Notes under the pieces: model-generated
Databases searched by the model: none
Told to the model about the DNA's origin: nothing
What the model saw: the letters and a program-made list of their open reading frames with translations, nothing else
Part shown: positions 1 to 64,000 of the stretch, in pieces
Layout of the letters: each line of letters starts with the position of its first letter
How positions within the stretch are numbered: position 1 is the first letter of the stretch
Position numbers and translations under genes: made by a program
DNA from: an uncultured Paracoccaceae bacterium
GTDB lineage: Bacteria > Pseudomonadota > Alphaproteobacteria > Rhodobacterales > Rhodobacteraceae
Reading direction: 5' to 3'
DNA: 64,000 bases
Assembly: GCA_943787985.1 (NCBI GenBank)
Contig: CALSOO010000002.1
Location: forward strand, 62,001 to 126,000

Positions 1-440
1 AAAGCGAAGGCGAGCCCCAGAACATAGGCCCCAAAGGATGTGCCCCCCCGATCGCCCGCATCCATTCGCGCCTCTTGATCAAGGAACGGAATGCGGAAAA
101 GCCCGACAAAATGGAGTCCGAACACAATGATCACAACACCTGAAACTTGCGCGAAAAGTATTTTATTTTGCAGGAAAAATGCGCCGAATGCAGAGGCTGC
201 GAAACCCAGCATGATAAACACGGTGCTCAGCCCCATCACAAAGAACAACGCGGCCAGAATCGTCTTGCGCCTGTCAGCTTGCGCCGAGGTCATATCCCCC
301 ACCGTCATTCCGCTCATATAGGCCAGATAGGGCGGCACGATAGGCAACACACACGGGCTCAGGAAGCTGATGACACCAGCGGCAAGCGCGACCAGCATCG
401 CGGGCAAAAGCCCCGCATCGATGATTTCTATTCCAAACAT
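1..440 (-). CDS. ccdA: CcdA-type cytochrome c biogenesis thiol-transport protein (3' part cut off by window edge)
   Basis: The protein starts at 440 (MFGIEIIDAG) and runs off the left edge. About 146 residues are visible. The segment LSPCVLPIVPPYLAYMSG with its conserved Cys-Val-Leu-Pro, followed by hydrophobic stretches, is the hallmark of the DsbD/CcdA membrane domain, which passes electrons from thioredoxin to periplasmic thiol proteins used in cytochrome c assembly. A second half with the partner cysteine would lie outside the window. It is divergent from the tusA-like gene, about 90 bp away. The family call is firm; the exact thiol acceptor is inferred. Confidence 0.88.
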   Translation of the reverse strand, partial: MFGIEIIDAGLLPAMLVALAAGVISFLSPCVLPIVPPYLAYMSGMTVGDMTSAQADRRKTILAALFFVMGLSTVFIMLGFAASAFGAFFLQNKILFAQVSGVVIIVFGLHFVGLFRIPFLDQEARMDAGDRGGTSFGAYVLGLAFA

Positions 441-532
441 AGGCCTGTCTTAGGCCATAAACTTTGCCCCGTCACGCACCCCAAAGTCACAACCTTGTGG
501 ACAGGATGAAACATTGGACCTATCTGCGTGTT

Positions 533-763
533 ATGACTGAAGACCTTCACATTCTGGATGCGATCGGGCTGCTTTGCCCCCTGCCCGTTCTCAAAGCGCG
601 CAAGCGTCTACAAAAACTGGCTGCAGGTGAGTGTTTGACCATGCAAGCAGATGATCCAGCGGCGATTGTCGATGTGCCGCACTTTTGCGCCGAAGCAGGT
701 CACACGCTGGTATCCGCCGACACGGACGGTCCTGTGCATGTCTACGTGATCCGCAAATCCTGA
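533..763 (+). CDS. tusA: TusA/SirA-family sulfur carrier protein
   Basis: A 76-residue protein beginning MTEDLHILDA. It carries the CPxP signature near its N-terminus (LLCPLPVLKARKRL), whose cysteine carries persulfide sulfur in the TusA family. The length is that of a stand-alone TusA domain. An upstream ATG at 506 would add nine residues; I prefer 533 because the family starts close to the CPxP motif. Real TusA passes sulfur to the TusBCD/TusE relay for tRNA thiolation, but many TusA paralogues serve other sulfur routes, so the exact partner is not known. It is divergent from ccdA and converges on rne. Confidence 0.85.
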   Translation: MTEDLHILDAIGLLCPLPVLKARKRLQKLAAGECLTMQADDPAAIVDVPHFCAEAGHTLVSADTDGPVHVYVIRKS

Positions 764-802
764 TCCATCAAAGCACCGGGACATCAAGGCACTGGTACAC
801 AG

Positions 803-830
803 AAAAAAGGCGGGCCATTTCTGACCCGCC
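803..830 (-). terminator. Rho-independent terminator of rne
   Basis: Read on the minus strand, a GGCGGG...CCCGCC hairpin is followed by a run of T. It lies 7 bp past the rne stop codon, in the gap to the convergent tusA-like gene. Confidence 0.75.
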
Positions 831-836
831 CTTTCA

Positions 837-3581
837 TTATTTTGATCCCAAAGACCACCAGCCGCGCCGTTTAGGCTTGGCGGGTTCATCGGCCTTGATC
901 TCAGGCTCGGGGGCCGCCGCAGCGACAACCGGCTCGGGGGCTGGCTCAGGCGTTGGAGCCGGGGCTTCGACCACAGGTTCTGGAACCGGTTCTGGTTCTG
1001 GCGCAGGCGCTGGCGCGGCCACTTCTGCAACAGGTTCAGGTGGAGCGACAGCTTCTGCCGCTTTTGGCTCTGCCTTGGGCTTACGGGCACGAGGTGCGCG
1101 CTTTTTCGGCGCAGGCTTTTCGTCTGCCGGTGCCGCTTTGGCGTCTGGCGCATCTCCGGTGCCTTCAGCAGCTTCAGCCGCCGCCGCCGCTTCCGCAGCT
1201 TTTTGTGCAGCTGTTTTGCGTGGCGCACGGGTGCGCTTGGGCTTTTCAGCTTTCACAGGGTCCGCGTCGGTCACCTCCGCAGCAGCAGGCGTTGTTCCAG
1301 CGTCTTCAGCCGGAGCATCTACAGGCTGTTGAACCGCATCGTCACCGTCCTGCGCGCCATCTTCGTCAGATTGGCCGTTTTGCTCGCCCTCTGTGTGAGA
1401 CGAAGACTTGCGCCGACGACGCCGACGACGTTTGCGTTTAGGCTTTTGTTCCTCGTCTTCACCGGCCGGTGTCTCTGTGGCCACTTGGGGCTGATCTTTT
1501 TCGCTCAACACTTCTGCAGCTTCGGCCTCATCCGCGGCGGCTGCGTCATCTTCGTCAATCTTGTCCATGATGGTCGTGTCAGCAGATACCGCAGCAGCCG
1601 TGGCTTCAGGCACACGGCGGGTTGCCGTTTTGAACTTTTCAATGCTGAAATCAGGGCTGATCAACATCGGATCACCCTCGATGCGCACAGACAAGCCGTA
1701 GCGCGCTTCGATCTGGGCGATATGTTCGCGCTTCTGGTTCATCAGGAAGTTGGCGATACCGACAGGGCAACGAACCAAAACTTCGCGCGAACGACGGCGC
1801 GTGCCCTCTTCTTCGATCTGGCGCAGGATAGACAATGCCAGATTGTCGTCAGAGCGGATCAATCCGGTTCCGTGACAGGCCAGACAAGGTTGTGTGGTTG
1901 CCTCGATCATCCCCGGGCGCAAACGCTGGCGGGACATTTCCATCAGACCAAAGCCCGAAATGCGACCCACCTGAATGCGGGCGCGGTCGGTTTTCAGCTT
2001 GTCCTTCATCCGCTTTTCAACGGCAGCATTGTTTTTGCGCTCGTCCATGTCGATGAAGTCGATGACGATCAGGCCTGCAAGGTCACGCAGGCGCAATTGA
2101 CGGGCGACTTCTTCGGCGGCTTCGAGGTTTGTCTTGGTTGCGGTTTCCTCGATCGAACCTTCTTTGGTGGAGCGGCCAGAGTTCACGTCGATGGCAACAA
2201 GCGCCTCTGTGATGCCGATCACGATATAACCGCCGGATTTCAGCTGGACTGTCGGGCTGAACATGCCAGCCAGATAGCTTTCCACCTGATAGCGGGCGAA
2301 CAACGGCAAGGATTCTTCGTAGCGCTTCACGTTCTTGGCATGAGACGGCATGATCATCTTCATGAAGTCTTTGGCAATGCGGTAGCCGCGCTCGCCCTCA
2401 ACGAACACTTCGTCGATATCACGATTGTAAAGATCACGGATCGAGCGTTTGATCAGATCGCCTTCTTCGTAGATTTTTGAAGGTGCGATTGATTTCAGCG
2501 TGGATTCGCGGATCTGCTCCCAAAGGCGCAGCAGATATTCGTAGTCGCGCTTGATTTCGGCCTTGGTACGTTTGGCCCCTGCGGTGCGCACAATCAGGCC
2601 AGAGCCTGATGGGACTTCGATCTCGTTGGCAATTTCCTTGAGTTTCTTGCGATCTACAGCGTTTGTGATCTTGCGGGAAATGCCGCCGCCACGCGCTGTG
2701 TTTGGCATCAAAACGCAGTAGCGCCCCGCCAGTGACAGATACGTGGTGAGAGCCGCGCCTTTGTTGCCGCGCTCTTCTTTGACGACTTGAACCAACAGGA
2801 TTTGGCGTACTTTGACAACTTCCTGAATCTTGTAGCGACGCGGACGTGGCTTGCGCACTGGCCGGATATCTTCGCTGTCATCTTCATCCGCTACCGACTC
2901 GATGCTGTCATCTTTTGCCGTCGCGTCTGTTGCTTTGGCGGAGTCTTCATCATCGTCGTCTGCGTGGGCTGCATCGTCCGCATCAACATCCGCTACCGCA
3001 TCTTCGGGCTGTGGATCCTTGTCCTCGGCAGCGTCTTCGGCGGAAGGTGTTTCAACTGGCGTTTCCTTGACGGTCTCCATAGGAGAAGACCCTTCTTCGG
3101 TTTGCGCAGTGTCTGCAGCGTCCAGATCAATGGTTTCCATACCTTTGATCTCGTCGCTCTCGACTTCCGTGCTGACGACAGCATCATCGCTGCTGACTTC
3201 TGCCGCTTTGGACTTGGAACGCGACCGTGAGCGCGACCGGCTGGTGCGCTTGGGTTTGTCATCTTCATCGTCGCGGGCTTTTTGCGCTTCGGCATAGGCA
3301 CGCTCTTCCTCCATCAGGGCCTCACGGTCCGCGACGGGGATCTGATAGTAATCAGGGTGAATCTCGCTGAAGGCCAGGAAACCGTGGCGATTGCCGCCGT
3401 AGTCCACAAACGCCGCCTGAAGCGACGGTTCGACCCGTGTTACTTTTGCAAGATAGATGTTGCCAGCAAGCTGGCGTCTGTTTTCAGATTCAAAATCGAA
3501 TTCCTCGACCTTGTTTCCGTCGACCACCACAACGCGGGTTTCTTCCGCGTGGGTGGCATCGATAAGCATTTTCTTTGGCAT
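837..3581 (-). CDS. rne: Ribonuclease E
   Basis: About 914 residues from the start MPKKMLIDA at 3581; the open frame extends further upstream but without homology-like sequence. RNase E is the endonuclease core of the RNA degradosome. An S1-type RNA-binding region begins at residue ~35 and is interrupted by a ~140-residue Asp/Glu-rich insertion with an RSRSRSRSKSK stretch, common in alphaproteobacterial RNase E. The catalytic DNase I-like part has the metal-binding aspartates in AIDVNSG and VIDFIDMDE, followed by the Zn-link CLACHGTG. The tail is low-complexity: Lys/Arg-rich (KRKRRRRRRRK) then Ala/Pro/Glu-rich repeats, the expected partner-binding scaffold, ending KPKRRGWWSLGSK. The long leader (3582-3930) fits known autoregulation of rne through its 5' UTR, though I see no proof of that here. 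Confidence 0.95.
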   Translation of the reverse strand: MPKKMLIDATHAEETRVVVVDGNKVEEFDFESENRRQLAGNIYLAKVTRVEPSLQAAFVDYGGNRHGFLAFSEIHPDYYQIPVADREALMEEERAYAEAQKARDDEDDKPKRTSRSRSRSRSKSKAAEVSSDDAVVSTEVESDEIKGMETIDLDAADTAQTEEGSSPMETVKETPVETPSAEDAAEDKDPQPEDAVADVDADDAAHADDDDEDSAKATDATAKDDSIESVADEDDSEDIRPVRKPRPRRYKIQEVVKVRQILLVQVVKEERGNKGAALTTYLSLAGRYCVLMPNTARGGGISRKITNAVDRKKLKEIANEIEVPSGSGLIVRTAGAKRTKAEIKRDYEYLLRLWEQIRESTLKSIAPSKIYEEGDLIKRSIRDLYNRDIDEVFVEGERGYRIAKDFMKMIMPSHAKNVKRYEESLPLFARYQVESYLAGMFSPTVQLKSGGYIVIGITEALVAIDVNSGRSTKEGSIEETATKTNLEAAEEVARQLRLRDLAGLIVIDFIDMDERKNNAAVEKRMKDKLKTDRARIQVGRISGFGLMEMSRQRLRPGMIEATTQPCLACHGTGLIRSDDNLALSILRQIEEEGTRRRSREVLVRCPVGIANFLMNQKREHIAQIEARYGLSVRIEGDPMLISPDFSIEKFKTATRRVPEATAAAVSADTTIMDKIDEDDAAAADEAEAAEVLSEKDQPQVATETPAGEDEEQKPKRKRRRRRRRKSSSHTEGEQNGQSDEDGAQDGDDAVQQPVDAPAEDAGTTPAAAEVTDADPVKAEKPKRTRAPRKTAAQKAAEAAAAAEAAEGTGDAPDAKAAPADEKPAPKKRAPRARKPKAEPKAAEAVAPPEPVAEVAAPAPAPEPEPVPEPVVEAPAPTPEPAPEPVVAAAAPEPEIKADEPAKPKRRGWWSLGSK

Positions 3582-3903
3582 GGTGTCCGTTTGCACCCAC
3601 GAAGAAGCCGCAGACCCGGGGGCGCTGCAACTTTTGGGAGGTGTCTTGTCAGGGCGATTTGTGACGTCGCAACACATGCGGAGGCCAATGGGCCCCCTGC
3701 TCTGTGTCTCGATGCTTTCGCGCGCGTCATCGCGGTTCTTCTCCGACGCACCACACCCTCGGGCTGGCGCATCCATTCAGTGCCGGTGATTGAAAGACAA
3801 TCATTCAGCGTTCTCACGACCCCTTTCGGGGCCCAATCGGTCTGCTTGGTCTTGGGGGCTAGAGCAGTGCCAAAGCCATCCGGGGTCCAATACAGCGAAT
3901 CTC

Positions 3904-3932
3904 ATTTCTGGCCTGACGCGAATTCGTGTCAA
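3904..3932 (-). promoter_or_regulatory. Candidate sigma-70 promoter for rne
   Basis: On the minus strand TTGACA (3927-3932) is followed after 17 bp by AGAAAT (3904-3909). The -35 box is perfect and the -10 box weak. If used, it gives rne a 5' UTR of roughly 320 nt. The rest of 3582-4092 holds no gene I can support. Confidence 0.35.
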
Positions 3933-4092
3933 AGAGCCATGGGTCTAATTAAGTGGAAACACAGCACAAATACAATGGGCAATGTCGATGGCCATTGAGT
4001 TTCGGGCAGATTTTAACGTGTCTATGGATTTGCCGAACCGTCGCACGAACGCGCGACCTGCTGATAAACAATGCACCGCGCTTTTTAAGCCA

Positions 4093-4126
4093 AAGAGCCG
4101 CGCTGCCAAGACTGCGCGCGGCTCTT
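4093..4126 (-). terminator. Terminator hairpin after dctD
   Basis: AAGAGCCGCGC and GCGCGGCTCTT form an 11-bp stem 25 bp past the dctD stop codon. The minus strand continues with a T-containing tail (TTTGGCTTAAAAAG), not an ideal U-run. Confidence 0.6.
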
Positions 4127-4150
4127 AAAGGGTTAAATCACCGCAAAGTT

Positions 4151-5485
4151 TTAAAGGAAGTCAGAGCGCTGCAATCCGTATTTCGCCATTTTCTCGTTCA
4201 GAGTCCGGCGCGGCAGGCACAATTCTTCCATGACACTCGCAATCGACCCTTTGTGACGGCGCATCGTGTTGTCGATCAACATCCGCTCAAAAGCTTCGAC
4301 GTATTCCTTCAACGGCTTGCCCTCTGTGGTCATGACAGGCTGCATTTCCTCGTGATCAGACATCAAAAGTGACGCTATGGTGCCTGATCCCCGTCTCTCT
4401 TGCAGCACTGCACGTTCTGCGACGTTTATGAGTTGGCGCACATTTCCCGGCCAGGGCGCCTGCAAAAGCTGGGCCGCTTCTTGTGCTGACACTTTGGGGG
4501 CCTCACAGCCATATTCCTCTGAAAACTGCTCGCTCAGGCGCGTGAACAGCGTCAGGATATCTTCGCCGCGCTGGCGCAAAGGCGGAACCGTGATTTTGAG
4601 AGCAGCCAACCGGTAATAAAGATCAGACCGCAATGCGTCCTCACACGTGCGCCCAGCTTCTTGCATGTTGGAAATGCCAACAATGCGGGTTTCGGCAGGT
4701 GTGCCCTGGTCATTGATCACGCTCAACAATCGGGCCTGCAAGTTTTCGCTAAGCGCCTCGATATCTTCCAGAACAAGGGTACCGCTGCGCGCCTCTTCAA
4801 TAGCGGGAAGCTGGGAATCTTCGGGCTGCATTGGCCCGAACAGGCGTTTGGCCAAGGCCTCTTCTTCCAGAGCGGAGCAGTTGATGATCACAAATTTCTT
4901 GCCCGCACGCGACCCGACCGCATGCAATGCATGCGCAACAAGGGTTTTTCCCGTGCCTGTTTCACCATCGATCAAAACATGCCCGTCTGCCTGCCCCAAA
5001 TCGAGAATATCTTCGCGCAACCGCTCCATCGACGGGGACTGACCGATGAGTTTTTTCATCAATTGGCCACCGTCGCTGAGTTCACGGCGCAGGGCGCGAT
5101 TGTCCATGACCAAACGCCGCGCGTTTGTGGCTTTCTTGGCCAGTTGGCTCATACGATCGGGATTAAACGGTTTTTCGAGGAAATCAAACGCGCCAACCCG
5201 CATCGCTTCGACAGCCATCGGAACGTCGCCGTGACCGGTGATCATGATGACAGGCAGCGCGCTGTCATGGCCCATCAGCTTCTTCAAAAACTGCATCCCG
5301 TCCATGCCCGGCATTTTGATGTCCGAAATGACAATACCAGGATACTCGGGGCCCAAAATCTTGAGCGCATCTTCGGCGCTGGAAAAGGTTTCAGTATCGT
5401 ACCCGGACAAAGCCAACCACTGGCTGATCGATTGACGCATGTCCTGTTCGTCGTCGATGATCGCAATTTTCATAGCTTGGGTCAT
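4151..5485 (-). CDS. dctD: DctD-type response regulator with AAA+ domain lacking GAFTGA
   Basis: 444 residues. Domains in order: receiver (DDEQDM acid pocket, phospho-acceptor in IVISDIKMPG at ~55, K in FLEKPF), AAA+ NtrC-like domain (Walker A GETGTGKT, Walker B-like GTLVLEDIE), and a C-terminal Fis-type helix-turn-helix (SIASVMEELCLPRRTLNEKMAKYGL). In family members the stretch after ...RLFG reads GAFTGA and contacts sigma-54; here it reads PMQPEDSQLPAIEEA. Such proteins (for example Rhodobacter capsulatus NtrC) can work with the housekeeping sigma factor. It lies 4 bp downstream of dctB, so they form a two-component pair for C4-dicarboxylates or a related TRAP substrate; no transporter lies beside it here. 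Confidence 0.88.
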   Translation of the reverse strand: MTQAMKIAIIDDEQDMRQSISQWLALSGYDTETFSSAEDALKILGPEYPGIVISDIKMPGMDGMQFLKKLMGHDSALPVIMITGHGDVPMAVEAMRVGAFDFLEKPFNPDRMSQLAKKATNARRLVMDNRALRRELSDGGQLMKKLIGQSPSMERLREDILDLGQADGHVLIDGETGTGKTLVAHALHAVGSRAGKKFVIINCSALEEEALAKRLFGPMQPEDSQLPAIEEARSGTLVLEDIEALSENLQARLLSVINDQGTPAETRIVGISNMQEAGRTCEDALRSDLYYRLAALKITVPPLRQRGEDILTLFTRLSEQFSEEYGCEAPKVSAQEAAQLLQAPWPGNVRQLINVAERAVLQERRGSGTIASLLMSDHEEMQPVMTTEGKPLKEYVEAFERMLIDNTMRRHKGSIASVMEELCLPRRTLNEKMAKYGLQRSDFL

Positions 5486-5489
5486 GGTT

Positions 5490-7313
5490 TCATTTTCCTA
5501 TTTCACCGCTCGACTTACTCACAAACGGATGCATGGTCATGCCAGCTGGTGGCATCTTTTGGGCTATCAACTCGCCTTTTTCTTCAGCCAGAATGGGAAG
5601 TTTCATAATAAACACTGCGCCTCCCTGCTGGCCGTTGCGGGCCGTTAAACGCCCTCCCAAATCGTTGACGATGCCCGATGAAATGGCAAGCCCCAGTCCA
5701 ACCCCGTCACCTGGTTGTTTGGTCGTGTAGAAAGGTTCGAACAGACTATCGAGGTCTTCAATTCCCTGTCCGTTGTCGCGCACCGTAAGGGTCGCAGTCT
5801 CGCCTGCTGCGAGGATGATATCGACATGCGGATTGCGCTCTGTTTTCGTGGCGTCCAAAGCATTGCGCAACAGATTGACCATCACCTGTTCGATGCGCAT
5901 CCGGTCCCCCATTACCAACACCGGATTGTCTGGCAGGATGCGGCTAATTTCGACCTGCCGCTGGCGCAATTGTGGCTCCATCATCGACAGGCTAGAAGCG
6001 AGCGCATCGCCCATATCTACAGGGGAAAGTGCCTCTGCGCCTTTACGTGCATACGACTTGAGCTGGCGAGTGATCCCGCCCATGCGCTCAATCATATCAT
6101 CGATGCGCCCGAAGGACGAAAGCGCCTCATCCGGACGATTGCGATTGAGCAATAGGCGGGCACCGGCAAGGTAGGTTTTCATCGCCGCCAAAGGTTGGTT
6201 CAACTCGTGGCTGACCGCCGCTGACATCTCGCCCAAGGCGGCCAATTTACTGGACTGTTCAAGGGTTTGTTCGGCAACGGCGAGGGTCTCTTCAACCCGT
6301 TGACGTTCGGCGATTTCCCGCTGAAGGCGCGCGTTCAATTGGCGAAGCTCTGCCGACTCGCGCTGCACAAACGCCATGCGTCCCGCCGTACGCCGGCTGA
6401 GGAAATAGAAGGTCAGCGCCAGCAGAATCGCAAATCCCATGATCTCGATGGCCAGCACCCCGTTCACGCGTTCACGCACCGACGCATATGTGGTGAAGGA
6501 CGCCATGCGCCAGCCACGAAACGGGATTTTGTTTTCTAGTCTCATCACCGCCTCGCCCTGAACGTAGGCATCGGGTGGTAAAGCCGTCCAATCGGCCGTG
6601 GCCTGTATAGCGCGCTGGATTGCACCTTGAGGCGTTTGGCGAGCCAAGGCTTCCGCCTCGGCACGGCCACGCCAACGTGGCTCAGTCGCCAAAATGATCT
6701 TGCCGCTGCTGTCCGTGACAATCAATGCATCCGAGATGCCGGACCATGCGCGTTCAAACTTCTGCAAATCCACCTCAACGGCGATCACGCCAAGGACTTC
6801 GTTGCCCGACTGGATGCGGCGCGAATAAGTAAAAGTGAAGCCGCTAGTCTCCCGTTCCCCCACAGTGAAGATTGTTGAATTGCCACGCAGAGCGTCAAGG
6901 AAGTAAGCCTGATCGCCGTGGTTTGCGCCTAGACGGTTGCGATCTGTCGCGGCAACGGTGCGCCCGTCCCGATCATACAGCATCAAGGAAGCAGCGCCGA
7001 TTTCTTCTACGAAAGAAATCAACCGCTGAGTGGATTGCGTGTAATCGGCAGAATTCAATGCGCCGATCAAAGTGGGGTCGCGCGCCAAAAGCTGGGGCAC
7101 AATCGCATTCTGGCGCAACTCGGACAACAGATTGCCCGAGTAAAGCGCAAGGCGCAGTTCGGCGCGATTGCGCGTGGTTTCTGTAAACCGGTCCGTCAGG
7201 AAAAGGTTGGTGACCCCGATAGTCACCACGGCCAGCGCCAATAGAACAACCAGCGCTAAGCGCACGCGCCAGCTGATGGTGCTCGCTTTGTTCAAGCCAA
7301 ATTCACTCTGCAT
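5490..7313 (-). CDS. dctB: DctB-type sensor histidine kinase
   Basis: 607 residues. A transmembrane helix (~18-40), a periplasmic Cache-like sensor region (~45-280, with LYDRDGRTVAATDRNRLG), a second membrane helix (~285-305), a coiled coil (~315-360), then HisKA with the phospho-acceptor at about residue 369 in SHELNQPLAAMKTYL, and an HATPase domain with N box (MVNLLRNALDAT), G1 (DNGQGIEDL) and G2 (GVGLGLAIS). It senses dicarboxylates in characterised relatives and phosphorylates the DctD-type regulator encoded just downstream. Start ATG at 7313. The ligand is not determinable from sequence. Confidence 0.9.
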   Translation of the reverse strand: MQSEFGLNKASTISWRVRLALVVLLALAVVTIGVTNLFLTDRFTETTRNRAELRLALYSGNLLSELRQNAIVPQLLARDPTLIGALNSADYTQSTQRLISFVEEIGAASLMLYDRDGRTVAATDRNRLGANHGDQAYFLDALRGNSTIFTVGERETSGFTFTYSRRIQSGNEVLGVIAVEVDLQKFERAWSGISDALIVTDSSGKIILATEPRWRGRAEAEALARQTPQGAIQRAIQATADWTALPPDAYVQGEAVMRLENKIPFRGWRMASFTTYASVRERVNGVLAIEIMGFAILLALTFYFLSRRTAGRMAFVQRESAELRQLNARLQREIAERQRVEETLAVAEQTLEQSSKLAALGEMSAAVSHELNQPLAAMKTYLAGARLLLNRNRPDEALSSFGRIDDMIERMGGITRQLKSYARKGAEALSPVDMGDALASSLSMMEPQLRQRQVEISRILPDNPVLVMGDRMRIEQVMVNLLRNALDATKTERNPHVDIILAAGETATLTVRDNGQGIEDLDSLFEPFYTTKQPGDGVGLGLAISSGIVNDLGGRLTARNGQQGGAVFIMKLPILAEEKGELIAQKMPPAGMTMHPFVSKSSGEIGK

Positions 7314-7349
7314 GGTCCAACGATAGCGTCTGGCGGCTGTGTTCTCAAG

Positions 7350-8018
7350 CTATGCGAGGGACAGTGCTCCACTCAATGCGCGGAACAGTGCCACTCCGTC
7401 CGTGCCACCATGCCCGGCGTCCGCGGACCGCTCCGGATGCGGCATCATCCCAAGCACCCGGCGATTGGAGGATAGAATTCCAGCGATGTCTGCCTTGGCG
7501 CCGTTCGGTGTATCCGTGTAGGTAAAGGCGATGCGGTCTTCCGACTTCAGTTGCGAGATCACGTCATCTTCAGCGAAATAGTTGCCATCGTGATGCGCAA
7601 TCGGAATGTCGATGACATCGCCGGCATTGTATCCGTTCGTGAACGCGCTTTGTGATGTTTCCACTTTTAAACCAACGGTTTTGCAGATGTACTTCAACCC
7701 CGCATTGCGCAGCAATGCACCCGGCAAAATACCTGTTTCAGTCAGCACTTGAAAACCGTTGCAAATCCCGATCGCAAAACCGCCTTTGTCCGTGTGGCTC
7801 ACGATTTCACGACAAATTGGAGAGTTGGCAGCGATCGCCCCGCAGCGCAAATAGTCCCCGAATGAAAAACCGCCCGGCACCCCGACAATATCGACGCCGT
7901 CAGGCAGTTTTGTATCCTTGTGCCACACCATTGAGACCCGCGCGCCGGCTTGCTCGAATGCAACAGCCAAGTCACGATCACAGTTTGATCCGGGAAAGAC
8001 AACAACCGCTGCGTGCAT
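7350..8018 (-). CDS. purQ: Phosphoribosylformylglycinamidine synthase subunit PurQ (glutaminase)
   Basis: 222 residues from ATG at 8018 (MHAAVVVFPGSNCDRD). Class I glutamine amidotransferase: oxyanion/nucleophile region IGICNGFQVLTE with catalytic Cys, and the His-Glu pair near the end (GMMPHPERS). It supplies ammonia from glutamine to PurL for FGAM synthesis in purine biosynthesis. Its start overlaps the purS stop by one base (TGATG), indicating translational coupling. purL is not adjacent. Confidence 0.95.
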   Translation of the reverse strand: MHAAVVVFPGSNCDRDLAVAFEQAGARVSMVWHKDTKLPDGVDIVGVPGGFSFGDYLRCGAIAANSPICREIVSHTDKGGFAIGICNGFQVLTETGILPGALLRNAGLKYICKTVGLKVETSQSAFTNGYNAGDVIDIPIAHHDGNYFAEDDVISQLKSEDRIAFTYTDTPNGAKADIAGILSSNRRVLGMMPHPERSADAGHGGTDGVALFRALSGALSLA

Positions 8019-8257
8019 CAGCCCATCTCCACACTGTAGGATTCGATCACCGTGTTGGCCAAAAGCTTGTCGCACATGTCTTTGACCTGGGCCTCAGTGG
8101 CGTCGTCAGCCAGATCCAGTTCGATAACTTTGCCTTGACGTACGCCTTGCACGCTGTCGAAACCCATCGCCCCCAAAGCATGGCGTACCGCTTCCCCTTG
8201 CGGGTCCAGAACACCATTTTTCAGCATCACATGCACACGTGCTTTCATGTCAGTCAT
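8018..8257 (-). CDS. purS: Phosphoribosylformylglycinamidine synthase subunit PurS
   Basis: 79 residues (MTDMKARVHVMLKNGVLDPQG), the normal length for PurS, the small subunit that bridges PurQ and the small-type PurL. Contains the family features VLDPQGEAV and GFDSVQGVRQGK. It sits between purC and purQ, 13 bp after purC. A second ATG four codons in (MKARVHV) is an alternative start. Confidence 0.95.
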   Translation of the reverse strand: MTDMKARVHVMLKNGVLDPQGEAVRHALGAMGFDSVQGVRQGKVIELDLADDATEAQVKDMCDKLLANTVIESYSVEMG

Positions 8258-8270
8258 CTCCAGAAGGTCG

Positions 8271-9032
8271 TTAGTTGATCAGAGTAGGTTTGGTGATCGG
8301 CGTCGAATTCTTTGGCATCACCCCGAGGCGGGTCGCCACTTCGGTGTAGGCGTCCGTCAGGTTGCCAAGGTCACGGCGAAACACGTCTTTGTCCAGCTTT
8401 TGACCGGTTTCCATGTCCCACAAACGACAGCTGTCCGGGCTGATCTCATCTGCGATGATCAGACGTTGGAAGTCGCCGTCATACACACGTCCGATTTCGA
8501 TTTTGAAATCGATCAGTTTGATGCCCACGCCGTACATGACGCCTGACAAAAAGTCGTTCACGCGCAGCGCAAGAGACAGGATATCATCCATGTCCTGTTG
8601 GCTCGCCCAACCGAAAGCCGCGATGTGCTCTTCCGAAACAAGCGGGTCGCCAAGGCTGTCGTCTTTGTAGCAGTATTCCACAATAGGGCGTGGCAGTTGG
8701 GTGCCCTCTTCGATTCCCAAACGCGTTGACATGGTGCCAGCCGCAAAGTTGCGCACGATCACTTCCAAGGGAACAATCTCACAGCTTTTGCAAAGTTGCT
8801 CGCGCATATTGAGGCGCTTGATAAAGTGCGTCGGCACGCCGATGTGGTTCAGACCCGTCATGAAGTATTCGGACAGGCGGTTGTTCAACACGCCTTTGCC
8901 TTCAATCACATCTTTCTTCTGCGCGTTAAAGGCTGTGGCGTCATCTTTGAAATATTGCACAATAGTGCCGGCCTCTGGGCCTTCATAGATGATTTTAGCT
9001 TTGCCTTCGTATATTTTATTGCGCCGGGCCAT
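8271..9032 (-). CDS. purC: SAICAR synthetase PurC
   Basis: 253 residues, full length ([20 protein letters not shown]). Catalyses the ATP-dependent joining of CAIR and aspartate to SAICAR in purine synthesis. Recognisable signatures are YEGKAKIIY (glycine-rich nucleotide loop), [22 protein letters not shown] and [10 protein letters not shown]; all key parts are present. First gene of a purC-purS-purQ operon on the minus strand. Confidence 0.96.
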
Positions 9033-9174
9033 AGGCGTCCTTTCCGCGATGGGGCGGTGAGTCCCGCCTATATTGGGCTCTCATACGATAAGGGGGGGTT
9101 TTGGGCAAGCGAAGGCCTTGAAGCGGAGCGCTTGCATCCGCATATTTCAAGAGAACCCCGGAAAAGGATAACAA

Positions 9175-9489
9175 ATGAGCAGCTTTGACGACAGAGAAAA
9201 CGCATTCGAGAACAAGTTCGCCCATGACGCAGAGATGCAATTCAAAGCCGAAGCCCGCCGCAACAAATTGCTGGGCCTTTGGGCTGCCGAGTTGATGGGA
9301 AAGACCGGAGAAGCTGCGGCAGATTATGCCAAAGAGGTCATAAAGGCCGACTTTGAGGAAGCCGGCGACGAGGACGTTTATCGCAAGGTGTCTGGCGATC
9401 TGGCAGACAAAGCCGATGAGGCCACAATCCGTGCCCAAATGGTCACTTTGATGGCACAGGCCAAATCGCAATTGATGACTGAGACCTGA
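9175..9489 (+). CDS. DUF1476 protein, F1-ATPase zeta-subunit type inhibitor
   Basis: 104 residues, highly charged and helical (MSSFDDRENAFENKFAHDAE). The N-terminal FDDRE-AFENKFAHD block and the length match the DUF1476 family, whose Paracoccus member is the zeta subunit that plugs F1-ATPase and blocks ATP hydrolysis. Preceded by an AAAGGA ribosome site and divergent from purC. The function is by family resemblance; no ATP synthase genes are nearby. Confidence 0.85.
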   Translation: MSSFDDRENAFENKFAHDAEMQFKAEARRNKLLGLWAAELMGKTGEAAADYAKEVIKADFEEAGDEDVYRKVSGDLADKADEATIRAQMVTLMAQAKSQLMTET

Positions 9490-9518
9490 CCGCTCGAAAT
9501 TATCTAAAACCTTAAATT

Positions 9519-9547
9519 AAATGCGCTCCGTTTTCGTGAGCGCATTT
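9519..9547 (+). terminator. Terminator after the zeta-inhibitor gene
   Basis: A 10-bp stem AAATGCGCTC / GAGCGCATTT with a 9-nt loop, 30 bp past the stop codon, followed by the T-rich CGTGTTTTG. Confidence 0.7.
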
Positions 9548-9624
9548 CGTGTTTTGTGACTTTGTTAATATGTTTCTCATGCTTGTTGCCTACCTTTAAA
9601 GCCAACTGGCTGAGGGGCGATGGA

Positions 9625-11520
9625 ATGTTGGCAATATCGGATGCGCGACGTGCAGGCAGGCACATTGTGCGTGTTGCCTTGCCACTGCTTACTTTGGTCG
9701 CCTGCGCTTATATACTGTCTGCTGAGGTGACCGCGGACACGCTTGTGGCCCTGCCCGCCCAACTCGCAGATATCCATTGGTCAGGTTGGCTTGGTGCTGT
9801 GTCTTTGACGATCGTCAGCTTGTGGGCCGTTGGCCGGTATGACGGTGTCGCACATGCACATTTTGCGACCCGCATCCCCGACCACCGCGCGCGGTGGACT
9901 GGAACAATTGCTGTATCAATGGCGCAGACCCTGGGATTTGGTATGTTCACGGGTGCATTGGCGCGGTGGCGTATGCTACCGGATCTGAGTATCAAAAGCG
10001 CATTTCAAATCTCGGCGTTCGTTTCTATCAGCTTCATTGCAAGTTGGGCGCTTGTGACAGCAACTGCAATGCTTCTGCTTCCTGCGCCGACTTGGTCATT
10101 CTGGCCCGCGCTAACAGCCTTTATCTGCGTTCCATTCGGGACCTGGTTGTTGTTTCGGCACCCCCAATTGCACCTCCAAAGCCTACATCCAAGCTTCGCC
10201 AACATATCTATGCGCTTGCCATCCCTAAAGTCCGCAGGTGCGATCGTGATCTGTTCGGCAATGGACACAATAGCGGCAGCTGGCGCACTTTACTTGTTGC
10301 TGCCTGTCAATGCGGATGTGTCATTCGCAACTTTCATCCCCTTATTTCTACTCGCGCTTGGAGCGGGGTTGATTTCAAACACACCCGGCGGGGTCGGACC
10401 GTTTGAAGTTATGATGCTCGGTTTGATGCCCCTTGTTCCTGTAGAAAATATTCTTGCCAGCATCATCGCATTTCGTGTCGTATATTATGGTGGACCTGCA
10501 ATTTTGGCATTTGTGAGCTTGCTGTTCCCGTTCAAGGCACGCATCCAGCAACGTCCCCAAATCGTTCCCAGCATTGCGCAAGCCCAAAACTCTGAAATTG
10601 GTGTCTTCAAACAAAACGGGGGATACGTGTTGCCCTCGTCTGAAGGGGCCTGTGCAGTCTGGCCAACAGGCCAAACCCTGACAATGTTGTGCAATCCGAT
10701 CAGCGGCACGGTTTCATCGAACTTGACCACTTTGAAAAATGAAGCCGCACTCAAAGGCGTTGTCCCGATGCTTTACAAGTGCAACAGAAAAACGGCGAAT
10801 GCAGCCCGCGCGACGAACTGGAAAGTCATGCATATTTCGGATGATGCTATTCTGTTTCCAGAAACATTTTCACTCGACAGCCCCTCCCGACGAACCTTGC
10901 GGCGCAAGCTTAGGGCAGCAGAAAAAGCGGGCGTCTCCATTTCCACCTACGATGTGCAACCCTGGCATGATATGGCACGAGTGGACCGAATTTGGCAGGC
11001 CCGCAATGGATCCGCGCGCGGTGGCACGATGGGGCAATTCTGTCCAACTTACCTCGAAGACCACTTCATTGCGCGCGCATATAAAGACGGCGCTTTGATT
11101 GCCTTCGCTACGTTCCAATGCAGCATACATGAATGGTGCCTCGACGTTATGCGCCATGTTGATGATGTGCCTGATGGAACCATGCACACGCTCGTCGCAC
11201 AGGCTATTGCCGAGGCAAGGCGTGCAGGCATCCAAAGACTTAGTCTTGCGGCAACACCCGCCTGTCCAGATCCATCAAGTGTTTTTTATCGCTGGGCAGC
11301 AGTTAAAGTGGTTGAAAAATCCGGCGGGCTCGGACTGCGCCAATTCAAGTCTGCCTTCGCGCCTTTATGGCAGCCCCGCTACGCAGCCGCACCAAATGTT
11401 GCCGGCCTCGTCATTGGTTTGTGTGACATCGCGAAAGAGGTTCACCAGCCCCAAAAACCACCCACCGAAACGGTCCCAAAAATTCATAATCTTGATGAAA
11501 ATTATGAACTGGCCTCATGA
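9625..11520 (+). CDS. mprF: MprF-like lysylphosphatidylglycerol-synthase family membrane protein
   Basis: About 631 residues from ATG 9625, which has a good GAGGGG ribosome site; an in-frame ATG at 9556 lacks one. Residues ~1-310 form a run of hydrophobic helices of the UPF0104 flippase type, including the family-like GLISNTPGGVGPFEVMML. Residues ~320-620 form a soluble DUF2156 domain of GNAT fold (SRRTLRRKLRAAEKAGVS, ...GLRQFKSAFAPLWQPRY). Proteins of this build attach an amino acid from aminoacyl-tRNA to phosphatidylglycerol or another lipid and flip the product, lowering surface negative charge. The amino acid and lipid cannot be read from sequence. The methionine synthase gene starts 43 bp downstream. 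Confidence 0.82.
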   Translation: MLAISDARRAGRHIVRVALPLLTLVACAYILSAEVTADTLVALPAQLADIHWSGWLGAVSLTIVSLWAVGRYDGVAHAHFATRIPDHRARWTGTIAVSMAQTLGFGMFTGALARWRMLPDLSIKSAFQISAFVSISFIASWALVTATAMLLLPAPTWSFWPALTAFICVPFGTWLLFRHPQLHLQSLHPSFANISMRLPSLKSAGAIVICSAMDTIAAAGALYLLLPVNADVSFATFIPLFLLALGAGLISNTPGGVGPFEVMMLGLMPLVPVENILASIIAFRVVYYGGPAILAFVSLLFPFKARIQQRPQIVPSIAQAQNSEIGVFKQNGGYVLPSSEGACAVWPTGQTLTMLCNPISGTVSSNLTTLKNEAALKGVVPMLYKCNRKTANAARATNWKVMHISDDAILFPETFSLDSPSRRTLRRKLRAAEKAGVSISTYDVQPWHDMARVDRIWQARNGSARGGTMGQFCPTYLEDHFIARAYKDGALIAFATFQCSIHEWCLDVMRHVDDVPDGTMHTLVAQAIAEARRAGIQRLSLAATPACPDPSSVFYRWAAVKVVEKSGGLGLRQFKSAFAPLWQPRYAAAPNVAGLVIGLCDIAKEVHQPQKPPTETVPKIHNLDENYELAS

Positions 11521-11563
11521 CATTCCTCGTGACAGGGGTTCGTGAAAAGGAATGGGGCCAAAT

Positions 11564-12583
11564 ATGACAAACGCATTTTCCAAACTTCTTGCCGAAAAAG
11601 GCACATTGCTGGCCGATGGAGCGACAGGCACCAACCTCTTCGACATGGGATTGATGTCAGGCGATGCTCCCGAGCTTTGGAACGTTGAAGAACCTCAAAA
11701 AATCAAAGCACTCTATGAAGGTGCCGTAAACGCGGGAAGCGACGTCTTTTTGACCAATTCCTTCGGCGCCAATGCCTCTCGGCTCAAGCTCCACAACGCA
11801 GAAAAACGTGTCCATGAATTGAGCAGGGTCGCAGCAGAACTCGCGCGGGACGTAGCGGACAAAGCAGGTCACACAGTCGTTGTAGCAGGATCCGTCGGGC
11901 CAACTGGCGAAATCATGGAACCCGTCGGGGGTCTTACACATGCTTTGGCTGTTGAGATGTTTCACGAAACGGCGGATGGCCTCAAAGCAGGCGGGGCTGA
12001 TGTGGTGTGGGTTGAAACAATTTCCGCCTCCGAGGAATTCAAAGCCGCCGCTGAGGGGTTTGCTTTGGCCGGAATCGAGTGGTGCGGAACGATGAGTTTC
12101 GACACAGCCGGGCGCACCATGATGGGTGTAACAAGCGCAGATATGGGTCGCGTTGGTCGGCAGTTTACCGAATGCCCCTCTCGCCTTTGGAGCCAACTGC
12201 GGGTACCGGCGCGTCCGATCTATTGCGCACGGTTTTAGGGTTTAGTGCTCTCGCGCCCACCTTGCCGATCATCGCCAAAGGAAATGCAGGCATTCCAAAA
12301 TACGTCAACGGACACATTCACTATGACGGCACTCCGGCTCTGATGGCGGATTATGCGGTTATGGCACGGGCCAGCGGAGCGCATATTATCGGCGGTTGTT
12401 GCGGAACAAAGCCCGAGCACTTGCGGGCCATGCGCGAAGCACTTGATACGCGCACTTTGGCAGAACGTCCTGCTCTCGAAGAAATAACAGCAAAACTTGG
12501 TGCGTTTTCATCGGCCCATGACGGAACGGGAGACGGCGAAACACCCCAACGACGTACAACGCGGGCGGCGGCGTCAAAGCTGA
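11564..12583 (+). pseudogene. bmt: Homocysteine methyltransferase component of split B12 methionine synthase (frameshifted)
   Basis: Starts MTNAFSKLLAEKGTLLADGATGTNLFDMGL and shows the whole homocysteine-binding barrel, with the zinc ligands as Cys in FGANCG and the late GGCCGTKPEHLRAM. The frame breaks at least twice between ~12165 and ~12211: the first frame stops at 12236, while GTGASDLLRTVLGF and the rest continue in another frame. Another shift near the end would give a basic tail ending around 12583; without it the frame runs to 12711. Roseobacters use such a stand-alone domain with a separate corrinoid protein instead of one MetH chain. The gene is conserved between the breaks, so sequence error is likelier than decay. 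Confidence 0.8.
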
Positions 12584-12840
12584 CCCGAGAAAACCGCACG
12601 GAAAAGGGCGCCGTTTGGAACCATACGACAGAAGCTGTTCATCATTCTGTAGCAATCTGGAACCTCGACCTAGCGTCTTGGGAACATGCGGATTTTCTGC
12701 GCCGACGATAGGATCAAATCGCTAGCGTGGTCGCCATTGGAACGGGCGATGTCGCAATTCGATAAGTGGCACTGCGACATTGTGTCAGAACAAGAGAGAC
12801 AATGGCCCAAAAGGACTCGGCCCAAAGCGAAGGAACGCAC

Positions 12841-13543
12841 ATGTCAGACGAAGACGATATCATCCTGGCGGATTTGGACGACGAAGAACTTGTCCAACAG
12901 ATGTTTGACGACCTTTACGATGGCCTCAAAGAGGAAATCGAAGAAGGTCGTAAACATCCTCTTGAGCGTGATTGGCACCCTACGAGTGCTGACCAGAAGC
13001 GCTGGTTGGCGGCATGACAATCGTCGGGCACGACTTCCGCGATGGCATCCTGTTCGTGCCCGAAGTTCTGCTGGCCGCCAACGCGATGAAGGGTGGCATG
13101 GCCATCCTCAAGCCGCTGCTTGGCCGAAACAGGCGCGCCACGCGTCGGGCAAATGGTCATCGGCACGGTCAAAGGCGACATCCACGACATCGGCAAGAAC
13201 CTTGTCGCCATGATGATGGAAGGCGCGGGCTTTGAAGTGGTCGACCTTGGCATCAACAACCCGTCGAGAACTATCTGACGCCATCGAAGACACGAAGACC
13301 GACATTCTGGGCATGTCCGCTCTTCTGACCACGACAATGCCCTACATGAAAGTCGTGATCGACACGATGGTCGAACAAGGCATCCGCGATGACTATATCG
13401 TTCTCGTGGGCGGCGCGCCGCTCAACGAAGAATTTGGCAAAGCCATTGGCGCAGACGCTTACTGCCGCGATGCGGCTGTGGCCGTCGAAACAGCCAAAGA
13501 TATGGGTTCTGCGCAAGCACAACCAAATGCATCAGCCGGCTGA
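12841..13543 (+). pseudogene. Corrinoid (B12)-binding methyltransferase protein, MtbC/MetH-type (frameshifted)
   Basis: Begins MSDEDDIILADLDDEELVQQM. The B12-binding signature GDIHDIGKNLV (His as the lower cobalt ligand) is present, then VVDLGINNP, and the Rossmann part LVGGAPLNEEFGKAIGADAY. The reading frame changes at about 12960-13015, 13120 and 13265, so no single ORF covers it. The order after the homocysteine methyltransferase and before DUF1638 is that of the Roseobacter split methionine synthase. End uncertain: frames stop at 13543 or slightly later. Confidence 0.78.
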
Positions 13544-13572
13544 ACCTGAGCTAAACAAGACGTGCTCAAGGC

Positions 13573-13606
13573 GCCCGTTCCGGACCCACCGGCGCGGGCC
13601 TTTTTT
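13573..13606 (+). terminator. Terminator after the corrinoid protein gene
   Basis: GCCCG..CCGG ... CCGG..CGGGC forms an interrupted stem followed directly by TTTTTT. Confidence 0.75.
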
Positions 13607-13620
13607 CTGAGGGATCGCTC

Positions 13621-14259
13621 ATGGCTCCTAGACGATCACGAGCTCGACAGACGAAGGCCTCGCGCCTGTCAGGCAAGACGGCCGCCTCCTGCTCATCGCC
13701 TGTGGTGCATTGGCGCGCGAGATTCTGGCGCTCAAAGCTCAAAACGGCTGGCCCACATGGATCTCACCTGTCTGCCGCCAATCTTCACCTCTACCCAGAG
13801 CGCATCACAGAAGCGGTCGAGGCCAGCGTCGCTCAAACACCGCACAGCCTATGACGATATTTTCGTGGTCTACGCCGATTGCGGCACCGGCGGTCTGCTC
13901 GAGGCCAGCCTGCGACGAACTTGGCGTCAAGATGGTCGCAGGGCCACATTGCTACAGCTTTTTCGAGGGAAATGAACGGTTTAGCAGCCAAAGTGAAACC
14001 GAATTCACCACGTTCTTCTTGACTGACTTTTTGGTCCGCCAGTTCGACGCCTTCGTTATGCAAGCCGATGGGTCTGGATCGTCACCCGGAGTTGCGCGAC
14101 ATGTACTTTGGAAATTACGAAAAGCTCGTCTATCAAGCCCAGACCGACGATCCAGAGTTGACAGAAAAAGCCAAAGACGCCGCCGCCCGCTTGGGGCTAG
14201 CCTTCGAGAGACGATTTACCGGTTACGGGGATCTGGAAACAGCGTTGGCACAGCTCTAG
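13621..14259 (+). pseudogene. DUF1638 protein linked to B12 methionine synthase (frameshifted)
   Basis: Pieces in changing frames read LLIACGALAREILALKAQNG, HLYPERITEAVEASV, YDDIFVVYADCGTGG, HCYSFFEGNERF, TFFLTDFLVRQFDAFV and finally LDRHPELRDMYFGNY ... FTGYGDLETALAQL. Together these make a DUF1638 protein of about 210 residues. At least four frame changes lie between ~13660 and ~14065. DUF1638 genes travel with corrinoid methyltransferases, and the context here agrees; the biochemical role is unknown to me. Confidence 0.7.
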
Positions 14260-14663
14260 CCCGCTGCTGCAACCTCTTGAATACGCTCGATCATGGCCCG
14301 CAGCCCATTGGAGCGCTGCGCAGACAAATGGTCATTCAAGCCAAGCCGCCCCATCTCGGCCCGTGCGTCTACGCCAAGCACCTCTTTTAGCGTCAAGCCG
14401 TTGTAAAGGCTTCGCAATACCGCAATCAAACCACGCACAATCATCGCGTCACTTTCACCGTTAAAGTGCAGAGTGCCCCCGTCAACGGTCGGGTGCAGCC
14501 ACACTTGACTTGCACAACCGTCCACTTTGGTCGCGGGGACTTTCAACGCGTCCTCGAGTGGCGCCATCGCCTTGCCCTGATCAATCACATAACGATACCT
14601 GTCTTCCCAATCATCAAGGAATTCAAAGTCTTCTACGATCGCTTCAAACGCTTGGCTTGCCAT
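14256..14663 (-). CDS. sufE: SufE family cysteine desulfurase activator
   Basis: 135 residues from ATG 14663 (MASQAFEAIVEDFEFLDDWEDRY), preceded by a GAGGCGG ribosome site. The sulfur-accepting cysteine is in KVDGCASQVWL, the normal SufE active-site motif. SufE takes sulfur from SufS and passes it to the SufBCD scaffold for Fe-S cluster assembly. It converges on the DUF1638 gene with a 4-bp overlap (14256-14259). This is the only gene between 12.2 and 18.2 kb with no visible frameshift. Confidence 0.92.
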   Translation of the reverse strand: MASQAFEAIVEDFEFLDDWEDRYRYVIDQGKAMAPLEDALKVPATKVDGCASQVWLHPTVDGGTLHFNGESDAMIVRGLIAVLRSLYNGLTLKEVLGVDARAEMGRLGLNDHLSAQRSNGLRAMIERIQEVAAAG

Positions 14664-14796
14664 GTCCGCCTCATCTGTTGTGCGATGAACAGGTAGTGCG
14701 CACACGGCCAAACGTCCACACCCTTTTGAGCGCGTGGGCTTTCCAAGTTGGAGACGATAGGCTACCAAAAGAAAAACACTGCACACAGGCCTCCAC

Positions 14797-15326
14797 ATGC
14801 GCATTGCAACATCCGCTCTTTTGATATCCGTGATGACCCTCACGTCTTGCGCCACAGTGCGCGACAGTCGTGTGAATCCGTTCAACTGGTTCGGGGGCAG
14901 CACGTCCCAGCCGGTTCAGGCTGAAGCCCCGAAGGCAAACAACCCCCTTTTGCCAGAACGCACAGGTATTTTCGCCAAGCAACGCGCGCGTGAAGGTGTG
15001 TATCAAGGCAAACCGGTCGATCAAGTAACCGAGTTGGTGATCGAGCGTGTACCCGGCGGTGCACTGATCCGCGCCACCGGCATCACCCGGACGCAAGGGG
15101 CTTACGATGTGCAGCTGACGCCCGAAACAGACACAGAAACGCCCGTTGATGGTGTGCTGACCTATCGGTTGGAAGCTTTGGGCCCCGTCCAACGCGATAC
15201 AGGGTGGCGCAACGCGCACCCGCACAGTCACTGTCGCGCGACATGTGTCAGACAAGGCACTGCAAGGCGTGCGCCACTGTGCGCGTCGTCGCTGAACGCA
15301 ATGTGCGTACGACCCGGCGTCGCTAG
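14797..15326 (+). pseudogene. Small lipoprotein of unknown function (frameshifted)
   Basis: Starts MRIATSALLISVMTLTSCATVRDS: a short signal peptide with a lipobox ending in Cys at about 18. The reading frame holds to about residue 133 (GVLTYRLEALGPVQRD), then continues in another frame (GGATRTRTVTVARHVSDKAL) and, after a further shift, RVVAERNVRTTRR to a stop at 15324-15326. The intact product would be ~175 residues. I do not recognise a named domain. It is divergent from sufE. Confidence 0.65.
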
Positions 15327-15339
15327 TTGCGCAGGCGGG

Positions 15340-16501
15340 TCAGTCTAGATCGACAATTTTAACGGAAGACCCCACGGCTGCGAGGGCGATCTTGCCTTCG
15401 CACAGCGCAACGCATCATTGCCGAACACTTCACGCCGCCAGCCGTATTAGGCCGGCACATCCCGCACACCAGCGGCGATAGCATCTAGATCAGCAGCAGG
15501 CGCAATCAGCTTGGCCGCAACACCCGCAGCTTTCGGTTTTGGCCTTTAGCAATACCCGCAACAGATCAGCCAACGCAGGGTTCACCTGCAGCTTTTCGCG
15601 GCTGCGATCGGGTTTCGGCAGTCTGTACGCAGGGCAATTCCCCCGCCCTACCGCTTCCAGAATGCCATCCGCGATGTCGCCCTTGCGCGCTTCACGCAGC
15701 AAAAGCGCGCGACCGACCAAGGTCTTCGGTGGTTTTCGGCTTGTTGCTTGCCAACTCCACCAACGCATCGTCTTTGTAGACCCGGTTGCGCGGGATGTTG
15801 CGCTCTTGGGCGTAGATTTCGCGAAACGCCGCCAGTTCACGCACGATCGCCAAGGAACTTTGGAGAATTCGTACGGGTTTTCACCCGCTTCCACGCGTTT
15901 TCAGGCGCCGCGACGTAGGTGTCAGGGATTGGTCAGAATGCCTCAAGCTCTTCTTGCACCCAGCGGCTGCGCCCTGTCTCCTCAAGCCGTTCGGCGAGAA
16001 ATTCATAGATCTGGCGCAAGATGCGTGACATCCGCCAACGCGTAGGTCTTTTGCGCATCCGTCAAAGGACGGCGCGACCAATCGGTAAAGCGGATGGTCT
16101 TGTCCACGCCCTCAGCGAATCTTTCGCACCAGCGTCTCATAGCCGACCTGCTCGCCAAAGCCGCACACCATAGCCGCAACCTGAGTGTCAAACAGGGCTC
16201 GGGATAACACCTGCGTCACGGAAAAAGATTTCCAGATCCTGGCGCGCAGCATGAAACACTTTACACAGTGCTTTCATCGCGCCATCAGTCGTAAAGCGGC
16301 TCAAGCGACATACCACTCGCCAGAGGGTCCACCAAAACGGCGTTGTCATCTGTCGTACCAGGCATAGCCAAGCTGCACAAGGCAGAGCTTGGAGTAATAC
16401 GTCCGCTCTCGCAAAAACTCCGTGTCTACAGTCACATAGTCGTGGGTTGCGGCCTCTTGGCAATAGTCAGCCAGCTCTGCGGTCGTGGTAATCGTTCTCA
16501 T
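15340..16501 (-). pseudogene. rnd: Ribonuclease D (multiply frameshifted)
   Basis: Begins [18 protein letters not shown] at 16501, then [21 protein letters not shown], the DEDD exonuclease I motif. Later pieces in shifted frames are [13 protein letters not shown] (second motif), [21 protein letters not shown] (third motif region), then an HRDC-like C-terminal part (LLREARKGDIADGILEAVGRG, LPKPDRSREKLQVNPALADLLR) ending SSVKIVDLD at 15340. Six or more frame changes are needed. The enzyme trims tRNA and other RNA 3' ends. It is downstream of purN, as in many alphaproteobacteria. Confidence 0.8.
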
Positions 16502-16529
16502 GTACAAGGCGCTTGCTCTTGTGTAATAT

Positions 16530-17156
16530 GGCTCTGCCTATACGCGAGAGCGTGAGGATTGACCAGCAAGGTACGGCAGTCGACAGGGCGCTGTCGCCGC
16601 GTCGCAAACGCGCCTGAGCACGGCAGGATAGAGAATGATGCTCTTGCGTCAGCACACGTGCGGCCAGCGTTTCGGCCGTGTCTCCGCCAAAACAGGCACA
16701 CGCGCCTGCCCCAAGATCGGCCCGTCATCCAGCTTTGCTGTGACCTCGTGAACAGTACAGCCCGCCTCGCTGTCGCCCGCGTCAAGGCCCGCTGATGCGT
16801 GTGCAGCCCCTTGTATTTGGGCAAAAGTGAGGGGTGAATATTGAGCATTCGCCCGTCCCACTGGCCGGTGAAGCCCTCCGTGAGCACGCGCATAAAGCCG
16901 CAAAGACAGATCATATCAGGCGTATGGCGCAGAAGAACGCTTTGCAGCTCGGCCTCAAACGCCGCACGATCTGCCCCATACGGCCGGTGATCGACCACAG
17001 CGGTCGCCACCCCGAGCGCTTCGGCCTTAGCCAACCCGCCCGCGTCCGCCGATTGCTCAAAACAACACAGGGCCGCGCAGGGTGATCCCCTGTCATGCTC
17101 TTCACAAGCGACAGCATGTTGGAGCCGCCGCCTGAGATAAAGAGCGCGACCCGCAT
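16530..17156 (-). pseudogene. purN: Phosphoribosylglycinamide formyltransferase PurN (frameshifted)
   Basis: Starts MRVALFISGGGSNMLSLVKSM at 17156. Following pieces in other frames are [35 protein letters not shown] and [20 protein letters not shown] (catalytic N-HPSLLP-G region), then [31 protein letters not shown] with the catalytic Asp. The 3' end is blurred by indels, roughly at 16530. PurN formylates GAR in purine synthesis. Its start overlaps the purM stop (TGATG). Confidence 0.82.
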
Positions 17157-18200
17157 CAGATAAGAGTGCCTGAGTAGCGCACGCCCTCGCCCGCGTCACC
17201 GCTCCCAAGACACTGACAGTCTCGCCTTCGCTCTCCAGCAGCGCCTTGAGGCGGTCCGCTTCGTCGCATCCACCGAAAGGATCATACCGATGCCAGAGTT
17301 AAACGTCTTGAGGAGTTCTGCCTCAGCCATACCGCCTGTCGCCGCAAGCCACTTGAACACCTCGGGCAGTTCCCATGCATCAAGGTTGATATCCGCGCCC
17401 AAGCCCTCGGGCAGAACCCGTGGCAGGTTTTCGGTCAAGCCACCCCCTGTGATATGCGCAAGCGCATGCACGCCGCCACTCTTCACAGCGGCCAAGGCCT
17501 GCTTCACATAAAGCCGTGTCGGCGTCAGCAAGCGCCGCGCCAAGCGTGCCCTCAGCCCAAGGGCATCGGCGTCCCAGCCAAGGCCCGAGACTTCAACAAG
17601 CTTGCGCACAAGGCTATAGCCGTTGGAGTGCACGCCGTCAGAGGCCAGCCCCAAGCAGCACATCCCCGCTCGACAACACCGCTCGGCAAATCCTGCCCAC
17701 GCTCCATCGCGCCGACAGCAAAACCCGCCAGATCGAAAGTCGCCATCAGGGTACATCCCCGGCATCTCGGCCGTCTCGCCACCAATCAAAGCACAGCCAG
17801 AGAGCTCGCAGCCCTTGCAATGCCCTCGATGATGCGCGCGGCCTTGTCCATTTCCAGACGCCCCGTGGCAAAGTAGTCAAGGAAGAACAGCGGCTCAGCG
17901 CCTTGGCAAACCAGATCGTTAACGCACATCGCCACCAGGTCGATGCCCACACCGTCGACTTCGCCAGTATCAATCGCAATGCGCAGCTTCGTGCCCACAC
18001 CATCTGTCGCCGCCACAAGCACAGGGTCGCTATAGCCTGCCGCCTTCAGATCAAACAGCGCGCCAAAACCGCCAAGCCCTGACATGACACCAGAGCGTGC
18101 CGTGCGTTTGGCCGCTGGCTTGATGCGCTCCACAAGCGCGTTGCCTGCGTCAATATCCACCCCTGCATCCGCATAGGTGATTCCGTTTTTGGTCTGTCAT
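17156..18200 (-). pseudogene. purM: Phosphoribosylformylglycinamidine cyclo-ligase PurM (frameshifted)
   Basis: Start ATG at 18200 (MTDQK...), then after one indel [21 protein letters not shown], a long clean part with [12 protein letters not shown] and [23 protein letters not shown], then in other frames IGGETAEMPGMY, ASDGVHSNGYSLVRKL, HITGGGLTENLPRVLP and GSGIG-like FNSGIGMILSV, ending SGTLI at 17156. All core motifs of the AIR synthetase family are readable, with four or more frame changes. A purM-purN-rnd operon is the usual order in this group. Confidence 0.85.
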
Positions 18201-18376
18201 GGCTGGCCCCCAGGCGTCCTGTTCGTTGCAAAGCCCTACCATGCATCACAGTCTGCATGCACGCGCGCATCCTAAATGATGTTTCACGTCCATGCCTGCT
18301 TCGCACGCCAAGGCGCAGCCCGCACTCTAACCGCTTGACGCAATCGCCCGCTCGTCTGCTAACCAGAAGCTCAGGC

Positions 18377-18450
18377 GGGCCTGTAGCTCAACTGGTTAGA
18401 GCAGAGCGCTCATAACGCTTTGGTTGCGGGTTCAAGTCCTGCCGGGCCTA
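18377..18450 (+). tRNA. tRNA with CAT anticodon, probably tRNA-Ile2 (lysidine type)
   Basis: Complete cloverleaf: acceptor GGGCCTG / CGGGCCT with discriminator A, D arm GCTC/GAGC, anticodon loop CTCATAA, T arm GCGGG TTCAAGT CCTGC. The genomic 3' end reads ACTG, not ACCA. The body resembles alphaproteobacterial tRNA-Ile(CAU), whose C34 is changed to lysidine by TilS so that it reads AUA, rather than initiator or elongator Met. That assignment is by resemblance. Confidence 0.85.
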
Positions 18451-18453
18451 CTG

Positions 18454-18873
18454 TTTCACAACGACCTCAACCACTTAACCTGGATTATGGTCACGCTTAT
18501 CGCAATCTCTCAATGGCTTGCGTCACCGGCGCCCAACACAAACACGCAGTGCGATCCGAAAGCCAGACAGCTAAGTCGACGGCCCGCTTTGAAGTGTACC
18601 TACCGTTTTTCATGTGGTCAGAAAAGCGGCCCTGATCTCCACCAAGCAAAGCGTTCAAACCACGACACGTCCAGCGGCGTATATTGGGATGTACGGTTTC
18701 GCTATCGCCCCACAAGTCCCGAGGATGGTTGCGCTGCGCGTCCGGAATGTCATTGCTTCATCCGCAGATGTTTTTACAGAAGTTGACTATCGACAGTCTC
18801 GCTTTCTGCGCAGCAGCGAAAAGCGAAAACCTGCGTATGGTCCATTTTTTCATTTCATCCCAACGGCTTGCAC
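18454..18873. other. Stretch without a supported gene
   Basis: About 420 bp between the tRNA and the acyltransferase gene. Short open frames exist but none has a ribosome site or a recognisable protein. Confidence 0.5.
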
Positions 18874-19548
18874 CTAAGAGTTCAGCAAATCTTCAAGCTT
18901 GGCGTTGAATGCGTCCAGCGGCATAGACGCATCAAGCTCCGTCACAGGATCAATCTGGATACTGACATGGCGCCGCCCTTTTTTGCGTCCGAGGAACTTC
19001 CAAAACCCGTCATATTTTGCAGTTTGGAATTGCCCCAATCCACCGATGCGCAACAACATCACAGGGGTGTCGGGAGCGTAGGCCATGATCTCGTGAACCC
19101 CAGACAACCCCGGCTTGATGATTTCGCGTTCCTGACGGCGCACGCGCCCTGCCGGAAACAGCAAAATACAGTGCCCGTTCTTCATGACTTTGTGAATGAT
19201 TTCTAATGTATCTTCTTTTTGGGCTTGGCGTTTTTCCTCAGGCCAACTGCGCGGCGAGCTCATGGGAATGGCCGAAATGATATGCATCGGAATCCACTGG
19301 GACCAGCTGTAGTACTCGTTATACAACACGGTCGGACGCAAGCGCGCGGTCGTGTACATAACTGCCGACAGCATAGGGCCATCGTGGCGACTGACATGTG
19401 TGGACAGGATCAATGCGCCGGGGTGGTCTTGCAGCAGGTGCTTGTTGGAGCAACTGATGTTGTAAAACAGTGCATAATACGTCCGCACAAGGATGAACAG
19501 GAAATGGCGCGCTGCGCGGCCAAGGGTAGCATCAATAAACCGTCTCAC
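18874..19548 (-). CDS. 1-acyl-glycerol-3-phosphate acyltransferase family protein (PlsC-like)
   Basis: 224 residues. The acyltransferase HX4D motif appears as STHVSRHDGPML (~48-60), preceded by a hydrophobic segment at ~13-32. The second motif, FPEGT in classic PlsC, reads FPAGRVRR (~130), so this is a divergent member of the lysophospholipid acyltransferase superfamily. It would transfer an acyl chain to a lysophospholipid or related lipid at the inner membrane. The exact substrate cannot be told. Confidence 0.75.
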   Translation of the reverse strand: MRRFIDATLGRAARHFLFILVRTYYALFYNISCSNKHLLQDHPGALILSTHVSRHDGPMLSAVMYTTARLRPTVLYNEYYSWSQWIPMHIISAIPMSSPRSWPEEKRQAQKEDTLEIIHKVMKNGHCILLFPAGRVRRQEREIIKPGLSGVHEIMAYAPDTPVMLLRIGGLGQFQTAKYDGFWKFLGRKKGRRHVSIQIDPVTELDASMPLDAFNAKLEDLLNS

Positions 19549-19963
19549 ACATCACTCCAATGACCTATCACGCTCTCTTGGTCCGCCGATGTCCAAGTAT
19601 CAGCCCAACCATTTGAAAAGCGCGTTTATTGTCCAAGTGCGTCGCACCCAAGCGTTTTATCCGTTGCTTGAACGTGTGAGCAATCGCGGGGGAATACAAT
19701 GGTTGCAATGCGTCCATGCCATTCCATCTGCGATCGGCGAAGGCATACTCATGCACACAAGACCGGACACGGAGACTCTCGCGGGCTGTCCATATATAGC
19801 CAGGCCGCAACACCCAGAGGTCCGCCCCCACCTCATAAAGGAGCGCCCTGCCCTTGTTTTCAATTTCTAACGATTGCTCTTGGCCACATTGAAGCACTTA
19901 GAACAGAACGCAGAAAAAACCCTACTGCGAAATAGGGGCGACACATATCTTGTGAGGGGAAAA

Positions 19964-20039
<76 letters not shown>

Positions 20040-20081
20040 GATGAGGCGGTGTTTAGCTAAAGAATTTCATGGACGCAAGCC

Positions 20082-20663
20082 TCAAGATAGACGTTTTTGC
20101 ACACCATCTTTCAAATGATATACAACGCCCTGCCCGCCGGGCATTTGCGCCATGCCTGCAAGGCCCAAACCCAAAACTGTGGCCCGCAACATTCTTGAGG
20201 TTATACCATGCGTGATGAGGACCGCAGGTCCCGTCAGGTCGCTCAAAAAATCCTGACAACGCGTCTGCAAGGCTGCGAATCCCTCACCCCCCGGTGCGTT
20301 TTCATACAACTCCAACGCGCCATCGGGCGTGTCGACGTAAGCATCAGGCGGCGCCAATTCACTGCGCACACGACCTGACCATTCACCCACACCAATCTCG
20401 ACCAGCCGATCATCCGTGCGAATGTGGGTCACATGCGTCGCCAAAGCGATACCAGCCGTCTGGAATGCGCGTCCTTGCGGACTGCACAGTGTCACAAAAC
20501 CCGACAAATCGATGGCTTGCATAATCTCGTTTTGACGCTCGGCTTGGGCGATGCCCTCAAGCGTCAAAGGTGAATTTAACGCACCCTGCATACGGTTTTC
20601 CGCATTCCATGCAGTTTCGCCGTGGCGCAAAATATAAAGTTCGGGGAACCCCACCAGACTCAC
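20082..20663 (-). CDS. Histidine phosphatase (phosphoglycerate mutase-like) family protein
   Basis: 193 residues from a GTG at 20663 that overlaps the upstream stop codon (GTGA), so translation is probably coupled to the FkbM gene. The RHG signature LYILRHGETAWNAENRMQG carries the phospho-histidine; the second histidine is in VLITHGITSRMLRA. The fold is that of phosphoglycerate mutase/phosphatase; most short bacterial members are broad phosphatases, so a glycolytic role should not be assumed. Confidence 0.85.
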   Translation of the reverse strand: MSLVGFPELYILRHGETAWNAENRMQGALNSPLTLEGIAQAERQNEIMQAIDLSGFVTLCSPQGRAFQTAGIALATHVTHIRTDDRLVEIGVGEWSGRVRSELAPPDAYVDTPDGALELYENAPGGEGFAALQTRCQDFLSDLTGPAVLITHGITSRMLRATVLGLGLAGMAQMPGGQGVVYHLKDGVQKRLS

Positions 20664-21367
20664 GACACGCGTAAATAAACAGCGTTGCGTTCCATCACAC
20701 CCGTCAAACGGTACGTCCCTGCACCGCACGCTTCATCCAAAGCATCCTGAAATGTTTGCTGTTTCCATGGACGTGGGCCCTCGAGGATGACAACCGGCGC
20801 ATGGTCATTCAAAATGCGCTTTGCGCCCAAAATGGCCGGCACTTCGTGACCCTCAATGTCCAATTGCAACACAGATATCTTGCGAGACTTGGGCACGATC
20901 TGATCAAGGGTCTTCACATCCACATTCACTTTCGTACCCGCATGATCGTCTAACACAATCTTGGTTTGGGCAGACATGCTCTGGCCCTTTGCATTTGCAA
21001 CCAAAAGCGGCAAATTGCCCTCTTCAGAGCCAATGGCAAGCGGATGCAGCTTCACATTTTTCAAACCATTTAATTGAACCGTATAAGACGCAGCCTCAAA
21101 GCTGGTCGGGTGTGGTTCGAAACTGTGCAATTGGGCTTTGTTGTCCAACGCTTGCGAAATCGCAGGAAAGAAGTCTCCAACAAATGCGCCACCCGCGATC
21201 ACATCTCCTTTACCCGCCAACCGCTTGATAAGGTTTATGGTATCCGGCTCGTATACTTTGCCCTGCATCAGGAGTTTAGGAACTTCGCGTTTCAAATATT
21301 CGTCGGGAACACAATAAAAACCATATTCATTGACGGCTATTTTGTGATCAAATTCTGGGGTGTTCAT
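20660..21367 (-). CDS. FkbM family SAM-dependent methyltransferase
   Basis: 235 residues. The AdoMet-binding motif is AGGAFVGDFFPAIS (~58-70) with the acidic residue in HSFEPHPTSFEA, and the FkbM signature LQLDIEGHEVPAILGA lies near 170. Members O-methylate sugars and other small molecules, often in surface polysaccharide loci. Here the gene is isolated from other glycan genes. It overlaps the phosphatase gene by 4 bp. Confidence 0.85.
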   Translation of the reverse strand: MNTPEFDHKIAVNEYGFYCVPDEYLKREVPKLLMQGKVYEPDTINLIKRLAGKGDVIAGGAFVGDFFPAISQALDNKAQLHSFEPHPTSFEAASYTVQLNGLKNVKLHPLAIGSEEGNLPLLVANAKGQSMSAQTKIVLDDHAGTKVNVDVKTLDQIVPKSRKISVLQLDIEGHEVPAILGAKRILNDHAPVVILEGPRPWKQQTFQDALDEACGAGTYRLTGVMERNAVYLRVS

Positions 21368-21568
21368 CTGTTAGACCTGCTCTTTTTTCAAAGTCTATCG
21401 CGCCGTCAACTGAACGACGATCAAAAAAACACAGGCAAAGGTGTACAATTCCGTGCCTGTTGCCTGATTGCGCGACATTCGGGGCTGATGCCTTGCCCCG
21501 AAGCACTGATATTCAACAGGAAAAGGCAATGCTCTTGCGGCTTTGCTCTCACCTATCGGTTATTGAAA

Positions 21569-22060
21569 CTACTCAGCCGCGTCAGGCAATTTAATCGTCT
21601 GGCCGGCCGGACCTTTGGTTTGGCGCACTTTGGTCACCAGGACACGTCCGTTTGGCATATCTTTCGCACGGCGCACTTTGAGTTTACCCATCGGGTGCAG
21701 ATTCAATTCGCGGCTTTCGCTCAGGGCTTCGCCAAGCACCGACAACATTGCCTCTACAACCGGCTTCGCGCTTTTGCGCTTAACTCCGGACAATTCGACA
21801 ACTTTTTCAATCAACTCACGCTTGCGCATCATTGGGCCCGAAACAACAGGTTGGGGACCGTCCACGACGACAGGGTCAGCCGCCGATCCGGATTTCATCG
21901 CAGGCGTCGCTGCCTTTGAGACAGGTGTTTTTGTCGTAGACGTCGTCGCAGACTCGGCAGCTATCGTTTTCGCCGCACCACTTGATTTGCTCGCTTTGGC
22001 AGTGCTGGATTTCTTGGCGGCCGTTGTTGTTTTTGCGGTGGTTTTGGCTTTGCTCGTCAT
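21569..22060 (-). CDS. HU/IHF-family DNA-binding protein with histone H1-like N-terminal tail
   Basis: 163 residues. Residues ~1-45 are Lys/Ala/Ser/Thr-rich (TSKAKTTAKTTTAAKKSSTA), like the tails of bacterial histone H1-like proteins. Residues ~75-155 resemble the HU fold: MRKRELIEKVVELSGVKRK (helical part), LGEALSESRELNLHPMGKLKVRRAKDMPNGRVL (beta arm). It likely compacts DNA. It is the gene after lon on the same strand. Confidence 0.75.
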   Translation of the reverse strand: MTSKAKTTAKTTTAAKKSSTAKASKSSGAAKTIAAESATTSTTKTPVSKAATPAMKSGSAADPVVVDGPQPVVSGPMMRKRELIEKVVELSGVKRKSAKPVVEAMLSVLGEALSESRELNLHPMGKLKVRRAKDMPNGRVLVTKVRQTKGPAGQTIKLPDAAE

Positions 22061-22211
22061 CTGGGCCTTTCATACAGCGTTTCCCGCCGTTTGTTTCTAA
22101 ATCGTGGACAGTCTATGTGCGTTTAACTGGAATATCCAGTATCCTGTTCGCAATGATCCCGTTTTCGGCCAAGTTGGATCAAACCAGCACTTGAAATATG
22201 CACTTAAATAG

Positions 22212-22244
22212 AAAAAGGCGCTGTGCCTATACACAACGCCTTTG
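22212..22244 (-). terminator. Terminator of lon
   Basis: On the minus strand AAAGGCG-TTGTG ... CACAG-CGCCTTT folds into a 12-bp stem with a 6-nt loop, running into TTTTTC. It is 19 bp past the lon stop. Confidence 0.8.
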
Positions 22245-22262
22245 TAAGAATTGTCGCTCGGC

Positions 22263-24674
22263 TTAATGTGCAGTCGCACCCGCCGCGTCTACCGCTCCTG
22301 CAGACGCCGCTGCAGCTGCCGCCGCATCCTCAGCGTCCTGGTCCCATTCAATAGCATCCGGCGTTGATACCAGCGCGTGTTTGAGGACTTCTGACACATG
22401 CGTCACGGGAATGATCTCCATGCCCTCTTTCACGTTGTCGGGGATGTCGGCCATGTCTTTCTCGTTTTCCTCAGGGATAAGGACCGTTTTGATCCCCCCG
22501 CGCAACGCCGCCAGCAGTTTCTCTTTCAACCCACCAATAGGCATCGCATTGCCCCGCAAGGACACCTCACCGGTCATCGCGATATCTTTGCGCACGGGAA
22601 TACCCGTCAGAACCGACACGATAGAGGTCACCATAGCCAAACCTGCAGAAGGACCATCCTTTGGCGTCGCACCATCTGGCACGTGCACGTGAATGTCGAT
22701 CTTGTCGAAAACCGGTGGCTTCACACCGATTTGAGGGCTTATCGAGCGTACATAAGAGGCAGCCGCATCAATAGACTCTTTCATAACATCGCCAAGTTTA
22801 CCGGTCGTTTTCATGCGTCCTTTGCCCGGAAGCTTCAAAGCCTCGATATGCAGAAGATCCCCCCCGACGGATGTCCAGGCCAATCCGGTCACAACACCAA
22901 CTTGATCATCTTTTTCGGCCAACCCGTAGCGATGCTTGCGCACACCAAGAAATTCTTCAAGATTGTCATCCGAAACGATCACAGAGTCCGCTTGTTTCTT
23001 GATAATCTTGGTCAGGGATTTACGGGCGGTTTTGCCAATTTCCCGCTCAAGGTTTCGAACACCAGCTTCGCGCGTGTAATAGCGGATGATGGACGTCAAA
23101 CCGTCAACGGTCAGCTCGAATTCGTCCTTTTTCAGACCGTGGTTCTTGATCTGCTTGGCAATGAGATGCTGCTTGGCAATCTCGTGCTTTTCATCCTCGG
23201 TGTAACCAGCCAACGGAATGATCTCCATGCGATCAAGCAAAGGACCGGGCATGTTGTAGCTGTTGGAGGTGGTCAGGAACATCACGTTGGACAGGTCATA
23301 CTCGACCTCCAGGTAATGGTCCACAAATGTGGAGTTTTGTTCCGGATCAAGCACTTCCAGCATGGCTGATGCAGGATCACCACGGAAATCCTGACCCATC
23401 TTGTCGATCTCGTCGAGCAAAATGAGGGGGTTCGTTGTTTTGGCTTTTTTCAAAGCCTGAATGATCTTGCCCGGCATAGACCCGATATAGGTGCGGCGGT
23501 GGCCACGGATTTCGGACTCGTCGCGGACGCCGCCAAGGGAGATGCGAATGAATTCCCGCCCCGTCGCCTTTGCAACTGACTTGCCGAGGGATGTTTTACC
23601 AACGCCCGGAGGGCCGACCAGGCACAAAATCGGTCCACGTAATTTGGATGAACGCTGCTGGACTGCCAAGTATTCGACAATGCGTTCTTTAACCTTTTCC
23701 AACCCGTAATGATCGTCGTCGAGGATCTTTTGAGCGCGGCCAAGGTCCTTTTTGACACGGGATTTGACGCCCCAAGGGACGCCCAGAATCCAGTCCATAT
23801 AATTGCGGACAACCGTGGCTTCGGCGCTCATCGGGGACATGTTCTTGAGCTTTTTCAGCTCGGCATCCACCTTTTCGCGCGCCTCTTTGCTCAGCTTGGT
23901 CGCGCTGATCTTTTCTTCGAGTTCGACAATCTCGTTCTTGCCTTCCTCACCGTCACCCAGTTCGGTCTGAATGGCTTTCATCTGCTCATTCAAATAGTAT
24001 TCGCGCTGCGTCTTTTCCATCTGGGTTTTGACGCGGGTTTTGATCTTTTTCTCGACTTGCAGAACGCTCATCTCGCCCTGCATCAAACCGTACACTTTTT
24101 CCAAACGCTCGGACACGCTGAGGGTTTCAAGCAAATCCTGTTTTTGCTCGACCTCGATGCCCAAGTGCCCTGCGACCAAGTCGGCAAGCTTCGCAGGCTC
24201 ACTGGATTCGCCCACGGCGGCCAGCGCCTCTTCTGGGATGTTCTTTTTGACTTTGGCGTAGCGCTCGAACTCGTCGGAAACAGTGCGCAAAAGTGCTTCA
24301 GTTGTGGCCACGTCTCCGGGCATCTCTGTCAGGTACTCCGCGCGCGCCTCGAAAAAGCTGTCGTTTTCGATGTAATCCGTAATCCGCACACGCGCTTGTC
24401 CCTCGACAAGCACTTTGACGGTACCGTCCGGCAGCTTCAACAGTTGCAGGACATTGGCCAACACGCCGGCTTTGTAGATACCGACGGCCTCCGGGTCATC
24501 CTCACTTGGATCCATCTGACTGGACAACAAGATCTGCTTGTCGTCGGACATGACCTCTTCGAGGGCACGGACAGATTTGTCGCGGCCTACGAACAAGGGG
24601 ACAATCATGTGGGGAAACACCACAATGTCGCGCAATGGCAGGACGGGATAGGAGGCGTTCAGGGGCTCTTGCAT
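22263..24674 (-). CDS. lon: ATP-dependent protease Lon (La)
   Basis: 803 residues from ATG 24674, with AAGGA seven bases upstream; the frame also opens from a TTG at 24680. Domains: N-terminal substrate-binding LON domain (~10-200), coiled region, AAA+ module with Walker A GPPGVGKTSLGKS and Walker B LILLDEIDKMG, and the protease domain with the catalytic Ser in PKDGPSAGLAMV and the Lys ~43 residues on (GGLKEKLLAA). It degrades misfolded and regulatory proteins. The Ala-rich C-terminus (AAAAAASAGAVDAAGA) is unremarkable. Confidence 0.97.
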   Translation of the reverse strand: MQEPLNASYPVLPLRDIVVFPHMIVPLFVGRDKSVRALEEVMSDDKQILLSSQMDPSEDDPEAVGIYKAGVLANVLQLLKLPDGTVKVLVEGQARVRITDYIENDSFFEARAEYLTEMPGDVATTEALLRTVSDEFERYAKVKKNIPEEALAAVGESSEPAKLADLVAGHLGIEVEQKQDLLETLSVSERLEKVYGLMQGEMSVLQVEKKIKTRVKTQMEKTQREYYLNEQMKAIQTELGDGEEGKNEIVELEEKISATKLSKEAREKVDAELKKLKNMSPMSAEATVVRNYMDWILGVPWGVKSRVKKDLGRAQKILDDDHYGLEKVKERIVEYLAVQQRSSKLRGPILCLVGPPGVGKTSLGKSVAKATGREFIRISLGGVRDESEIRGHRRTYIGSMPGKIIQALKKAKTTNPLILLDEIDKMGQDFRGDPASAMLEVLDPEQNSTFVDHYLEVEYDLSNVMFLTTSNSYNMPGPLLDRMEIIPLAGYTEDEKHEIAKQHLIAKQIKNHGLKKDEFELTVDGLTSIIRYYTREAGVRNLEREIGKTARKSLTKIIKKQADSVIVSDDNLEEFLGVRKHRYGLAEKDDQVGVVTGLAWTSVGGDLLHIEALKLPGKGRMKTTGKLGDVMKESIDAAASYVRSISPQIGVKPPVFDKIDIHVHVPDGATPKDGPSAGLAMVTSIVSVLTGIPVRKDIAMTGEVSLRGNAMPIGGLKEKLLAALRGGIKTVLIPEENEKDMADIPDNVKEGMEIIPVTHVSEVLKHALVSTPDAIEWDQDAEDAAAAAAASAGAVDAAGATAH

Positions 24675-24680
24675 GCTCAA

Positions 24681-25099
24681 TTCCTTAGTTAGGCAATCCG
24701 CTTTTGGTCCCTCAAAGAGGCAACCGTTTTACGACTTCCGTTGTAGACCTTGCAATGTGTTGCTCAGGTCGGCCTGTTTCAAGTGGCAGAATGACGTTCC
24801 TTTGCAGAACGTGCAATGGGACCCCGCGAATTATACGCAGTTTTTCTGCGATATCTGGACGTTCAAGGCCGCCGGTTTGACGCTGCTTTCGGGGTAAACA
24901 ATAGCGACGTCCCATCTCAAACCGGCGTCACCCCCTTGAGACTGTTGCAAAATATGAAACGATCCGGGGCTTGAACAGTCATTGCCCAAACAAACGCGTC
25001 AATTCACCTTAATTTGAACTAAATCTGGAGAATCGGTTTTTTTGTATGAACCTTTCGTTTATGAAAGCTGCAGTCCACACCTGGGGAGGTGTCTGAACT
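24681..25099. other. Intergenic region between lon and the GT2-sulfotransferase locus
   Basis: About 420 bp holding the leader of lon (minus) and the promoter side of the 31-codon ORF (plus). I see no convincing heat-shock promoter and no RNA gene. Confidence 0.4.
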
Positions 25100-25195
25100 A
25101 TGGGTACGCTTGCCGCCTTAATGGTACTGCTTTCGACTGTTTTTTCAGTCACGTTGGACGTGCCTGACGATGATGACGATCCGTCCAGCCTCTGA
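25100..25195 (+). CDS. Possible 31-residue membrane microprotein
   Basis: MGTLAALMVLLSTVFSVTLD followed by VPDDDDDPSSL. A single hydrophobic helix ends in an acidic tail. A strong GGGGAGGT ribosome site lies nine bases before the ATG, and the stop is 15 bp before the start of the GT2-sulfotransferase gene, so the two would be co-translated from one message. It could be a real membrane microprotein or a leader that sets translation of the next gene. Confidence 0.4.
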   Translation: MGTLAALMVLLSTVFSVTLDVPDDDDDPSSL

Positions 25196-25210
25196 ACGGG
25201 GACGGACACT

Positions 25211-27433
25211 ATGCTTCCTGGTGCGCCAACGCGTGGCCTTCTGACAGTCATTGTCACCTTTTACGACGAAACACCTTTTATCCGCACGGCCCTTCGCTCG
25301 ATCCGTAATCAAGGGATCGACAATCTGGAATTGATTGTCATCAACGACAATCCCGAACGCTTTGACGACGCCGCCTTGGTGGACCTCACAAAAGGGTTCA
25401 ACGCCCGTGTGATTCACCACCTCGAAAACAAGGGGCTGTCCGCCGCGCGCAACACAGGGATGGATGCTGCCAACGGCGATCTCATCGGGTTTCTGGACGC
25501 TGATGATTATTACACCGTCGGCGGACTTGCCAAGCACGCGGCCTTTGCCCGGGAAACCGGTGCCGACATTACCCATGCGGGCTGCTACGTGGGGCGCGAG
25601 GGCTCTGCCAACGGTGTCCCTTTGATGCGCGATGCCCTATTGCACATGAAACAGCGCGTCGTCTCAGGCCGCATGGCCGCCCAAGAGGCCCAGTTTATCG
25701 TCTCGAGCTGGTCAAGCCTGTACCGCGCCGACTTCCTGACCCAAAACGCTCTGTGGTTCGACGTCGCCCAACGCAAGTTCGAGGACCGGTTGTTTATCCT
25801 CAACACAGTGACCAAAGCGCAGACTGTGGCATTTTTAGGCGAACCCGTCCGACTGTGGCGACAACGCGCCAATTCGATTTCCAGCGCCAGAACCACCCCG
25901 GAAATCCACTTGTTGCAAGTCCAGTTGTTGGAAAAATGTCTGGATCACATCAAGTCGGAAAGTCGCATCAACGCCTGGCCGCAACGCTATGAAAAGAGAG
26001 AGCTTTTCAACTGTGTATCGCGATTGATCTGGGACATGGACATCCTGCCGGCCCTGGCCAATGATGACCCCGCGTACAAAGAAATGGGCGTCCGCATCCA
26101 GACCCTTTTGGGCTCTGACAGCTTTGGTCACCCGATTTTCGCCGACCCTATGGTCGCAGCCACATCCAGAGTGGGTATGAAGACCAAAAAGGGGCGCATC
26201 ACGCGCACTGATTTCTTTACATTGCACAAGTTCTGGCGCGAAGGACAGTTTGCACAGGCCCAAGCCTTGATGGAGGCGCGCGCGCCCGTCCCCACCGCGC
26301 CGCCTCTCGTGAAACACCGTGCCAAACGCCTTGTGTTGCATATCGGGCTGCACAAAATCGGCACCACCTATATCCAGCATCACCTGATGAAGCATCGCGC
26401 AAGCTTGCTGCGCAAAGGGGTTCTTGTTCCGCAGACCGGTTTTGACGGCACCAAAGACCTTGATGGGCGCCCGGGCGCGATGTCAGGGCATCAAGGGTTG
26501 CTGCGTGCCCTTCGTCAGGACGATGATGTGGTCTGGAATGCTCTGCATCAGGAAATAGCGCTCTCCCCTGCCCGCACGGTCGTGATTTCTGCTGAAAATA
26601 TGAGTTTCCCGACGGCGTCCAATCGTGGCGCATTGATCGAGACACTTATGGGGCGTTTGGGAGACTTTGCGCAGATTGATGTGGTCGGCTTTGCCCGCCG
26701 TCCCGACGCCTATGTAGAGCAGTTTTACCGCGAATGGGTCACGTCCGCCCACCCTTCGGGCAGTCGCAGTATTCACGAAGTGTTGGTAGACCATCAGGAC
26801 GGTCTCACGAATTTTGAAGCCCTTTTCACGCCCTTTGAGGAGGCCACGGGCATGCCGGTGGCGATAGGGGACTTTGATGCACTGCGCGCCAAGGATGCCC
26901 TTTGGTCCGGATTCTGCGACTTGGCAGGGCTTCCGGACGCGTTTGAGACATTGGATGTCCCTCGATATGCATCAGCACGGCGTGAAGACGTCTTGTTGAT
27001 GCAACTGGTGAACATGCTGCACCCCAAGTCCGCAGATCGTACCCGATTGATGAACGCCTTCTTTGCCCATTCTTCATCGGAAAACGCCGCGGCACCCGAC
27101 CAAAGTCTGCTCTCCCCGCAAACGCGGATCGATTTACTGGCACGTTTTGAAACCCACAGCGCGGATTTCGCAGCCCAACGCGGCTTCGCACCGGATCTGG
27201 AACAGGCAAAAGCCACGCTCGCCGGGGAAGACTGGCAAACTGCTGACACCATCGACATAGCGCGGGTTCAAGCTGTTCTGGATGTCGGAGCCCAGATAGT
27301 CGCCCAAACAGACAGCCAACAGGCAAAGGCCCTTTCGCGCCCTTCACAAGGCGGGGGACGTTCCGAATACACCCTCAAACTGCAATTGCGCCCATGGGCG
27401 ATACGACTGCTCAAGCGCCTGCGCAAACGCTAG
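25211..27433 (+). CDS. Glycosyltransferase family 2 fused to a sulfotransferase-like domain
   Basis: 740 residues. The N-terminal ~230 residues are a GT-A type family 2 glycosyltransferase: LTVIVTFYDETPFIRTAL, ELIVINDNP, GLSAARNTGMDAANG and the metal/nucleotide motif FLDADDYY. After a linker, residues ~375-640 resemble a PAPS-dependent sulfotransferase: the 5'-phosphosulfate loop LHIGLHKIGTTYIQHHL and a later 3'-phosphate-type segment (VVISAENMS, VVGFARRPDAYVEQFYREW). The tail is basic (RLLKRLRKR). A protein that both adds and sulfates a sugar on an exopolysaccharide or surface glycan is the natural reading, but acceptor and sugar are unknown. Confidence 0.8.
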   Translation: MLPGAPTRGLLTVIVTFYDETPFIRTALRSIRNQGIDNLELIVINDNPERFDDAALVDLTKGFNARVIHHLENKGLSAARNTGMDAANGDLIGFLDADDYYTVGGLAKHAAFARETGADITHAGCYVGREGSANGVPLMRDALLHMKQRVVSGRMAAQEAQFIVSSWSSLYRADFLTQNALWFDVAQRKFEDRLFILNTVTKAQTVAFLGEPVRLWRQRANSISSARTTPEIHLLQVQLLEKCLDHIKSESRINAWPQRYEKRELFNCVSRLIWDMDILPALANDDPAYKEMGVRIQTLLGSDSFGHPIFADPMVAATSRVGMKTKKGRITRTDFFTLHKFWREGQFAQAQALMEARAPVPTAPPLVKHRAKRLVLHIGLHKIGTTYIQHHLMKHRASLLRKGVLVPQTGFDGTKDLDGRPGAMSGHQGLLRALRQDDDVVWNALHQEIALSPARTVVISAENMSFPTASNRGALIETLMGRLGDFAQIDVVGFARRPDAYVEQFYREWVTSAHPSGSRSIHEVLVDHQDGLTNFEALFTPFEEATGMPVAIGDFDALRAKDALWSGFCDLAGLPDAFETLDVPRYASARREDVLLMQLVNMLHPKSADRTRLMNAFFAHSSSENAAAPDQSLLSPQTRIDLLARFETHSADFAAQRGFAPDLEQAKATLAGEDWQTADTIDIARVQAVLDVGAQIVAQTDSQQAKALSRPSQGGGRSEYTLKLQLRPWAIRLLKRLRKR

Positions 27434-27464
27434 ACCTCAAGCCGCCAGAGTGGCTTGATACGGC

Positions 27465-27484
27465 GGGACGTGCTGCGTCCCTTT
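27465..27484 (+). terminator. Terminator after the GT2-sulfotransferase gene
   Basis: GGGACG-TGCTG-CGTCCC followed by TTT. A second small hairpin (TCAAGCC / GGCTTGA, 27437-27458) precedes it. The T-run is short and the site lies against the end of tgt. Confidence 0.45.
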
Positions 27485-28610
27485 AAAGTTGCTCGATATC
27501 GCCTTGTGCGCGGCCGTCGTGAAACGCCTTTTGCCAGGCCTCAAAAGTTCCCGCCGCAATCGCATCGCGCATTTCGCTCATGATTTGCTGAAAATAGTGC
27601 AAATTGTGCCACGTCAAAAGCATGCCGGAAATCATCTCTTGAGAGCGAAACACATGGTGCAGATACGCCCGTGAATAATTCGAGCACGCGGGGCAACTGC
27701 AGGCCTCATCCAATGGGCGCGGATCATCCGCATGGCGGGCATTCTTGATGTTCACAGCGCCGTGGCGGGTAAACACCTGCCCTGTGCGTCCTGAACGGGA
27801 CGGCAAAACGCAGTCCATCATATCAATGCCGCGCGCGACCGCGCCCACGATGTCATCGGGCTTTCCAACTCCCATCAAGTAACGGGGACTGTCCACAGGC
27901 AACATGTCCGTGGCATAATCCAGACACCCGAACATGGCCGCCTGCCCTTCGCCCACGGCCAACCCGCCAACAGCGTAGCCATCAAAACCGATCTCACGCA
28001 AAGCATGCGCACTTTCCTCGCGAAAATCCTGCTCAAGGCCACCTTGCTGGATGCCAAACAGCGCATGACCCGGGCGATCCCCGAACGCCTCACGGGACCG
28101 TTCGGCCCATCGCATAGACAAACGCATGCTCTGTGCAATGCGGTCGCGGTCGGCAGGCAATGCGGGACACTCGTCAAAACACATCACAATATCGGAGCCC
28201 AACAATTTCTGGATTTCCATGGACCGCTCTGGCGTCAATGCATGTTTGGAGCCATCGATGTGGGATTTGAACGTCACCCCTTTTTCGGTCAGCTTTCGCA
28301 AACCGGAAAGGCTCATAACCTGAAACCCGCCAGAATCTGTCAAAATCGGGCGATCCCAATTCATAAACTTGTGCAAACCGCCCAAATCGGAGATGCGCTC
28401 AGCGGTTGGGCGCAGCATGAGGTGATAGGTATTGCCCAGCAAAATATCCGCGCCCGTTGCACGCACACTCTCGGGCATCATGGCCTTCACCGTGGCGGCG
28501 GTGCCAACGGGCATGAACGCAGGCGTGCGAATTTCCCCGCGGGGAGTGGAGATCTGACCCGTTCGGGCCTTGCCATCAGTGGCATTTAGCGAAAATTTGA
28601 TCTGTTTCAT
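27483..28610 (-). CDS. tgt: tRNA-guanine transglycosylase (queuosine pathway)
   Basis: 375 residues from ATG 28610 ([18 protein letters not shown]), the usual length. Exchanges G34 for preQ1 in tRNAs with GUN anticodons. Catalytic aspartates are in [12 protein letters not shown] and [12 protein letters not shown]-proximal [10 protein letters not shown]; the Zn site is [17 protein letters not shown]. Upstream in-frame ATGs (28619, 28640) have no better ribosome site. Confidence 0.95.
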
Positions 28611-28738
28611 GCGCACCATGTGCCGCAAAACAACGATCATTCCAAGTCGATTTACGGAAACGAAAGGCAGATCGCATAGCTCGAAGGACTATGGCGTTGC
28701 AAAATGCAAACGCCGCCCCGCAGAATGAGGGATAGAGC

Positions 28739-30280
28739 ATGCCAACACTATACTGGGCCTTCGACGCAACAGACGATCACAGATACAATGGCAATTGGAC
28801 AGGGCGCGGCGCTACCCCCGGCGGGGGATGGAGCACAATAGCACCCGAAGCCATGGGCGAAAATGACAGCCTTCACCGCTACCACGTGGCGGCAAATGCC
28901 TTTTTGGACGGGGCGCGTGCGGATCGTTTTGTCATCACCGGCCCTTCCTTGGATGAAGATCGTGCGATCGCTCGGGTAGGTCACACATTGACCCTGAGTA
29001 GCGATCTGGCACTGTCAGGCGAAGTGCTTTTTGACACTGTAGGTCCCGCCACACTCCAAGGTGACAACGCCGCAACTTTACGTCTGCAAGATGAAACTGT
29101 GATCCGTGGAAACGGCATTGGTCTTACCATAGAGGACCTTATGATCGTCTCCGAGTATGCTCTGCAGCTCGACGAAATACGCGATCTGACCTCCACCGAA
29201 ATGTCAGTCGATGCACTGTCCTTTACTGCTGGGGCAGAAAAAAGCGTAAGCATTCATCGCAGCGACATCACAGGGACTGTGCTCACAGACAAGCATGTTT
29301 CCTTGAACTTTTTTGGAACCACTGTGAGCGGCGACATTTCTGTACAAAACTCTGCAACATTCGAACATTCCACGATCCACGGCACGCTGTCTTTGACCCA
29401 GCAAACCTCCAATACGGGCGGCGCCAACGCGGCCGTGTTGCGCAACACAGCCCTGGAAGCTGGCGTGAGCGGGACAGCTGTGCGGGGCAATCACGCCGAC
29501 AACAGCCTCGAAATCGGGACCGGAGCAACAGTCACCGGCACAATCCTGATGGGCACTGGCGATGACATGATTTGGTTCACCGGCGGACACAGCGACGGCA
29601 CGATCTACATGGGCGACGGCAACGACACGGTCATCCTGAGCACGCAAACCATCGAAACCTCTGCGCATGCAGGTGTTTTGTCACTTGGCACGGGCAATGA
29701 TATCTACCGCGGCAATGCAAGCGACGGGCAAGTCGACGGGGGCGCAGGTGCGGATATCATGTTCGGCGGCGCAGGGTCCGATCGGTTGGTTTACGCCACA
29801 TCCGATGCAGGGGTGCAGATTGACCTTGAACACGGCATTGCACAGGGAGGGCATGCGACAGGCGATCTGTTTGTTGACTTTGAAAAGGTGAGCGGTTCCC
29901 ATCACGCCGACACACTGACAGGCGATGCCGGCACCAATTTGCTCAATGGGCTGTCAGGGGATGACACGCTCACGGGTGGTGCGGGACGTGACGTGCTGGT
30001 GGGGGGGAGCGGCGCTGATGTCTTCGTTTTCAATAGCGGCGATGCAGGCACCACAAACATGAGCCGTGACCTGATCCGTGACTTCGACGCAAGCGAAGGC
30101 GACGTGATTGATCTGCGCGGTGTTGGCAATCATTTTTCGACATCGGGATTCACAGGCAGTGGCGGAGAAGTGATCCAGCACGGCATTCAGGTTCTTATCG
30201 ATATTGACGGCGATGCAGTGGCAGATATGCGCATCGATGTCTTAGGTGACGCGCTGGATGCGAGCAGTTTCTGGTTTTGA
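28739..30280 (+). CDS. RTX (hemolysin-type calcium-binding repeat) secreted protein
   Basis: 513 residues. The first ~260 residues are a low-complexity, probably beta-helical region (many T/S/G/N turns) with no enzyme motif I recognise. From ~270 on come glycine/aspartate nonapeptide repeats: GTGDDMIWF, MGDGNDTVIL, GGAGADIMFGGAGSDRLVY, GLSGDDTLTGGAGRDVLVGGSGADVFVF. The C-terminus (DASSFWF) fits an uncleaved type I secretion signal. No type I exporter genes are in the window. Probably exported, calcium-folded, with a surface or matrix role. Confidence 0.85.
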   Translation: MPTLYWAFDATDDHRYNGNWTGRGATPGGGWSTIAPEAMGENDSLHRYHVAANAFLDGARADRFVITGPSLDEDRAIARVGHTLTLSSDLALSGEVLFDTVGPATLQGDNAATLRLQDETVIRGNGIGLTIEDLMIVSEYALQLDEIRDLTSTEMSVDALSFTAGAEKSVSIHRSDITGTVLTDKHVSLNFFGTTVSGDISVQNSATFEHSTIHGTLSLTQQTSNTGGANAAVLRNTALEAGVSGTAVRGNHADNSLEIGTGATVTGTILMGTGDDMIWFTGGHSDGTIYMGDGNDTVILSTQTIETSAHAGVLSLGTGNDIYRGNASDGQVDGGAGADIMFGGAGSDRLVYATSDAGVQIDLEHGIAQGGHATGDLFVDFEKVSGSHHADTLTGDAGTNLLNGLSGDDTLTGGAGRDVLVGGSGADVFVFNSGDAGTTNMSRDLIRDFDASEGDVIDLRGVGNHFSTSGFTGSGGEVIQHGIQVLIDIDGDAVADMRIDVLGDALDASSFWF

Positions 30281-30479
30281 ATGGGGTGAGACAGCCCCAA
30301 TGGGGAGCGTGTCAAAATGTAGGATCATCCCAGCCGCGTTGAATGGTCTGCACATTGACGTCCCAAGCGCTTGATCCAGCGGCCTTTCGGGTCGCGGTTG
30401 TTGTCCCGAATACAATGGTTGTCTAATGTTGCACGGTCAGGACAATGCGCCAGCTGATCTTGCGGAAAAAGGACATATC

Positions 30480-30896
30480 ATGATTGCTTACGTGACCGTC
30501 GGTGCGGATGACATCGCGCGCGCAAAGACGTTTTATTCCGCGTTTTTGCCCGCCCTTAAATACGAACTGACCGAGGGGCCCGAAGGCCTCAGCTATGCGC
30601 TGCCTGTGGAGCCGGGACAATCCCTGCTTTTGCCGGATTTCTACGTCAAGCCAACCTTTGACGCCCGCCCCGCTTCGGCTGGAAATGGCACGATGATTGC
30701 CTTTGAGGGGGTCACTCAAAAACAGGTGCGTGATCTCCATGCAGCAGCGCTTGAAGCAGGCGGTTCTGACGAAGGTCAACCGGGATTTCGCGCATCCTAC
30801 GGACCACAGTTTTATGTTGGTTACCTGCGCGACCCGCAAGGGAACAAAATTGCATTGTTTTCGAGCAATCCAAATGAACCCGGGCGGGATGGATAA
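30480..30896 (+). CDS. VOC (glyoxalase/bleomycin resistance) superfamily protein
   Basis: 138 residues from ATG 30480 with an AAAAAGGA ribosome site. The order MIAYVTVGADDIARAKTFYSAFL (first beta-alpha unit) and the closing YVGYLRDPQGNKIALF are typical for the vicinal-oxygen-chelate fold. Metal ligands of true glyoxalase I are not all evident, so the activity is unknown. Confidence 0.8.
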   Translation: MIAYVTVGADDIARAKTFYSAFLPALKYELTEGPEGLSYALPVEPGQSLLLPDFYVKPTFDARPASAGNGTMIAFEGVTQKQVRDLHAAALEAGGSDEGQPGFRASYGPQFYVGYLRDPQGNKIALFSSNPNEPGRDG

Positions 30897-30997
30897 CGTC
30901 GCGATGCCCGCTTTTGGACGATTTGAACGGCAACCTTAAGGGGAGAGTTGAAGGGGTGACTTGATGCCTGTGCGCTCTGCGCGGGTTTGCACCCACA

Positions 30998-31732
30998 TCA
31001 CCATTTTTCACTCCACGGGCGAAGGTCCAGCTCGTGGGTCCATGCCGTCCTTGGCTGGTTGTGCAGCATCACATAGTTCCGGGCGATGGCGTCAGGATTC
31101 AGCAGCGCATCCTTGTCTCGCAACTCATCCACATCCGGCAGGTTTTCACGGATAAAGTTTGAGTCAATCGCACCATCAATCACGGTGTGGGCCACGTGGA
31201 TGTTCTTTGGCCCAAGTTCGCGCGCCATCGACTGCGCCAAAGCGCGCAACGCGTGTTTTGCGCCTGCAAATGCGCAATAGCCATCGCTTCCGCGCATGCT
31301 GGCAGATGCACCCGTGAAAATGATCGTCCCGTGTCCACGTGTCAGCATTTTTCCGGCGACCTCGCGCCCCATCAGAAAACCGGCAAAACACGCCATTTCC
31401 CAGACCTTGCGATACACGCGCGATGTTGTCTCGGTGATGGAGAACCGCACATTGGCCCCGATGTTGAAAATCGCGACCCCAATGGGCGCCACGTCCCTTT
31501 CGATGCGCTCGATCAAATCGATCATTGCGTCCTCGTCACGCGCGTCTGCCGGCAGTGCCACGGCTTCTCCCCCCTGATCGCGAATGGACTGCGCCAATGT
31601 CTCAAGGGCTTGGGCATGTCGCGGTCGGCGCACCAGACAGACAACCAACCCTTCTCTGGCAAAGGCGCGCGCCACAGCCGCACCGGTGTCGTCTCCGGCA
31701 CCAATAATCAAACATGCTTGTTTTGCTGACAT
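30998..31732 (-). CDS. Short-chain dehydrogenase/reductase family protein with Phe at the Tyr position
   Basis: 244 residues. The nucleotide-binding start CLIIGAGDDTGAAVARAF is of the GxxxGxG type, followed by the NIGA motif (normally NAG/NNAG). Ser of the triad is in FTGASASMRG. The YxxxK motif reads FAGAK in GYCAFAGAKHALRALAQSM: the catalytic Tyr is Phe, with a Tyr three residues before it. The C-terminal half (HVAHTVIDGAID, HELDLRPWSEKW) matches a known bacterial SDR subgroup with that exchange. Substrate unknown; it may not be a classical oxidoreductase. Confidence 0.82.
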   Translation of the reverse strand: MSAKQACLIIGAGDDTGAAVARAFAREGLVVCLVRRPRHAQALETLAQSIRDQGGEAVALPADARDEDAMIDLIERIERDVAPIGVAIFNIGANVRFSITETTSRVYRKVWEMACFAGFLMGREVAGKMLTRGHGTIIFTGASASMRGSDGYCAFAGAKHALRALAQSMARELGPKNIHVAHTVIDGAIDSNFIRENLPDVDELRDKDALLNPDAIARNYVMLHNQPRTAWTHELDLRPWSEKW

Positions 31733-31970
31733 CGCCTTTTCCTTTTCACGCCGCTTCTTTCACGAGTTTGGCCCGATCGCCCCGAGGGTCAACAAGAATA
31801 TTAACCAACATCTGATCGCCATTTTTTCGCATCGCGCAATTTGCGTGACTTGTCACAAGACTTGGCATTCCAACATGATGTTACGTATCAAAGTTTCAGA
31901 TGCACGTCGCAAATTGGCATGCTCGGAAAAATATCATTGTCAGGTTTGGTCCCAAAGCCAGAGAGGCGAC

Positions 31971-33584
31971 ATGCAGACAGATACAAAACCCAACGTTATT
32001 TTGATCCTTGCTGACGACATGGGCTTTGCCGACTTGGGCATCACCGGTTCGGAAATTCGCACCCCTCATATTGATGCCCTCGCCAAAGGCGGTGTCATGC
32101 TGTCTGCCATGTACAATTGCGCAAGATGCTGCCCGACACGCGCATCACTGCTGACAGGGCTATACCCCCACAACGCCGGAGTTGGGCACATGGGCGCGAA
32201 CCTTGGCACGCCTGCGTATCAAGGTTTTTTGCGCAACGACAGTGCCACAATCGCAGAGCATCTGCGCGCGGGTGGGTACCGCACTTTGATGTCCGGCAAG
32301 TGGCATGTCGCCGGAGATTTTGAAGCCCGCAATATCGACAGTTGGAAGGTGGGAGACGTTGAACATCCGACACCGCGCCAAAGAGGGTTTGATCATTTCT
32401 ACGGGATCATGGACGGGGCCACACATTTTTTCTCTCCCCATTACATGTTGGAAGATGACAGCCGCGTCGAAGTCGTGCCGGATGATTTCTATTTTACAGA
32501 CGCGATCACGGACAAAGCCATCGGAATGATCAAAGGGGCTGTTGAGGACGAAAAACCGTTCTTTTTGTACCTTGCGCACACAGCTCCGCATTGGCCCCTG
32601 CACGCGCATCCAGAAGACATTGCGACCTATGACGGCGTTTACTCCAAAGGCTGGGATCATGTCCGCACGGCCCGTCACGAGCAGATGAACGGCACCGGCA
32701 CCTTCCAGAAAAACTGGGATATTTCCCCCCGGGACACCAGCGTGCACGGCTGGGAGCATGAACAAAGCAAAGATTGGCAGGCCAGTAAAATGGCCACCTA
32801 TGCCGCGATGGTCGACCGTATGGACCAATCCATCGGAACATTGATTACAGCCCTGAAACGCATGGGGCAATTCGAAAACACTCTGATCATGTTCTTGTCT
32901 GACAACGGTGGCTGCGCGGAGTTCATGGCTGAAGACGGTTGGGCGCAATTCTATCCGGATCACACCCACGACGGCAAAAAGATAACTATGGGAAATGTGC
33001 CTGACCTGCGTCCGGGTGATGCGCAAACATTCCAGAGCTACGACAAGCCTTGGGCCAATGTTTCAAATGCCCCTTTTCGCCTTTTCAAACATTACGTGCA
33101 TGAAGGGGGGATTTCCACGCCGCTGGTCGCCCATTGGCCAAACGGCTTTACGCCACGCTCCAATGCACATGCGCCGTGTCATGTGGTCGATATCCTGCCG
33201 ACCATTCTGGAGGCCACCGGGTGCCCCTATCAAAGCGAAGTGGGCGGTCACGACATTCAACCGGTGCAGGGTGAATCGTTGATGGCCCTGTTCAAAGATG
33301 CTGATTGGGAACGCGCGCAGCCCATATTATGGGAGCATGAAGGCAATGCAGCTGTGCGCTTCGGGCAGTTCAAACTTGTCCGTCAGCATGGTCAGGCTTG
33401 GGAGCTTTACGACATGGAGGCAGATCGGACCGAGTTGCGAAATCTGGCGGGCATGCACCCCGCGCTAGAGGCCGAATTGACGGCGCAATACGCCGATTGG
33501 GCGGCAAAGATCGGTGTGATGGCTTGGGACGACGCACTGCCCAAGCTGTTGGCCGCTTGGAATATGGACTCTGTCGATGGATAG
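31971..33584 (+). CDS. Sulfatase (arylsulfatase type, formylglycine-dependent)
   Basis: 537 residues from ATG 31971 with GAGAGG upstream. The N-terminal metal site is NVILILADDMGFADLG. The signature CCPTRASLLTG (~50-60) contains C-x-P-x-R whose first Cys is matured to formylglycine. Further catalytic residues are in LMSGKWHV and FLSDNGGCAEF. Hydrolyses sulfate esters in the cytoplasm or periplasm (no signal peptide seen). The substrate class (aryl, alkyl or sugar sulfate) is not set. Divergent from the SDR gene. Confidence 0.9.
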   Translation: MQTDTKPNVILILADDMGFADLGITGSEIRTPHIDALAKGGVMLSAMYNCARCCPTRASLLTGLYPHNAGVGHMGANLGTPAYQGFLRNDSATIAEHLRAGGYRTLMSGKWHVAGDFEARNIDSWKVGDVEHPTPRQRGFDHFYGIMDGATHFFSPHYMLEDDSRVEVVPDDFYFTDAITDKAIGMIKGAVEDEKPFFLYLAHTAPHWPLHAHPEDIATYDGVYSKGWDHVRTARHEQMNGTGTFQKNWDISPRDTSVHGWEHEQSKDWQASKMATYAAMVDRMDQSIGTLITALKRMGQFENTLIMFLSDNGGCAEFMAEDGWAQFYPDHTHDGKKITMGNVPDLRPGDAQTFQSYDKPWANVSNAPFRLFKHYVHEGGISTPLVAHWPNGFTPRSNAHAPCHVVDILPTILEATGCPYQSEVGGHDIQPVQGESLMALFKDADWERAQPILWEHEGNAAVRFGQFKLVRQHGQAWELYDMEADRTELRNLAGMHPALEAELTAQYADWAAKIGVMAWDDALPKLLAAWNMDSVDG

Positions 33585-33691
33585 AGTGCACAGGTCTGGC
33601 ATGGCGCGCGCACCGGACCCCGTGTTTGCCGGAACCTGAGAGACAAAACGCATTTTCGATCAACGTCCGTTTTCTGGCCCTCTCCCTATTC

Positions 33692-34051
33692 CTAGACCGC
33701 CGCATCATACTCTGCGCGCGCCGCATCGATTTGCGCAAGATTGCCAAGGGCCCAGTGCCCCAACGCAGTGACCGGTTCGCGGAAGGACTGGCCCATCGGT
33801 GTCAGATTGTATTCCACCTTGGGCGGTATTGTAGGGTGGTAGGTTCGGTTCACCAGACCATCGCGTTCAAGCTCTTTCAATGTCAGGCTGAGCATACGTT
33901 GAGAGATGCCCAAATTCCGCTTTAACTCGTTGAACCGAAGGGTTCCGTATTGCGCCAGCGAAATAATGACAAGAACGCTCCAGCGGTCCCCAACGCGCGA
34001 CAAGACTTCGTTGATGCGTTTGCAATCTGGGCATTGAGCCGAATCCAGCAT
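33692..34051 (-). CDS. HxlR family transcriptional regulator
   Basis: 119 residues from ATG 34051. The family signature is complete: CPDCKRINEVLSRVGDRWSVLVI, LRFNELKRNLGISQRMLSLTLKELERDGLVNR and VEYNLTPMG. A winged helix with a redox-sensible N-terminal CxxC. It is divergent from the nitroreductase gene at 34177 and probably controls it, since HxlR regulators often govern adjacent nitro- or quinone reductases. Confidence 0.9.
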   Translation of the reverse strand: MLDSAQCPDCKRINEVLSRVGDRWSVLVIISLAQYGTLRFNELKRNLGISQRMLSLTLKELERDGLVNRTYHPTIPPKVEYNLTPMGQSFREPVTALGHWALGNLAQIDAARAEYDAAV

Positions 34052-34176
34052 AGCGGTTCCCTTTATGTGACCAAGTGTCTGAGATGTGCCTTCTTGTGAA
34101 GGACGGACGTTCCCAATATATCCTTGGTTACTAAAATATACCGCACTGAACAAGTGCCTACAATAGGATCCAGGAT

Positions 34177-34819
34177 ATGACCGACAGCACCCTTCTCGAA
34201 CAGTTGAACGGGCGTTACGCAACCAAGAAAATGGATGCAGCGCAAACTGTCCCACAAGACAAGCTCGATGTCATAATCGAAGCAATCCGCATGGCGCCCA
34301 CGTCAAGCGGCACCCAACCCTTTGAAGTACTTGTGGTAACGAACCCCGAGAAACGAGCCGCCATTCAGGAAGCCGCAGGCGGTCAGGCCCAGATCACCGA
34401 TGGCTCTCATCTTTTGGTCTTTGCGGCATGGGACACCTACACGGCCGAGCGTATCGACGAAGTCGTTGATATTAACATCAAAGCACGCGGCGATTTGCCG
34501 ATGCTGCACGCATATTACGATAACCTGAAAAACAATTATGTGCCGCGCGACGCATCCGTGAACTATGCGCATGCTGCCCGCCAGGCCTATATCGCGTTGG
34601 GAATTGCGCTTGTTGCTGCGGCAGAACAAGAAGTCGACAGCACACCCATGGAAGGGTTTGACCCAAGCAAAGTTGACGAAATTCTGGAGCTCAAAGCGCG
34701 CGGCCTGCGGTCTGGTTGTTCTTTTGCCTTTGGGATATCGCGATCCCACCGGGGATTGGTTGTTGCCGATGGGCAAGGTGCGCAAGCCACTTGATACCAT
34801 GGTCACAAACGTCGACTGA
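34177..34819 (+). pseudogene. Nitroreductase family protein with a C-terminal frameshift
   Basis: Begins MTDSTLLEQLNGRYATKKMD, with FMN-binding features RMAPTSSGTQPFEVLVV and YIALGIALVAAAEQEVDSTPMEGFD. One surplus G near 34714 shifts the frame: read as it stands the protein ends ...QGAQAT at 34794; with the base removed it continues VVLLPLGYRDPTGDWL to TMVTNVD at 34819, the family C-terminus. NAD(P)H-dependent reduction of nitro compounds or quinones. Probably a sequencing slip or a very recent mutation. Confidence 0.82.
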
Positions 34820-35606
34820 CCGGCTTGGATTAGATAACAACTTGCGCGCGCCTTTGATCAATACAGTTTGTTTTCGCTGTTTAAAAGGCGCGCGGGCTGC
34901 ACAGTTATGTGGCCTATTCGGTAAACATGCAGAACCAAAGCGGTTGTTTCCCGTTTTTTGACGTCGCTGAAACATCCAAATTGGGGCCTATGTTTCGGCT
35001 CAATGCGACCAATACCATCAGCTTTGGCGCGGCAAATGCGTCCGTGCTGTTCACGCGGTCTAAATTTGCCCCGCGCCGCTTCATTCTGTGATTTTAAGGC
35101 GGCCAATTCCCGGCATTGTGCGTCTTAAAGGCCCAAAAGCGCGCCCCCTTTTGACAAAACCGCCAATGTCGAGAATGTGGCTGAGCATCCCGTCCGATCC
35201 TTATTTGCTTCGATCCGAAGTCTGTGACTGCGGTGTTGTTCGCGTTCAATGGCCTCACACCGTTCAGCCAAAAAGCCGCTGCCGGACTGAAAACAATTCT
35301 GATCATTTTTGAAGTGACTACAATGAAGGCGGCGAACAGCCAAAGCGCTTAATATTTGGGCGAAATGGAGCGATCTGGGTTTTTAACAGGTCAGGATATT
35401 GGCCTTAGCGCTGCGTCGCAGCAACGTTCATCCAACCCCTGCCCTCGACTCGAGGTTCACCGACAAGGGGTGTGTGACGACCGGATGAATTGGACCTCGG
35501 ACCAGCCGCCACACGGATTTGCAACACTTAAGTTGCAGGGTGTAGCTACTGCGCATGCCTTGCGAGAGCAAGATGCGCGGCGGTTGTCCCTGCATGGAGA
35601 TATCAC
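34820..35606. other. Long intergenic region without a supported gene
   Basis: 787 bp between the nitroreductase and urtA. It holds an 11-bp inverted repeat (34845-34855 and 34884-34894) that could terminate the nitroreductase transcript, and several short open frames without ribosome sites or recognisable products. Confidence 0.5.
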
Positions 35607-36876
35607 ATGAAAACGACATCTGCTCTTTTTGCCGTCACCTTTGCCACGCTATCGACGGCCCTGCCTGCCTTGGCCGCTGACTGCCCGATCAAAGTGGGCG
35701 TTCTGCACTCGCTGTCCGGCACCATGGCGATTTCTGAAACCACGCTGAAAGACACGATGCTGATGCTGATCGACCAGCAGAACGCCAAAGGCGGTGTTCT
35801 GGGCAAGCAGCTCGAAGCTGTCGTTGTCGACCCCGCCTCTGACTGGCCGCTGTTTGCGGAAAAAGCCCGCGAATTGCTGAGCGTGCAGAGGTCGACGTGA
35901 TCTTTGGCAACTGGACATCCGTGTCGCGCAAATCGGTGCTGCCGGTCATCGAAGAACTGAACGGTCTGCTGTTCTACCCGGTGCAATACGAGGGCGAAGA
36001 AAGCTCCAAGAACGTGTTTTACACCGGTGCTGCGCCCAACCAGCAGGCAATCCCGGCACGGATTATTTCCTCGAAGAACTGGGCGTCGAAAAATTCGCGC
36101 TGCTCGGCACCGACTATGTCTATCCGCGCACCACCAACAACATTCTTGAAAGCTACCTGCAAGCCAAAGGCATCGCGGACGACGATATCTTTGTGAACTA
36201 CACGCCCTTTGGCCATTCTGACTGGTCCAAGATCGTGGCCGATGTGGTTGCCCTTGGTGCGGACGGCAAAAAGGTTGGCGTGATCTCGACCATCAACGGC
36301 GATGCCAACATCGGCTTTTACAAAGAACTGGCCGCGCGGGATTTCGGCGATGACATCCCGGTTGTGGCCTTCTCGGTGGGCGAAGAAGAACTGTCGGGTC
36401 TGGACACCACCAACCTTGTCGGCCACCTGGCGGCCTGGAACTACTTTCCAGTCCGCGAAACGTGCCAACGACGAATTGATCGCCACGTGGAAAGCCAGCA
36501 TGGGCGACGAGCGCGTCACCAACGACCCGATGGAAGCGCATTACATCGGCTTCAACATGTGGGTGAACGCGGTGAAGGCAGGCACAGCTGATGTCGATGC
36601 CGTGCGCACGCGATGTACGGCCAGGAATTCCCGAACCTGACCGGCGGCACAGCCGTGATGCTGCCCAACCACCACCTGGCCAAGCCGGTGTCTGATTGGT
36701 GAAATTCAGGCAGACGGCCAGTTCGACATCATCAGCCAGACCACCGAAGTGCCCGGCGATGCCTGGACTGACTTCCTGCCCGAATCCGCCGTCTGATGTC
36801 GGATTGGAAAGACTTGGGCTGCGGCATGTACAACACCGAGACCAAGACCTGCGTTCAGACGCTGTCCAACTACTGA
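35607..36876 (+). pseudogene. urtA: Urea ABC transporter substrate-binding protein UrtA (frameshifted)
   Basis: Starts [20 protein letters not shown], a normal signal peptide cut after ALA-AD, then [19 protein letters not shown]. Continuous family sequence is recovered across frames: [90 protein letters not shown], ending with MYNTETKTCVQTLSNY at 36876. Frame changes occur near 35892, 36055, 36455, 36610, 36700 and 36795. Binds urea in the periplasm. No internal stop codons other than those caused by the shifts are apparent. Confidence 0.85.
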
Positions 36877-36936
36877 TCCTGCAACATCGCGAGGGGGCGT
36901 TCGCCTGCCCTCCACCTCTGAAGGCCCGAATCGATT

Positions 36937-38855
36937 ATGAAGATCCTTCTGGCTGCTGGCCTTGTGCTTTGCCGCTGTCTGCCATTGCGCCAGGCCATCG
37001 CCCCGTTCAGACTGTGCTGCAAGAGCACCGCGCGCTGATCGAGAAAAGCTCGCGCAAGACAATCGGCCCGGCGATTGACGCGCTGGCGGCAGCGGCTTGC
37101 CGCAGGCGCAGACGGTGCTGAGAAGTGGCAGGCCAAGGAATGTGGCAGCGCAAGCCGACGGGATGTTCTTTCCGGCGAAAAATGGACGACTATCGCTGTT
37201 TGACTTTGATATCGGCGCGGATGTGGCACTGCGCCCAAGCGACCTGAAACAGCTCAAACCCAACAGCGGCTGTGCGCGCGATGATCTGCCACGCACTTGG
37301 TGCAATTTCAACTTTCGCGATCCAGACCCTGCCAGCGCGCCGATGCGCTGGACTCGATTGCCCGCGACCCCGAAGCGGCGCTTGCTGGCGCCGCTGCGCG
37401 CCTCGATTCGAGGGCGAAACCGACGTAGATATGCGCGCCCGCAAGATGCGCTCGGAACGCTGCTGACCATCGGCTTATGACGACGATATCCAACGCCGCG
37501 TCGCCGCGATTCTGGCATGTCGGGTGATTTGGGCGTTGATGTTCGCGCAACGCTGAACCCGCTGCTGACCACCACGGATGGTTTCGCAGACAGCCGCCAG
37601 GGCAATATTGCCGCGTGAGCTGATCGCCGGCAGCGCTGAATTGTCCCGGCGCAGGCCTATGCTTTGCTGGTCGACGCCGGCGCTGCACCGGCGCGTCACA
37701 CCGCGATGCCCGGATGCGCGCCTTGCACAAATATCGACAGGCGGGCGCGTCGCGGGTGTTCCGTTGCGCAGCTTGTCGACCGAAGAGCCCGCGACCGGCC
37801 TATGATGCGCTGGTCGAGCGCGGCTGGCGGCCCCTCGCGTCACCCGCGGCACATGGACGCCAGCCTTGCCACCTACGTTTTTTGACGTCTATTCAGAACC
37901 CTCGGCGGTCACCCGAGCCGCCGAGACGGCGCTCGCGCCATCCGAAAGCCGCGTTGCCATCAGCCAGGCGGCTGATCTGGCTCTGGATGCGCTCTCGCTG
38001 GCCTCGATCTATTTCCTCGCCGCCATCGGCCTTGCCATCACCTTTGGCGTGATGGGCGTGATCAACATGGCGCATGGCGAGTTCATCATGATGGGCGCCT
38101 ATACCGGCTATGTCGTGCAGCAGTTGATCCCAACTCACACGCGTCTCGATCCTGTCGCCGTGCCGCTGGCCTTTGCCGTGACCTTTGCCGCCGGTGTCGC
38201 GCTGGAGCGTCTGGTGATCCGCTGGCTGTACCACCGCCCGCTTGAGACGCTGCTGGCCACCTTTCGGGATTTCCATCGCGCTGCAACAACTGGCCAAGAA
38301 CATCTTTGGCACGCAGGCGCGCCCGCTGACCTCCCCGGCGTGGCTGGACGGCGCCTGGGTGATCAATGATGTGGTGTCGATCAGCTATATCCGCATTGCG
38401 ATCTTTGTCCTCGCGCTGCTCTTTCTGGCGCTCTTCCTGTTCATCATGAAACGCACGCGGCTGGGGCTTGAGACCCGCGCGGTCACCCAAAACCCGCGCA
38501 TGGCGGCCAGCATGGGGATCAATCCGGACCGCGTGAATATGCTGACCTTCGGGCTGGGCTCCGGCATTGCGGGCATCGCCGGCGTGGCGATCGGGCTTTT
38601 CGCCAAGGTCACCTCTGAGATGGGCAGCGACTACATCGTGCAAAGCTTCATGACCGTGGTTGTCGGCGGCGTCGGCAACATCTGGGGCACGCTGGCGGGG
38701 GCGGTGATGATCGGCGGTTCCAAAAGGGTGTCGAGTGGCTCAACCCGTCCAACACGCTGGCGGCGCAAACCTATATGATCATCTTCATCATCATCTTCAT
38801 TCAGTTCCGGCCAAGGGGCATCATCGCCCTCAAAGGCCGCGCGGCGGGGGATTGA
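36937..38855 (+). pseudogene. urtB: Urea ABC transporter permease UrtB (frameshifted)
   Basis: Starts MKILLAAGLVLC, has the long periplasmic N-terminal part typical of UrtB in broken frames, then the LivH-like permease core: SLASIYFLAAIGLAITFGVMG, INMAHGEFIMMGAYTGYVVQ, LALFLFIMKRTRLGLETRAV and TVVVGGVGNIWGTLAGAVMIGG, ending LKGRAAGD at 38855. A dozen or so frame changes, dense between 37000 and 37870. Confidence 0.8.
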
Positions 38856-38859
38856 GGCC

Positions 38860-39994
38860 ATGGAACGTTCATTCATTGCACGCAATCCCTCGGTGCTGAT
38901 CTTCCTTCCCTCTTGGCGCTGTTCACGCTGGTGGTGACTGTCTGTCCGAAGGGTTTGGCATCGGGGTGATCTCGACCAGCTTTGTCAAAGACCTTGGCAA
39001 GACCTGTGCCTTGTGCCTGTCGCCATCGCGATGGATCTGATCTGGGGCTACACGGGCATCCTGTCGCTGGGCCATTTCGCGTTTTTCGGGCTCGGGGGCT
39101 ATATGATCGGCATGTGGCTGATGTATGAACGCACCCGCAGATCGTTGACAGCTCTCTCTCGGAAGGCGTTCTGCCACCAACACCCGAAGAGATCAGCGCA
39201 GGCCATCGGCAACCAGATATTCGGCGTCGTGGGCAGCAGTGAGTTTCCGCTGATCTGGGCCTTTGCCGACAGTCTGGTGTTGCAACTGGCCTTTGTGGTC
39301 TTGGTTCCGGGCATCCTTGCGCTGGTCTTTGGCTGGCTGGCGTTTCGCAGCCGCGTCACGGGCGTTTATCTGTCGATCCTGACCCAGGCGATGACGCTGG
39401 GCCTGTCGCTCTATCTGTTCCAGAACGACAGCGGCTTGCGCGGCAACAACGGCCTGTCCGGCCTGCAAAACCTGCCCGGCGTGACGGCACCGCAATCCGT
39501 CGTCTCCTTGTGGTTCTTCTGGGCCTCGGCACTGGCCCTGGCGCTTGGGCTATCTGCTGGTGGCATGGGTGGTGTCCGGCAAATTCGGCTCGGTCATTCG
39601 CGGCATCCGCGACAACGAGGCGCGCGTGCGGTTCCTGGGCTACTCGGTCGAAGCCTACAAACTGGCAGTGTTCACCCTTACGGCCTGCATCTCTGGCATC
39701 GCAGGCGCGCTCTATTACCCGCAGGCGGGCATCATCAACCCGGCCGAAGTTGCCCCCATCGCATCGATCTACCTTGCCGTCTGGGTGGCAATTGGCGGGC
39801 GCGGGCGGCTTTATGGCGCGGTCATCGGCGACGGCTTCTGTCAGCCTGTGTCCAGCTGGTTTACAGGCGGCCAGGCACCGGACGTGCCATTGGGCTTCTA
39901 TACGATCAAATGGGTGGACTGGTGGCTGGTCCTGCTCGGGCTCAGCTTTGTGTCTGGTGACGCTGTTATGCACCAAACGGCATTGGCGGCTTGA
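38860..39994 (+). pseudogene. urtC: Urea ABC transporter permease UrtC (frameshifted)
   Basis: Starts MERSFIARNPSVLIFL, five bases after urtB. LivM-like core: MDLIWGYTGILSLGHFAFFG, then FGWLAFRSRVTGVYLSILTQ and GYLLVAWVVSGKFGSVIRGI, RDNEARVRFLGYSVEAYKL. Shifts near 38910, 38950, 39010, 39150, 39545. The end reads ALAA at 39994 after a further shift; family members are somewhat longer or shorter. Confidence 0.8.
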
Positions 39995-40034
39995 TCTGAC
40001 CTGTTAAAAGGCAAGCGCAAAGCAACCAGGAAGC

Positions 40035-40773
40035 ATGAGCACGCTTCTGGAAGTCTCGGGCGTCACCGTCAGCTTTGACGGGTTCCGCGCGATCAACAAC
40101 CTGTCATTCCAGATCGGCGAGGCCGAATTGCGCGCTGTGATCGGCCCGAACGGCGCGGGCAAGACCACCTTTATGGATATCGTCACCGGCAAAACCAAAC
40201 CTGACGCGGGCACATCTTGTGGGGCGATAAAAGCTATCTCGCTCATCGGCATGTCAGAGGCGCAAATTGCCAGGCAGGCATCGGGCGCAAGTTCCAAAAG
40301 CCCACCGTTTTCGAGGAACAAACCGTGCAGGAAAACCTGCTGATGGCGCTGCGCAAGAACGCGGCCCCTTTGGCGGTCTGTTGTTCAAACCCGCCAAGGC
40401 CGATTTTGCCCGCGTGGCAGACCTGGCGGCCAAATCGGCCTTGACAGATGCGCTGTTGCGCGTGTCGGGCGAGCTGAGCCACGGGCAAAAGCAATGGCTG
40501 GAAATCGGCATGCTGCTGGCACAGGAACCGCAACTGTTGCTGGTTGATGAACCCGCCGCTGGCATGACGCCCGCCGAGCGCGAAAAAACCACCGCCATCC
40601 TTGTCGAGGCCGCCAAGACCCGCGCCGTCGTCGTGGTCGAGCATGATATGGAGTTCGTGCGCCGCCTGAAGTGCAAGGTGACGGTGCTGCATGAAGGGGC
40701 CGTTCTGGCCGAAGGCAGCTTGGATCACGTGACCAAAAACCAAGACGTCATCGACGTCTATCTGGGGCGCTAG
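40035..40773 (+). pseudogene. urtD: Urea ABC transporter ATP-binding protein UrtD (frameshifted)
   Basis: Starts MSTLLEVSGVTVSFDGFRAI with an AGGAAG ribosome site. Walker A IGPNGAGKTTF, then shifts near 40215, 40275 and 40365. The rest holds the signature LSHGQKQWLEIGMLL, Walker B LLLVDEPAAGMT and the switch His in VVVEHDMEFVRRL. Ends GR at 40773. Confidence 0.85.
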
Positions 40774-40775
40774 AT

Positions 40776-41468
40776 ATGTTGCAATTACAAGACCTCACCC
40801 TGCACTACGGCAACTCGCAGATCCTTTATGACATCTCGATGCAGGCCAATGGGGGAAGTGACCTGTGTGATGGGCACCAACGGAGTGGGCAAAACCAGCC
40901 TGCTCAGGGCAATTTCGGGCACGCATCCGCGCTCGGGCGGGCGATATCGCATTTGACGGCCAGAGCTTGGTCAGGTTGGGCGCGCATAAGCTGGCGCAGC
41001 TTGGTGTTGGCTATGTCCCGCAAGGGCGCGACATTTTCCGCTACTGACAGTGCGCGAAAATCTCGCAGACCGGGTTTTGCCTGCCTGCCAAGATCCGAGC
41101 ACTTTATCCCGACGATATTTATGACCTGTTTCCCGTTCTAAATGAGATGGCGCACCGTCGCGGCGGCGATCTGTCGGGCGGCAACAGCAACAACTGGCCA
41201 TCGCCCGTGCGCTGATCACCAAGCCGAAACTGCTGCTGCTGGACGAGCCAACCGAAGGCATCCAGCCCAACATCATCCAACATATCGGAAACGTCATAAG
41301 CCTGCTGCGGGACGGGGCGATATGGCGATTGTTCTGGTAGAACAGTACTTTGATTTTGCGTTTGGACTGGCGGATCAGATTGTCGTTTTGCAGCGCGGAA
41401 AGATCATCGAAAACGCAAGCAAAAAGCAGTGCAAGCGTGAAGCTATCCTGGCCAGCGTATCCGTATGA
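40776..41468 (+). pseudogene. urtE: Urea ABC transporter ATP-binding protein UrtE (frameshifted)
   Basis: Starts MLQLQDLTLHYGNSQILYDI two bases after urtD. Pieces: VTCVMGTNGVGKTSLL (Walker A), LGVGYVPQGRDIFP-like, the signature region GGDLSGGQQQQLAIARAL in shifted frames, ALITKPKLLLLDEPTEGIQP (Walker B) and IVLVEQYFDFAFGLADQIVV. At least six frame changes. Last gene of urtABCDE; 100 bp further the IS1595-type transposon is inserted. Confidence 0.82.
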
Positions 41469-41559
41469 CACGTGCAAAGCTCGGCGCCTCAAAAGAATTC
41501 TTCGGTGCGCCATCGATGGATGCTAGCGGATGGCATTTATGCGCAGATAGTGTGCTTTG

Positions 41560-41567
41560 CAAAGTTG
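41560..41567 (+). repeat. Target site duplication, left copy (CAAAGTTG)
   Basis: Exact 8-bp match to 44109-44116. Eight bases is the duplication length reported for the IS1595 family. Confidence 0.88.
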
Positions 41568-41593
41568 GGCTATTGCATACTTGACAAACCCAA
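41568..41593 (+). repeat. Left terminal inverted repeat of the IS1595-type transposon
   Basis: Pairs with 44083-44108 with 23 of 26 positions identical. Its inner half is also the -35 region of the transposase promoter. Confidence 0.88.
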
Positions 41594-41609
41594 GGGCAAA
41601 GCGTAGATT
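41581..41609 (+). promoter_or_regulatory. Transposase promoter inside the left inverted repeat
   Basis: TTGACA (41581-41586), 17-bp spacer, TAGATT (41604-41609), pointing inward to the transposase start at 41637, which has a GAGG ribosome site. Confidence 0.7.
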
Positions 41610-41636
41610 AATCTCAACAGCTTAGAGGTTTTCCCA

Positions 41637-42596
41637 ATGTCCGTTCTTTCCGCCCCATACATGCACGACGAAGCCGCAGCGTTTAAGCACGTCGAAGCGA
41701 TGCTTTGGGGTGACGCGCCAGTCTGTGCGCACTGTGGCGTTGTTGATGCCGCATATCCGCTGGTAGGCGTTCGCACCAAGCCTTCCGCAAAGAACCCAGA
41801 GGGCAAAGAACGCCACGGTCTGTGGAAGTGTCGCGAGTGCCGCAAGCAATTTACGGTTCGCAAAGGCACTATCTTTGAGGAAAGCCACCTACCTTTGCAC
41901 CTGTGGCTGCAAGCCATTCACCTGATGGTATCCAGCAAAAAGGGTATCAGCAGCCACCAACTGCACCGCGTTCTGGGCATTACGTACAAGTCTGCATGGT
42001 TCCTGACCCACCGTATCCGCGAATGTATGCGTGACGGTGCGCTGGCTGGCTTTGGCGGCGGTGGTGGCATTGTAGAGGTGGACGAGACCTTCATAGGAAA
42101 AGAACCAAACATGACCAAGGCAAAGAACGCCCGTGGCTATGCCCACAAGATAAAAATGGTTACTCTGGTGGATCGCACCACCAAGCGCGCCAAAAGCATC
42201 GTTGTGGACGACCTCAAGAAGTCTACGTTGATCCCTATGCTGCAAGAGAACATCGCCAAGGAAGCCTACGTCATGACGGACGAGGCCAAGCAGTATCAAA
42301 ACATCGGTGCTGGTCGCGTTTTTGACGCCCACGGTTGGACCCAGCACGGCGCTGGCCAGTATGTCGATTACAACGATAGCGAAATCCACACCAACACGGT
42401 TGAGGGCTTCTACAGCATCTTTAAGCGCGGCATGAAGGGCGTGTGTCAGCACTGTGGCAAGCAGCACCTGCACCGCTATGCTGCGGAGTTTGATTTTCGT
42501 TACAACAATCGCGCTGGCAATGGCGTTGATGATGCGGAGCGTGGCCAGATTGCACTGCGTAGTGTCGTCGGAAAACGCCTGACTTACGCCCAATAG
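41637..42596 (+). CDS. IS1595-family (ISXO2-like) transposase
   Basis: 319 residues, intact. An N-terminal zinc ribbon (CAHCG at ~30-34 and CRECRKQF at ~63-70) precedes KGTIFEESHLPLHLWL and a helical region (LGITYKSAWFLTHRIRECMR). The catalytic domain has the conserved acids in GIVEVDETFIGK and YVMTDEAKQY and the third site in HTNTVEGFYSIFKRGMKGV, as in the DDN/E group of IS1595. The gene ends 10 codons of non-coding sequence before the tRNA-like fragment. Translation and frame are clean, in contrast to the urt genes to the left. Confidence 0.93.
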   Translation: MSVLSAPYMHDEAAAFKHVEAMLWGDAPVCAHCGVVDAAYPLVGVRTKPSAKNPEGKERHGLWKCRECRKQFTVRKGTIFEESHLPLHLWLQAIHLMVSSKKGISSHQLHRVLGITYKSAWFLTHRIRECMRDGALAGFGGGGGIVEVDETFIGKEPNMTKAKNARGYAHKIKMVTLVDRTTKRAKSIVVDDLKKSTLIPMLQENIAKEAYVMTDEAKQYQNIGAGRVFDAHGWTQHGAGQYVDYNDSEIHTNTVEGFYSIFKRGMKGVCQHCGKQHLHRYAAEFDFRYNNRAGNGVDDAERGQIALRSVVGKRLTYAQ

Positions 42597-42673
42597 ATAC
42601 GCAATGGTGTGAATCATTGCTGTTGCGTCAGCAAAGACTTCACCGCAGATGAAAAGTGACCATATTAGAAGAG

Positions 42674-42721
42674 TGGTGGCAAAAACCTTGCACGGTGCCG
42701 GTTCGCCGGTTGCGTCACTAC
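42674..42721 (-). pseudogene. tRNA-like fragment (shrunken copy of the element's tRNA)
   Basis: Read on the minus strand it contains the blocks GTAG..ACGCA (D arm), CCGG-CGAA-CCGG in place of the anticodon arm, CACCGTGCAAGGTTT (variable arm, 15 identical bases) and GCCACCA (acceptor end with CCA), in the same order as in the tRNA at 43396-43481. The 5' acceptor strand and the T arm are missing. It follows directly after the terminator of the 38-residue ORF. It may be a dead tRNA copy or a small structured RNA. Confidence 0.6.
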
Positions 42722-42751
42722 AAAAAAGAGGGAGCAGTATCCTGCTCCCTC
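42722..42751 (-). terminator. Terminator after the 38-residue ORF
   Basis: On the minus strand GAGGGAGCAG / CTGCTCCCTC forms a 10-bp stem with a tiny loop, followed by TTTTTT. It lies 17 bp past the stop codon. Confidence 0.85.
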
Positions 42752-42768
42752 CTGAGTAAAACGGTAAG

Positions 42769-42885
42769 TCAGATTTCTATACGAAATGCCCTCTTACCAT
42801 ACCACTTGGCCCATATCTTGCGACCATCTTTGGTCGTGATGTAAGGGCGATAGATGACTTTCTTGTCATCGCTTGAGTTGTCCAT
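42769..42885 (-). CDS. 38-residue passenger protein of the transposon
   Basis: MDNSSDDKKVIYRPYITTKD followed by GRKIWAKWYGKRAFRIEI. A strong AAGGAG ribosome site lies 6 bases upstream, and a terminator follows. Basic and aromatic-rich; possibly a small beta hairpin nucleic-acid binder, judged only from composition. The pattern YRPYIT...G+...A....GK+AFRI looks like a conserved tiny protein family, which I recall only as hypothetical. Confidence 0.65.
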   Translation of the reverse strand: MDNSSDDKKVIYRPYITTKDGRKIWAKWYGKRAFRIEI

Positions 42886-42971
42886 GAGGATTCTCCTTGT
42901 TGGACGTAACCACTCCCTCAGATTGCTTTCCACGGCATAGGTCTGGGGGGGTGGACCCTCTCAGTGAAGCA

Positions 42972-43379
42972 TCAGAATGATCTTTCACTCGAAGTTCGTA
43001 TTGAGGTCACCGCACTAGGCATACCGGGCATCCCTGTATATTTCTTGAGGCGATAGTTGTTCCCGTCATAGACAACAACGCCGTCCTGCTTCAGGCGCGA
43101 CAAGAGACTAGAAACAGACCCACGATCAAGTGCATCGCCTGACGCTTCGGTTAACTCAACAGCCCTAGCAGCGTTCAGCCCGCTTCTGCCTTGAGATTCA
43201 AGCAATTCGAGAACTCGAACCTTAACAGAGCCTTTAGGTGCTCTTTTAGTAGCGACCTTGACCGGCTCTTCGCCCATCATATCCAAGAGTAATGACTCTT
43301 GAGCCTGTAGCTTTTCAATCTCTCGCCTAATATTATCAAGGCGTTCCTTCATGTCTTTCATCTTTGGCGCTTTCGACAT
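42972..43379 (-). CDS. Coiled-coil / winged-helix passenger protein of the transposon
   Basis: 135 residues from ATG 43379 with an ACGGAGG ribosome site. Residues ~1-35 are a charged coiled coil (MKERLDNIRREIEKLQAQES). Residues ~48-112 look like a winged helix: SVKVRVLELLESQGRSGLNA, EASGDALDRGSVSSLLSRLK, then the wing DGVVVYDGNNYRLKKY. The start lies only 16 bp beyond the CCA end of the tRNA gene on the same strand, so tRNA and mRNA probably share a transcript. A regulator of the element or of the tRNA is a fair guess; DNA binding is inferred from fold alone. Confidence 0.7.
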   Translation of the reverse strand: MSKAPKMKDMKERLDNIRREIEKLQAQESLLLDMMGEEPVKVATKRAPKGSVKVRVLELLESQGRSGLNAARAVELTEASGDALDRGSVSSLLSRLKQDGVVVYDGNNYRLKKYTGMPGMPSAVTSIRTSSERSF

Positions 43380-43395
43380 AGCGGCCTCCGTAATG

Positions 43396-43481
43396 TGGTG
43401 GCCCCGGTGGGAATCGAACCCACAAACCTTGCACGGTGTCCGTTTTAAAGACGGCTGCGTCTACCATTTCGCCACGGGGCC
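43396..43481 (-). tRNA. Class II Leu-like tRNA with anticodon TTA (predicted ochre suppressor)
   Basis: 86 nt with encoded CCA. Acceptor GGCCCCG/CGGGGCC (7 bp), D arm GCG/CGC with the Leu-like loop AAATGGTAGA, variable arm of 15 nt (ACC-GTGCAA-GGT core), T arm GTGGG TTCGATT CCCAC, discriminator A73 as in tRNA-Leu. The anticodon arm is GCCGT-CTTTAAA-ACGGA: four pairs plus one G.A at 27-43, loop C32 T33 T34 T35 A36 A37 A38. The anticodon is therefore TTA, matching codon UAA. The alternative register giving TAA (a normal Leu) leaves virtually no stem. It lies inside the IS1595-type transposon. Confidence 0.85.
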
Positions 43482-43674
43482 TATGTTGTGCGACCCAAAG
43501 AGCCGCACACAAGATGTCGTAATTTTTGTCAAAGGAGTCAACGGCAATTTGAGTTATTAACGGAAGCACGATTAAGTTGTTGAATCTAATGAATTTTGCA
43601 TTCTGCTTCAAATAAACAAGCAACGGGTATTGCTTCGCCTAGCGCAAGTCGCTGCGAATCAGTAGAGTGGGGCT

Positions 43675-43842
43675 ATGGAAAAAGAAAAATCCCAACTAGA
43701 CCGCTTCAAAGAAGCCGCCCGCGAGATCGGGACGGACGACGACGAAGCGAAGTTCAACGAAAAGCTGGGTAAGCTGGTGAAGCCTAAGTTGACAGACGAA
43801 TCCAAGTCTGACTCAATGCCCGCAGACGGCGATGAGAGCTAA
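43675..43842 (+). CDS. 55-residue acidic passenger protein of the transposon
   Basis: MEKEKSQLDRFKEAAREIGT then DDDEAKFNEKLGKLVKPKLT and an acidic tail, stop TAA. Helical, charged, no known domain; similar tiny ORFs starting M+KEKSQLD+FKEAARE are, as far as I recall, widespread hypothetical proteins in alphaproteobacteria. It is the only passenger ORF ending in TAA; reading through that codon would add about 25 residues up to TAG at 43918-43920. Confidence 0.6.
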   Translation: MEKEKSQLDRFKEAAREIGTDDDEAKFNEKLGKLVKPKLTDESKSDSMPADGDES

Positions 43843-43879
43843 GCGTTAGCGGCCTCACCACCTTCTTACTCAGTCACTG

Positions 43880-43978
43880 CTATTTGCAGTTCTTGCGCGG
43901 AGGGCGGCGTTTGTGTGTAGACACTTTCACCGTCTTCCGACCAGTCGGTTTGGTTTTGCAACCGCACTTCTTAGCCAT
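43880..43978 (-). CDS. 32-residue Cys/Lys/Arg-rich passenger microprotein
   Basis: MAKKCGCKTKPTGRKTVKVS then THKRRPPRKNCK. Eleven of 32 residues are Lys or Arg, with three cysteines, two in CGC. An AGGTGA ribosome site lies 8 bases upstream. The leader back to the promoter in the right inverted repeat folds into small hairpins (44050-44064, 44014-44026, 44001-44012). The function is unknown; RNA or metal binding would suit the composition. Confidence 0.55.
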   Translation of the reverse strand: MAKKCGCKTKPTGRKTVKVSTHKRRPPRKNCK

Positions 43979-44067
43979 AAGGCAATCACCTCGCTTTCTC
44001 GGACAGTAGTCCGCTCTGTTTCAGAGAACGGCCCGATAAGGATGTGTGGCGGTGAGACCGCCTCTAG

Positions 44068-44095
44068 CCTAAGTTGATTCTGTTGGGTTTGTCAA
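44068..44095 (-). promoter_or_regulatory. Inward promoter in the right inverted repeat
   Basis: On the minus strand TTGACA (44090-44095) is followed at 16-18 bp by TTAGGC/TAGGCT, directed at the 32-residue ORF. The -35 half is shared with the transposase promoter through the inverted repeats. Confidence 0.5.
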
Positions 44096-44108
44096 ATATA
44101 CAATCGCC
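44083..44108 (-). repeat. Right terminal inverted repeat of the IS1595-type transposon
   Basis: Partner of 41568-41593; 23 of 26 positions are identical. Confidence 0.88.
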
Positions 44109-44116
44109 CAAAGTTG
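44109..44116 (+). repeat. Target site duplication, right copy (CAAAGTTG)
   Basis: Exact match to 41560-41567. Confidence 0.88.
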
Positions 44117-44712
44117 AGTGACGGCCCAATCCGGACCTTGGCCAGTGGGTGTCGATGCTGCGATGCAGCCCGTCAGAGCCGCCATTCGCTGCAGTGCTGC
44201 AATCGAGAGGTCGGTGGATTCACACAATGCGGGACAAAGCCGGCATCCAGTTTTCGCGCTTCGCTGACGCAGCATCGTTTTGCACCTGCCGCGTGTTCAA
44301 TGTTGCAGCGCAGCACAAGTCGTCATTCCGGACAATCGTATGTTCCAGTTTCACCCAATCCAAGACCCTGCTTTCGCCGCAACTTGATCAGCCCAACGTG
44401 TCGCGGACAAGACCGACAAGTGCCGGTGCAGCTATTGCTGAAGCCACAGGTCTTTGCAGGTTCGGCAAGGCTCTCGTCTCGATGCAGAAGTGCCAGCGTG
44501 TCTCTCAAAACTTTGCGTGAAATCAATGGTTGTGACAAACGGCACCCCGAAAAAGAGCCGCTTTGAGGAAGACTTAGACCCAGCGCAAAAGTCCGCTAAA
44601 GGCCGTGAGTGACAAAGCAGCTTTGATTCGGTGTACAAGTAGCCGTCGCCTGCTTTAACCGGTGTTAAACGACCGTTTAAACCCTGCCGCCCGTTTCATC
44701 AATTTGCACACC
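44117..44712. other. Sequence between the two mobile elements, no supported gene
   Basis: About 600 bp. It contains motifs like the intergenic GCAGCGAATG.CGGC sequence also seen near 49000, and one half of a direct repeat (44655-44682, partner 50105-50134). Short open frames have no ribosome sites or recognisable products. Confidence 0.45.
44655..44682 (+). repeat. Direct repeat, left copy
   Basis: TTAACC-GGTGTTA.A.GACC.TTTAAAC, matching 50105-50134 at 25 of 28 positions with a 2-nt gap. The two copies flank the segment with IS21, the split methylase, DUF418 and the nuclease. Confidence 0.65.
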
Positions 44713-44876
44713 TGTCAATCGCAGAGTAAAAAGGGGCCAAGTCGCGGCTTAAAACGGGTCCACTGAGCTATCGCTTTTTGTGCGCTTTGGCGCGAGTGCT
44801 CCCCATATAGCTAACGCGTGCCAAAGCGCATGTTGGCCCTTTGGCCAACATTATTTTGATCTGGATAGAGCTTTGA

Positions 44877-45629
44877 TTACTTTTGCTTGCTGCGGCTGTG
44901 TTTGAGACGGTAACTTTCGCCGTTCATCTCGAGAATGTGGACGTGGTGGGTCAAGCGATCCAGCAATGCGCCGGTCAGGCGCTCGGAGCCGAAGACTTCA
45001 GTCCATTCGTCGAAGGGCAGATTTGATGTGATGATGATGGATCCGCGCTCATAGCATTGGGATATGACCTCGAAGAGGAGCTCCGCGCCAGATTTGCTGA
45101 GCGGCACGAAGCCCAACTCGTCGATGATCAACAGGTTTTGACTGGTGAGTTGTTTCTGCAGGCGTTGCAACCTTCGCTCATCTTGCGCCTCGATCAGGTC
45201 ATGGACCAATGCCGCAGCCGTCGTGAAGCGCACCTTCAGCCCTCTTTGGCATGCGGCCAATCCAAGCCCCAAAGCGATATGTGTTTTGCCAGTCCCTGAT
45301 GGTCCAAGGGCGATGATGTTTTCTCTGCGATCCATATACTCACACCGCGCCAGCTCCATGGTCAGAGGCTTGTTCAGGCTGGGCATTATCTTGAAGTCAA
45401 AGCTGTCCAGACTTTTGGTGCTGGGGAACTTGGCGGCCTTGATGCGCCGTTCAATCATTCGCCGTTCGCGGTCAATCAGCTCCATCTCACATAGCCGCGC
45501 CAGATATTGGACGTGGTCTTTGTTCTCGGCGGCACAAAGCTGTGCTTGCTTTGCGTACTCTCCTTTGAACGTCGGCAAACGCAATGTCTTGAGGTGGTGA
45601 TGCAGCAGGATTTGAGGCGCGTCGGTCAT
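44877..45629 (-). CDS. istB: IS21 transposition helper ATPase IstB
   Basis: 250 residues from ATG 45629, which overlaps the istA stop (ATGA). AAA+ ATPase with Walker A GPSGTGKTHIALG, Walker B LLIIDELGFVPL and sensor ITSNLPFDEW. Works with IstA in target selection. The frame continues upstream inside istA, but the coupled ATG is the natural start. Confidence 0.94.
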   Translation of the reverse strand: MTDAPQILLHHHLKTLRLPTFKGEYAKQAQLCAAENKDHVQYLARLCEMELIDRERRMIERRIKAAKFPSTKSLDSFDFKIMPSLNKPLTMELARCEYMDRRENIIALGPSGTGKTHIALGLGLAACQRGLKVRFTTAAALVHDLIEAQDERRLQRLQKQLTSQNLLIIDELGFVPLSKSGAELLFEVISQCYERGSIIITSNLPFDEWTEVFGSERLTGALLDRLTHHVHILEMNGESYRLKHSRSKQK

Positions 45630-47125
45630 GCCGCTGTCCCTCCCATCAGGCTCATGTAGCTGGCCGGGCGGGTTGTGCCCACATTGGCCTTGGGCAAATA
45701 CGGATAGAAGTCCAAATCCAGCCGTGGTGGTCGCTTTTCGACCCGACACAGCACAAGATGTTTAACAGCGTCATAACCGATCGCACCCAGATCAATGGCA
45801 TGGCTGATTGCACCCTGCACGACGTCGACCTCGAAGGTTTCCAAAAGGCGCAGAACTTGCACGTATTCCCGCTTGCCCGGTTTGCCCATTCGGGCTTCGA
45901 GCAGCCGGTGCAGGGTCGCGAAGACATCTGGCAAATCCCAGCCCTGTAACGGCGCGGCCTGATCCAATGCACCAACCTTTTGTTCAATCAAAGGCAAAAA
46001 GTGGAGCGGGTCGAAGATCATATCTGCGGATGCATAGGATCGTTCGTGTCGTGCAATCACCTCATTGCCGCAACCGATCAGGACCTCATGCACAAACCCA
46101 CGCACATGGACGTCGTGATGCGCATACGCCACCGGCACAGAGTAATCATTGCCGCGATATCGCACCATCGAGATCGAGGTTGCCCGTGTACTGACATGAT
46201 CGCAGGCTTCATATTCTGCGACGGGCAATCCCATCAGCGCATCCAAGTCGGACATCAAACGCTTACCGATGGACATGTCATGGCCGCGCAACGTATCGCC
46301 CTGACGCGCCAAACATTTCTCTTCCAGATGGGCGTTCAGATCATCAAAGCTGTCATAACGCGGCGCGGGCACCATGAAGTTGCGACGTGTGTAACCAACC
46401 ATCCCCTCAACATTGCCTTTGTCGTTCCCGCGAGCGGGCCGCCCAAACTTGTCATCAAACAGGTAGTGCGACTGCAACTCTGTGAACCGACGCGTCCGGA
46501 CACGGGTGCGCTCACCCAGAATCCGCGCCACGGCGATCTTGGTGTTATCGTAGAGAATGGATTGGGGAATGCCGCCGAAGAAAGCAAAGGCCGACACGTG
46601 GCCATCGCAAAACGCCTCGGTCGTCTCAGCAGGATATCCCTTCACAAACACCGCATCCGAATGCGGTAAACTCATCACAAAGAAGTGGATCTTGCATTCT
46701 ACGCCGCCAATCACCCCAAGTGTCTCGCCAAAGTCCACTTGCGCGTGCCCTGGCCGATGCGACAGCGGTACAAACACTTCTTTGGTGCGTCGCTTTTGTT
46801 CGCGCACGTAATAGGTCACCGTGGTCAGGCTGCCTGCGTATCCGTGTTCGTCGCGCAACCGTTCAAAAATCCGCTTCGCGGTGTGCCGCTGCTTTTTGAT
46901 CAGGGCTTTATCCGTCCGCAAAATCTCATCAATGACACCGACATAACCATCAAGCGTTGGTCGCCGTGGGGCTTCTGAACGGCGATACCCTGGCGGCAAA
47001 GCATGACGCAGCATCTTCGCTATCGTCTTGCGGTCCTTGTTGAAATAACGGGCCGCCGCACGAACAGACATACCGTCCTTCAAACACGCACGGCGCACAC
47101 GACTATAAATATCCACAGAATACAT
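45626..47125 (-). CDS. istA: IS21-family transposase IstA
   Basis: 499 residues, intact. N-terminal helix-turn-helix (GMSVRAAARYFNKDRKTIAKML), then the DDE integrase core (HAQVDFGETLGVI, SILYDNTKIAVARI, GNDKGNVEGMVGYTRRN) and a C-terminal beta domain (VRYRGNDYSVPVAYAHHDV). Catalyses strand transfer of the element. Confidence 0.95.
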   Translation of the reverse strand: MYSVDIYSRVRRACLKDGMSVRAAARYFNKDRKTIAKMLRHALPPGYRRSEAPRRPTLDGYVGVIDEILRTDKALIKKQRHTAKRIFERLRDEHGYAGSLTTVTYYVREQKRRTKEVFVPLSHRPGHAQVDFGETLGVIGGVECKIHFFVMSLPHSDAVFVKGYPAETTEAFCDGHVSAFAFFGGIPQSILYDNTKIAVARILGERTRVRTRRFTELQSHYLFDDKFGRPARGNDKGNVEGMVGYTRRNFMVPAPRYDSFDDLNAHLEEKCLARQGDTLRGHDMSIGKRLMSDLDALMGLPVAEYEACDHVSTRATSISMVRYRGNDYSVPVAYAHHDVHVRGFVHEVLIGCGNEVIARHERSYASADMIFDPLHFLPLIEQKVGALDQAAPLQGWDLPDVFATLHRLLEARMGKPGKREYVQVLRLLETFEVDVVQGAISHAIDLGAIGYDAVKHLVLCRVEKRPPRLDLDFYPYLPKANVGTTRPASYMSLMGGTAA

Positions 47126-47182
47126 CTCCCGCCCTCCGATAACTCGAAGGGCACAAACTGGCGGACTTTTACTCCGCTACAA

Positions 47183-47481
47183 CCGCGCTAAGCAGTCGTT
47201 TCTGTGGCCCATTATTGCTCCGCGTTTTACATGTTATGTCGAGCGAAACAGTTTCGCCGCGGCCACTCTCGTGGCGCGGATGGCGGACGCGTCCTTGGCA
47301 CCGGCTCCTATTTGGGACGATCTCAAATCCTTCGATGGCAAACCTTGGCGCGGCAAAATTCATATCCTCACTGCCGGATATCCATGCCAGCCGTTCACCC
47401 TCTCAGGATTGCGCAAAGGCGAAAACGATCCCCGCCACCTCTGGCCAGACGTTGCCCGCATTTGGTTTTGGAATTGGTAAC
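47183..47481 (+). pseudogene. DNA (cytosine-5) methyltransferase, N-terminal fragment
   Basis: In frame directly after the IS21 end: FTCYVERNSFAAATLVARMA, then PIWDDLKSFDGKPWRGKIHI and the catalytic motif IV TAGYPCQPFTLSGLRKG, ending ...PDVARIWFWNW at a stop. The true start and motif I (FAGxGG) are missing, cut off by the IS. The continuation (VRPEWVFFENV...) is found 2.2 kb away on the opposite strand at 49686. The gene is thus split by IS insertion and inversion. Confidence 0.8.
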
Positions 47482-47686
47482 CGTTGCTCAATGTGGTCAT
47501 AGAGTACCGAAACTACATACGCCAAATAGTACGATGTTTCTTGGTCCTCAGTTCCGTTCGGCCCATTCCGGACATTGATCGCGCAGATCGAATGCCGCGT
47601 CCGCAGCCCGCATTGCGTACATTGGCGTCTGACTGCGGCATCATTAATTTTGCAATGTCTAGGTCGCGGGACGAAGCTGTCGTTGA

Positions 47687-48928
47687 CTATGTTTTTCGCC
47701 GCATGGGTTGCAACGCCATATAGGTCAGCGAGCGCCACATCCACTCCAGTGGGCCAAAACGATATCTCGCGAGCCATAGCGGTGCGATGATCATCTGCAA
47801 GACCCAAACCGCAATGACGATCAGCAGCTGTCCCCAGCGTTCAACATGACCAAAAAGGCCAAGGCCGAACCCGTAGAAGATGAATGTACAGATCAGGGAT
47901 TGCAGGATGTAGTTGGTGAAGGCCGTTCGCCCGACCGCCGCGAGCCGTTTTTGCAGGCCCGGTAACCAATTGCCATGCACCATTCGCATGACGATGCCTG
48001 TATAGGCCAAAGCCAAGGCGATGCTGCCGACGTAATTATAGGCAATCCCCATTCCCAGTTGACCGAAAAGCGGATCATGGCCGTGCTCTGTCAGTTTGAG
48101 GATGCTGAGTGTGACCAACGGCAGACCGCATGCCAAGCCTACAATCGCAAGTCTGGTGTAAAACCGCGCTGAGCGACGCCCCGCCAATACACCGATCTTG
48201 AAGAGCCCCATGCCAATCAGCATGAGACCGCCCGCCCGCCAGATTAAGAAACCCGGGAGCGCTTCAATATGCATGCCCAGGGCCGACGGAATCCGTTGTG
48301 CTAAGGCCTCTGACCAACTACCACGGTAAGCCTCGACTTCGGCCATGATCTCCTCTGTCGTATAGGCAAAGTCCGCCGCGATCTCTTGTACGACCTCAGG
48401 TGGGGCAAATGTCAGCGACAGGTTGATCAGTAGGGGGACGCTAAGCGTCACCGCCCCCAAAACAAACAGCCACACGGCGCGTAGATTGCGCAGCCAGTAA
48501 AGCACGAAAGCCGCAATCGCGTAGGTCACAAGAATGTCGCCGTACCAGATCAGATAGGCATGTATTAGGCCAAAGACCAGCAACCAGAAGTTCCGGCTAT
48601 AATGGTGCGCAAGCGTCGGGAGGCCCTTGGCCTGCCGAGTCTCCGTAACAAGCACGATCCCTGCGCCGAATAGCATCGAAAACAGAGCCATGAACTTCAT
48701 GTCGGCAAAGGCATGGCTGAGCGCCCACACCCACCAGTTGATGCCGGTCAGATCGCCATATCGCGACGGATCGAAATAGGCCGCCTCTACCATCGCAAAG
48801 CTCTGGATGTTCATCAGAAAAATACCCAGTAGCGCAAAGCCACGCAGCACGTCGATGCTTTCAATCCGGTCTTGTGCGCGAACCGGAGCTGCAATTCCCG
48901 TCACGATCGCCTCCCATTTTGCACCCAA
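47687..48928 (-). CDS. DUF418 family membrane protein
   Basis: 413 residues with about ten hydrophobic segments. The N-terminus RIESIDVLRGFALLGIFLMNI and C-terminal FTNYILQSLICTFIFYGFGL are typical of DUF418 / YeiB-like proteins related to membrane acyltransferases. Function unknown. It lies in the segment that appears inverted within the methylase gene, but itself is intact. Confidence 0.88.
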   Translation of the reverse strand: MGAKWEAIVTGIAAPVRAQDRIESIDVLRGFALLGIFLMNIQSFAMVEAAYFDPSRYGDLTGINWWVWALSHAFADMKFMALFSMLFGAGIVLVTETRQAKGLPTLAHHYSRNFWLLVFGLIHAYLIWYGDILVTYAIAAFVLYWLRNLRAVWLFVLGAVTLSVPLLINLSLTFAPPEVVQEIAADFAYTTEEIMAEVEAYRGSWSEALAQRIPSALGMHIEALPGFLIWRAGGLMLIGMGLFKIGVLAGRRSARFYTRLAIVGLACGLPLVTLSILKLTEHGHDPLFGQLGMGIAYNYVGSIALALAYTGIVMRMVHGNWLPGLQKRLAAVGRTAFTNYILQSLICTFIFYGFGLGLFGHVERWGQLLIVIAVWVLQMIIAPLWLARYRFGPLEWMWRSLTYMALQPMRRKT

Positions 48929-49119
48929 TTCGTAGTAGTTTGCAGAGGTCTATTCTAGCTTAATGACCGCTTTTGCCAATCGTAAAGAGCGACTTCGCAC
49001 CCGCAGCGAATGTCGGCATTCCGCCCAACGTGCTGAAAAGCGAAGCCCGCTGTGGGCTTCGCCAGTGTCATTTTCTCACAGCGACATGTTTCGAAGGTCA
49101 ATTAGCGATAACTGTACAT

Positions 49120-49686
49120 TCAGTTGCCGAGTTCAACTCGCAAAGCGCAATACGCATGCGCCGCAGCCAGTGAGACCACTCCGTTACCGGCCGCACCGGA
49201 TCGGTCCAACCCGAAGGCCACCCCATCATCCAGTCCGTGAATGCAGGGTTTAAGCTGAGGGGATCGCTCGAGTGCTTTTCCCCACTCAGCAAAATCACTC
49301 GGAATCGGTGGGAAGACTGGAAGCGCTGGGGCGACCAGCCTGCGGCTGTCATCAGGTCCCACATCAATGTCCAGGCGCTGCCGGCATTCTTGATCCCGAC
49401 TTGGCTGCCGATCTGGTTCAAATCCGTTTTGAACTGGACCCCGTTCGCCGTGCCCACAATGCACGCTCTGTTGCCCGACCCTTTGAACGTCGGTGTGGGC
49501 CAGAATGAAGAGCCTTTCGCGGGTATGCGACCCGCCGACTTCCGCCGCTGATACGACGCGCGTTGCAACCCTGTAGCCCATTGCCTGAAGGTCTCTGGTG
49601 ACGTCTTGCAGGCCAAGGGTGAGATGCCCGGGGACGTTTTCAAAGAAGACCCATTCGGGGCGCACTTCGTCTGTAACCAGTACACT
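49120..49686 (-). pseudogene. DNA (cytosine-5) methyltransferase, C-terminal fragment
   Basis: Begins around VTDEVRPEWVFFENVPGHLT (motif VI ENV), followed by GYRVATRVVSAAEVGGSHTRERLFILAH (motif VIII QRR-like RER) and ending KPCIHGLDDGVAF ... AAGNGVVSLAAAHAYCALRV (motif X). It continues exactly where the fragment at 47183-47481 stops but on the other strand. No start codon or ribosome site of its own is evident, so it is probably dead. Confidence 0.82.
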
Positions 49687-49730
49687 CGAATAAACGTACG
49701 ACAGTACCAAACGTCGAAAAGGTGATCCAA

Positions 49731-50108
49731 ATGTTGGCTATGATGCTCCTGTGCACGACCCTAACTGTATCGGATGGTGACAGAATCTATTGCGACGATG
49801 AGTTGGTGCGCATTCTGGGCGACGGAACACCACATGAAACTGGCGTCGATACGCCGGAACTCAGGACCTACAAATGTAAAGCCGAGGCCGAGGCCGCGCA
49901 ATCTGCAAGGGATAGAATGCGCGAGTTGATATCGGTTGATGGCGTCAGAGTTGAAGAGAGTGGCGAAAGAGACCGCACACAAACACGGAGACGGCTTGTG
50001 CGTGTATGGGTGCCCACTGCGAGCGGTGAGCGCACTGCTGGGTCCATTTTACTAGAGGAGGGACATGCAAGGGCGTGGGTTAAAGGCCAAAAGATCGATT
50101 GGTGTTAA
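49731..50108 (+). CDS. Thermonuclease (SNase)-like protein
   Basis: 125 residues from ATG 49731 (ribosome site AAAAGGTGA). A short hydrophobic start (MLAMMLLCTTL) may be a signal peptide. SNase features: VSDGDRIYCDDELVRIL, GVDTPELRTYKC, a small-residue turn and the basic catalytic Arg region RRRLVRVWV, then LLEEGHARAW. A compact staphylococcal-nuclease fold; as to activity, Asp and Arg of the active site appear conserved. Its stop codon is the start of the right copy of the direct repeat. Confidence 0.8.
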   Translation: MLAMMLLCTTLTVSDGDRIYCDDELVRILGDGTPHETGVDTPELRTYKCKAEAEAAQSARDRMRELISVDGVRVEESGERDRTQTRRRLVRVWVPTASGERTAGSILLEEGHARAWVKGQKIDWC

Positions 50109-50134
50109 CCTGGGTGTTATATGACCCTTTAAAC
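50105..50134 (+). repeat. Direct repeat, right copy
   Basis: Partner of 44655-44682 (25 of 28 identical plus two extra bases). Confidence 0.65.
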
Positions 50135-50325
50135 GGGGTTTAATTTTTTGCGCGCACCAAAGGGTTTAATGGGTTAGAATATTGTTTGCTGCAAATATCT
50201 CTGTCATTCACTGCAAAAATCCCTGTCACGCTACATACATTGAGTAACCCAACCCGCCTGCCCCACTAGACGCCACTGATGACAATCCCTATATAATCAC
50301 TCAGGAACTGGACAAGAGGCCATTT

Positions 50326-50688
50326 ATGGACCAGAATAAAGACATGTTAGAAGGTACGCCTTTGATTGCGCCCTCCTCAACAGATCATCCGTTGTACGAA
50401 GCAATCGTTGACGCGTGCCGCTCGGTCTATGATCCAGAAATTCCGGTTAATATCTACGAGCTTGGTCTCATTTACACCATCAACGTCGATGACCAGGATG
50501 CGGTAAAAATTACCATGTCTCTGACCGCGCCGGGCTGTCCGGTCGCGGGCGAAATGCCGGGGTGGGTTGCGGATGCTGTTGAGCCTTTGCCTGGTGTAAA
50601 ACATGTGGATGTGAGCCTGGTCTGGGAACCTCCATGGGGTATGGACATGATGTCGGATGAAGCCCGTTTGGAATTGGGCTTTATGTAA
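50326..50688 (+). CDS. sufT: SUF system Fe-S assembly protein SufT (MIP18/DUF59 family)
   Basis: 120 residues. DUF59 core with DPEIPVNIYELGLIYTINV and the conserved TAPGCPVAGEMPGWV, whose Cys is functional in the family, ending VWEPPWGMDMMSDEARLELGFM. Promotes maturation of Fe-S proteins. First of three co-oriented genes with a SufA-like carrier behind it. The main suf cluster is elsewhere. Confidence 0.92.
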   Translation: MDQNKDMLEGTPLIAPSSTDHPLYEAIVDACRSVYDPEIPVNIYELGLIYTINVDDQDAVKITMSLTAPGCPVAGEMPGWVADAVEPLPGVKHVDVSLVWEPPWGMDMMSDEARLELGFM

Positions 50689-50748
50689 TCGCGCGGGCAA
50701 GCACAGATGGTGCACCGCCCAATGTACTGCGCCAAAGGAGTAACTTAG

Positions 50749-51099
50749 ATGTTTTCTATCCCTGGCAAACAAGCCGTATCCATCACCCCGAAAGCAGCCC
50801 TGCAAATCGCCAAGCTTATGGAATCGGGCGGTCATGCAGGTCTTCGGATCGGCGTCAAAAAGGGTGGCTGTGCAGGTATGGAATACACAATGGACTATGT
50901 TTTGGAGCGTGATCCGAACGACGAAGTTGTAGAGCAGGACGGGGCGCGTGTTTTAATCGCGCCCATGGCGCAAATGTTCTTGTTCGGCACTGAAATTGAC
51001 TATGAAACCAGTCTTTTGGAATCTGGGTTCAAATTCAAAAACCCGAACGTCAGCGAAGCCTGCGGCTGCGGCGAGTCGATCAAGTTCGAGGGCATGTGA
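50749..51099 (+). CDS. sufA: A-type Fe-S cluster carrier (SufA/IscA, HesB family)
   Basis: 116 residues. The three cluster-binding cysteines are in GVKKGGCAGMEY and ACGCGESIKF. A-type carriers deliver [4Fe-4S] or [2Fe-2S] clusters from the SUF scaffold. Lies 60 bp after sufT; its stop overlaps the next start by one base (TGATG). Confidence 0.92.
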   Translation: MFSIPGKQAVSITPKAALQIAKLMESGGHAGLRIGVKKGGCAGMEYTMDYVLERDPNDEVVEQDGARVLIAPMAQMFLFGTEIDYETSLLESGFKFKNPNVSEACGCGESIKFEGM

Positions 51100-51422
51100 T
51101 GGCTGTGAGCGACGCGCAAATTGCGTTCGTTCATGATCTGTTTGCCGATCTCGCCCCGCTCACAACTCGAAAAATGTTTGGAGGCCTTGGGGTGTATGCC
51201 GACGGCACCATCTTTGCTCTGGTCATGTCCGACGGCACTTTGCGCCTAAAAGGTGCGGCCGCGGTTGGAGCCATTTTTGAGCGCGAGGGGTGGGAGCGCT
51301 GGACTTACACCCGCAAAGACGGCGCACTCAGTTCAATGCCGTACTGGACCTTGCCCGACGATATTCTGGACGATCCCGACCGCGCGTGTAATTGGGCAAG
51401 ACAAGCGCTAGCGGCCCTTTAA
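51099..51422 (+). CDS. TfoX N-terminal domain protein
   Basis: 107 residues from ATG 51099 (an in-frame GTG at 51096 also exists). LAPLTTRKMFGGLGVYADGTIFALV and YWTLPDDILDDPD are the TfoX N-domain pattern. In enteric TfoX this part belongs to a competence regulator; single-domain versions in alphaproteobacteria have no proven role. Translationally coupled to sufA, convergent with the oxygenase gene by a 4-bp overlap. Confidence 0.88.
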   Translation: MAVSDAQIAFVHDLFADLAPLTTRKMFGGLGVYADGTIFALVMSDGTLRLKGAAAVGAIFEREGWERWTYTRKDGALSSMPYWTLPDDILDDPDRACNWARQALAAL

Positions 51423-52336
51423 GGCGCTGATTTCTTTTGTAAATGCACATAGGTCTGCTCAAATCGCGCAGCCAGATGAGCACCTGCCAGAACAGTATCA
51501 CCTGACGCAGGAGGCGCGACATTCGTGTCATGCGCAGGATTGAAGAACAAAGGCACCGAAACCCGTTCATGCAGCCCACCAACCACACGGTGCGGCGTCG
51601 CCTTGACGGACCCTTGAGTCCAAAACTCCATCATCTCACCGAAGTTGATCACAAAATCTCCGGGAGGGGCATCCACAGCAATCCATCCCCCACCGCGCTT
51701 GCGCACCTCCAATCCGGGAGAGCCATCCGTCGCCAACAGCGTCAAACATCCATAGTCGGTGTGCGTGGCGATGCCAAAATCCCTCGACGTGGCCCAAGGC
51801 GGCCGCTCGGGGTAATAATTGCCACGCAGCAACGCCATAGGCTTGTCAAAAGCGGCGTCAAAATAGTCTCGTGGCATATCGATCGCTTGCGCGATGCCAC
51901 GCAGCAAATCCATTGCTACAGCGCTGGCATCTCCGTAATAGTCCTGAATCTTTTTGCGAAATACAGTGTTGCCTTCTGGCCATTGATTTGGTGCATAGAC
52001 AGGCAAATCGGCCAGCGGGTCGCCCACGGACAATTCAAATCCGCTGTCAAAAAACTGTTTGTAATCAGGGTTTGCATCAGGATCGACTTGTTCGGATCCG
52101 GGGGCGCCCCATCCGCGGTTCGCACCGGTTTGCGCCATGTCGATCGCACGCTTCTCACTCTCGGGAAGGCGGAAGAAGGCGCGGTAAGTTTCGATGACGT
52201 CCTTCACACGGTCCGGTGTCAGTGCGGTGTTGTAGATAGTGGCAAAGCCAACTCCACGTGCGGCCTCGGCCAAAGCGGCCAGTGTGAAAGGATCAGCTTC
52301 ACGGATTTTCTGTGCATCTAGTCTGGGGATCATCAT
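51419..52336 (-). CDS. 2-oxoglutarate/Fe(II)-dependent dioxygenase, isopenicillin N synthase-like
   Basis: 305 residues from ATG 52336 (MMIPRLDAQKIREADPF). N-terminal DIOX_N region (GVGFATIYNTALTP) and the 2OG-Fe(II) core with metal ligands in THTDYGCLTLLATD (H-x-D) and the distal His in KATPHRVVGG, followed by R-x-S (ERVSVPLFFNP) that holds the 2-oxoglutarate. The substrate is unknown. Divergent from tpiA by 124 bp. Confidence 0.9.
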   Translation of the reverse strand: MMIPRLDAQKIREADPFTLAALAEAARGVGFATIYNTALTPDRVKDVIETYRAFFRLPESEKRAIDMAQTGANRGWGAPGSEQVDPDANPDYKQFFDSGFELSVGDPLADLPVYAPNQWPEGNTVFRKKIQDYYGDASAVAMDLLRGIAQAIDMPRDYFDAAFDKPMALLRGNYYPERPPWATSRDFGIATHTDYGCLTLLATDGSPGLEVRKRGGGWIAVDAPPGDFVINFGEMMEFWTQGSVKATPHRVVGGLHERVSVPLFFNPAHDTNVAPPASGDTVLAGAHLAARFEQTYVHLQKKSAP

Positions 52337-52460
52337 CTTGCCCTGCGCTCTGGTTTGCAGCAGTGAGTACCCCCTACAGCGGCCAAGGAAAACCCCAACA
52401 TTGTCGGTGCGCGCCTGCAATGCTAGACCGCAGGGATTGTCACCAAAAAGGAGCACACAC

Positions 52461-53210
52461 ATGCGGCGCAAAATTGCAGCAGGCAACTGGAAGATGAACG
52501 GCACAAGCGCAGCCCTGTCCGAGCTGGACACACTGGCGCAGTCCCATACACATTCCGACTGCACCATCGTCATTTGCCCCCCTGCCCCTTTGCTGTTTCG
52601 CGCCTGTGAAATAACCGTTGCAACGCCCGTCTCTATCGGCGCTCAAGATTGCCACGGCGAGGTCAAAGGGGCGTTTACGGGCGATATTTCCGCGGAAATG
52701 GTTGCTGACACAGGCGCGACTCATGTCATCGTAGGACACTCCGAGCGGCGCGACGCCTACAACGAACGCAACCGCGATGTGCGCAACAAGGCCGAAGCCG
52801 CACGCGCCGCTGGTCTATGTGCGATCTTGTGCATCGGCGAAAGCCTGGAAGACCGCGAGGCCAGCAACACGCTTGATATCATCGCAGGGCAACTGTCGGG
52901 TTCAGTTCCGGAAGACATCACAGCAGACACGCTGGTCATCGCCTATGAGCCGATCTGGGCCATTGGAACGGGCAAAGTTCCAACACTGGAACAAATTGTC
53001 CAAGTGCATGATTTCATCCGCACCCAATTGTGCACGCGGTTTGGCGCAGAGACAGGCGCAAGCATCTCGCTGCTTTACGGTGGATCTGTCAAAGCCAGCA
53101 ATGCGGCAGAGATATTCAAAGCCGAAAACGTAGATGGTGCATTGGTCGGAGGCGCCAGCCTCAAGGCGGAGGACTTCTCCCCGATCATCACAGCTTTGAA
53201 CGCGTCCTGA
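52461..53210 (+). CDS. tpiA: Triosephosphate isomerase
   Basis: 249 residues from ATG 52461 with AAGGAG upstream. Active site: Asn-Lys in AAGNWKMNG, His in VIVGHSERR and catalytic Glu in VIAYEPIWAIGTGKV; the phosphate loop LLYGGSVKASNA is intact. Interconverts DHAP and glyceraldehyde 3-phosphate. Confidence 0.97.
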   Translation: MRRKIAAGNWKMNGTSAALSELDTLAQSHTHSDCTIVICPPAPLLFRACEITVATPVSIGAQDCHGEVKGAFTGDISAEMVADTGATHVIVGHSERRDAYNERNRDVRNKAEAARAAGLCAILCIGESLEDREASNTLDIIAGQLSGSVPEDITADTLVIAYEPIWAIGTGKVPTLEQIVQVHDFIRTQLCTRFGAETGASISLLYGGSVKASNAAEIFKAENVDGALVGGASLKAEDFSPIITALNAS

Positions 53211-53260
53211 CTTCCTTTCGTTGCAAATATCCCAGAGCGCGAGACAGCGTCTCGCATACA

Positions 53261-53293
53261 AAAAGGCCGGCCCAACTCGGGACCGGCCTTTCT
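53261..53293. terminator. Bidirectional terminator between tpiA and dctM
   Basis: AAAAGGCCGG ... CCGGCCTTT stem of nine to ten pairs with A-run on the left and T-run on the right, serving the two convergent genes. Confidence 0.85.
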
Positions 53294-53315
53294 GAGGAGA
53301 ACGCGCAAAAAAGCG

Positions 53316-54695
53316 CTACTTGGTTATGATCTCGGGGCCCATCATCAGGGTCGGCAGCCACGTTGAAATTGCGGGGATGTAGGTGACCATGATCAAGAAA
53401 ACAAAAAGCACTGCAAGGAACGGCAAAGAGGCTTTAACGACCCGCATCATCGGCATCCCTGCGACGCCAGAGGTGACAAACAGATTCAACCCGACGGGTG
53501 GCGTGATCATCCCGATCTCCATGTTCACAACCATGATGATACCAAGGTGAATGGGATCAATACCCAGTTGTATCGCAATCGGGAACACCAAGGGCGCCAC
53601 AATAACCAACAGTCCTGACGGCTCCATGAACTGTCCACCAATCAACAAAATGATGTTGACGATGATCAGAAACACCACAGGACCAAAACCCGCCGCCAGC
53701 ATGGAAGACGCGATCTGTTGTGGAATCTGTTCGTCTGTCAGAACATGTTTCAGGATCAACGCATTGGCGATGATGAACATCAGCGTGACAGTCAGCTTGC
53801 CAGCTTCAAACAATGCATCGCGTGTGTCGCGGTGGAAAAACACCGTGATCAGCGCCCAGGGCTTTTGGGCGATGCTCAGATTGGCCCTGTCGTCCCCTTT
53901 GACATGGAGAGGCCCCATGTCGCGATAGACAAAACACGCGATCAGAAAGGCATAAACAGAGGCCACAGCCGCAGCCTCGGTCGGGGTAAAGATGCCCCCG
54001 TAAATACCACCCAGAATGATCACAATCAGGAACAAGCCACCCGAGGCGCTCAGCCCCGAGCGCCACACTTCGCCCCAGCCCATCCACTCGCCCTTTGGCA
54101 GGTTCTTGATCTTGGCAATGGCGTAGATGGTGATCATCAACATCGAACCGGCCATCAAGCCGGGAATCACACCGGCCAGAAACATCCGTCCAACCGACAC
54201 GTCCGTTGCGGATGCATAGACCACCATCACGATCGACGGGGGGATCAGAATACCCAAGGTGCCCGCGTTGGCAATGACACCCGCGGCAAAGTCTTTGGTG
54301 TAGCCAACCTGCCGCATCCCTGCGATGACGATCGACCCAATGGCAACCACTGTGGCGGGAGAAGACCCGGACAGGGCGGCGAACAGCATACAGGCAAAGA
54401 CGCCCGCAATCGCCAAACCGCCCGGAAAATGCCCGACAATTGCAATGGAAAAGCGGATGATCCGCTTGGCCACGCCCCCGGTGGACATAAAGGTCGATGC
54501 CAGCACGAAAAACGGGATCGCAAGCAACGTATAATGCCCTGCCATCGCTTGGAACAACGTCTGCGCGATAGAGGCCAATGAGGTGTCGCTGAGCACCAGC
54601 AAGAACATGATAGAGGACATGCCAAGGCTGACCGCAATCGGCACGCCGATCAACATCAGGCCAATCACCATGGCAAAAAGAATTGCAACTTCCAT
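53316..54695 (-). CDS. dctM: TRAP transporter large permease DctM
   Basis: 459 residues, about 12 membrane segments. Typical family runs are ALSGSSPATVVAIGSIVIAGM, NAGTLGILIPPSIVMVVYA and EIGMITPPVGLNLFVTSGVAG. Uses the sodium or proton gradient with DctQ and the periplasmic DctP to import C4-dicarboxylates or another organic acid. Three bases downstream of dctQ. Confidence 0.95.
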   Translation of the reverse strand: MEVAILFAMVIGLMLIGVPIAVSLGMSSIMFLLVLSDTSLASIAQTLFQAMAGHYTLLAIPFFVLASTFMSTGGVAKRIIRFSIAIVGHFPGGLAIAGVFACMLFAALSGSSPATVVAIGSIVIAGMRQVGYTKDFAAGVIANAGTLGILIPPSIVMVVYASATDVSVGRMFLAGVIPGLMAGSMLMITIYAIAKIKNLPKGEWMGWGEVWRSGLSASGGLFLIVIILGGIYGGIFTPTEAAAVASVYAFLIACFVYRDMGPLHVKGDDRANLSIAQKPWALITVFFHRDTRDALFEAGKLTVTLMFIIANALILKHVLTDEQIPQQIASSMLAAGFGPVVFLIIVNIILLIGGQFMEPSGLLVIVAPLVFPIAIQLGIDPIHLGIIMVVNMEIGMITPPVGLNLFVTSGVAGMPMMRVVKASLPFLAVLFVFLIMVTYIPAISTWLPTLMMGPEIITK

Positions 54696-54698
54696 GGG

Positions 54699-55388
54699 TT
54701 AGTCTCCTGCATTCATATGTTTGACGTCTTCCACGGCTTCTTCGGCCTCATGGCTGACGATCAGGCTGGTTGCGGTTCCATTCCAGACCCGCACGGTGGC
54801 CTGCACAAAGCGGAACAGCAGCAACCCCATGCCAAATGGCAGAATGAAATACGGAATAAAGCGCGGAATTTTCTCGTAATCTTCGCCCTCGTTCATCACC
54901 GGTTGGATAAAGCGCAGCCAATCGGGAAACGGGGTATCGACGGTTTCGTACCAACCGCGGAAAGACGAGCGCTTCATCTCTTCAAAGCCTGTAGGGAACC
55001 AGCGCCCCGTGGTTTGGGGAAGGTTGGCGAAATTTGCCCAATAATCCCATGCTCCTTTAAACACCAGGAAGGCGTAGGAAATACAAACAATCGCAGCCAC
55101 CAGAGCAATCACGCGCCGAATGGAGGGGGAAAACAGGTTTATGACCGCATCAACGCCCAAGTGCGCAGTCACTTTGACAGCGTAGCTCACGCCAAACAAC
55201 ACGAGCCATGCGAACAAAAAGGTGGTGACCTCAAGGCCCCAGATCAGTCCCGTACCAAACCCGTAGCGCAGTACGACATTGATGAATGTGATGATTGTCA
55301 TTCCGCCCAAGAGCAGTGCAATCACTGTCTCTTCCAACTCGTGCACAATGCGCCCGAGCGGCGTTTTGGGTTCATAGCCGCCAGCCAT
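54699..55388 (-). CDS. dctQ: TRAP transporter small permease DctQ
   Basis: 229 residues from ATG 55388 with a GGGAGGGG ribosome site. Four membrane helices as expected, plus a longer insert (~120-175) between helices 3 and 4, as in larger DctQ members. Conserved region FAWLVLFGVSYAVKVTAHLGVD. Operon dctP-dctQ-dctM. Confidence 0.92.
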   Translation of the reverse strand: MAGGYEPKTPLGRIVHELEETVIALLLGGMTIITFINVVLRYGFGTGLIWGLEVTTFLFAWLVLFGVSYAVKVTAHLGVDAVINLFSPSIRRVIALVAAIVCISYAFLVFKGAWDYWANFANLPQTTGRWFPTGFEEMKRSSFRGWYETVDTPFPDWLRFIQPVMNEGEDYEKIPRFIPYFILPFGMGLLLFRFVQATVRVWNGTATSLIVSHEAEEAVEDVKHMNAGD

Positions 55389-55420
55389 ACCCACCCCTCC
55401 CCGAAAATTTGGTAAAAACA

Positions 55421-55452
55421 AACCCGGCTCAATGTCACGATTGAGCCGGGTT
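55421..55452 (-). terminator. Strong hairpin between dctP and dctQM
   Basis: AACCCGGCTCAAT / ATTGAGCCGGGTT makes a 13-bp stem with a 6-nt loop; on the minus strand TTTGTTTTT follows. It lies 17 bp past the dctP stop and likely ends most transcripts there, leaving more binding protein than permease. Confidence 0.88.
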
Positions 55453-55469
55453 CCTCAGGTCAATCGACC

Positions 55470-56471
55470 TTAGTGCTTGGCATTGATCGCTTGCGCTGCG
55501 TCAATGTTTTCCTGACCGACGTCAGCCACGAACTGCTCCCAAACGGGCTTCATTGTGGACACCCACACAGCGCGCTGTTCTTCGTTCAACTGGCGGACAA
55601 CGCCGCCCGCTTCGATGATCGCCGCTTTCGCAGACTCGTTCACAGACGTGGACTCGGAGTTGCGCGCAAGCGTTACCTCTTCCACGATTGTCGCGAGTTG
55701 ATCGCGCACATCGTCGGGCAAGCTGTCCCAGAAGTCTGTGGACGTCACGACGAGGTAGTCGATGATGCCGTGATCTGTTTGCGTCACGCCGTCTTGCACT
55801 TCAAAGAACTTGCGCCCGTAAATGTTGGACCATGTGTTCTCCTGGCCGTCCACAACACCGGTTTGCAGCGCGCCGTATACTTCGGAAAACGCCATCGGCT
55901 GAGGGGATGCACCCATTGCAGACATTTGCGCCTTGAGCACGTCAGAATTCTGAACGCGGAACTTCAGACCGTCAGCATCGGAGGGTACGTTCAACGGCTT
56001 GTTTGCAGACATCTGCTTCATGCCATTGTGCCAGAACGCGAGGCCCAACAGCCCACGGCGCGTCATGGATTGCTTCATCGCAACACCGGTTTCGGATGTT
56101 TGGAATTCATCAACCGCGTTGATGTTTTTGAACATGAACGGCAAATCGAAGATGCGGAATTGCTTGGTGAACTGCTCGAATTTGGACAATGACGGTGCCG
56201 CCATTTGCACATCACCTTGCAACAATGCTTCAAGCACCTGATCATCGTTGTACAAAGTGGAGTTCGGGAAAACTTCCATGCAAGCTTTGCCGTTCATCTC
56301 TGCGTTCACGCGGTCTTCCAGCAAAGTGGCAGCGATCCCTTTAGGGTGCTTGTCTGTGTTGGTGACATGGCTGAACTTGATGACAATTTCACCATCGTCG
56401 CATGCGGCGGCGACGGCGCCGGCAGACACGGTTACGCTCAAAGCGACAGCAGCAGCTGTAAAGAACTTCAT
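55470..56471 (-). CDS. dctP: TRAP transporter substrate-binding protein DctP
   Basis: 333 residues from ATG 56471 (ribosome site GGGAGGAAA). Signal peptide of ~24 residues (MKFFTAAAVALSVTVSAGAV..), then the DctP fold with FSHVTNTDKHPKGIAATL and the ligand-site Arg in GLKFRVQNSDVLKAQMSAMG, and GQENTWSNIYGRKFFEVQ. Periplasmic. Ligand probably C4-dicarboxylates, as in the family, but not proven. Confidence 0.94.
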   Translation of the reverse strand: MKFFTAAAVALSVTVSAGAVAAACDDGEIVIKFSHVTNTDKHPKGIAATLLEDRVNAEMNGKACMEVFPNSTLYNDDQVLEALLQGDVQMAAPSLSKFEQFTKQFRIFDLPFMFKNINAVDEFQTSETGVAMKQSMTRRGLLGLAFWHNGMKQMSANKPLNVPSDADGLKFRVQNSDVLKAQMSAMGASPQPMAFSEVYGALQTGVVDGQENTWSNIYGRKFFEVQDGVTQTDHGIIDYLVVTSTDFWDSLPDDVRDQLATIVEEVTLARNSESTSVNESAKAAIIEAGGVVRQLNEEQRAVWVSTMKPVWEQFVADVGQENIDAAQAINAKH

Positions 56472-56650
56472 GTGGTTTCCTCCCAGAAACGTTGGATTTC
56501 CGCGGTTTTCCACCGCGTCGCCGAAGTGAACACCATAGGGAAGACGTCGCGCAAGTGATTAGAGCACTGGGGCAATTTTGAATTTTTGTTGTTAAATTTT
56601 AATGGGTTAGAAAGCACCCCTCGACTCAAACCCCAATCGCTGACCAGTGT

Positions 56651-56700
56651 TGTGCGAAAATCCGCACATCCTTGCCAGTGCTTGTGCGAAAATCCGCACA
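56651..56700. promoter_or_regulatory. Two identical palindromes upstream of dctP (candidate regulator sites)
   Basis: TGTGCGAAAATCCGCACA occurs at 56651-56668 and at 56683-56700; each is preceded by CCAGTG. Centre spacing is 32 bp, about three helical turns. They lie 180-230 bp upstream of the dctP start, where bacterial enhancer-binding proteins dock, and next to the stop of the second dctD gene. No -24/-12 sigma-54 promoter is visible between them and dctP. Confidence 0.7.
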
Positions 56701-56704
56701 CATG

Positions 56705-57934
56705 TTAGCGCCTAAAGTCCTCAGCCCGAATCCCGTAACGCGCCAGCTTGTCGTAAAAGGTCTTTCGTGGAAGTTTCAGTGCCTCGGCAGCTTTCACGGC
56801 CTGCCCGTTGTGGCGCCCCAATGCCGCCGCCAACAACGAACGCTCAACCCGCGCCATTTGTTCCGTCAATCCTTGATCCCTGCCCTCATAGACCTCATCG
56901 GGCATACCCAACACAAAGCGCATCGCGGCGCTCATGAGGGATCTCGCATTGCCCGGCCAGTCCTGGGTCATCAAGCCCGCTTCGACTTCGGGGGCAATGG
57001 GCGGCACATTTAGCCCTGCCTGTTCACTGGCTTGCGCGACGTAGTGGCGAAAGAGAACGGGAATGTCTTCGGGGCGTTCGGACAATGGCGGAATGCGCAA
57101 ACTCATGGCCGTCATGTGAAAATAGAGGTCGGCGTTGAAACGCCCTTCCTGGACTTCGGCTTTCAGATCGCGCGCGCTCCCTGCGATCAATCGAGTGCCA
57201 CATCCGGACTCCACCATCGCAAAAAGCCCAAGCTGCGTGTCGCTTGGCAGAAATGCCACCTCGTCCAGAAACAGACTGCCACCTGCCGCTTCTGCAATCG
57301 CCGCTTTCAACGCATCAATGCGCAACTCGGAGCCCGCACATTTCACAAACGGCGCTTTGGAACGCGGCGAGGACAAATGCAAAACTTCGGCCACCTTGGA
57401 AATGCCCGTGCCAGGCGCCCCCGTGACCAAAACATCCGTTTCCAACTGCGCCAGCCTGCGCACCCGCGTGCGCATCGCCTCAGCAGGTTGGGACGTGCCA
57501 AACAGCATCCGTGCAGCCGGATCCCCCGTTGCGACCAGTTCCGTCAGCCGGCGATTTTCCAAAACGAGGCGGCGCGTTTTCAGCGCTCTCTCAAGAACCG
57601 CAAGTAGATCATTGGACGCACAAGGTTTTTCCAGGAAATCAAACGCACCTTGACCCATGGCTTGTACCGCCATTGGAATGTCCCCCTCGCCCGTCAGCAA
57701 CACGACGGGCAAGTCTAAATCCTGGGATTTGGCATAGTCCAGCAGATGGAACCCGTCACGCCCCGGCATCCGGATGTCGGACAGAATAACACCATCAAAG
57801 TCGCGCGTGATATGATCCTTGGCGGCCAAAAAGGACCCCATCGCCAGCGGTTCAAGCTGCGCCAGCTCCAGCGTTTGCGCCACAGCTTCGCGCACGGCCA
57901 TATCATCATCTACCAGCAAAACCCGTTTGCTCAT
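56705..57934 (-). CDS. dctD: DctD-like response regulator with degenerate AAA+ domain
   Basis: 409 residues from ATG 57934. Receiver domain intact (LLVDDDMAVREAV; Asp in VILSDIRMPG; FLEKPC). The central domain is eroded: the Walker A region reads GAPGTGIS (Lys replaced by Ile), the GAFTGA loop is absent, Walker B GGSLFLDEV persists. The C-terminal helix-turn-helix (GQAVKAAEALKLPRKTFYDKLARYGI) is of Fis type. It probably binds the paired palindromes just downstream and controls dctPQM without sigma-54 or ATP-driven remodelling. Overlaps dctB by 4 bp. Confidence 0.88.
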   Translation of the reverse strand: MSKRVLLVDDDMAVREAVAQTLELAQLEPLAMGSFLAAKDHITRDFDGVILSDIRMPGRDGFHLLDYAKSQDLDLPVVLLTGEGDIPMAVQAMGQGAFDFLEKPCASNDLLAVLERALKTRRLVLENRRLTELVATGDPAARMLFGTSQPAEAMRTRVRRLAQLETDVLVTGAPGTGISKVAEVLHLSSPRSKAPFVKCAGSELRIDALKAAIAEAAGGSLFLDEVAFLPSDTQLGLFAMVESGCGTRLIAGSARDLKAEVQEGRFNADLYFHMTAMSLRIPPLSERPEDIPVLFRHYVAQASEQAGLNVPPIAPEVEAGLMTQDWPGNARSLMSAAMRFVLGMPDEVYEGRDQGLTEQMARVERSLLAAALGRHNGQAVKAAEALKLPRKTFYDKLARYGIRAEDFRR

Positions 57935-59679
57935 GCCACTTGCTCCTGCTGCCAACGGTCCAATGTCACCGTGAATACCGCACCCACATCTGTGTTAAAG
58001 CCGCGAATTTCGCCGCCAAAGCTTTGCACAATCCCGTATGAAATCGACAGGCCAAGGCCCATCCCCTCTGATGCGCCGACCTCTTTCGTGGAATAGAAAG
58101 GTTCAAACACTTTGTCGGGGACATCAATTCCGGGGCCGGTGTCCGAGAATGTCACCATCAGCCCCTCCCCCTCAACCACCTGAATTGTAATGCATTTTTG
58201 CGAGCTATTGGCCATAGCATCCACCGCATTGCTGATCAGGTTTACAAACACCTGCCCCAACCGCACTTGTCCGCCGCGCACAAACAATGCCGTCGCAGGC
58301 GGTTCAAAGATGACCTCAACCCCGGCCTGACGCACCATATTGTCCGTCAACTCAATCGCATCACTCAGCACAGCACCGACATCCACGCGCACGGGCGGTT
58401 CGCTTTCCTGACGCGCAAATGCACGCAAGTTTTTGATGATCCGCCCCATGCGGCGCGTCATGTCAGAAATGCGGTCCAGATTGTTTTGGGCCTTGTCCTG
58501 ATCGCCACGCTGCAAAAACGCGACGCCGTTTTCGGCAAAGGACCGGATCGCCATCAAAGGCTGGTTCAACTCGTGACTGATGCCAGCGCTCATCTGTCCC
58601 AATGCGCCAAGCTTACCGGCTTGAACGAGATCCGCTTGTGCCTGAGCCAATGCGCGTTGCGCCTCTTCCCGCTCATAGGCTTCGGCGCGCAGTTGCGTGT
58701 TGCTTTGTTCCAGTTCTTTTGTGCGCTCTGCCACCCGTGCGCCCAATTGTGCATTGGCTTGGGCCAACGTGCGCCGCCGCTCTGTGGCCACAAACAGCAA
58801 GGCCCCGAAGGCGAGGCACAAGGCGCCAACCGCCGCGGCCTGTAACACAGCAAGCCGGCGTGCAGGGGCGACGTCCATCAACACCTCGCCCGTCATCCCG
58901 ATGACCGGCAACGGACGCGTGATGTGCAGCGCATTTCGGGGCAAATACGGCCCCCACCCCAATTGCCACACCTCGTGTTGCGCTAGAATGTAGGACTTAA
59001 AAGACGGCGGTGTACCTGTCGCAGGGGCAAGCCCTGCTTCGCCAACAGGGCGCTGCCAGAACACCAGTTCGGAGCGGTTGGTGATGAACACCTCTCCAGC
59101 CTCGTCGGTGAAGAACACTGGCGGGTTGGTCCCGACCCAGTCCCATTCAATCGCAGCGATATCTGCTGCCACGACCACGGCCCCCAACACATCTGATGTA
59201 GATGCGAAAACAGGCGATGCGTAATAATAAGTCCTTTTATCAATAGGTTCCCCCACACCGTGCGCCCACCCAAGCGCCCCCTGCATTGCGCGACGCACAT
59301 AAATCGCGCCGCTCAGATCAATGCCCACGTCACTGCGCGCAGCCTCCACAACGCGCCCTTGCGCATTCACCACCATAACGTCCAAAGCACCGGTTTTGTC
59401 GGCAATCTCCAACAACAAGGCTTTGCCTCTTGGCCCTTCGCGCCCCGCCATGATGCGTGTGATGGCAGGGCGATCCGCAGTAAGGGACGCCAATTCGCGG
59501 TAGCGCTGCAATTGCCCCGTCAAACGGTCACTGGCCAAGGCAAGGTCGACCGCGCCCTGACGTGAAAGCTGATTGAGCGCCTGCACATATCCATAGCGCC
59601 AAACGCCCGCTGAAATGGCCATCACAAGGGCCACAAAGGCGCACGCAATTGCGGCGCGGGAAAAAAATCTGCGGTTCAT
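57931..59679 (-). CDS. dctB: DctB-type sensor histidine kinase
   Basis: 582 residues. TM helix at ~10-30, periplasmic double-PAS/Cache region (DKTGALDVMVVNAQGRVVEA, IDKRTYYYASPVF), second TM at ~280-300, coiled coil, phospho-His in GISHELNQPLMAIRSFAENG, ATP-binding FVNLISNAVDAMA, DTGPGID and GMGLGLSISYGI. Partner of the adjacent regulator and of dctPQM, so presumably senses the transporter's substrate. Confidence 0.92.
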   Translation of the reverse strand: MNRRFFSRAAIACAFVALVMAISAGVWRYGYVQALNQLSRQGAVDLALASDRLTGQLQRYRELASLTADRPAITRIMAGREGPRGKALLLEIADKTGALDVMVVNAQGRVVEAARSDVGIDLSGAIYVRRAMQGALGWAHGVGEPIDKRTYYYASPVFASTSDVLGAVVVAADIAAIEWDWVGTNPPVFFTDEAGEVFITNRSELVFWQRPVGEAGLAPATGTPPSFKSYILAQHEVWQLGWGPYLPRNALHITRPLPVIGMTGEVLMDVAPARRLAVLQAAAVGALCLAFGALLFVATERRRTLAQANAQLGARVAERTKELEQSNTQLRAEAYEREEAQRALAQAQADLVQAGKLGALGQMSAGISHELNQPLMAIRSFAENGVAFLQRGDQDKAQNNLDRISDMTRRMGRIIKNLRAFARQESEPPVRVDVGAVLSDAIELTDNMVRQAGVEVIFEPPATALFVRGGQVRLGQVFVNLISNAVDAMANSSQKCITIQVVEGEGLMVTFSDTGPGIDVPDKVFEPFYSTKEVGASEGMGLGLSISYGIVQSFGGEIRGFNTDVGAVFTVTLDRWQQEQVA

Positions 59680-59736
59680 CCCTGCACTCTACCAAAGCCC
59701 CTTGCAAAGGCCAGTGCCCACGGTCCATGCAAGGGC

Positions 59737-60918
59737 ATGCAAGTCCTGAACCAATCCCCGCTCGACGCCGAGTTTGTCCAAAACCCCTATCCGCTTTATG
59801 ACCGGGTGCGGCGTGAAACGCCCGTGGTGTTTTGGGCGGACTATGGCATGCTCGCCGCGTTTGACCACGCGACGGTTCATGCCTTGTTGCGAGACCGCCG
59901 ATTGGGGCGTGCCTGCCCAGACGGCAAGGTCAAACCCGTTCCACCTCATTTGAGCGCCTTTGATGCCATTGAACGCCACTCGATGCTGGATCATGAACCC
60001 CCCACACACACCCGTTTGCGCGGATTGGTCCTGCGTGCATTTACGTCACGCCGCATTGCGGGCCTTGGCCCTGACATCTCGCAAATCTGTTCATCGCTGA
60101 TCGCGCAGTTTCCCAAAGACACGTTTGACGTTTTGCCCGCCTATTGCACTCAGGTGCCGGTGCGGGTCATTGCCCGCCTGCTCGGCGTCCCGGAAGACCA
60201 CGCGCCCGACCTGTTGCGATGGTCCAACGCGATGGTCGCGATGTATCAGGCCAGCCGCAATCACGCCACGGAGGTCGCCGCCAATCAGGCCGCCTTGGAA
60301 TTCGATGCCTATCTGCGCGACTACATCAAAGTAAAACGTGACAATCCTGCTGACGACCTGATCACACAGTTGATTGCTGCAGAAGAGGACGGCGAAAAGC
60401 TCAGCACGGACGAGCTGATCGGAACATGTGTTTTGCTGTTGAACGCGGGGCATGAAGCCACAGTGCACAGTCTGGGGCTTGGGGTGAAAACCTTGCTCGA
60501 ACAGGACGTGGACCGCGCCGTCCTGTCGCCCGATCACATCGCCGCCACAAGCGAAGAATTGATGCGTTTCGACCCGCCCCTGCATATGTTTTCGCGCTAC
60601 GCCTATGAGGACATCGACATCGGAGGGCAGCACCTGAAAGAAGGGGACGAAATCGGTCTGGTGCTGGGTGCGGCAGGGCGCGACCCAAAAGTCTGGAACA
60701 ACGCGCATGTGTTTGATCCCAAGCGCAAAACAACCGCGCATCTGGCGTTCGGGGGCGGGATGCATTTCTGCGTCGGAGCCCCCCTTGCCCGCCTTGAGAT
60801 GCAGATCGCATTGCCCATGCTGTTTGACGCACATCCGGCGCTCAAAATGGCGGTGGAGCCGACCTTTGCCAACACCTACCATTTCCACCAGATGGATGCG
60901 CTGATGCTCACGCCCTAA
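59737..60918 (+). CDS. Cytochrome P450
   Basis: 393 residues. I-helix oxygen-activating motif LLNAGHEATVHSLG, the ExxR region ATSEELMRFDPP, heme-binding loop FGGGMHFCVGAPLARLE with the axial Cys. A soluble class I bacterial P450 needing a ferredoxin partner, absent here. Substrate unknown. Divergent from dctB by 57 bp and convergent with the Lrp gene by a 4-bp overlap. Confidence 0.94.
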   Translation: MQVLNQSPLDAEFVQNPYPLYDRVRRETPVVFWADYGMLAAFDHATVHALLRDRRLGRACPDGKVKPVPPHLSAFDAIERHSMLDHEPPTHTRLRGLVLRAFTSRRIAGLGPDISQICSSLIAQFPKDTFDVLPAYCTQVPVRVIARLLGVPEDHAPDLLRWSNAMVAMYQASRNHATEVAANQAALEFDAYLRDYIKVKRDNPADDLITQLIAAEEDGEKLSTDELIGTCVLLLNAGHEATVHSLGLGVKTLLEQDVDRAVLSPDHIAATSEELMRFDPPLHMFSRYAYEDIDIGGQHLKEGDEIGLVLGAAGRDPKVWNNAHVFDPKRKTTAHLAFGGGMHFCVGAPLARLEMQIALPMLFDAHPALKMAVEPTFANTYHFHQMDALMLTP

Positions 60919-61376
60919 AGCGGCAGCATCGTCGTGGACTTTATCTCTTCCATCGATAAAAGCGCCGTCACATTGTGCACCCGCACTTCGGAAATCAACG
61001 CCTGATAAAACGCATCATAGGCGCGGGCGTTTTTGACGCGCACTTTCAGAATGTAGTCGATGTCGCCGGCCAGTCTGTGGGCCTCTTGCACTTCGGCGCG
61101 GTCTTGCAAGGCTTTGAGGAACGCCGCCTGCCAATCCGCCTCATGCTCGGATGTGCGGATCAAAACAAAAAAACACGCCTCGAACCCCAACGCCTCTGCA
61201 TCCAGAAAAACGGTCTGTTGTCCGATGACGCCCGCCTCTTTCAGTTTGCGTATCCGATTCCAAACAGGCGTCTTGGAACTGCCCACATCCCGCGCAATTT
61301 CGTCCAAAGACTGGCTGGCATCGCGCTGCAGCGCCTTGAGGATTTTCCGATCCACATCATCAATCCGAACACTCAT
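60915..61376 (-). CDS. Lrp/AsnC family regulator, probably of the cys operon
   Basis: 153 residues from ATG 61376 (MSVRIDDVDRKILKALQRDA). N-terminal helix-turn-helix (SQSLDEIARDVGSSKTPVWNRIRKLKEAGVI) and C-terminal RAM ligand domain. Divergent from cysG by 146 bp, where the same pairing is seen in related Rhodobacterales, so control of sulfite reduction genes is a reasonable inference. Confidence 0.9.
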   Translation of the reverse strand: MSVRIDDVDRKILKALQRDASQSLDEIARDVGSSKTPVWNRIRKLKEAGVIGQQTVFLDAEALGFEACFFVLIRTSEHEADWQAAFLKALQDRAEVQEAHRLAGDIDYILKVRVKNARAYDAFYQALISEVRVHNVTALLSMEEIKSTTMLPL

Positions 61377-61468
61377 CCGCATAATCCTCTCATCACAGTA
61401 CAAACATTCCAATTCGACCCGAAGGTGGAACACATGTTCTTATCTAAGGCGCGCTCTAGCAACATATC

Positions 61469-61480
61469 GGGAATATTTCC
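61469..61480. promoter_or_regulatory. Possible regulator site between lrp-type gene and cysG
   Basis: GGAA-TAT-TTCC palindrome in the divergent control region, about 43 bp before cysG. Confidence 0.3.
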
Positions 61481-61522
61481 TATATTGAGAGACAAGTCAA
61501 ACAACGCATCGAGGCACGGCTC

Positions 61523-62917
61523 ATGGATCACTTTCCGATTTTTCTGGCGACGGCGGGACGGCGCATTGTGCTTTCAGGCGGCGGTGATGCTGCATTGGCC
61601 AAACTGCGCCTTTTGCTCAAGACCACAGCCAACATCAATGTGTTTTCGCCTGACCCTGCGCCAGAGATCGAAAACTGGGCCGCCAACGGCAAGCTGACCT
61701 TGATCAAGCGTGCAATGGAACCGGGCGATGCAATATGCGCCGCATTGTTTTACGCCGCCGATGAAGACGCGACAGAGGACAAACGCACAGCGGCCATCGC
61801 GCATGCCGATGGCGCCTTGGTCAACGTGGTCGACAACCTTGAGGACAGTCAATTTATCACCCCCGCCATTGTGGACCGCGATCCTGTGACAATCGCTATC
61901 GGCACCGAAGGGGCGGCCCCTGTTCTGGCCCGCGCGATCAAAGCTGATCTCGAAGCCAAACTGCCTGCCAACCTTGGCACGCTCGCCCGTATCGGAAAGA
62001 CCTTCCGCAAAATGTCGTACGCCCTGCCCTTTGGCCGCGCGCGTCGTGATTTCTGGCGCGACTTCTATTTCAATGCAGGTCCGGCAGCGATGACGGATGG
62101 CGCAGAGGCCGTGCGCCCTGCCCTCGATGCCTTGCTGGGGGATCACCTAAGTCGTAAAGCCCGCGCAGGACATATCGCCTTTGTGGGGGCTGGTCCCGGT
62201 GATCCCGAACTGCTCACCCTCAAAGCCCGCAAAGCGCTGGATGAGGCCGACGTGGTGATCTATGACCGCCTGATCAGTCCCGAAATCCTCGAGCTCGCCC
62301 GCCGCGAGGCACTCATGCTCGACGTCGGAAAAGAGGGCTTTGGCCCCTCCACGCCTCAAGAGACCATCAATGACCTGCTGGTCGAACACGGGCTGTCCGG
62401 TGCGCAAGTTGTGCGCTTGAAATCCGGCGACAGCACCGTCTTTGGACGCTTGGATGAAGAAATAGACGCAGTGACCGCAGCAGAGATCGGTTGGCACATT
62501 GTGCCAGGTATCACTGCGGCTTCGGCTGCCGTGGCGAGCATCGGGCAAAGCCTGACGCGCCGTGGCCGCAACGCCTCTGTGCGTTTCCTCACAGGCCACG
62601 ACATGCAAGGCTTCGCGGATCACGACTGGACGGCACTTGCAAAACAAGATCAGGTCGCCGCGATCTACATGGGCAAAAAATCAGCCCGCTTTGTGCAAGG
62701 GCGCTTGATCATGCACGGGGCCGATCAATCCACGCCAGTGACCATCATCGAAAACGCCTCCCGCCCCGACCAACGGGTTTTGTCCACCACGCTGGCACAT
62801 TTGCCCGCCGATCTGGCTGACGCCGACATGACCGGCCCCGCCCTCACATTCTATGGCCTCGCCCCACGCGCCGCATCCGAGGCCGCCGCCACGCTCATCA
62901 CACGGGAATTCGCATAA
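61523..62917 (+). CDS. cysG: Siroheme synthase CysG
   Basis: 464 residues, both halves present. Residues ~1-205: precorrin-2 dehydrogenase/ferrochelatase (VLSGGGDAALAKLRLLLK; VNVVDN region). Residues ~215-460: uroporphyrinogen III methyltransferase (VGAGPGDPELLTLKARKAL, VIYDRLISPEIL, RLKSGDSTVFGRLDEE, VPGITAASAAVASIG). Makes siroheme for the sulfite reductase encoded downstream. Its last base overlaps the next start. Confidence 0.95.
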   Translation: MDHFPIFLATAGRRIVLSGGGDAALAKLRLLLKTTANINVFSPDPAPEIENWAANGKLTLIKRAMEPGDAICAALFYAADEDATEDKRTAAIAHADGALVNVVDNLEDSQFITPAIVDRDPVTIAIGTEGAAPVLARAIKADLEAKLPANLGTLARIGKTFRKMSYALPFGRARRDFWRDFYFNAGPAAMTDGAEAVRPALDALLGDHLSRKARAGHIAFVGAGPGDPELLTLKARKALDEADVVIYDRLISPEILELARREALMLDVGKEGFGPSTPQETINDLLVEHGLSGAQVVRLKSGDSTVFGRLDEEIDAVTAAEIGWHIVPGITAASAAVASIGQSLTRRGRNASVRFLTGHDMQGFADHDWTALAKQDQVAAIYMGKKSARFVQGRLIMHGADQSTPVTIIENASRPDQRVLSTTLAHLPADLADADMTGPALTFYGLAPRAASEAAATLITREFA

Positions 62918-63228
62918 TGCCAAAAGCTTTCACCCCGAAAATCGTCACCGCCAATGATTTGCTCAAAGGCGACGTGATCTATCAAACCGTGGACGGTTGG
63001 TCGCGTGATCTGCACGACGCCGAAGTCCTCACCGATGAAGCCCACGCCGACCTGCGCCTGATCGAAGGCTCCCAACAATCAGGACAGGTTGTCGGCGTCT
63101 ACCTTGCCGACACAGTGGTTGAGGACGGCCAGCCCACCACCACCCATTTTCGCGAAGCCTTCCGCGCCAAAGGGCCCTCCAACTACGTCGATGGCAAACA
63201 AGAAACCACCAAGCAAGAGGTCGCATAA
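62917..63228 (+). CDS. DUF2849 protein of the sulfite reductase operon
   Basis: 103 residues (MPKAFTPKIVTANDLLKGDV). Contains VIYQTVDGWSRDLHDAEVLTDEAHADLRL, the DUF2849 core. Always near cysG/cysI in alphaproteobacteria as far as I know; function unknown. Overlaps cysG by one base (TAATG) and is two bases from cysI. Confidence 0.88.
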   Translation: MPKAFTPKIVTANDLLKGDVIYQTVDGWSRDLHDAEVLTDEAHADLRLIEGSQQSGQVVGVYLADTVVEDGQPTTTHFREAFRAKGPSNYVDGKQETTKQEVA

Positions 63229-63229
63229 G

Positions 63230-64000
63230 ATGTATCACTATTCAGAATTCGATCACGATTTCCTCGCCGCCCGCAATGCGCAGTTTCGCGCCCAAGTCGA
63301 GCGGCGCATTGACGGCTCCCTCACCGAGGATGAATTCAAACCCCTGCGTTTGATGAACGGGCTCTACTTGCAATTGCACGCCTACATGCTGCGGGTAGCG
63401 ATCCCCTATGGCACGCTAAACTCTGCACAAATGCAGGTGCTCGCGGATATTTCCGAAAAGTGGGACAAAGGCTACGGCCACTTCACCACCCGCCAGAACA
63501 TCCAGTACAACTGGCCGGAACTCAAAGACGTACCAGACATGCTGGACGCATTGGCTAAAGTCGGGATGCACGCCATCCAGACGTCCGGAAACACGATCCG
63601 CAACGTGACCGCAGACCACTTTGCAGGCGCCGCAGCGGATGAAATAGCCGACCCACGCCCTGTGGCCGAGTTGATCCGGCAGTGGTCCACCGACCATCCC
63701 GAATTCCAGTTCATGCCGCGCAAGTTCAAAATCGCGATCACCGGATCCCCCAATGACCGCGCTGTGACACGTGCCCATGACATCGGGTTGCGTGTGGTTG
63801 AGCGGGACGGATCGGCTGGCTTTGAAGTGCTCGTGGGGGGAGGCCTCGGGCGCACCCCGATGATTGGAAAAGTGATCACCGACTTCCTCCCGCAAGAGGA
63901 CCTGCTGCCTTATTTGGAGGCTATCGTATCTGTCTGGAACCAGATCGGGCGGCGCGATAACAAATATAAGGCGCGGATCAAAATCACAGTGCACGAACAC
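63230..64000 (+). CDS. cysI: Sulfite/nitrite reductase hemoprotein CysI (5' part, cut by window edge)
   Basis: Starts ATG 63230 (MYHYSEFDHDFLAARNAQFRA); 257 residues visible. NIR_SIR ferredoxin-like half domain RVAIPYGTLNSAQMQVLADI, GYGHFTTRQNIQYNWP, then TSGNTIRNVTADHFAGAA and PRKFKIAITGSPND typical of siroheme reductases. The Cys ligands of the Fe4S4-siroheme lie beyond the edge. In this context it reduces sulfite to sulfide. Confidence 0.93.
   Translation, partial: MYHYSEFDHDFLAARNAQFRAQVERRIDGSLTEDEFKPLRLMNGLYLQLHAYMLRVAIPYGTLNSAQMQVLADISEKWDKGYGHFTTRQNIQYNWPELKDVPDMLDALAKVGMHAIQTSGNTIRNVTADHFAGAAADEIADPRPVAELIRQWSTDHPEFQFMPRKFKIAITGSPNDRAVTRAHDIGLRVVERDGSAGFEVLVGGGLGRTPMIGKVITDFLPQEDLLPYLEAIVSVWNQIGRRDNKYKARIKITVHEH

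What the first reader, a model, noticed from the sequence alone, without database searches (positions are those of the whole stretch)
43396..43481. Predicted ochre-suppressor tRNA (anticodon UUA) with Leu-type body
Seen: all arms fold; the anticodon arm only pairs as GCCGT-CTTTAAA-ACGGA, putting TTA at 34-36 and T at 33. The register that would give TAA leaves at best one wobble pair in the stem. Known: anticodon UUA decodes UAA; class II form with A73 is leucine-like. Inference: a mobile element that spreads a stop-codon suppressor, which would extend proteins ending in UAA across the host.
Basis: partly seen in the sequence, partly recalled or inferred. Interest (0 to 1): 0.92.

Follow-up and report, generated by a model that had tools for sequence, protein, structure and literature searches.

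The report
Mobile stop-codon tRNA with antisense copy
A jumping gene in a marine bacterium carries a well-formed tRNA that should read the stop codon UAA as leucine, and relatives of the element carry the same kind of tRNA with other 'wrong' anticodons, each beside a small partial copy that would make an antisense RNA fitted to that very tRNA, which looks like a poison-and-antidote pair made only of RNA.

Summary
The tRNA is real: ARAGORN calls tRNA-Stop(tta) at exactly 43396-43481 (-), Rfam gives 56.9 bits, and the body is leucine-like. It is a passenger of a 2,541-bp IS1595-type transposon (41568-44108, 8-bp target duplication CAAAGTTG).

Searches with the neighbouring winged-helix gene, blind to the anticodon, recover 15 more elements with the same tRNA-gene pair. 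The anticodon differs: UUA in 10 of 16, otherwise UUU, UGG, UCC or ACC, always with U33. Each element also carries a partial tRNA copy whose variable-arm sequence (10-15 nt) matches that element's own tRNA in 16 of 16; unrelated pairs reach 10 nt in 1 of 210. On the opposite strand the copy would be an antisense RNA to the tRNA, and promoter-like sequence precedes it there more clearly than on the sense strand.

Best reading: a mobile module of a mistranslating tRNA held silent by a co-evolving antisense RNA, probably an RNA-RNA addiction module. Pairing is strongly supported by sequence; transcription of the copy, charging, silencing and toxicity are untested. Free UAA read-through across the host is not supported as its role.

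The parts
41568..44108 (.). IS1595-type transposon, 2,541 bp, terminal inverted repeats GGCTATTGCATACTTGACAAACCC.. / ..GGGTTTGTCAAATATACAATCGCC, flanked by 8-bp direct repeat CAAAGTTG (41560-41567 and 44109-44116)
   Evidence: inverted repeat; flanking 8-mers read by eye (the script missed the window's ends); perfect 8-bp duplications found by that script in 4 of 13 loci: L047, L048, L050, L069
41637..42596 (+). IS1595/ISXO2-type transposase, 319 aa
   Evidence: Pfam PF12762 E 1.5e-30 and PF12760 E 2.6e-11
43396..43481 (-). class II leucine-like tRNA, anticodon UUA (predicted ochre suppressor), CCA encoded
43424..43438 (-). variable-arm stretch of the tRNA (CACCGTGCAAGGTTT), repeated exactly in the partial copy
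42673..42718 (+). predicted antisense (anti-tRNA) element: on + complementary to the tRNA 3' end (42673-42679), the variable arm (42683-42697) and the D-arm GACGCA, with the anticodon arm replaced by a UUCG hairpin; on - a partial tRNA copy
42639..42668 (+). candidate promoter for the antisense RNA (TTCACC-18-TATTAG)
   Evidence: the mean score of this region over 16 elements exceeds all 300 shuffle sets
42722..42753 (-). intrinsic-terminator-like hairpin plus T-run that would end the tRNA-wHTH transcript just before the partial copy
   Evidence: such a site in 9 of 16 elements; background 51 of 960 windows
42972..43379 (-). 135-aa coiled-coil plus winged-helix protein (wHTH); its ATG lies 16 nt after the tRNA 3' end
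42769..42885 (-). small ORF, 38 aa (MDNSSDDKKVIYRPYITTKDGRKIWAKWYG..), region aligned with L045/L047
   Evidence: read by eye; DNA alignment with L045; no family search was run
43675..43842 (+). small divergent ORF, 55 aa (MEKEKSQLDRFKEAAREIGTDDDEAKFNEKL..), similar ORFs in L045, L044 and L057
   Evidence: read by eye; no family search was run
43880..43978 (-). small ORF, 32 aa (MAKKCGCKTKPTGRKTVKVSTHKRRPPRKNCK)
   Evidence: read by eye only

Best explanation
The element carries a two-RNA module. RNA 1 is a leucine-body tRNA whose anticodon is not a leucine anticodon (here UUA, reading UAA and probably UAG). LeuRS should charge it with leucine, because LeuRS does not depend on the anticodon (established for E. 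coli, recalled), so it would mistranslate. RNA 2 is an antisense RNA from the opposite strand of the partial tRNA copy. It pairs with the 3' end, variable arm and D-arm of that tRNA, using the variable arm as an address that host leucine tRNAs lack, and so prevents folding or charging. The winged-helix protein made from the tRNA's own operon probably regulates it. I think the most likely purpose is addiction: a stable mistranslating tRNA that is harmless only while the short-lived antisense RNA is made. Shown by sequence: the tRNA, its transposon, the variety of anticodons, and the co-varying copy. Inferred: that the copy is transcribed as antisense, that it silences, and that the tRNA is charged and toxic.
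For: Cloverleaf under strong selection in 17 tRNAs, U33 invariant in all 17. Anticodons differ (UUA, UUU, UGG, UCC, ACC), at least 6 changes on the wHTH tree. Partial copy with matching variable arm in 16 of 16 elements; unrelated pairs reach 10 nt in 1 of 210, shuffled arms in 40 of 3200; opposite strand 5-8 nt. Predicted binding to the opposite-strand RNA: mean -21.6 kcal/mol for own pairs, -7.8 for others; same-strand RNA -2.4 against -3.4. The window's antisense RNA binds its tRNA at -22.7, the best of the other 35 distinct tRNAs of the assembly at -7.9, no Leu tRNA better than -4.7. Promoter-like sequence upstream on the antisense side (0 of 300 shuffle sets as high) and upstream of the tRNA (0 of 300), weaker on the sense side (20 of 300). 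A sense terminator precedes the copy in 9 of 16 (background 51 of 960 windows); strong terminators follow the antisense RNA in L057, L065, L069. In the 3 elements with a second odd tRNA, that gene ends 18-39 nt from the copied variable arm, so an antisense transcript running on would cover it. Four elements (L063, L065, L066, L067) show no tblastn hit to this transposase in the DNA fetched, so the module is not tied to it.
Against: No RNA or protein data: neither RNA is shown to be made, charged or toxic. The own antisense partner ranks first in 7 of 16 rows, second in 7, third in 1 and fifth in 1 (L069); some first ranks go to elements with the same variable arm, but L065 and L078 lose to the GC-rich L066. 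The D-arm part is weak: as a 17-nt window it repeats only 6-9 nt, little above background, and is short or missing in some copies. Terminator-like sites downstream on the antisense strand occur in 7 of 16 within 330 nt, most of them weak, and I ran no background for that length. Promoter scores used my own weights, and the elements are related, so shuffle counts are not probabilities. L060 (437 nt of downstream DNA) and L082 (two tandem leucine-body tRNAs with UGC, weak wHTH match) show no copy; L056 has a UUA tRNA without wHTH or copy. Nematode leucine-charged nev-tRNAs gave no detectable mistranslation (PMC4300185, abstract), so a recoded tRNA need not be toxic.
Confidence: 0.5

Rival explanations
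1. The partial copy and the tRNA variable arm are two DNA operators for the winged-helix protein, which controls the tRNA operon and the convergent transposase or integrase gene. No RNA pairing is involved.
For: The gene starts 4-29 nt after the tRNA in 17 of 17, models as a coiled coil plus winged helix, and the variable arm is a short imperfect palindrome.
Against: Eleven different variable-arm sequences occur in the 16 elements, each matched in its own copy, loop positions included. That would need the protein to change specificity each time, also between 87% identical proteins (window and L046). A CCACCAC-type 3'-end piece is copied too in many elements, and the anticodon stem is replaced by a different hairpin.
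Confidence: 0.17
2. The element brings a recoded tRNA that counters anticodon nucleases or helps a mobile element translate its genes; the copy only tunes its dose.
For: Phages and mobile elements carry tRNAs (recalled), and 7 of the 16 elements used here lie on IMG/VR contigs.
Against: The anticodons are on a leucine body, so they do not replace a cognate tRNA, and a stop anticodon is the commonest (10 of 16). PADLOC has no match for the wHTH or the transposase.
Confidence: 0.1
3. An ordinary ochre suppressor that lets the element read through a UAA or UAG in one of its own genes, for example the transposase stop.
For: In all 10 elements with a long C-terminal transposase match the first stop is UAG (7) or UAA (3), never UGA, and a UUA anticodon could read both. 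In five close relatives (window, L046, L047, L049, L050) the frame after it stays open for exactly 20 codons, ending in UGA in four.
Against: The extension shows no coding signature: differences fall evenly on the three codon positions (56, 50, 55 summed over 10 pairs), against 42, 30, 192 in the last 40 transposase codons; synonymous to changed codons 25 to 78 against 167 to 52. L050, with the same 20-codon frame, has anticodon UUU. Relatives use UGG, UCC or ACC, which cannot serve a stop codon.
Confidence: 0.07
4. The copy is a sense-strand tRNA mimic that titrates a tRNA-processing or charging factor.
For: It is in the same orientation as the tRNA, and in L057, L069 and L078 lies just after a second tRNA.
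Against: A sense terminator sits directly before it in 9 of 16; the sense upstream region has only a weak promoter-like signal (20 of 300 shuffle sets as high). A mimic would not need the exact variable-arm loop, because known tRNA enzymes do not read it (recalled).
Confidence: 0.07
5. The copy is a dead tRNA fragment kept similar by recombination between repeats.
For: The two copies are direct repeats about 0.6-1.6 kb apart.
Against: Conversion tracts of 10-15 nt that always spare the neighbouring, very different anticodon hairpin are implausible, and the pattern recurs in 16 of 16.
Confidence: 0.04

Closest known systems
Allo-tRNAs (Mukai 2017, as reviewed in PMC7609411; passages read)
   Same: tRNAs with a fixed identity (serine) and many non-cognate anticodons including ochre; [quoted passage not shown]
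   Different: allo-tRNAs have 8/4 or 9/3 acceptor branches and SerRS identity; these are 7/5 with a leucine body, sit next to a winged-helix gene (in five cases inside elements with an 8-bp target duplication), and have a co-varying antisense partner
Nematode nev-tRNAs (PMC4300185, abstract read)
   Same: V-arm tRNAs with Gly or Ile anticodons that are charged with leucine in vitro
   Different: genes of nematodes; no transposon or antisense partner is mentioned in the abstract
RNA-RNA toxin-antitoxins such as CreTA (PMC8501985, abstract read) and antisense type I systems (listings only)
   Same: an RNA that harms translation is kept silent by a second RNA with partial complementarity
   Different: CreT sequesters a tRNA and CreA guides a CRISPR effector to repress it; here the candidate toxin is itself a tRNA, and I saw no Cas gene (none was searched for)
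IS1595-family transposons with passenger genes (family recalled)
   Same: transposase domains, 8-bp target duplications, passenger genes
   Different: the passenger is a recoded tRNA module, which I did not find described
E. coli leucine- or tyrosine-derived ochre suppressors (recalled)
   Same: UUA anticodon in a class II body
   Different: laboratory mutants of host genes, not mobile modules with a partner RNA

Membership tests
ochre suppressor tRNA | complete tRNA with anticodon UUA | tested here: met
ochre suppressor tRNA | charged and inserts an amino acid at UAA | not testable with these tools
   no expression or charging data
tRNA-Leu body | class II arm, A73, Leu-type D-arm | tested here: met
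   alignment. By alignment score the nearest tRNA of the assembly is Leu caa (66% identity); Arg cct is second by score and higher by raw identity (69%). That the D-arm form is leucine-type is by comparison with the Leu tRNAs
tRNA-Leu body | leucine anticodon | tested here: not met
   anticodons TTA, TTT, TGG, TCC, ACC
allo-tRNA | 8/4 or 9/3 acceptor branch | tested here: not met
   7-bp acceptor and 5-bp T stem
nev-tRNA | V-arm tRNA with a non-Leu anticodon charged by LeuRS | not testable with these tools
   form agrees; charging not tested, host differs
IS1595 transposon | IS1595 transposase, inverted ends, 8-bp duplication | tested here: met
toxin-antitoxin module | two linked parts, one directed against the other | tested here: inconclusive
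   co-varying complementarity in 16 of 16 and predicted pairing; that one acts against the other is not shown
toxin-antitoxin module | one part harms the cell and the other rescues it | not testable with these tools
   needs expression in a laboratory strain
recoded-genome suppressor (alternative code) | host genes use UAA as sense | tested here: inconclusive
   UAA ends 11 of 23 long mechanical ORFs of the window; no genome-wide test made

The most novel reading that the evidence does not exclude
A family of selfish elements whose weapon is a breach of the genetic code: a leucine tRNA aimed by its anticodon at a stop or sense codon, kept harmless by an antisense RNA that addresses it through the variable arm. 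Changing the anticodon letters re-aims the toxin without touching the antidote, because the antidote does not read the anticodon.
Probability: 0.38. Interest if true: 0.96.

Novelty: categorically new. Interest (0 to 1): 0.87.

Why it matters
If the antisense control is real, this would be a mobile module in which a mistranslating tRNA and its own antisense RNA travel together, a form of RNA-RNA addiction that I did not find in print (listings). It could explain why some stray suppressor-like and misfit tRNAs turn up in bacterial genomes and on phage-like contigs. It would give a natural source of code ambiguity, and an anti-tRNA RNA that tells one tRNA from close relatives mainly by the variable arm. 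Even if it is not a toxin, the natural set of leucine-body tRNAs with exchanged anticodons makes the question of how cells tolerate mobile recoded tRNAs directly testable.

Tried and rejected
Free UAA suppression as the purpose: rejected as the general role because relatives carry other anticodons. Read-through of the transposase stop: taken seriously, because that stop is UAG or UAA in 10 of 10 and a 20-codon open frame follows in five relatives, but the extension has no coding signature. In L044 and L048 the 32-codon tail also looks alike (...SESEVVVKPL.R), but its last codons lie in the partial copy itself. A tyrosine origin (GUA to UUA): rejected, the D-arm is leucine-type (my reading). 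A link to the transposase mRNA only: weakened because L063, L065, L066 and L067 show no hit to this transposase, and integrase-like or phage-type ORFs lie beside the copy in L063-L065 (my reading of unsearched ORF translations). Viral contigs: the wHTH query A1 found none, A2 seven loci, A3 six, all on contigs already found. Plasmids: no wHTH match and two weak tRNA-like hits, not followed. A TTA-type pattern in 384 other genomes of the class sample: none. Four of nine viral pattern hits (L054, L055, L059, L061) hold no tRNA and were dropped. Eleven weaker wHTH hits have no tRNA in the roughly 3 kb fetched: L079-L081 and L083, L089-L095 (ARAGORN only). A first inverted-repeat regex found nothing; the script resolved perfect duplications in 4 of 13 loci, missed the window's ends (read by eye) and gave none for L046, L049, L057 and L063-L067. 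The 2017 allo-tRNA paper is not held. The NCBIfam search failed on wrong coordinates and was not repeated. An attempt to count anticodon changes with the wrong argument failed and was rerun.

Full report
What is there. ARAGORN and Rfam both find the tRNA at the stated place, with anticodon TTA. It is an extra tRNA: Rfam gives 36 tRNA hits in the assembly, and the 33 stretches taken around the others contain leucine tRNAs with anticodons taa, caa, tag, cag and gag, one each.

The carrier. The tRNA lies between inverted repeats whose trimmed ends, 41568 and 44108, are flanked by the identical 8-mer CAAAGTTG (read by eye). The transposase has IS1595-type domains. A script found perfect 8-bp duplications in 4 of 13 loci: L047 (2,697 bp), L048 (3,090), L050 (2,295) and L069 (2,887). 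The wHTH gene occurs once in the genome. The one other genome of the same genus examined, G187, gave no hit with the tRNA pattern or the wHTH profile.

How the family was found. Own genome included, a TTA-type tRNA pattern hit 3 of 295 genomes of the family sample, 6 of 390 of the order sample with TTT also allowed, and 1 of 385 (the window's own) of the class sample with a narrower pattern. Because such patterns bias the anticodon, I then searched with the winged-helix protein only: 5 loci in genome contigs, 7 in viral contigs, 6 of 385 genomes of the class sample and 12 of 390 of the order sample. The query alignments were seeded partly with proteins from pattern hits, so some bias towards TTA carriers may remain. 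In the order sample the six strong hits (E 6.4e-46 or better) are exactly the six tRNA carriers; the weaker hits have no tRNA nearby. Duplicates were merged by 100% identity (L045=L047, L051=L049, L053=L050) or contig name (L058=L064, L057=L068, L062=L069). This leaves 16 elements, all recovered by the protein searches: window, L044, L046, L047, L048, L049, L050, L052, L063, L064, L065, L066, L067, L069, L057, L078. A seventeenth, L060, was found by pattern and is cut short downstream.

The tRNA is under selection as a tRNA. In 17 tRNAs, 96.7% of stem cells pair and 17 of 23 pairs show changes on both sides, 0 of 500 shuffles reaching either value; the outermost anticodon-stem pair is unpaired in 11 of 17. 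U33 is invariant; position 37 is a purine in all rows by my reading. The start codon of the winged-helix gene lies 4-29 nt after the tRNA in 17 of 17. Anticodons among the 16: TTA 10, TGG 2, TCC 2, TTT 1, ACC 1. On the wHTH tree this needs at least 6 changes, though 8 of 14 inner branches are drawn open. In L063 the anticodon loop is TTTGGGT, the same as in the tRNA-Pro(tgg) of the window's genome.

The partial copy. After the transposase stop, about 784 nt from the tRNA start, the window repeats 15 nt of the variable arm exactly, with part of the D-arm and the CCACCAC end, while the anticodon arm is replaced by a hairpin with loop CGAA (UUCG on the other strand). In all 16 elements the element's own variable arm recurs 10-15 nt long on the same strand; the opposite strand gives 5-8. 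Pairs with unrelated arms average 6.8 and reach 10 in 1 of 210; shuffled arms reach 10 in 40 of 3200. Acceptor (5-9 nt) and anticodon (6-8) windows are not repeated, the D window only weakly (6-9), and the T window only in L057 (11 nt, in its second tRNA). Examples are ACCTTCCTAGGG in L044, CACCCTCCAAGGT in L046, GGCGTCCTCACGGG in L065 and GTCCTGATGGGCT in L078. Exceptions: L060 has too little sequence, and L082 and L056, which lack the same arrangement, show no copy.

Strand and pairing. Folding the tRNA with the opposite strand of the copy gives a mean gain of -21.6 kcal/mol for own pairs and -7.8 for others; with the same strand -2.4 and -3.4. The own partner is first or second in 14 of 16 rows. 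In the window the predicted complex joins the tRNA 3' end, the variable arm and the D-arm, leaving the T hairpin looped out. Against 36 distinct tRNAs of this assembly the window's antisense RNA scores -22.7 for its own and -7.9 for the best of the other 35. Promoter-like scores are raised upstream of the antisense RNA and of the tRNA (0 of 300 shuffle sets as high in each), less so on the sense side (20 of 300). A sense terminator directly precedes the copy in 9 of 16 (51 of 960 background windows). On the antisense strand some terminator-like site follows within 330 nt in 7 of 16, strong in L057, L065 and L069 (no background for that length). In L057, L069 and L078 a second tRNA (anticodons gct, acc, gct) ends 18-39 nt from the copied variable arm, so an antisense transcript running on would be its full complement. 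The L057 and L078 ones score best against Arg tRNAs (in L057 a Met tRNA is one point behind), the L069 one against Met and then Arg. This fits one antisense RNA holding down both odd tRNAs.

Read-through tested. In 10 of 10 elements with a long C-terminal match the transposase stop is UAG (7) or UAA (3), and in five close relatives a 20-codon open frame follows. This would suit an ochre suppressor, but the frame shows no codon-position signature (56, 50, 55 differences at positions 1, 2, 3 over 10 pairs; 42, 30, 192 in the last 40 codons before the stop). I therefore do not favour it.

The protein. The 135-aa protein has no Pfam or PHROG match at E 0.001 and no PADLOC match at 0.01. Its AlphaFold model (mean pLDDT 72.5, pTM 0.46) is a long helix followed by a winged-helix-like fold, with only weak matches, several of them winged-helix regulators (best E 0.011).

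Mechanism. I commit to this: a leucine-charged tRNA with a misdirected anticodon, silenced by a variable-arm-addressed antisense RNA, most likely as an addiction module of mobile elements. The pairing is supported by sequence; transcription of the copy, charging, toxicity and silencing are inferred. The anticodon can change in such a design because the antidote does not copy the anticodon loop. L050 shows this in miniature: its anticodon is TTT, while its variable arm and copy match those of the window over 15 nt.

Prior knowledge. [quoted passage not shown] Leucine-charged nematode tRNAs with Gly and Ile anticodons gave no detectable mistranslation (PMC4300185, abstract). CreTA is an RNA-RNA addiction module in which the toxin sequesters a tRNA (PMC8501985, abstract). 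I found no description of the present module in the listings of ten searches of the open library; one of them matched a single paper and one matched none. Subscription papers are mostly not held there.

Noticed in passing
L057:1602-1676 (-), L078:676-751 (-), L069:3932-4005 (+): A second, class I tRNA (anticodon gct, gct, acc) between the winged-helix gene and the partial copy; the L057 and L078 ones score best against Arg tRNAs although their anticodon is for serine.
   Followed up: partly
L082:1871-1959 and 2119-2207 (+): Two tandem, nearly identical leucine-body tRNAs with anticodon TGC (alanine) near a weak winged-helix match in a 6.5-Mb genome; no partial copy found.
   Followed up: partly
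L056:3569-3655 (+): Leucine-like tRNA with anticodon TTA on an IMG/VR contig without a match to the winged-helix gene; the anticodon stem resembles that of the module tRNAs.
   Followed up: no
window 42597-42656 (+): After the transposase UAG stop a frame stays open for 20 codons, of equal length in L046, L047, L049 and L050, without coding signature; the stretch around GCGTCAGCAAA is conserved for some other reason.
   Followed up: partly
window 40000-41470: ABC-transporter genes next to the transposon appear as short ORFs in shifting frames, which suggests frameshifts or decay.
   Followed up: no
window 44877-47125: An IS21-type pair (IstB-like ATPase and Mu-type transposase) lies just to the right of the tRNA transposon.
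   Followed up: no
own assembly G000: No tRNA-Tyr among the tRNAs found, and no match to GACTGTAAATC; the assembly is 94% complete, so this may be a gap.
   Followed up: partly
L050:3399-3484: The Thalassovita litoralis element has anticodon TTT in an otherwise window-like tRNA, a leucine body aimed at the lysine codon AAA.
   Followed up: partly
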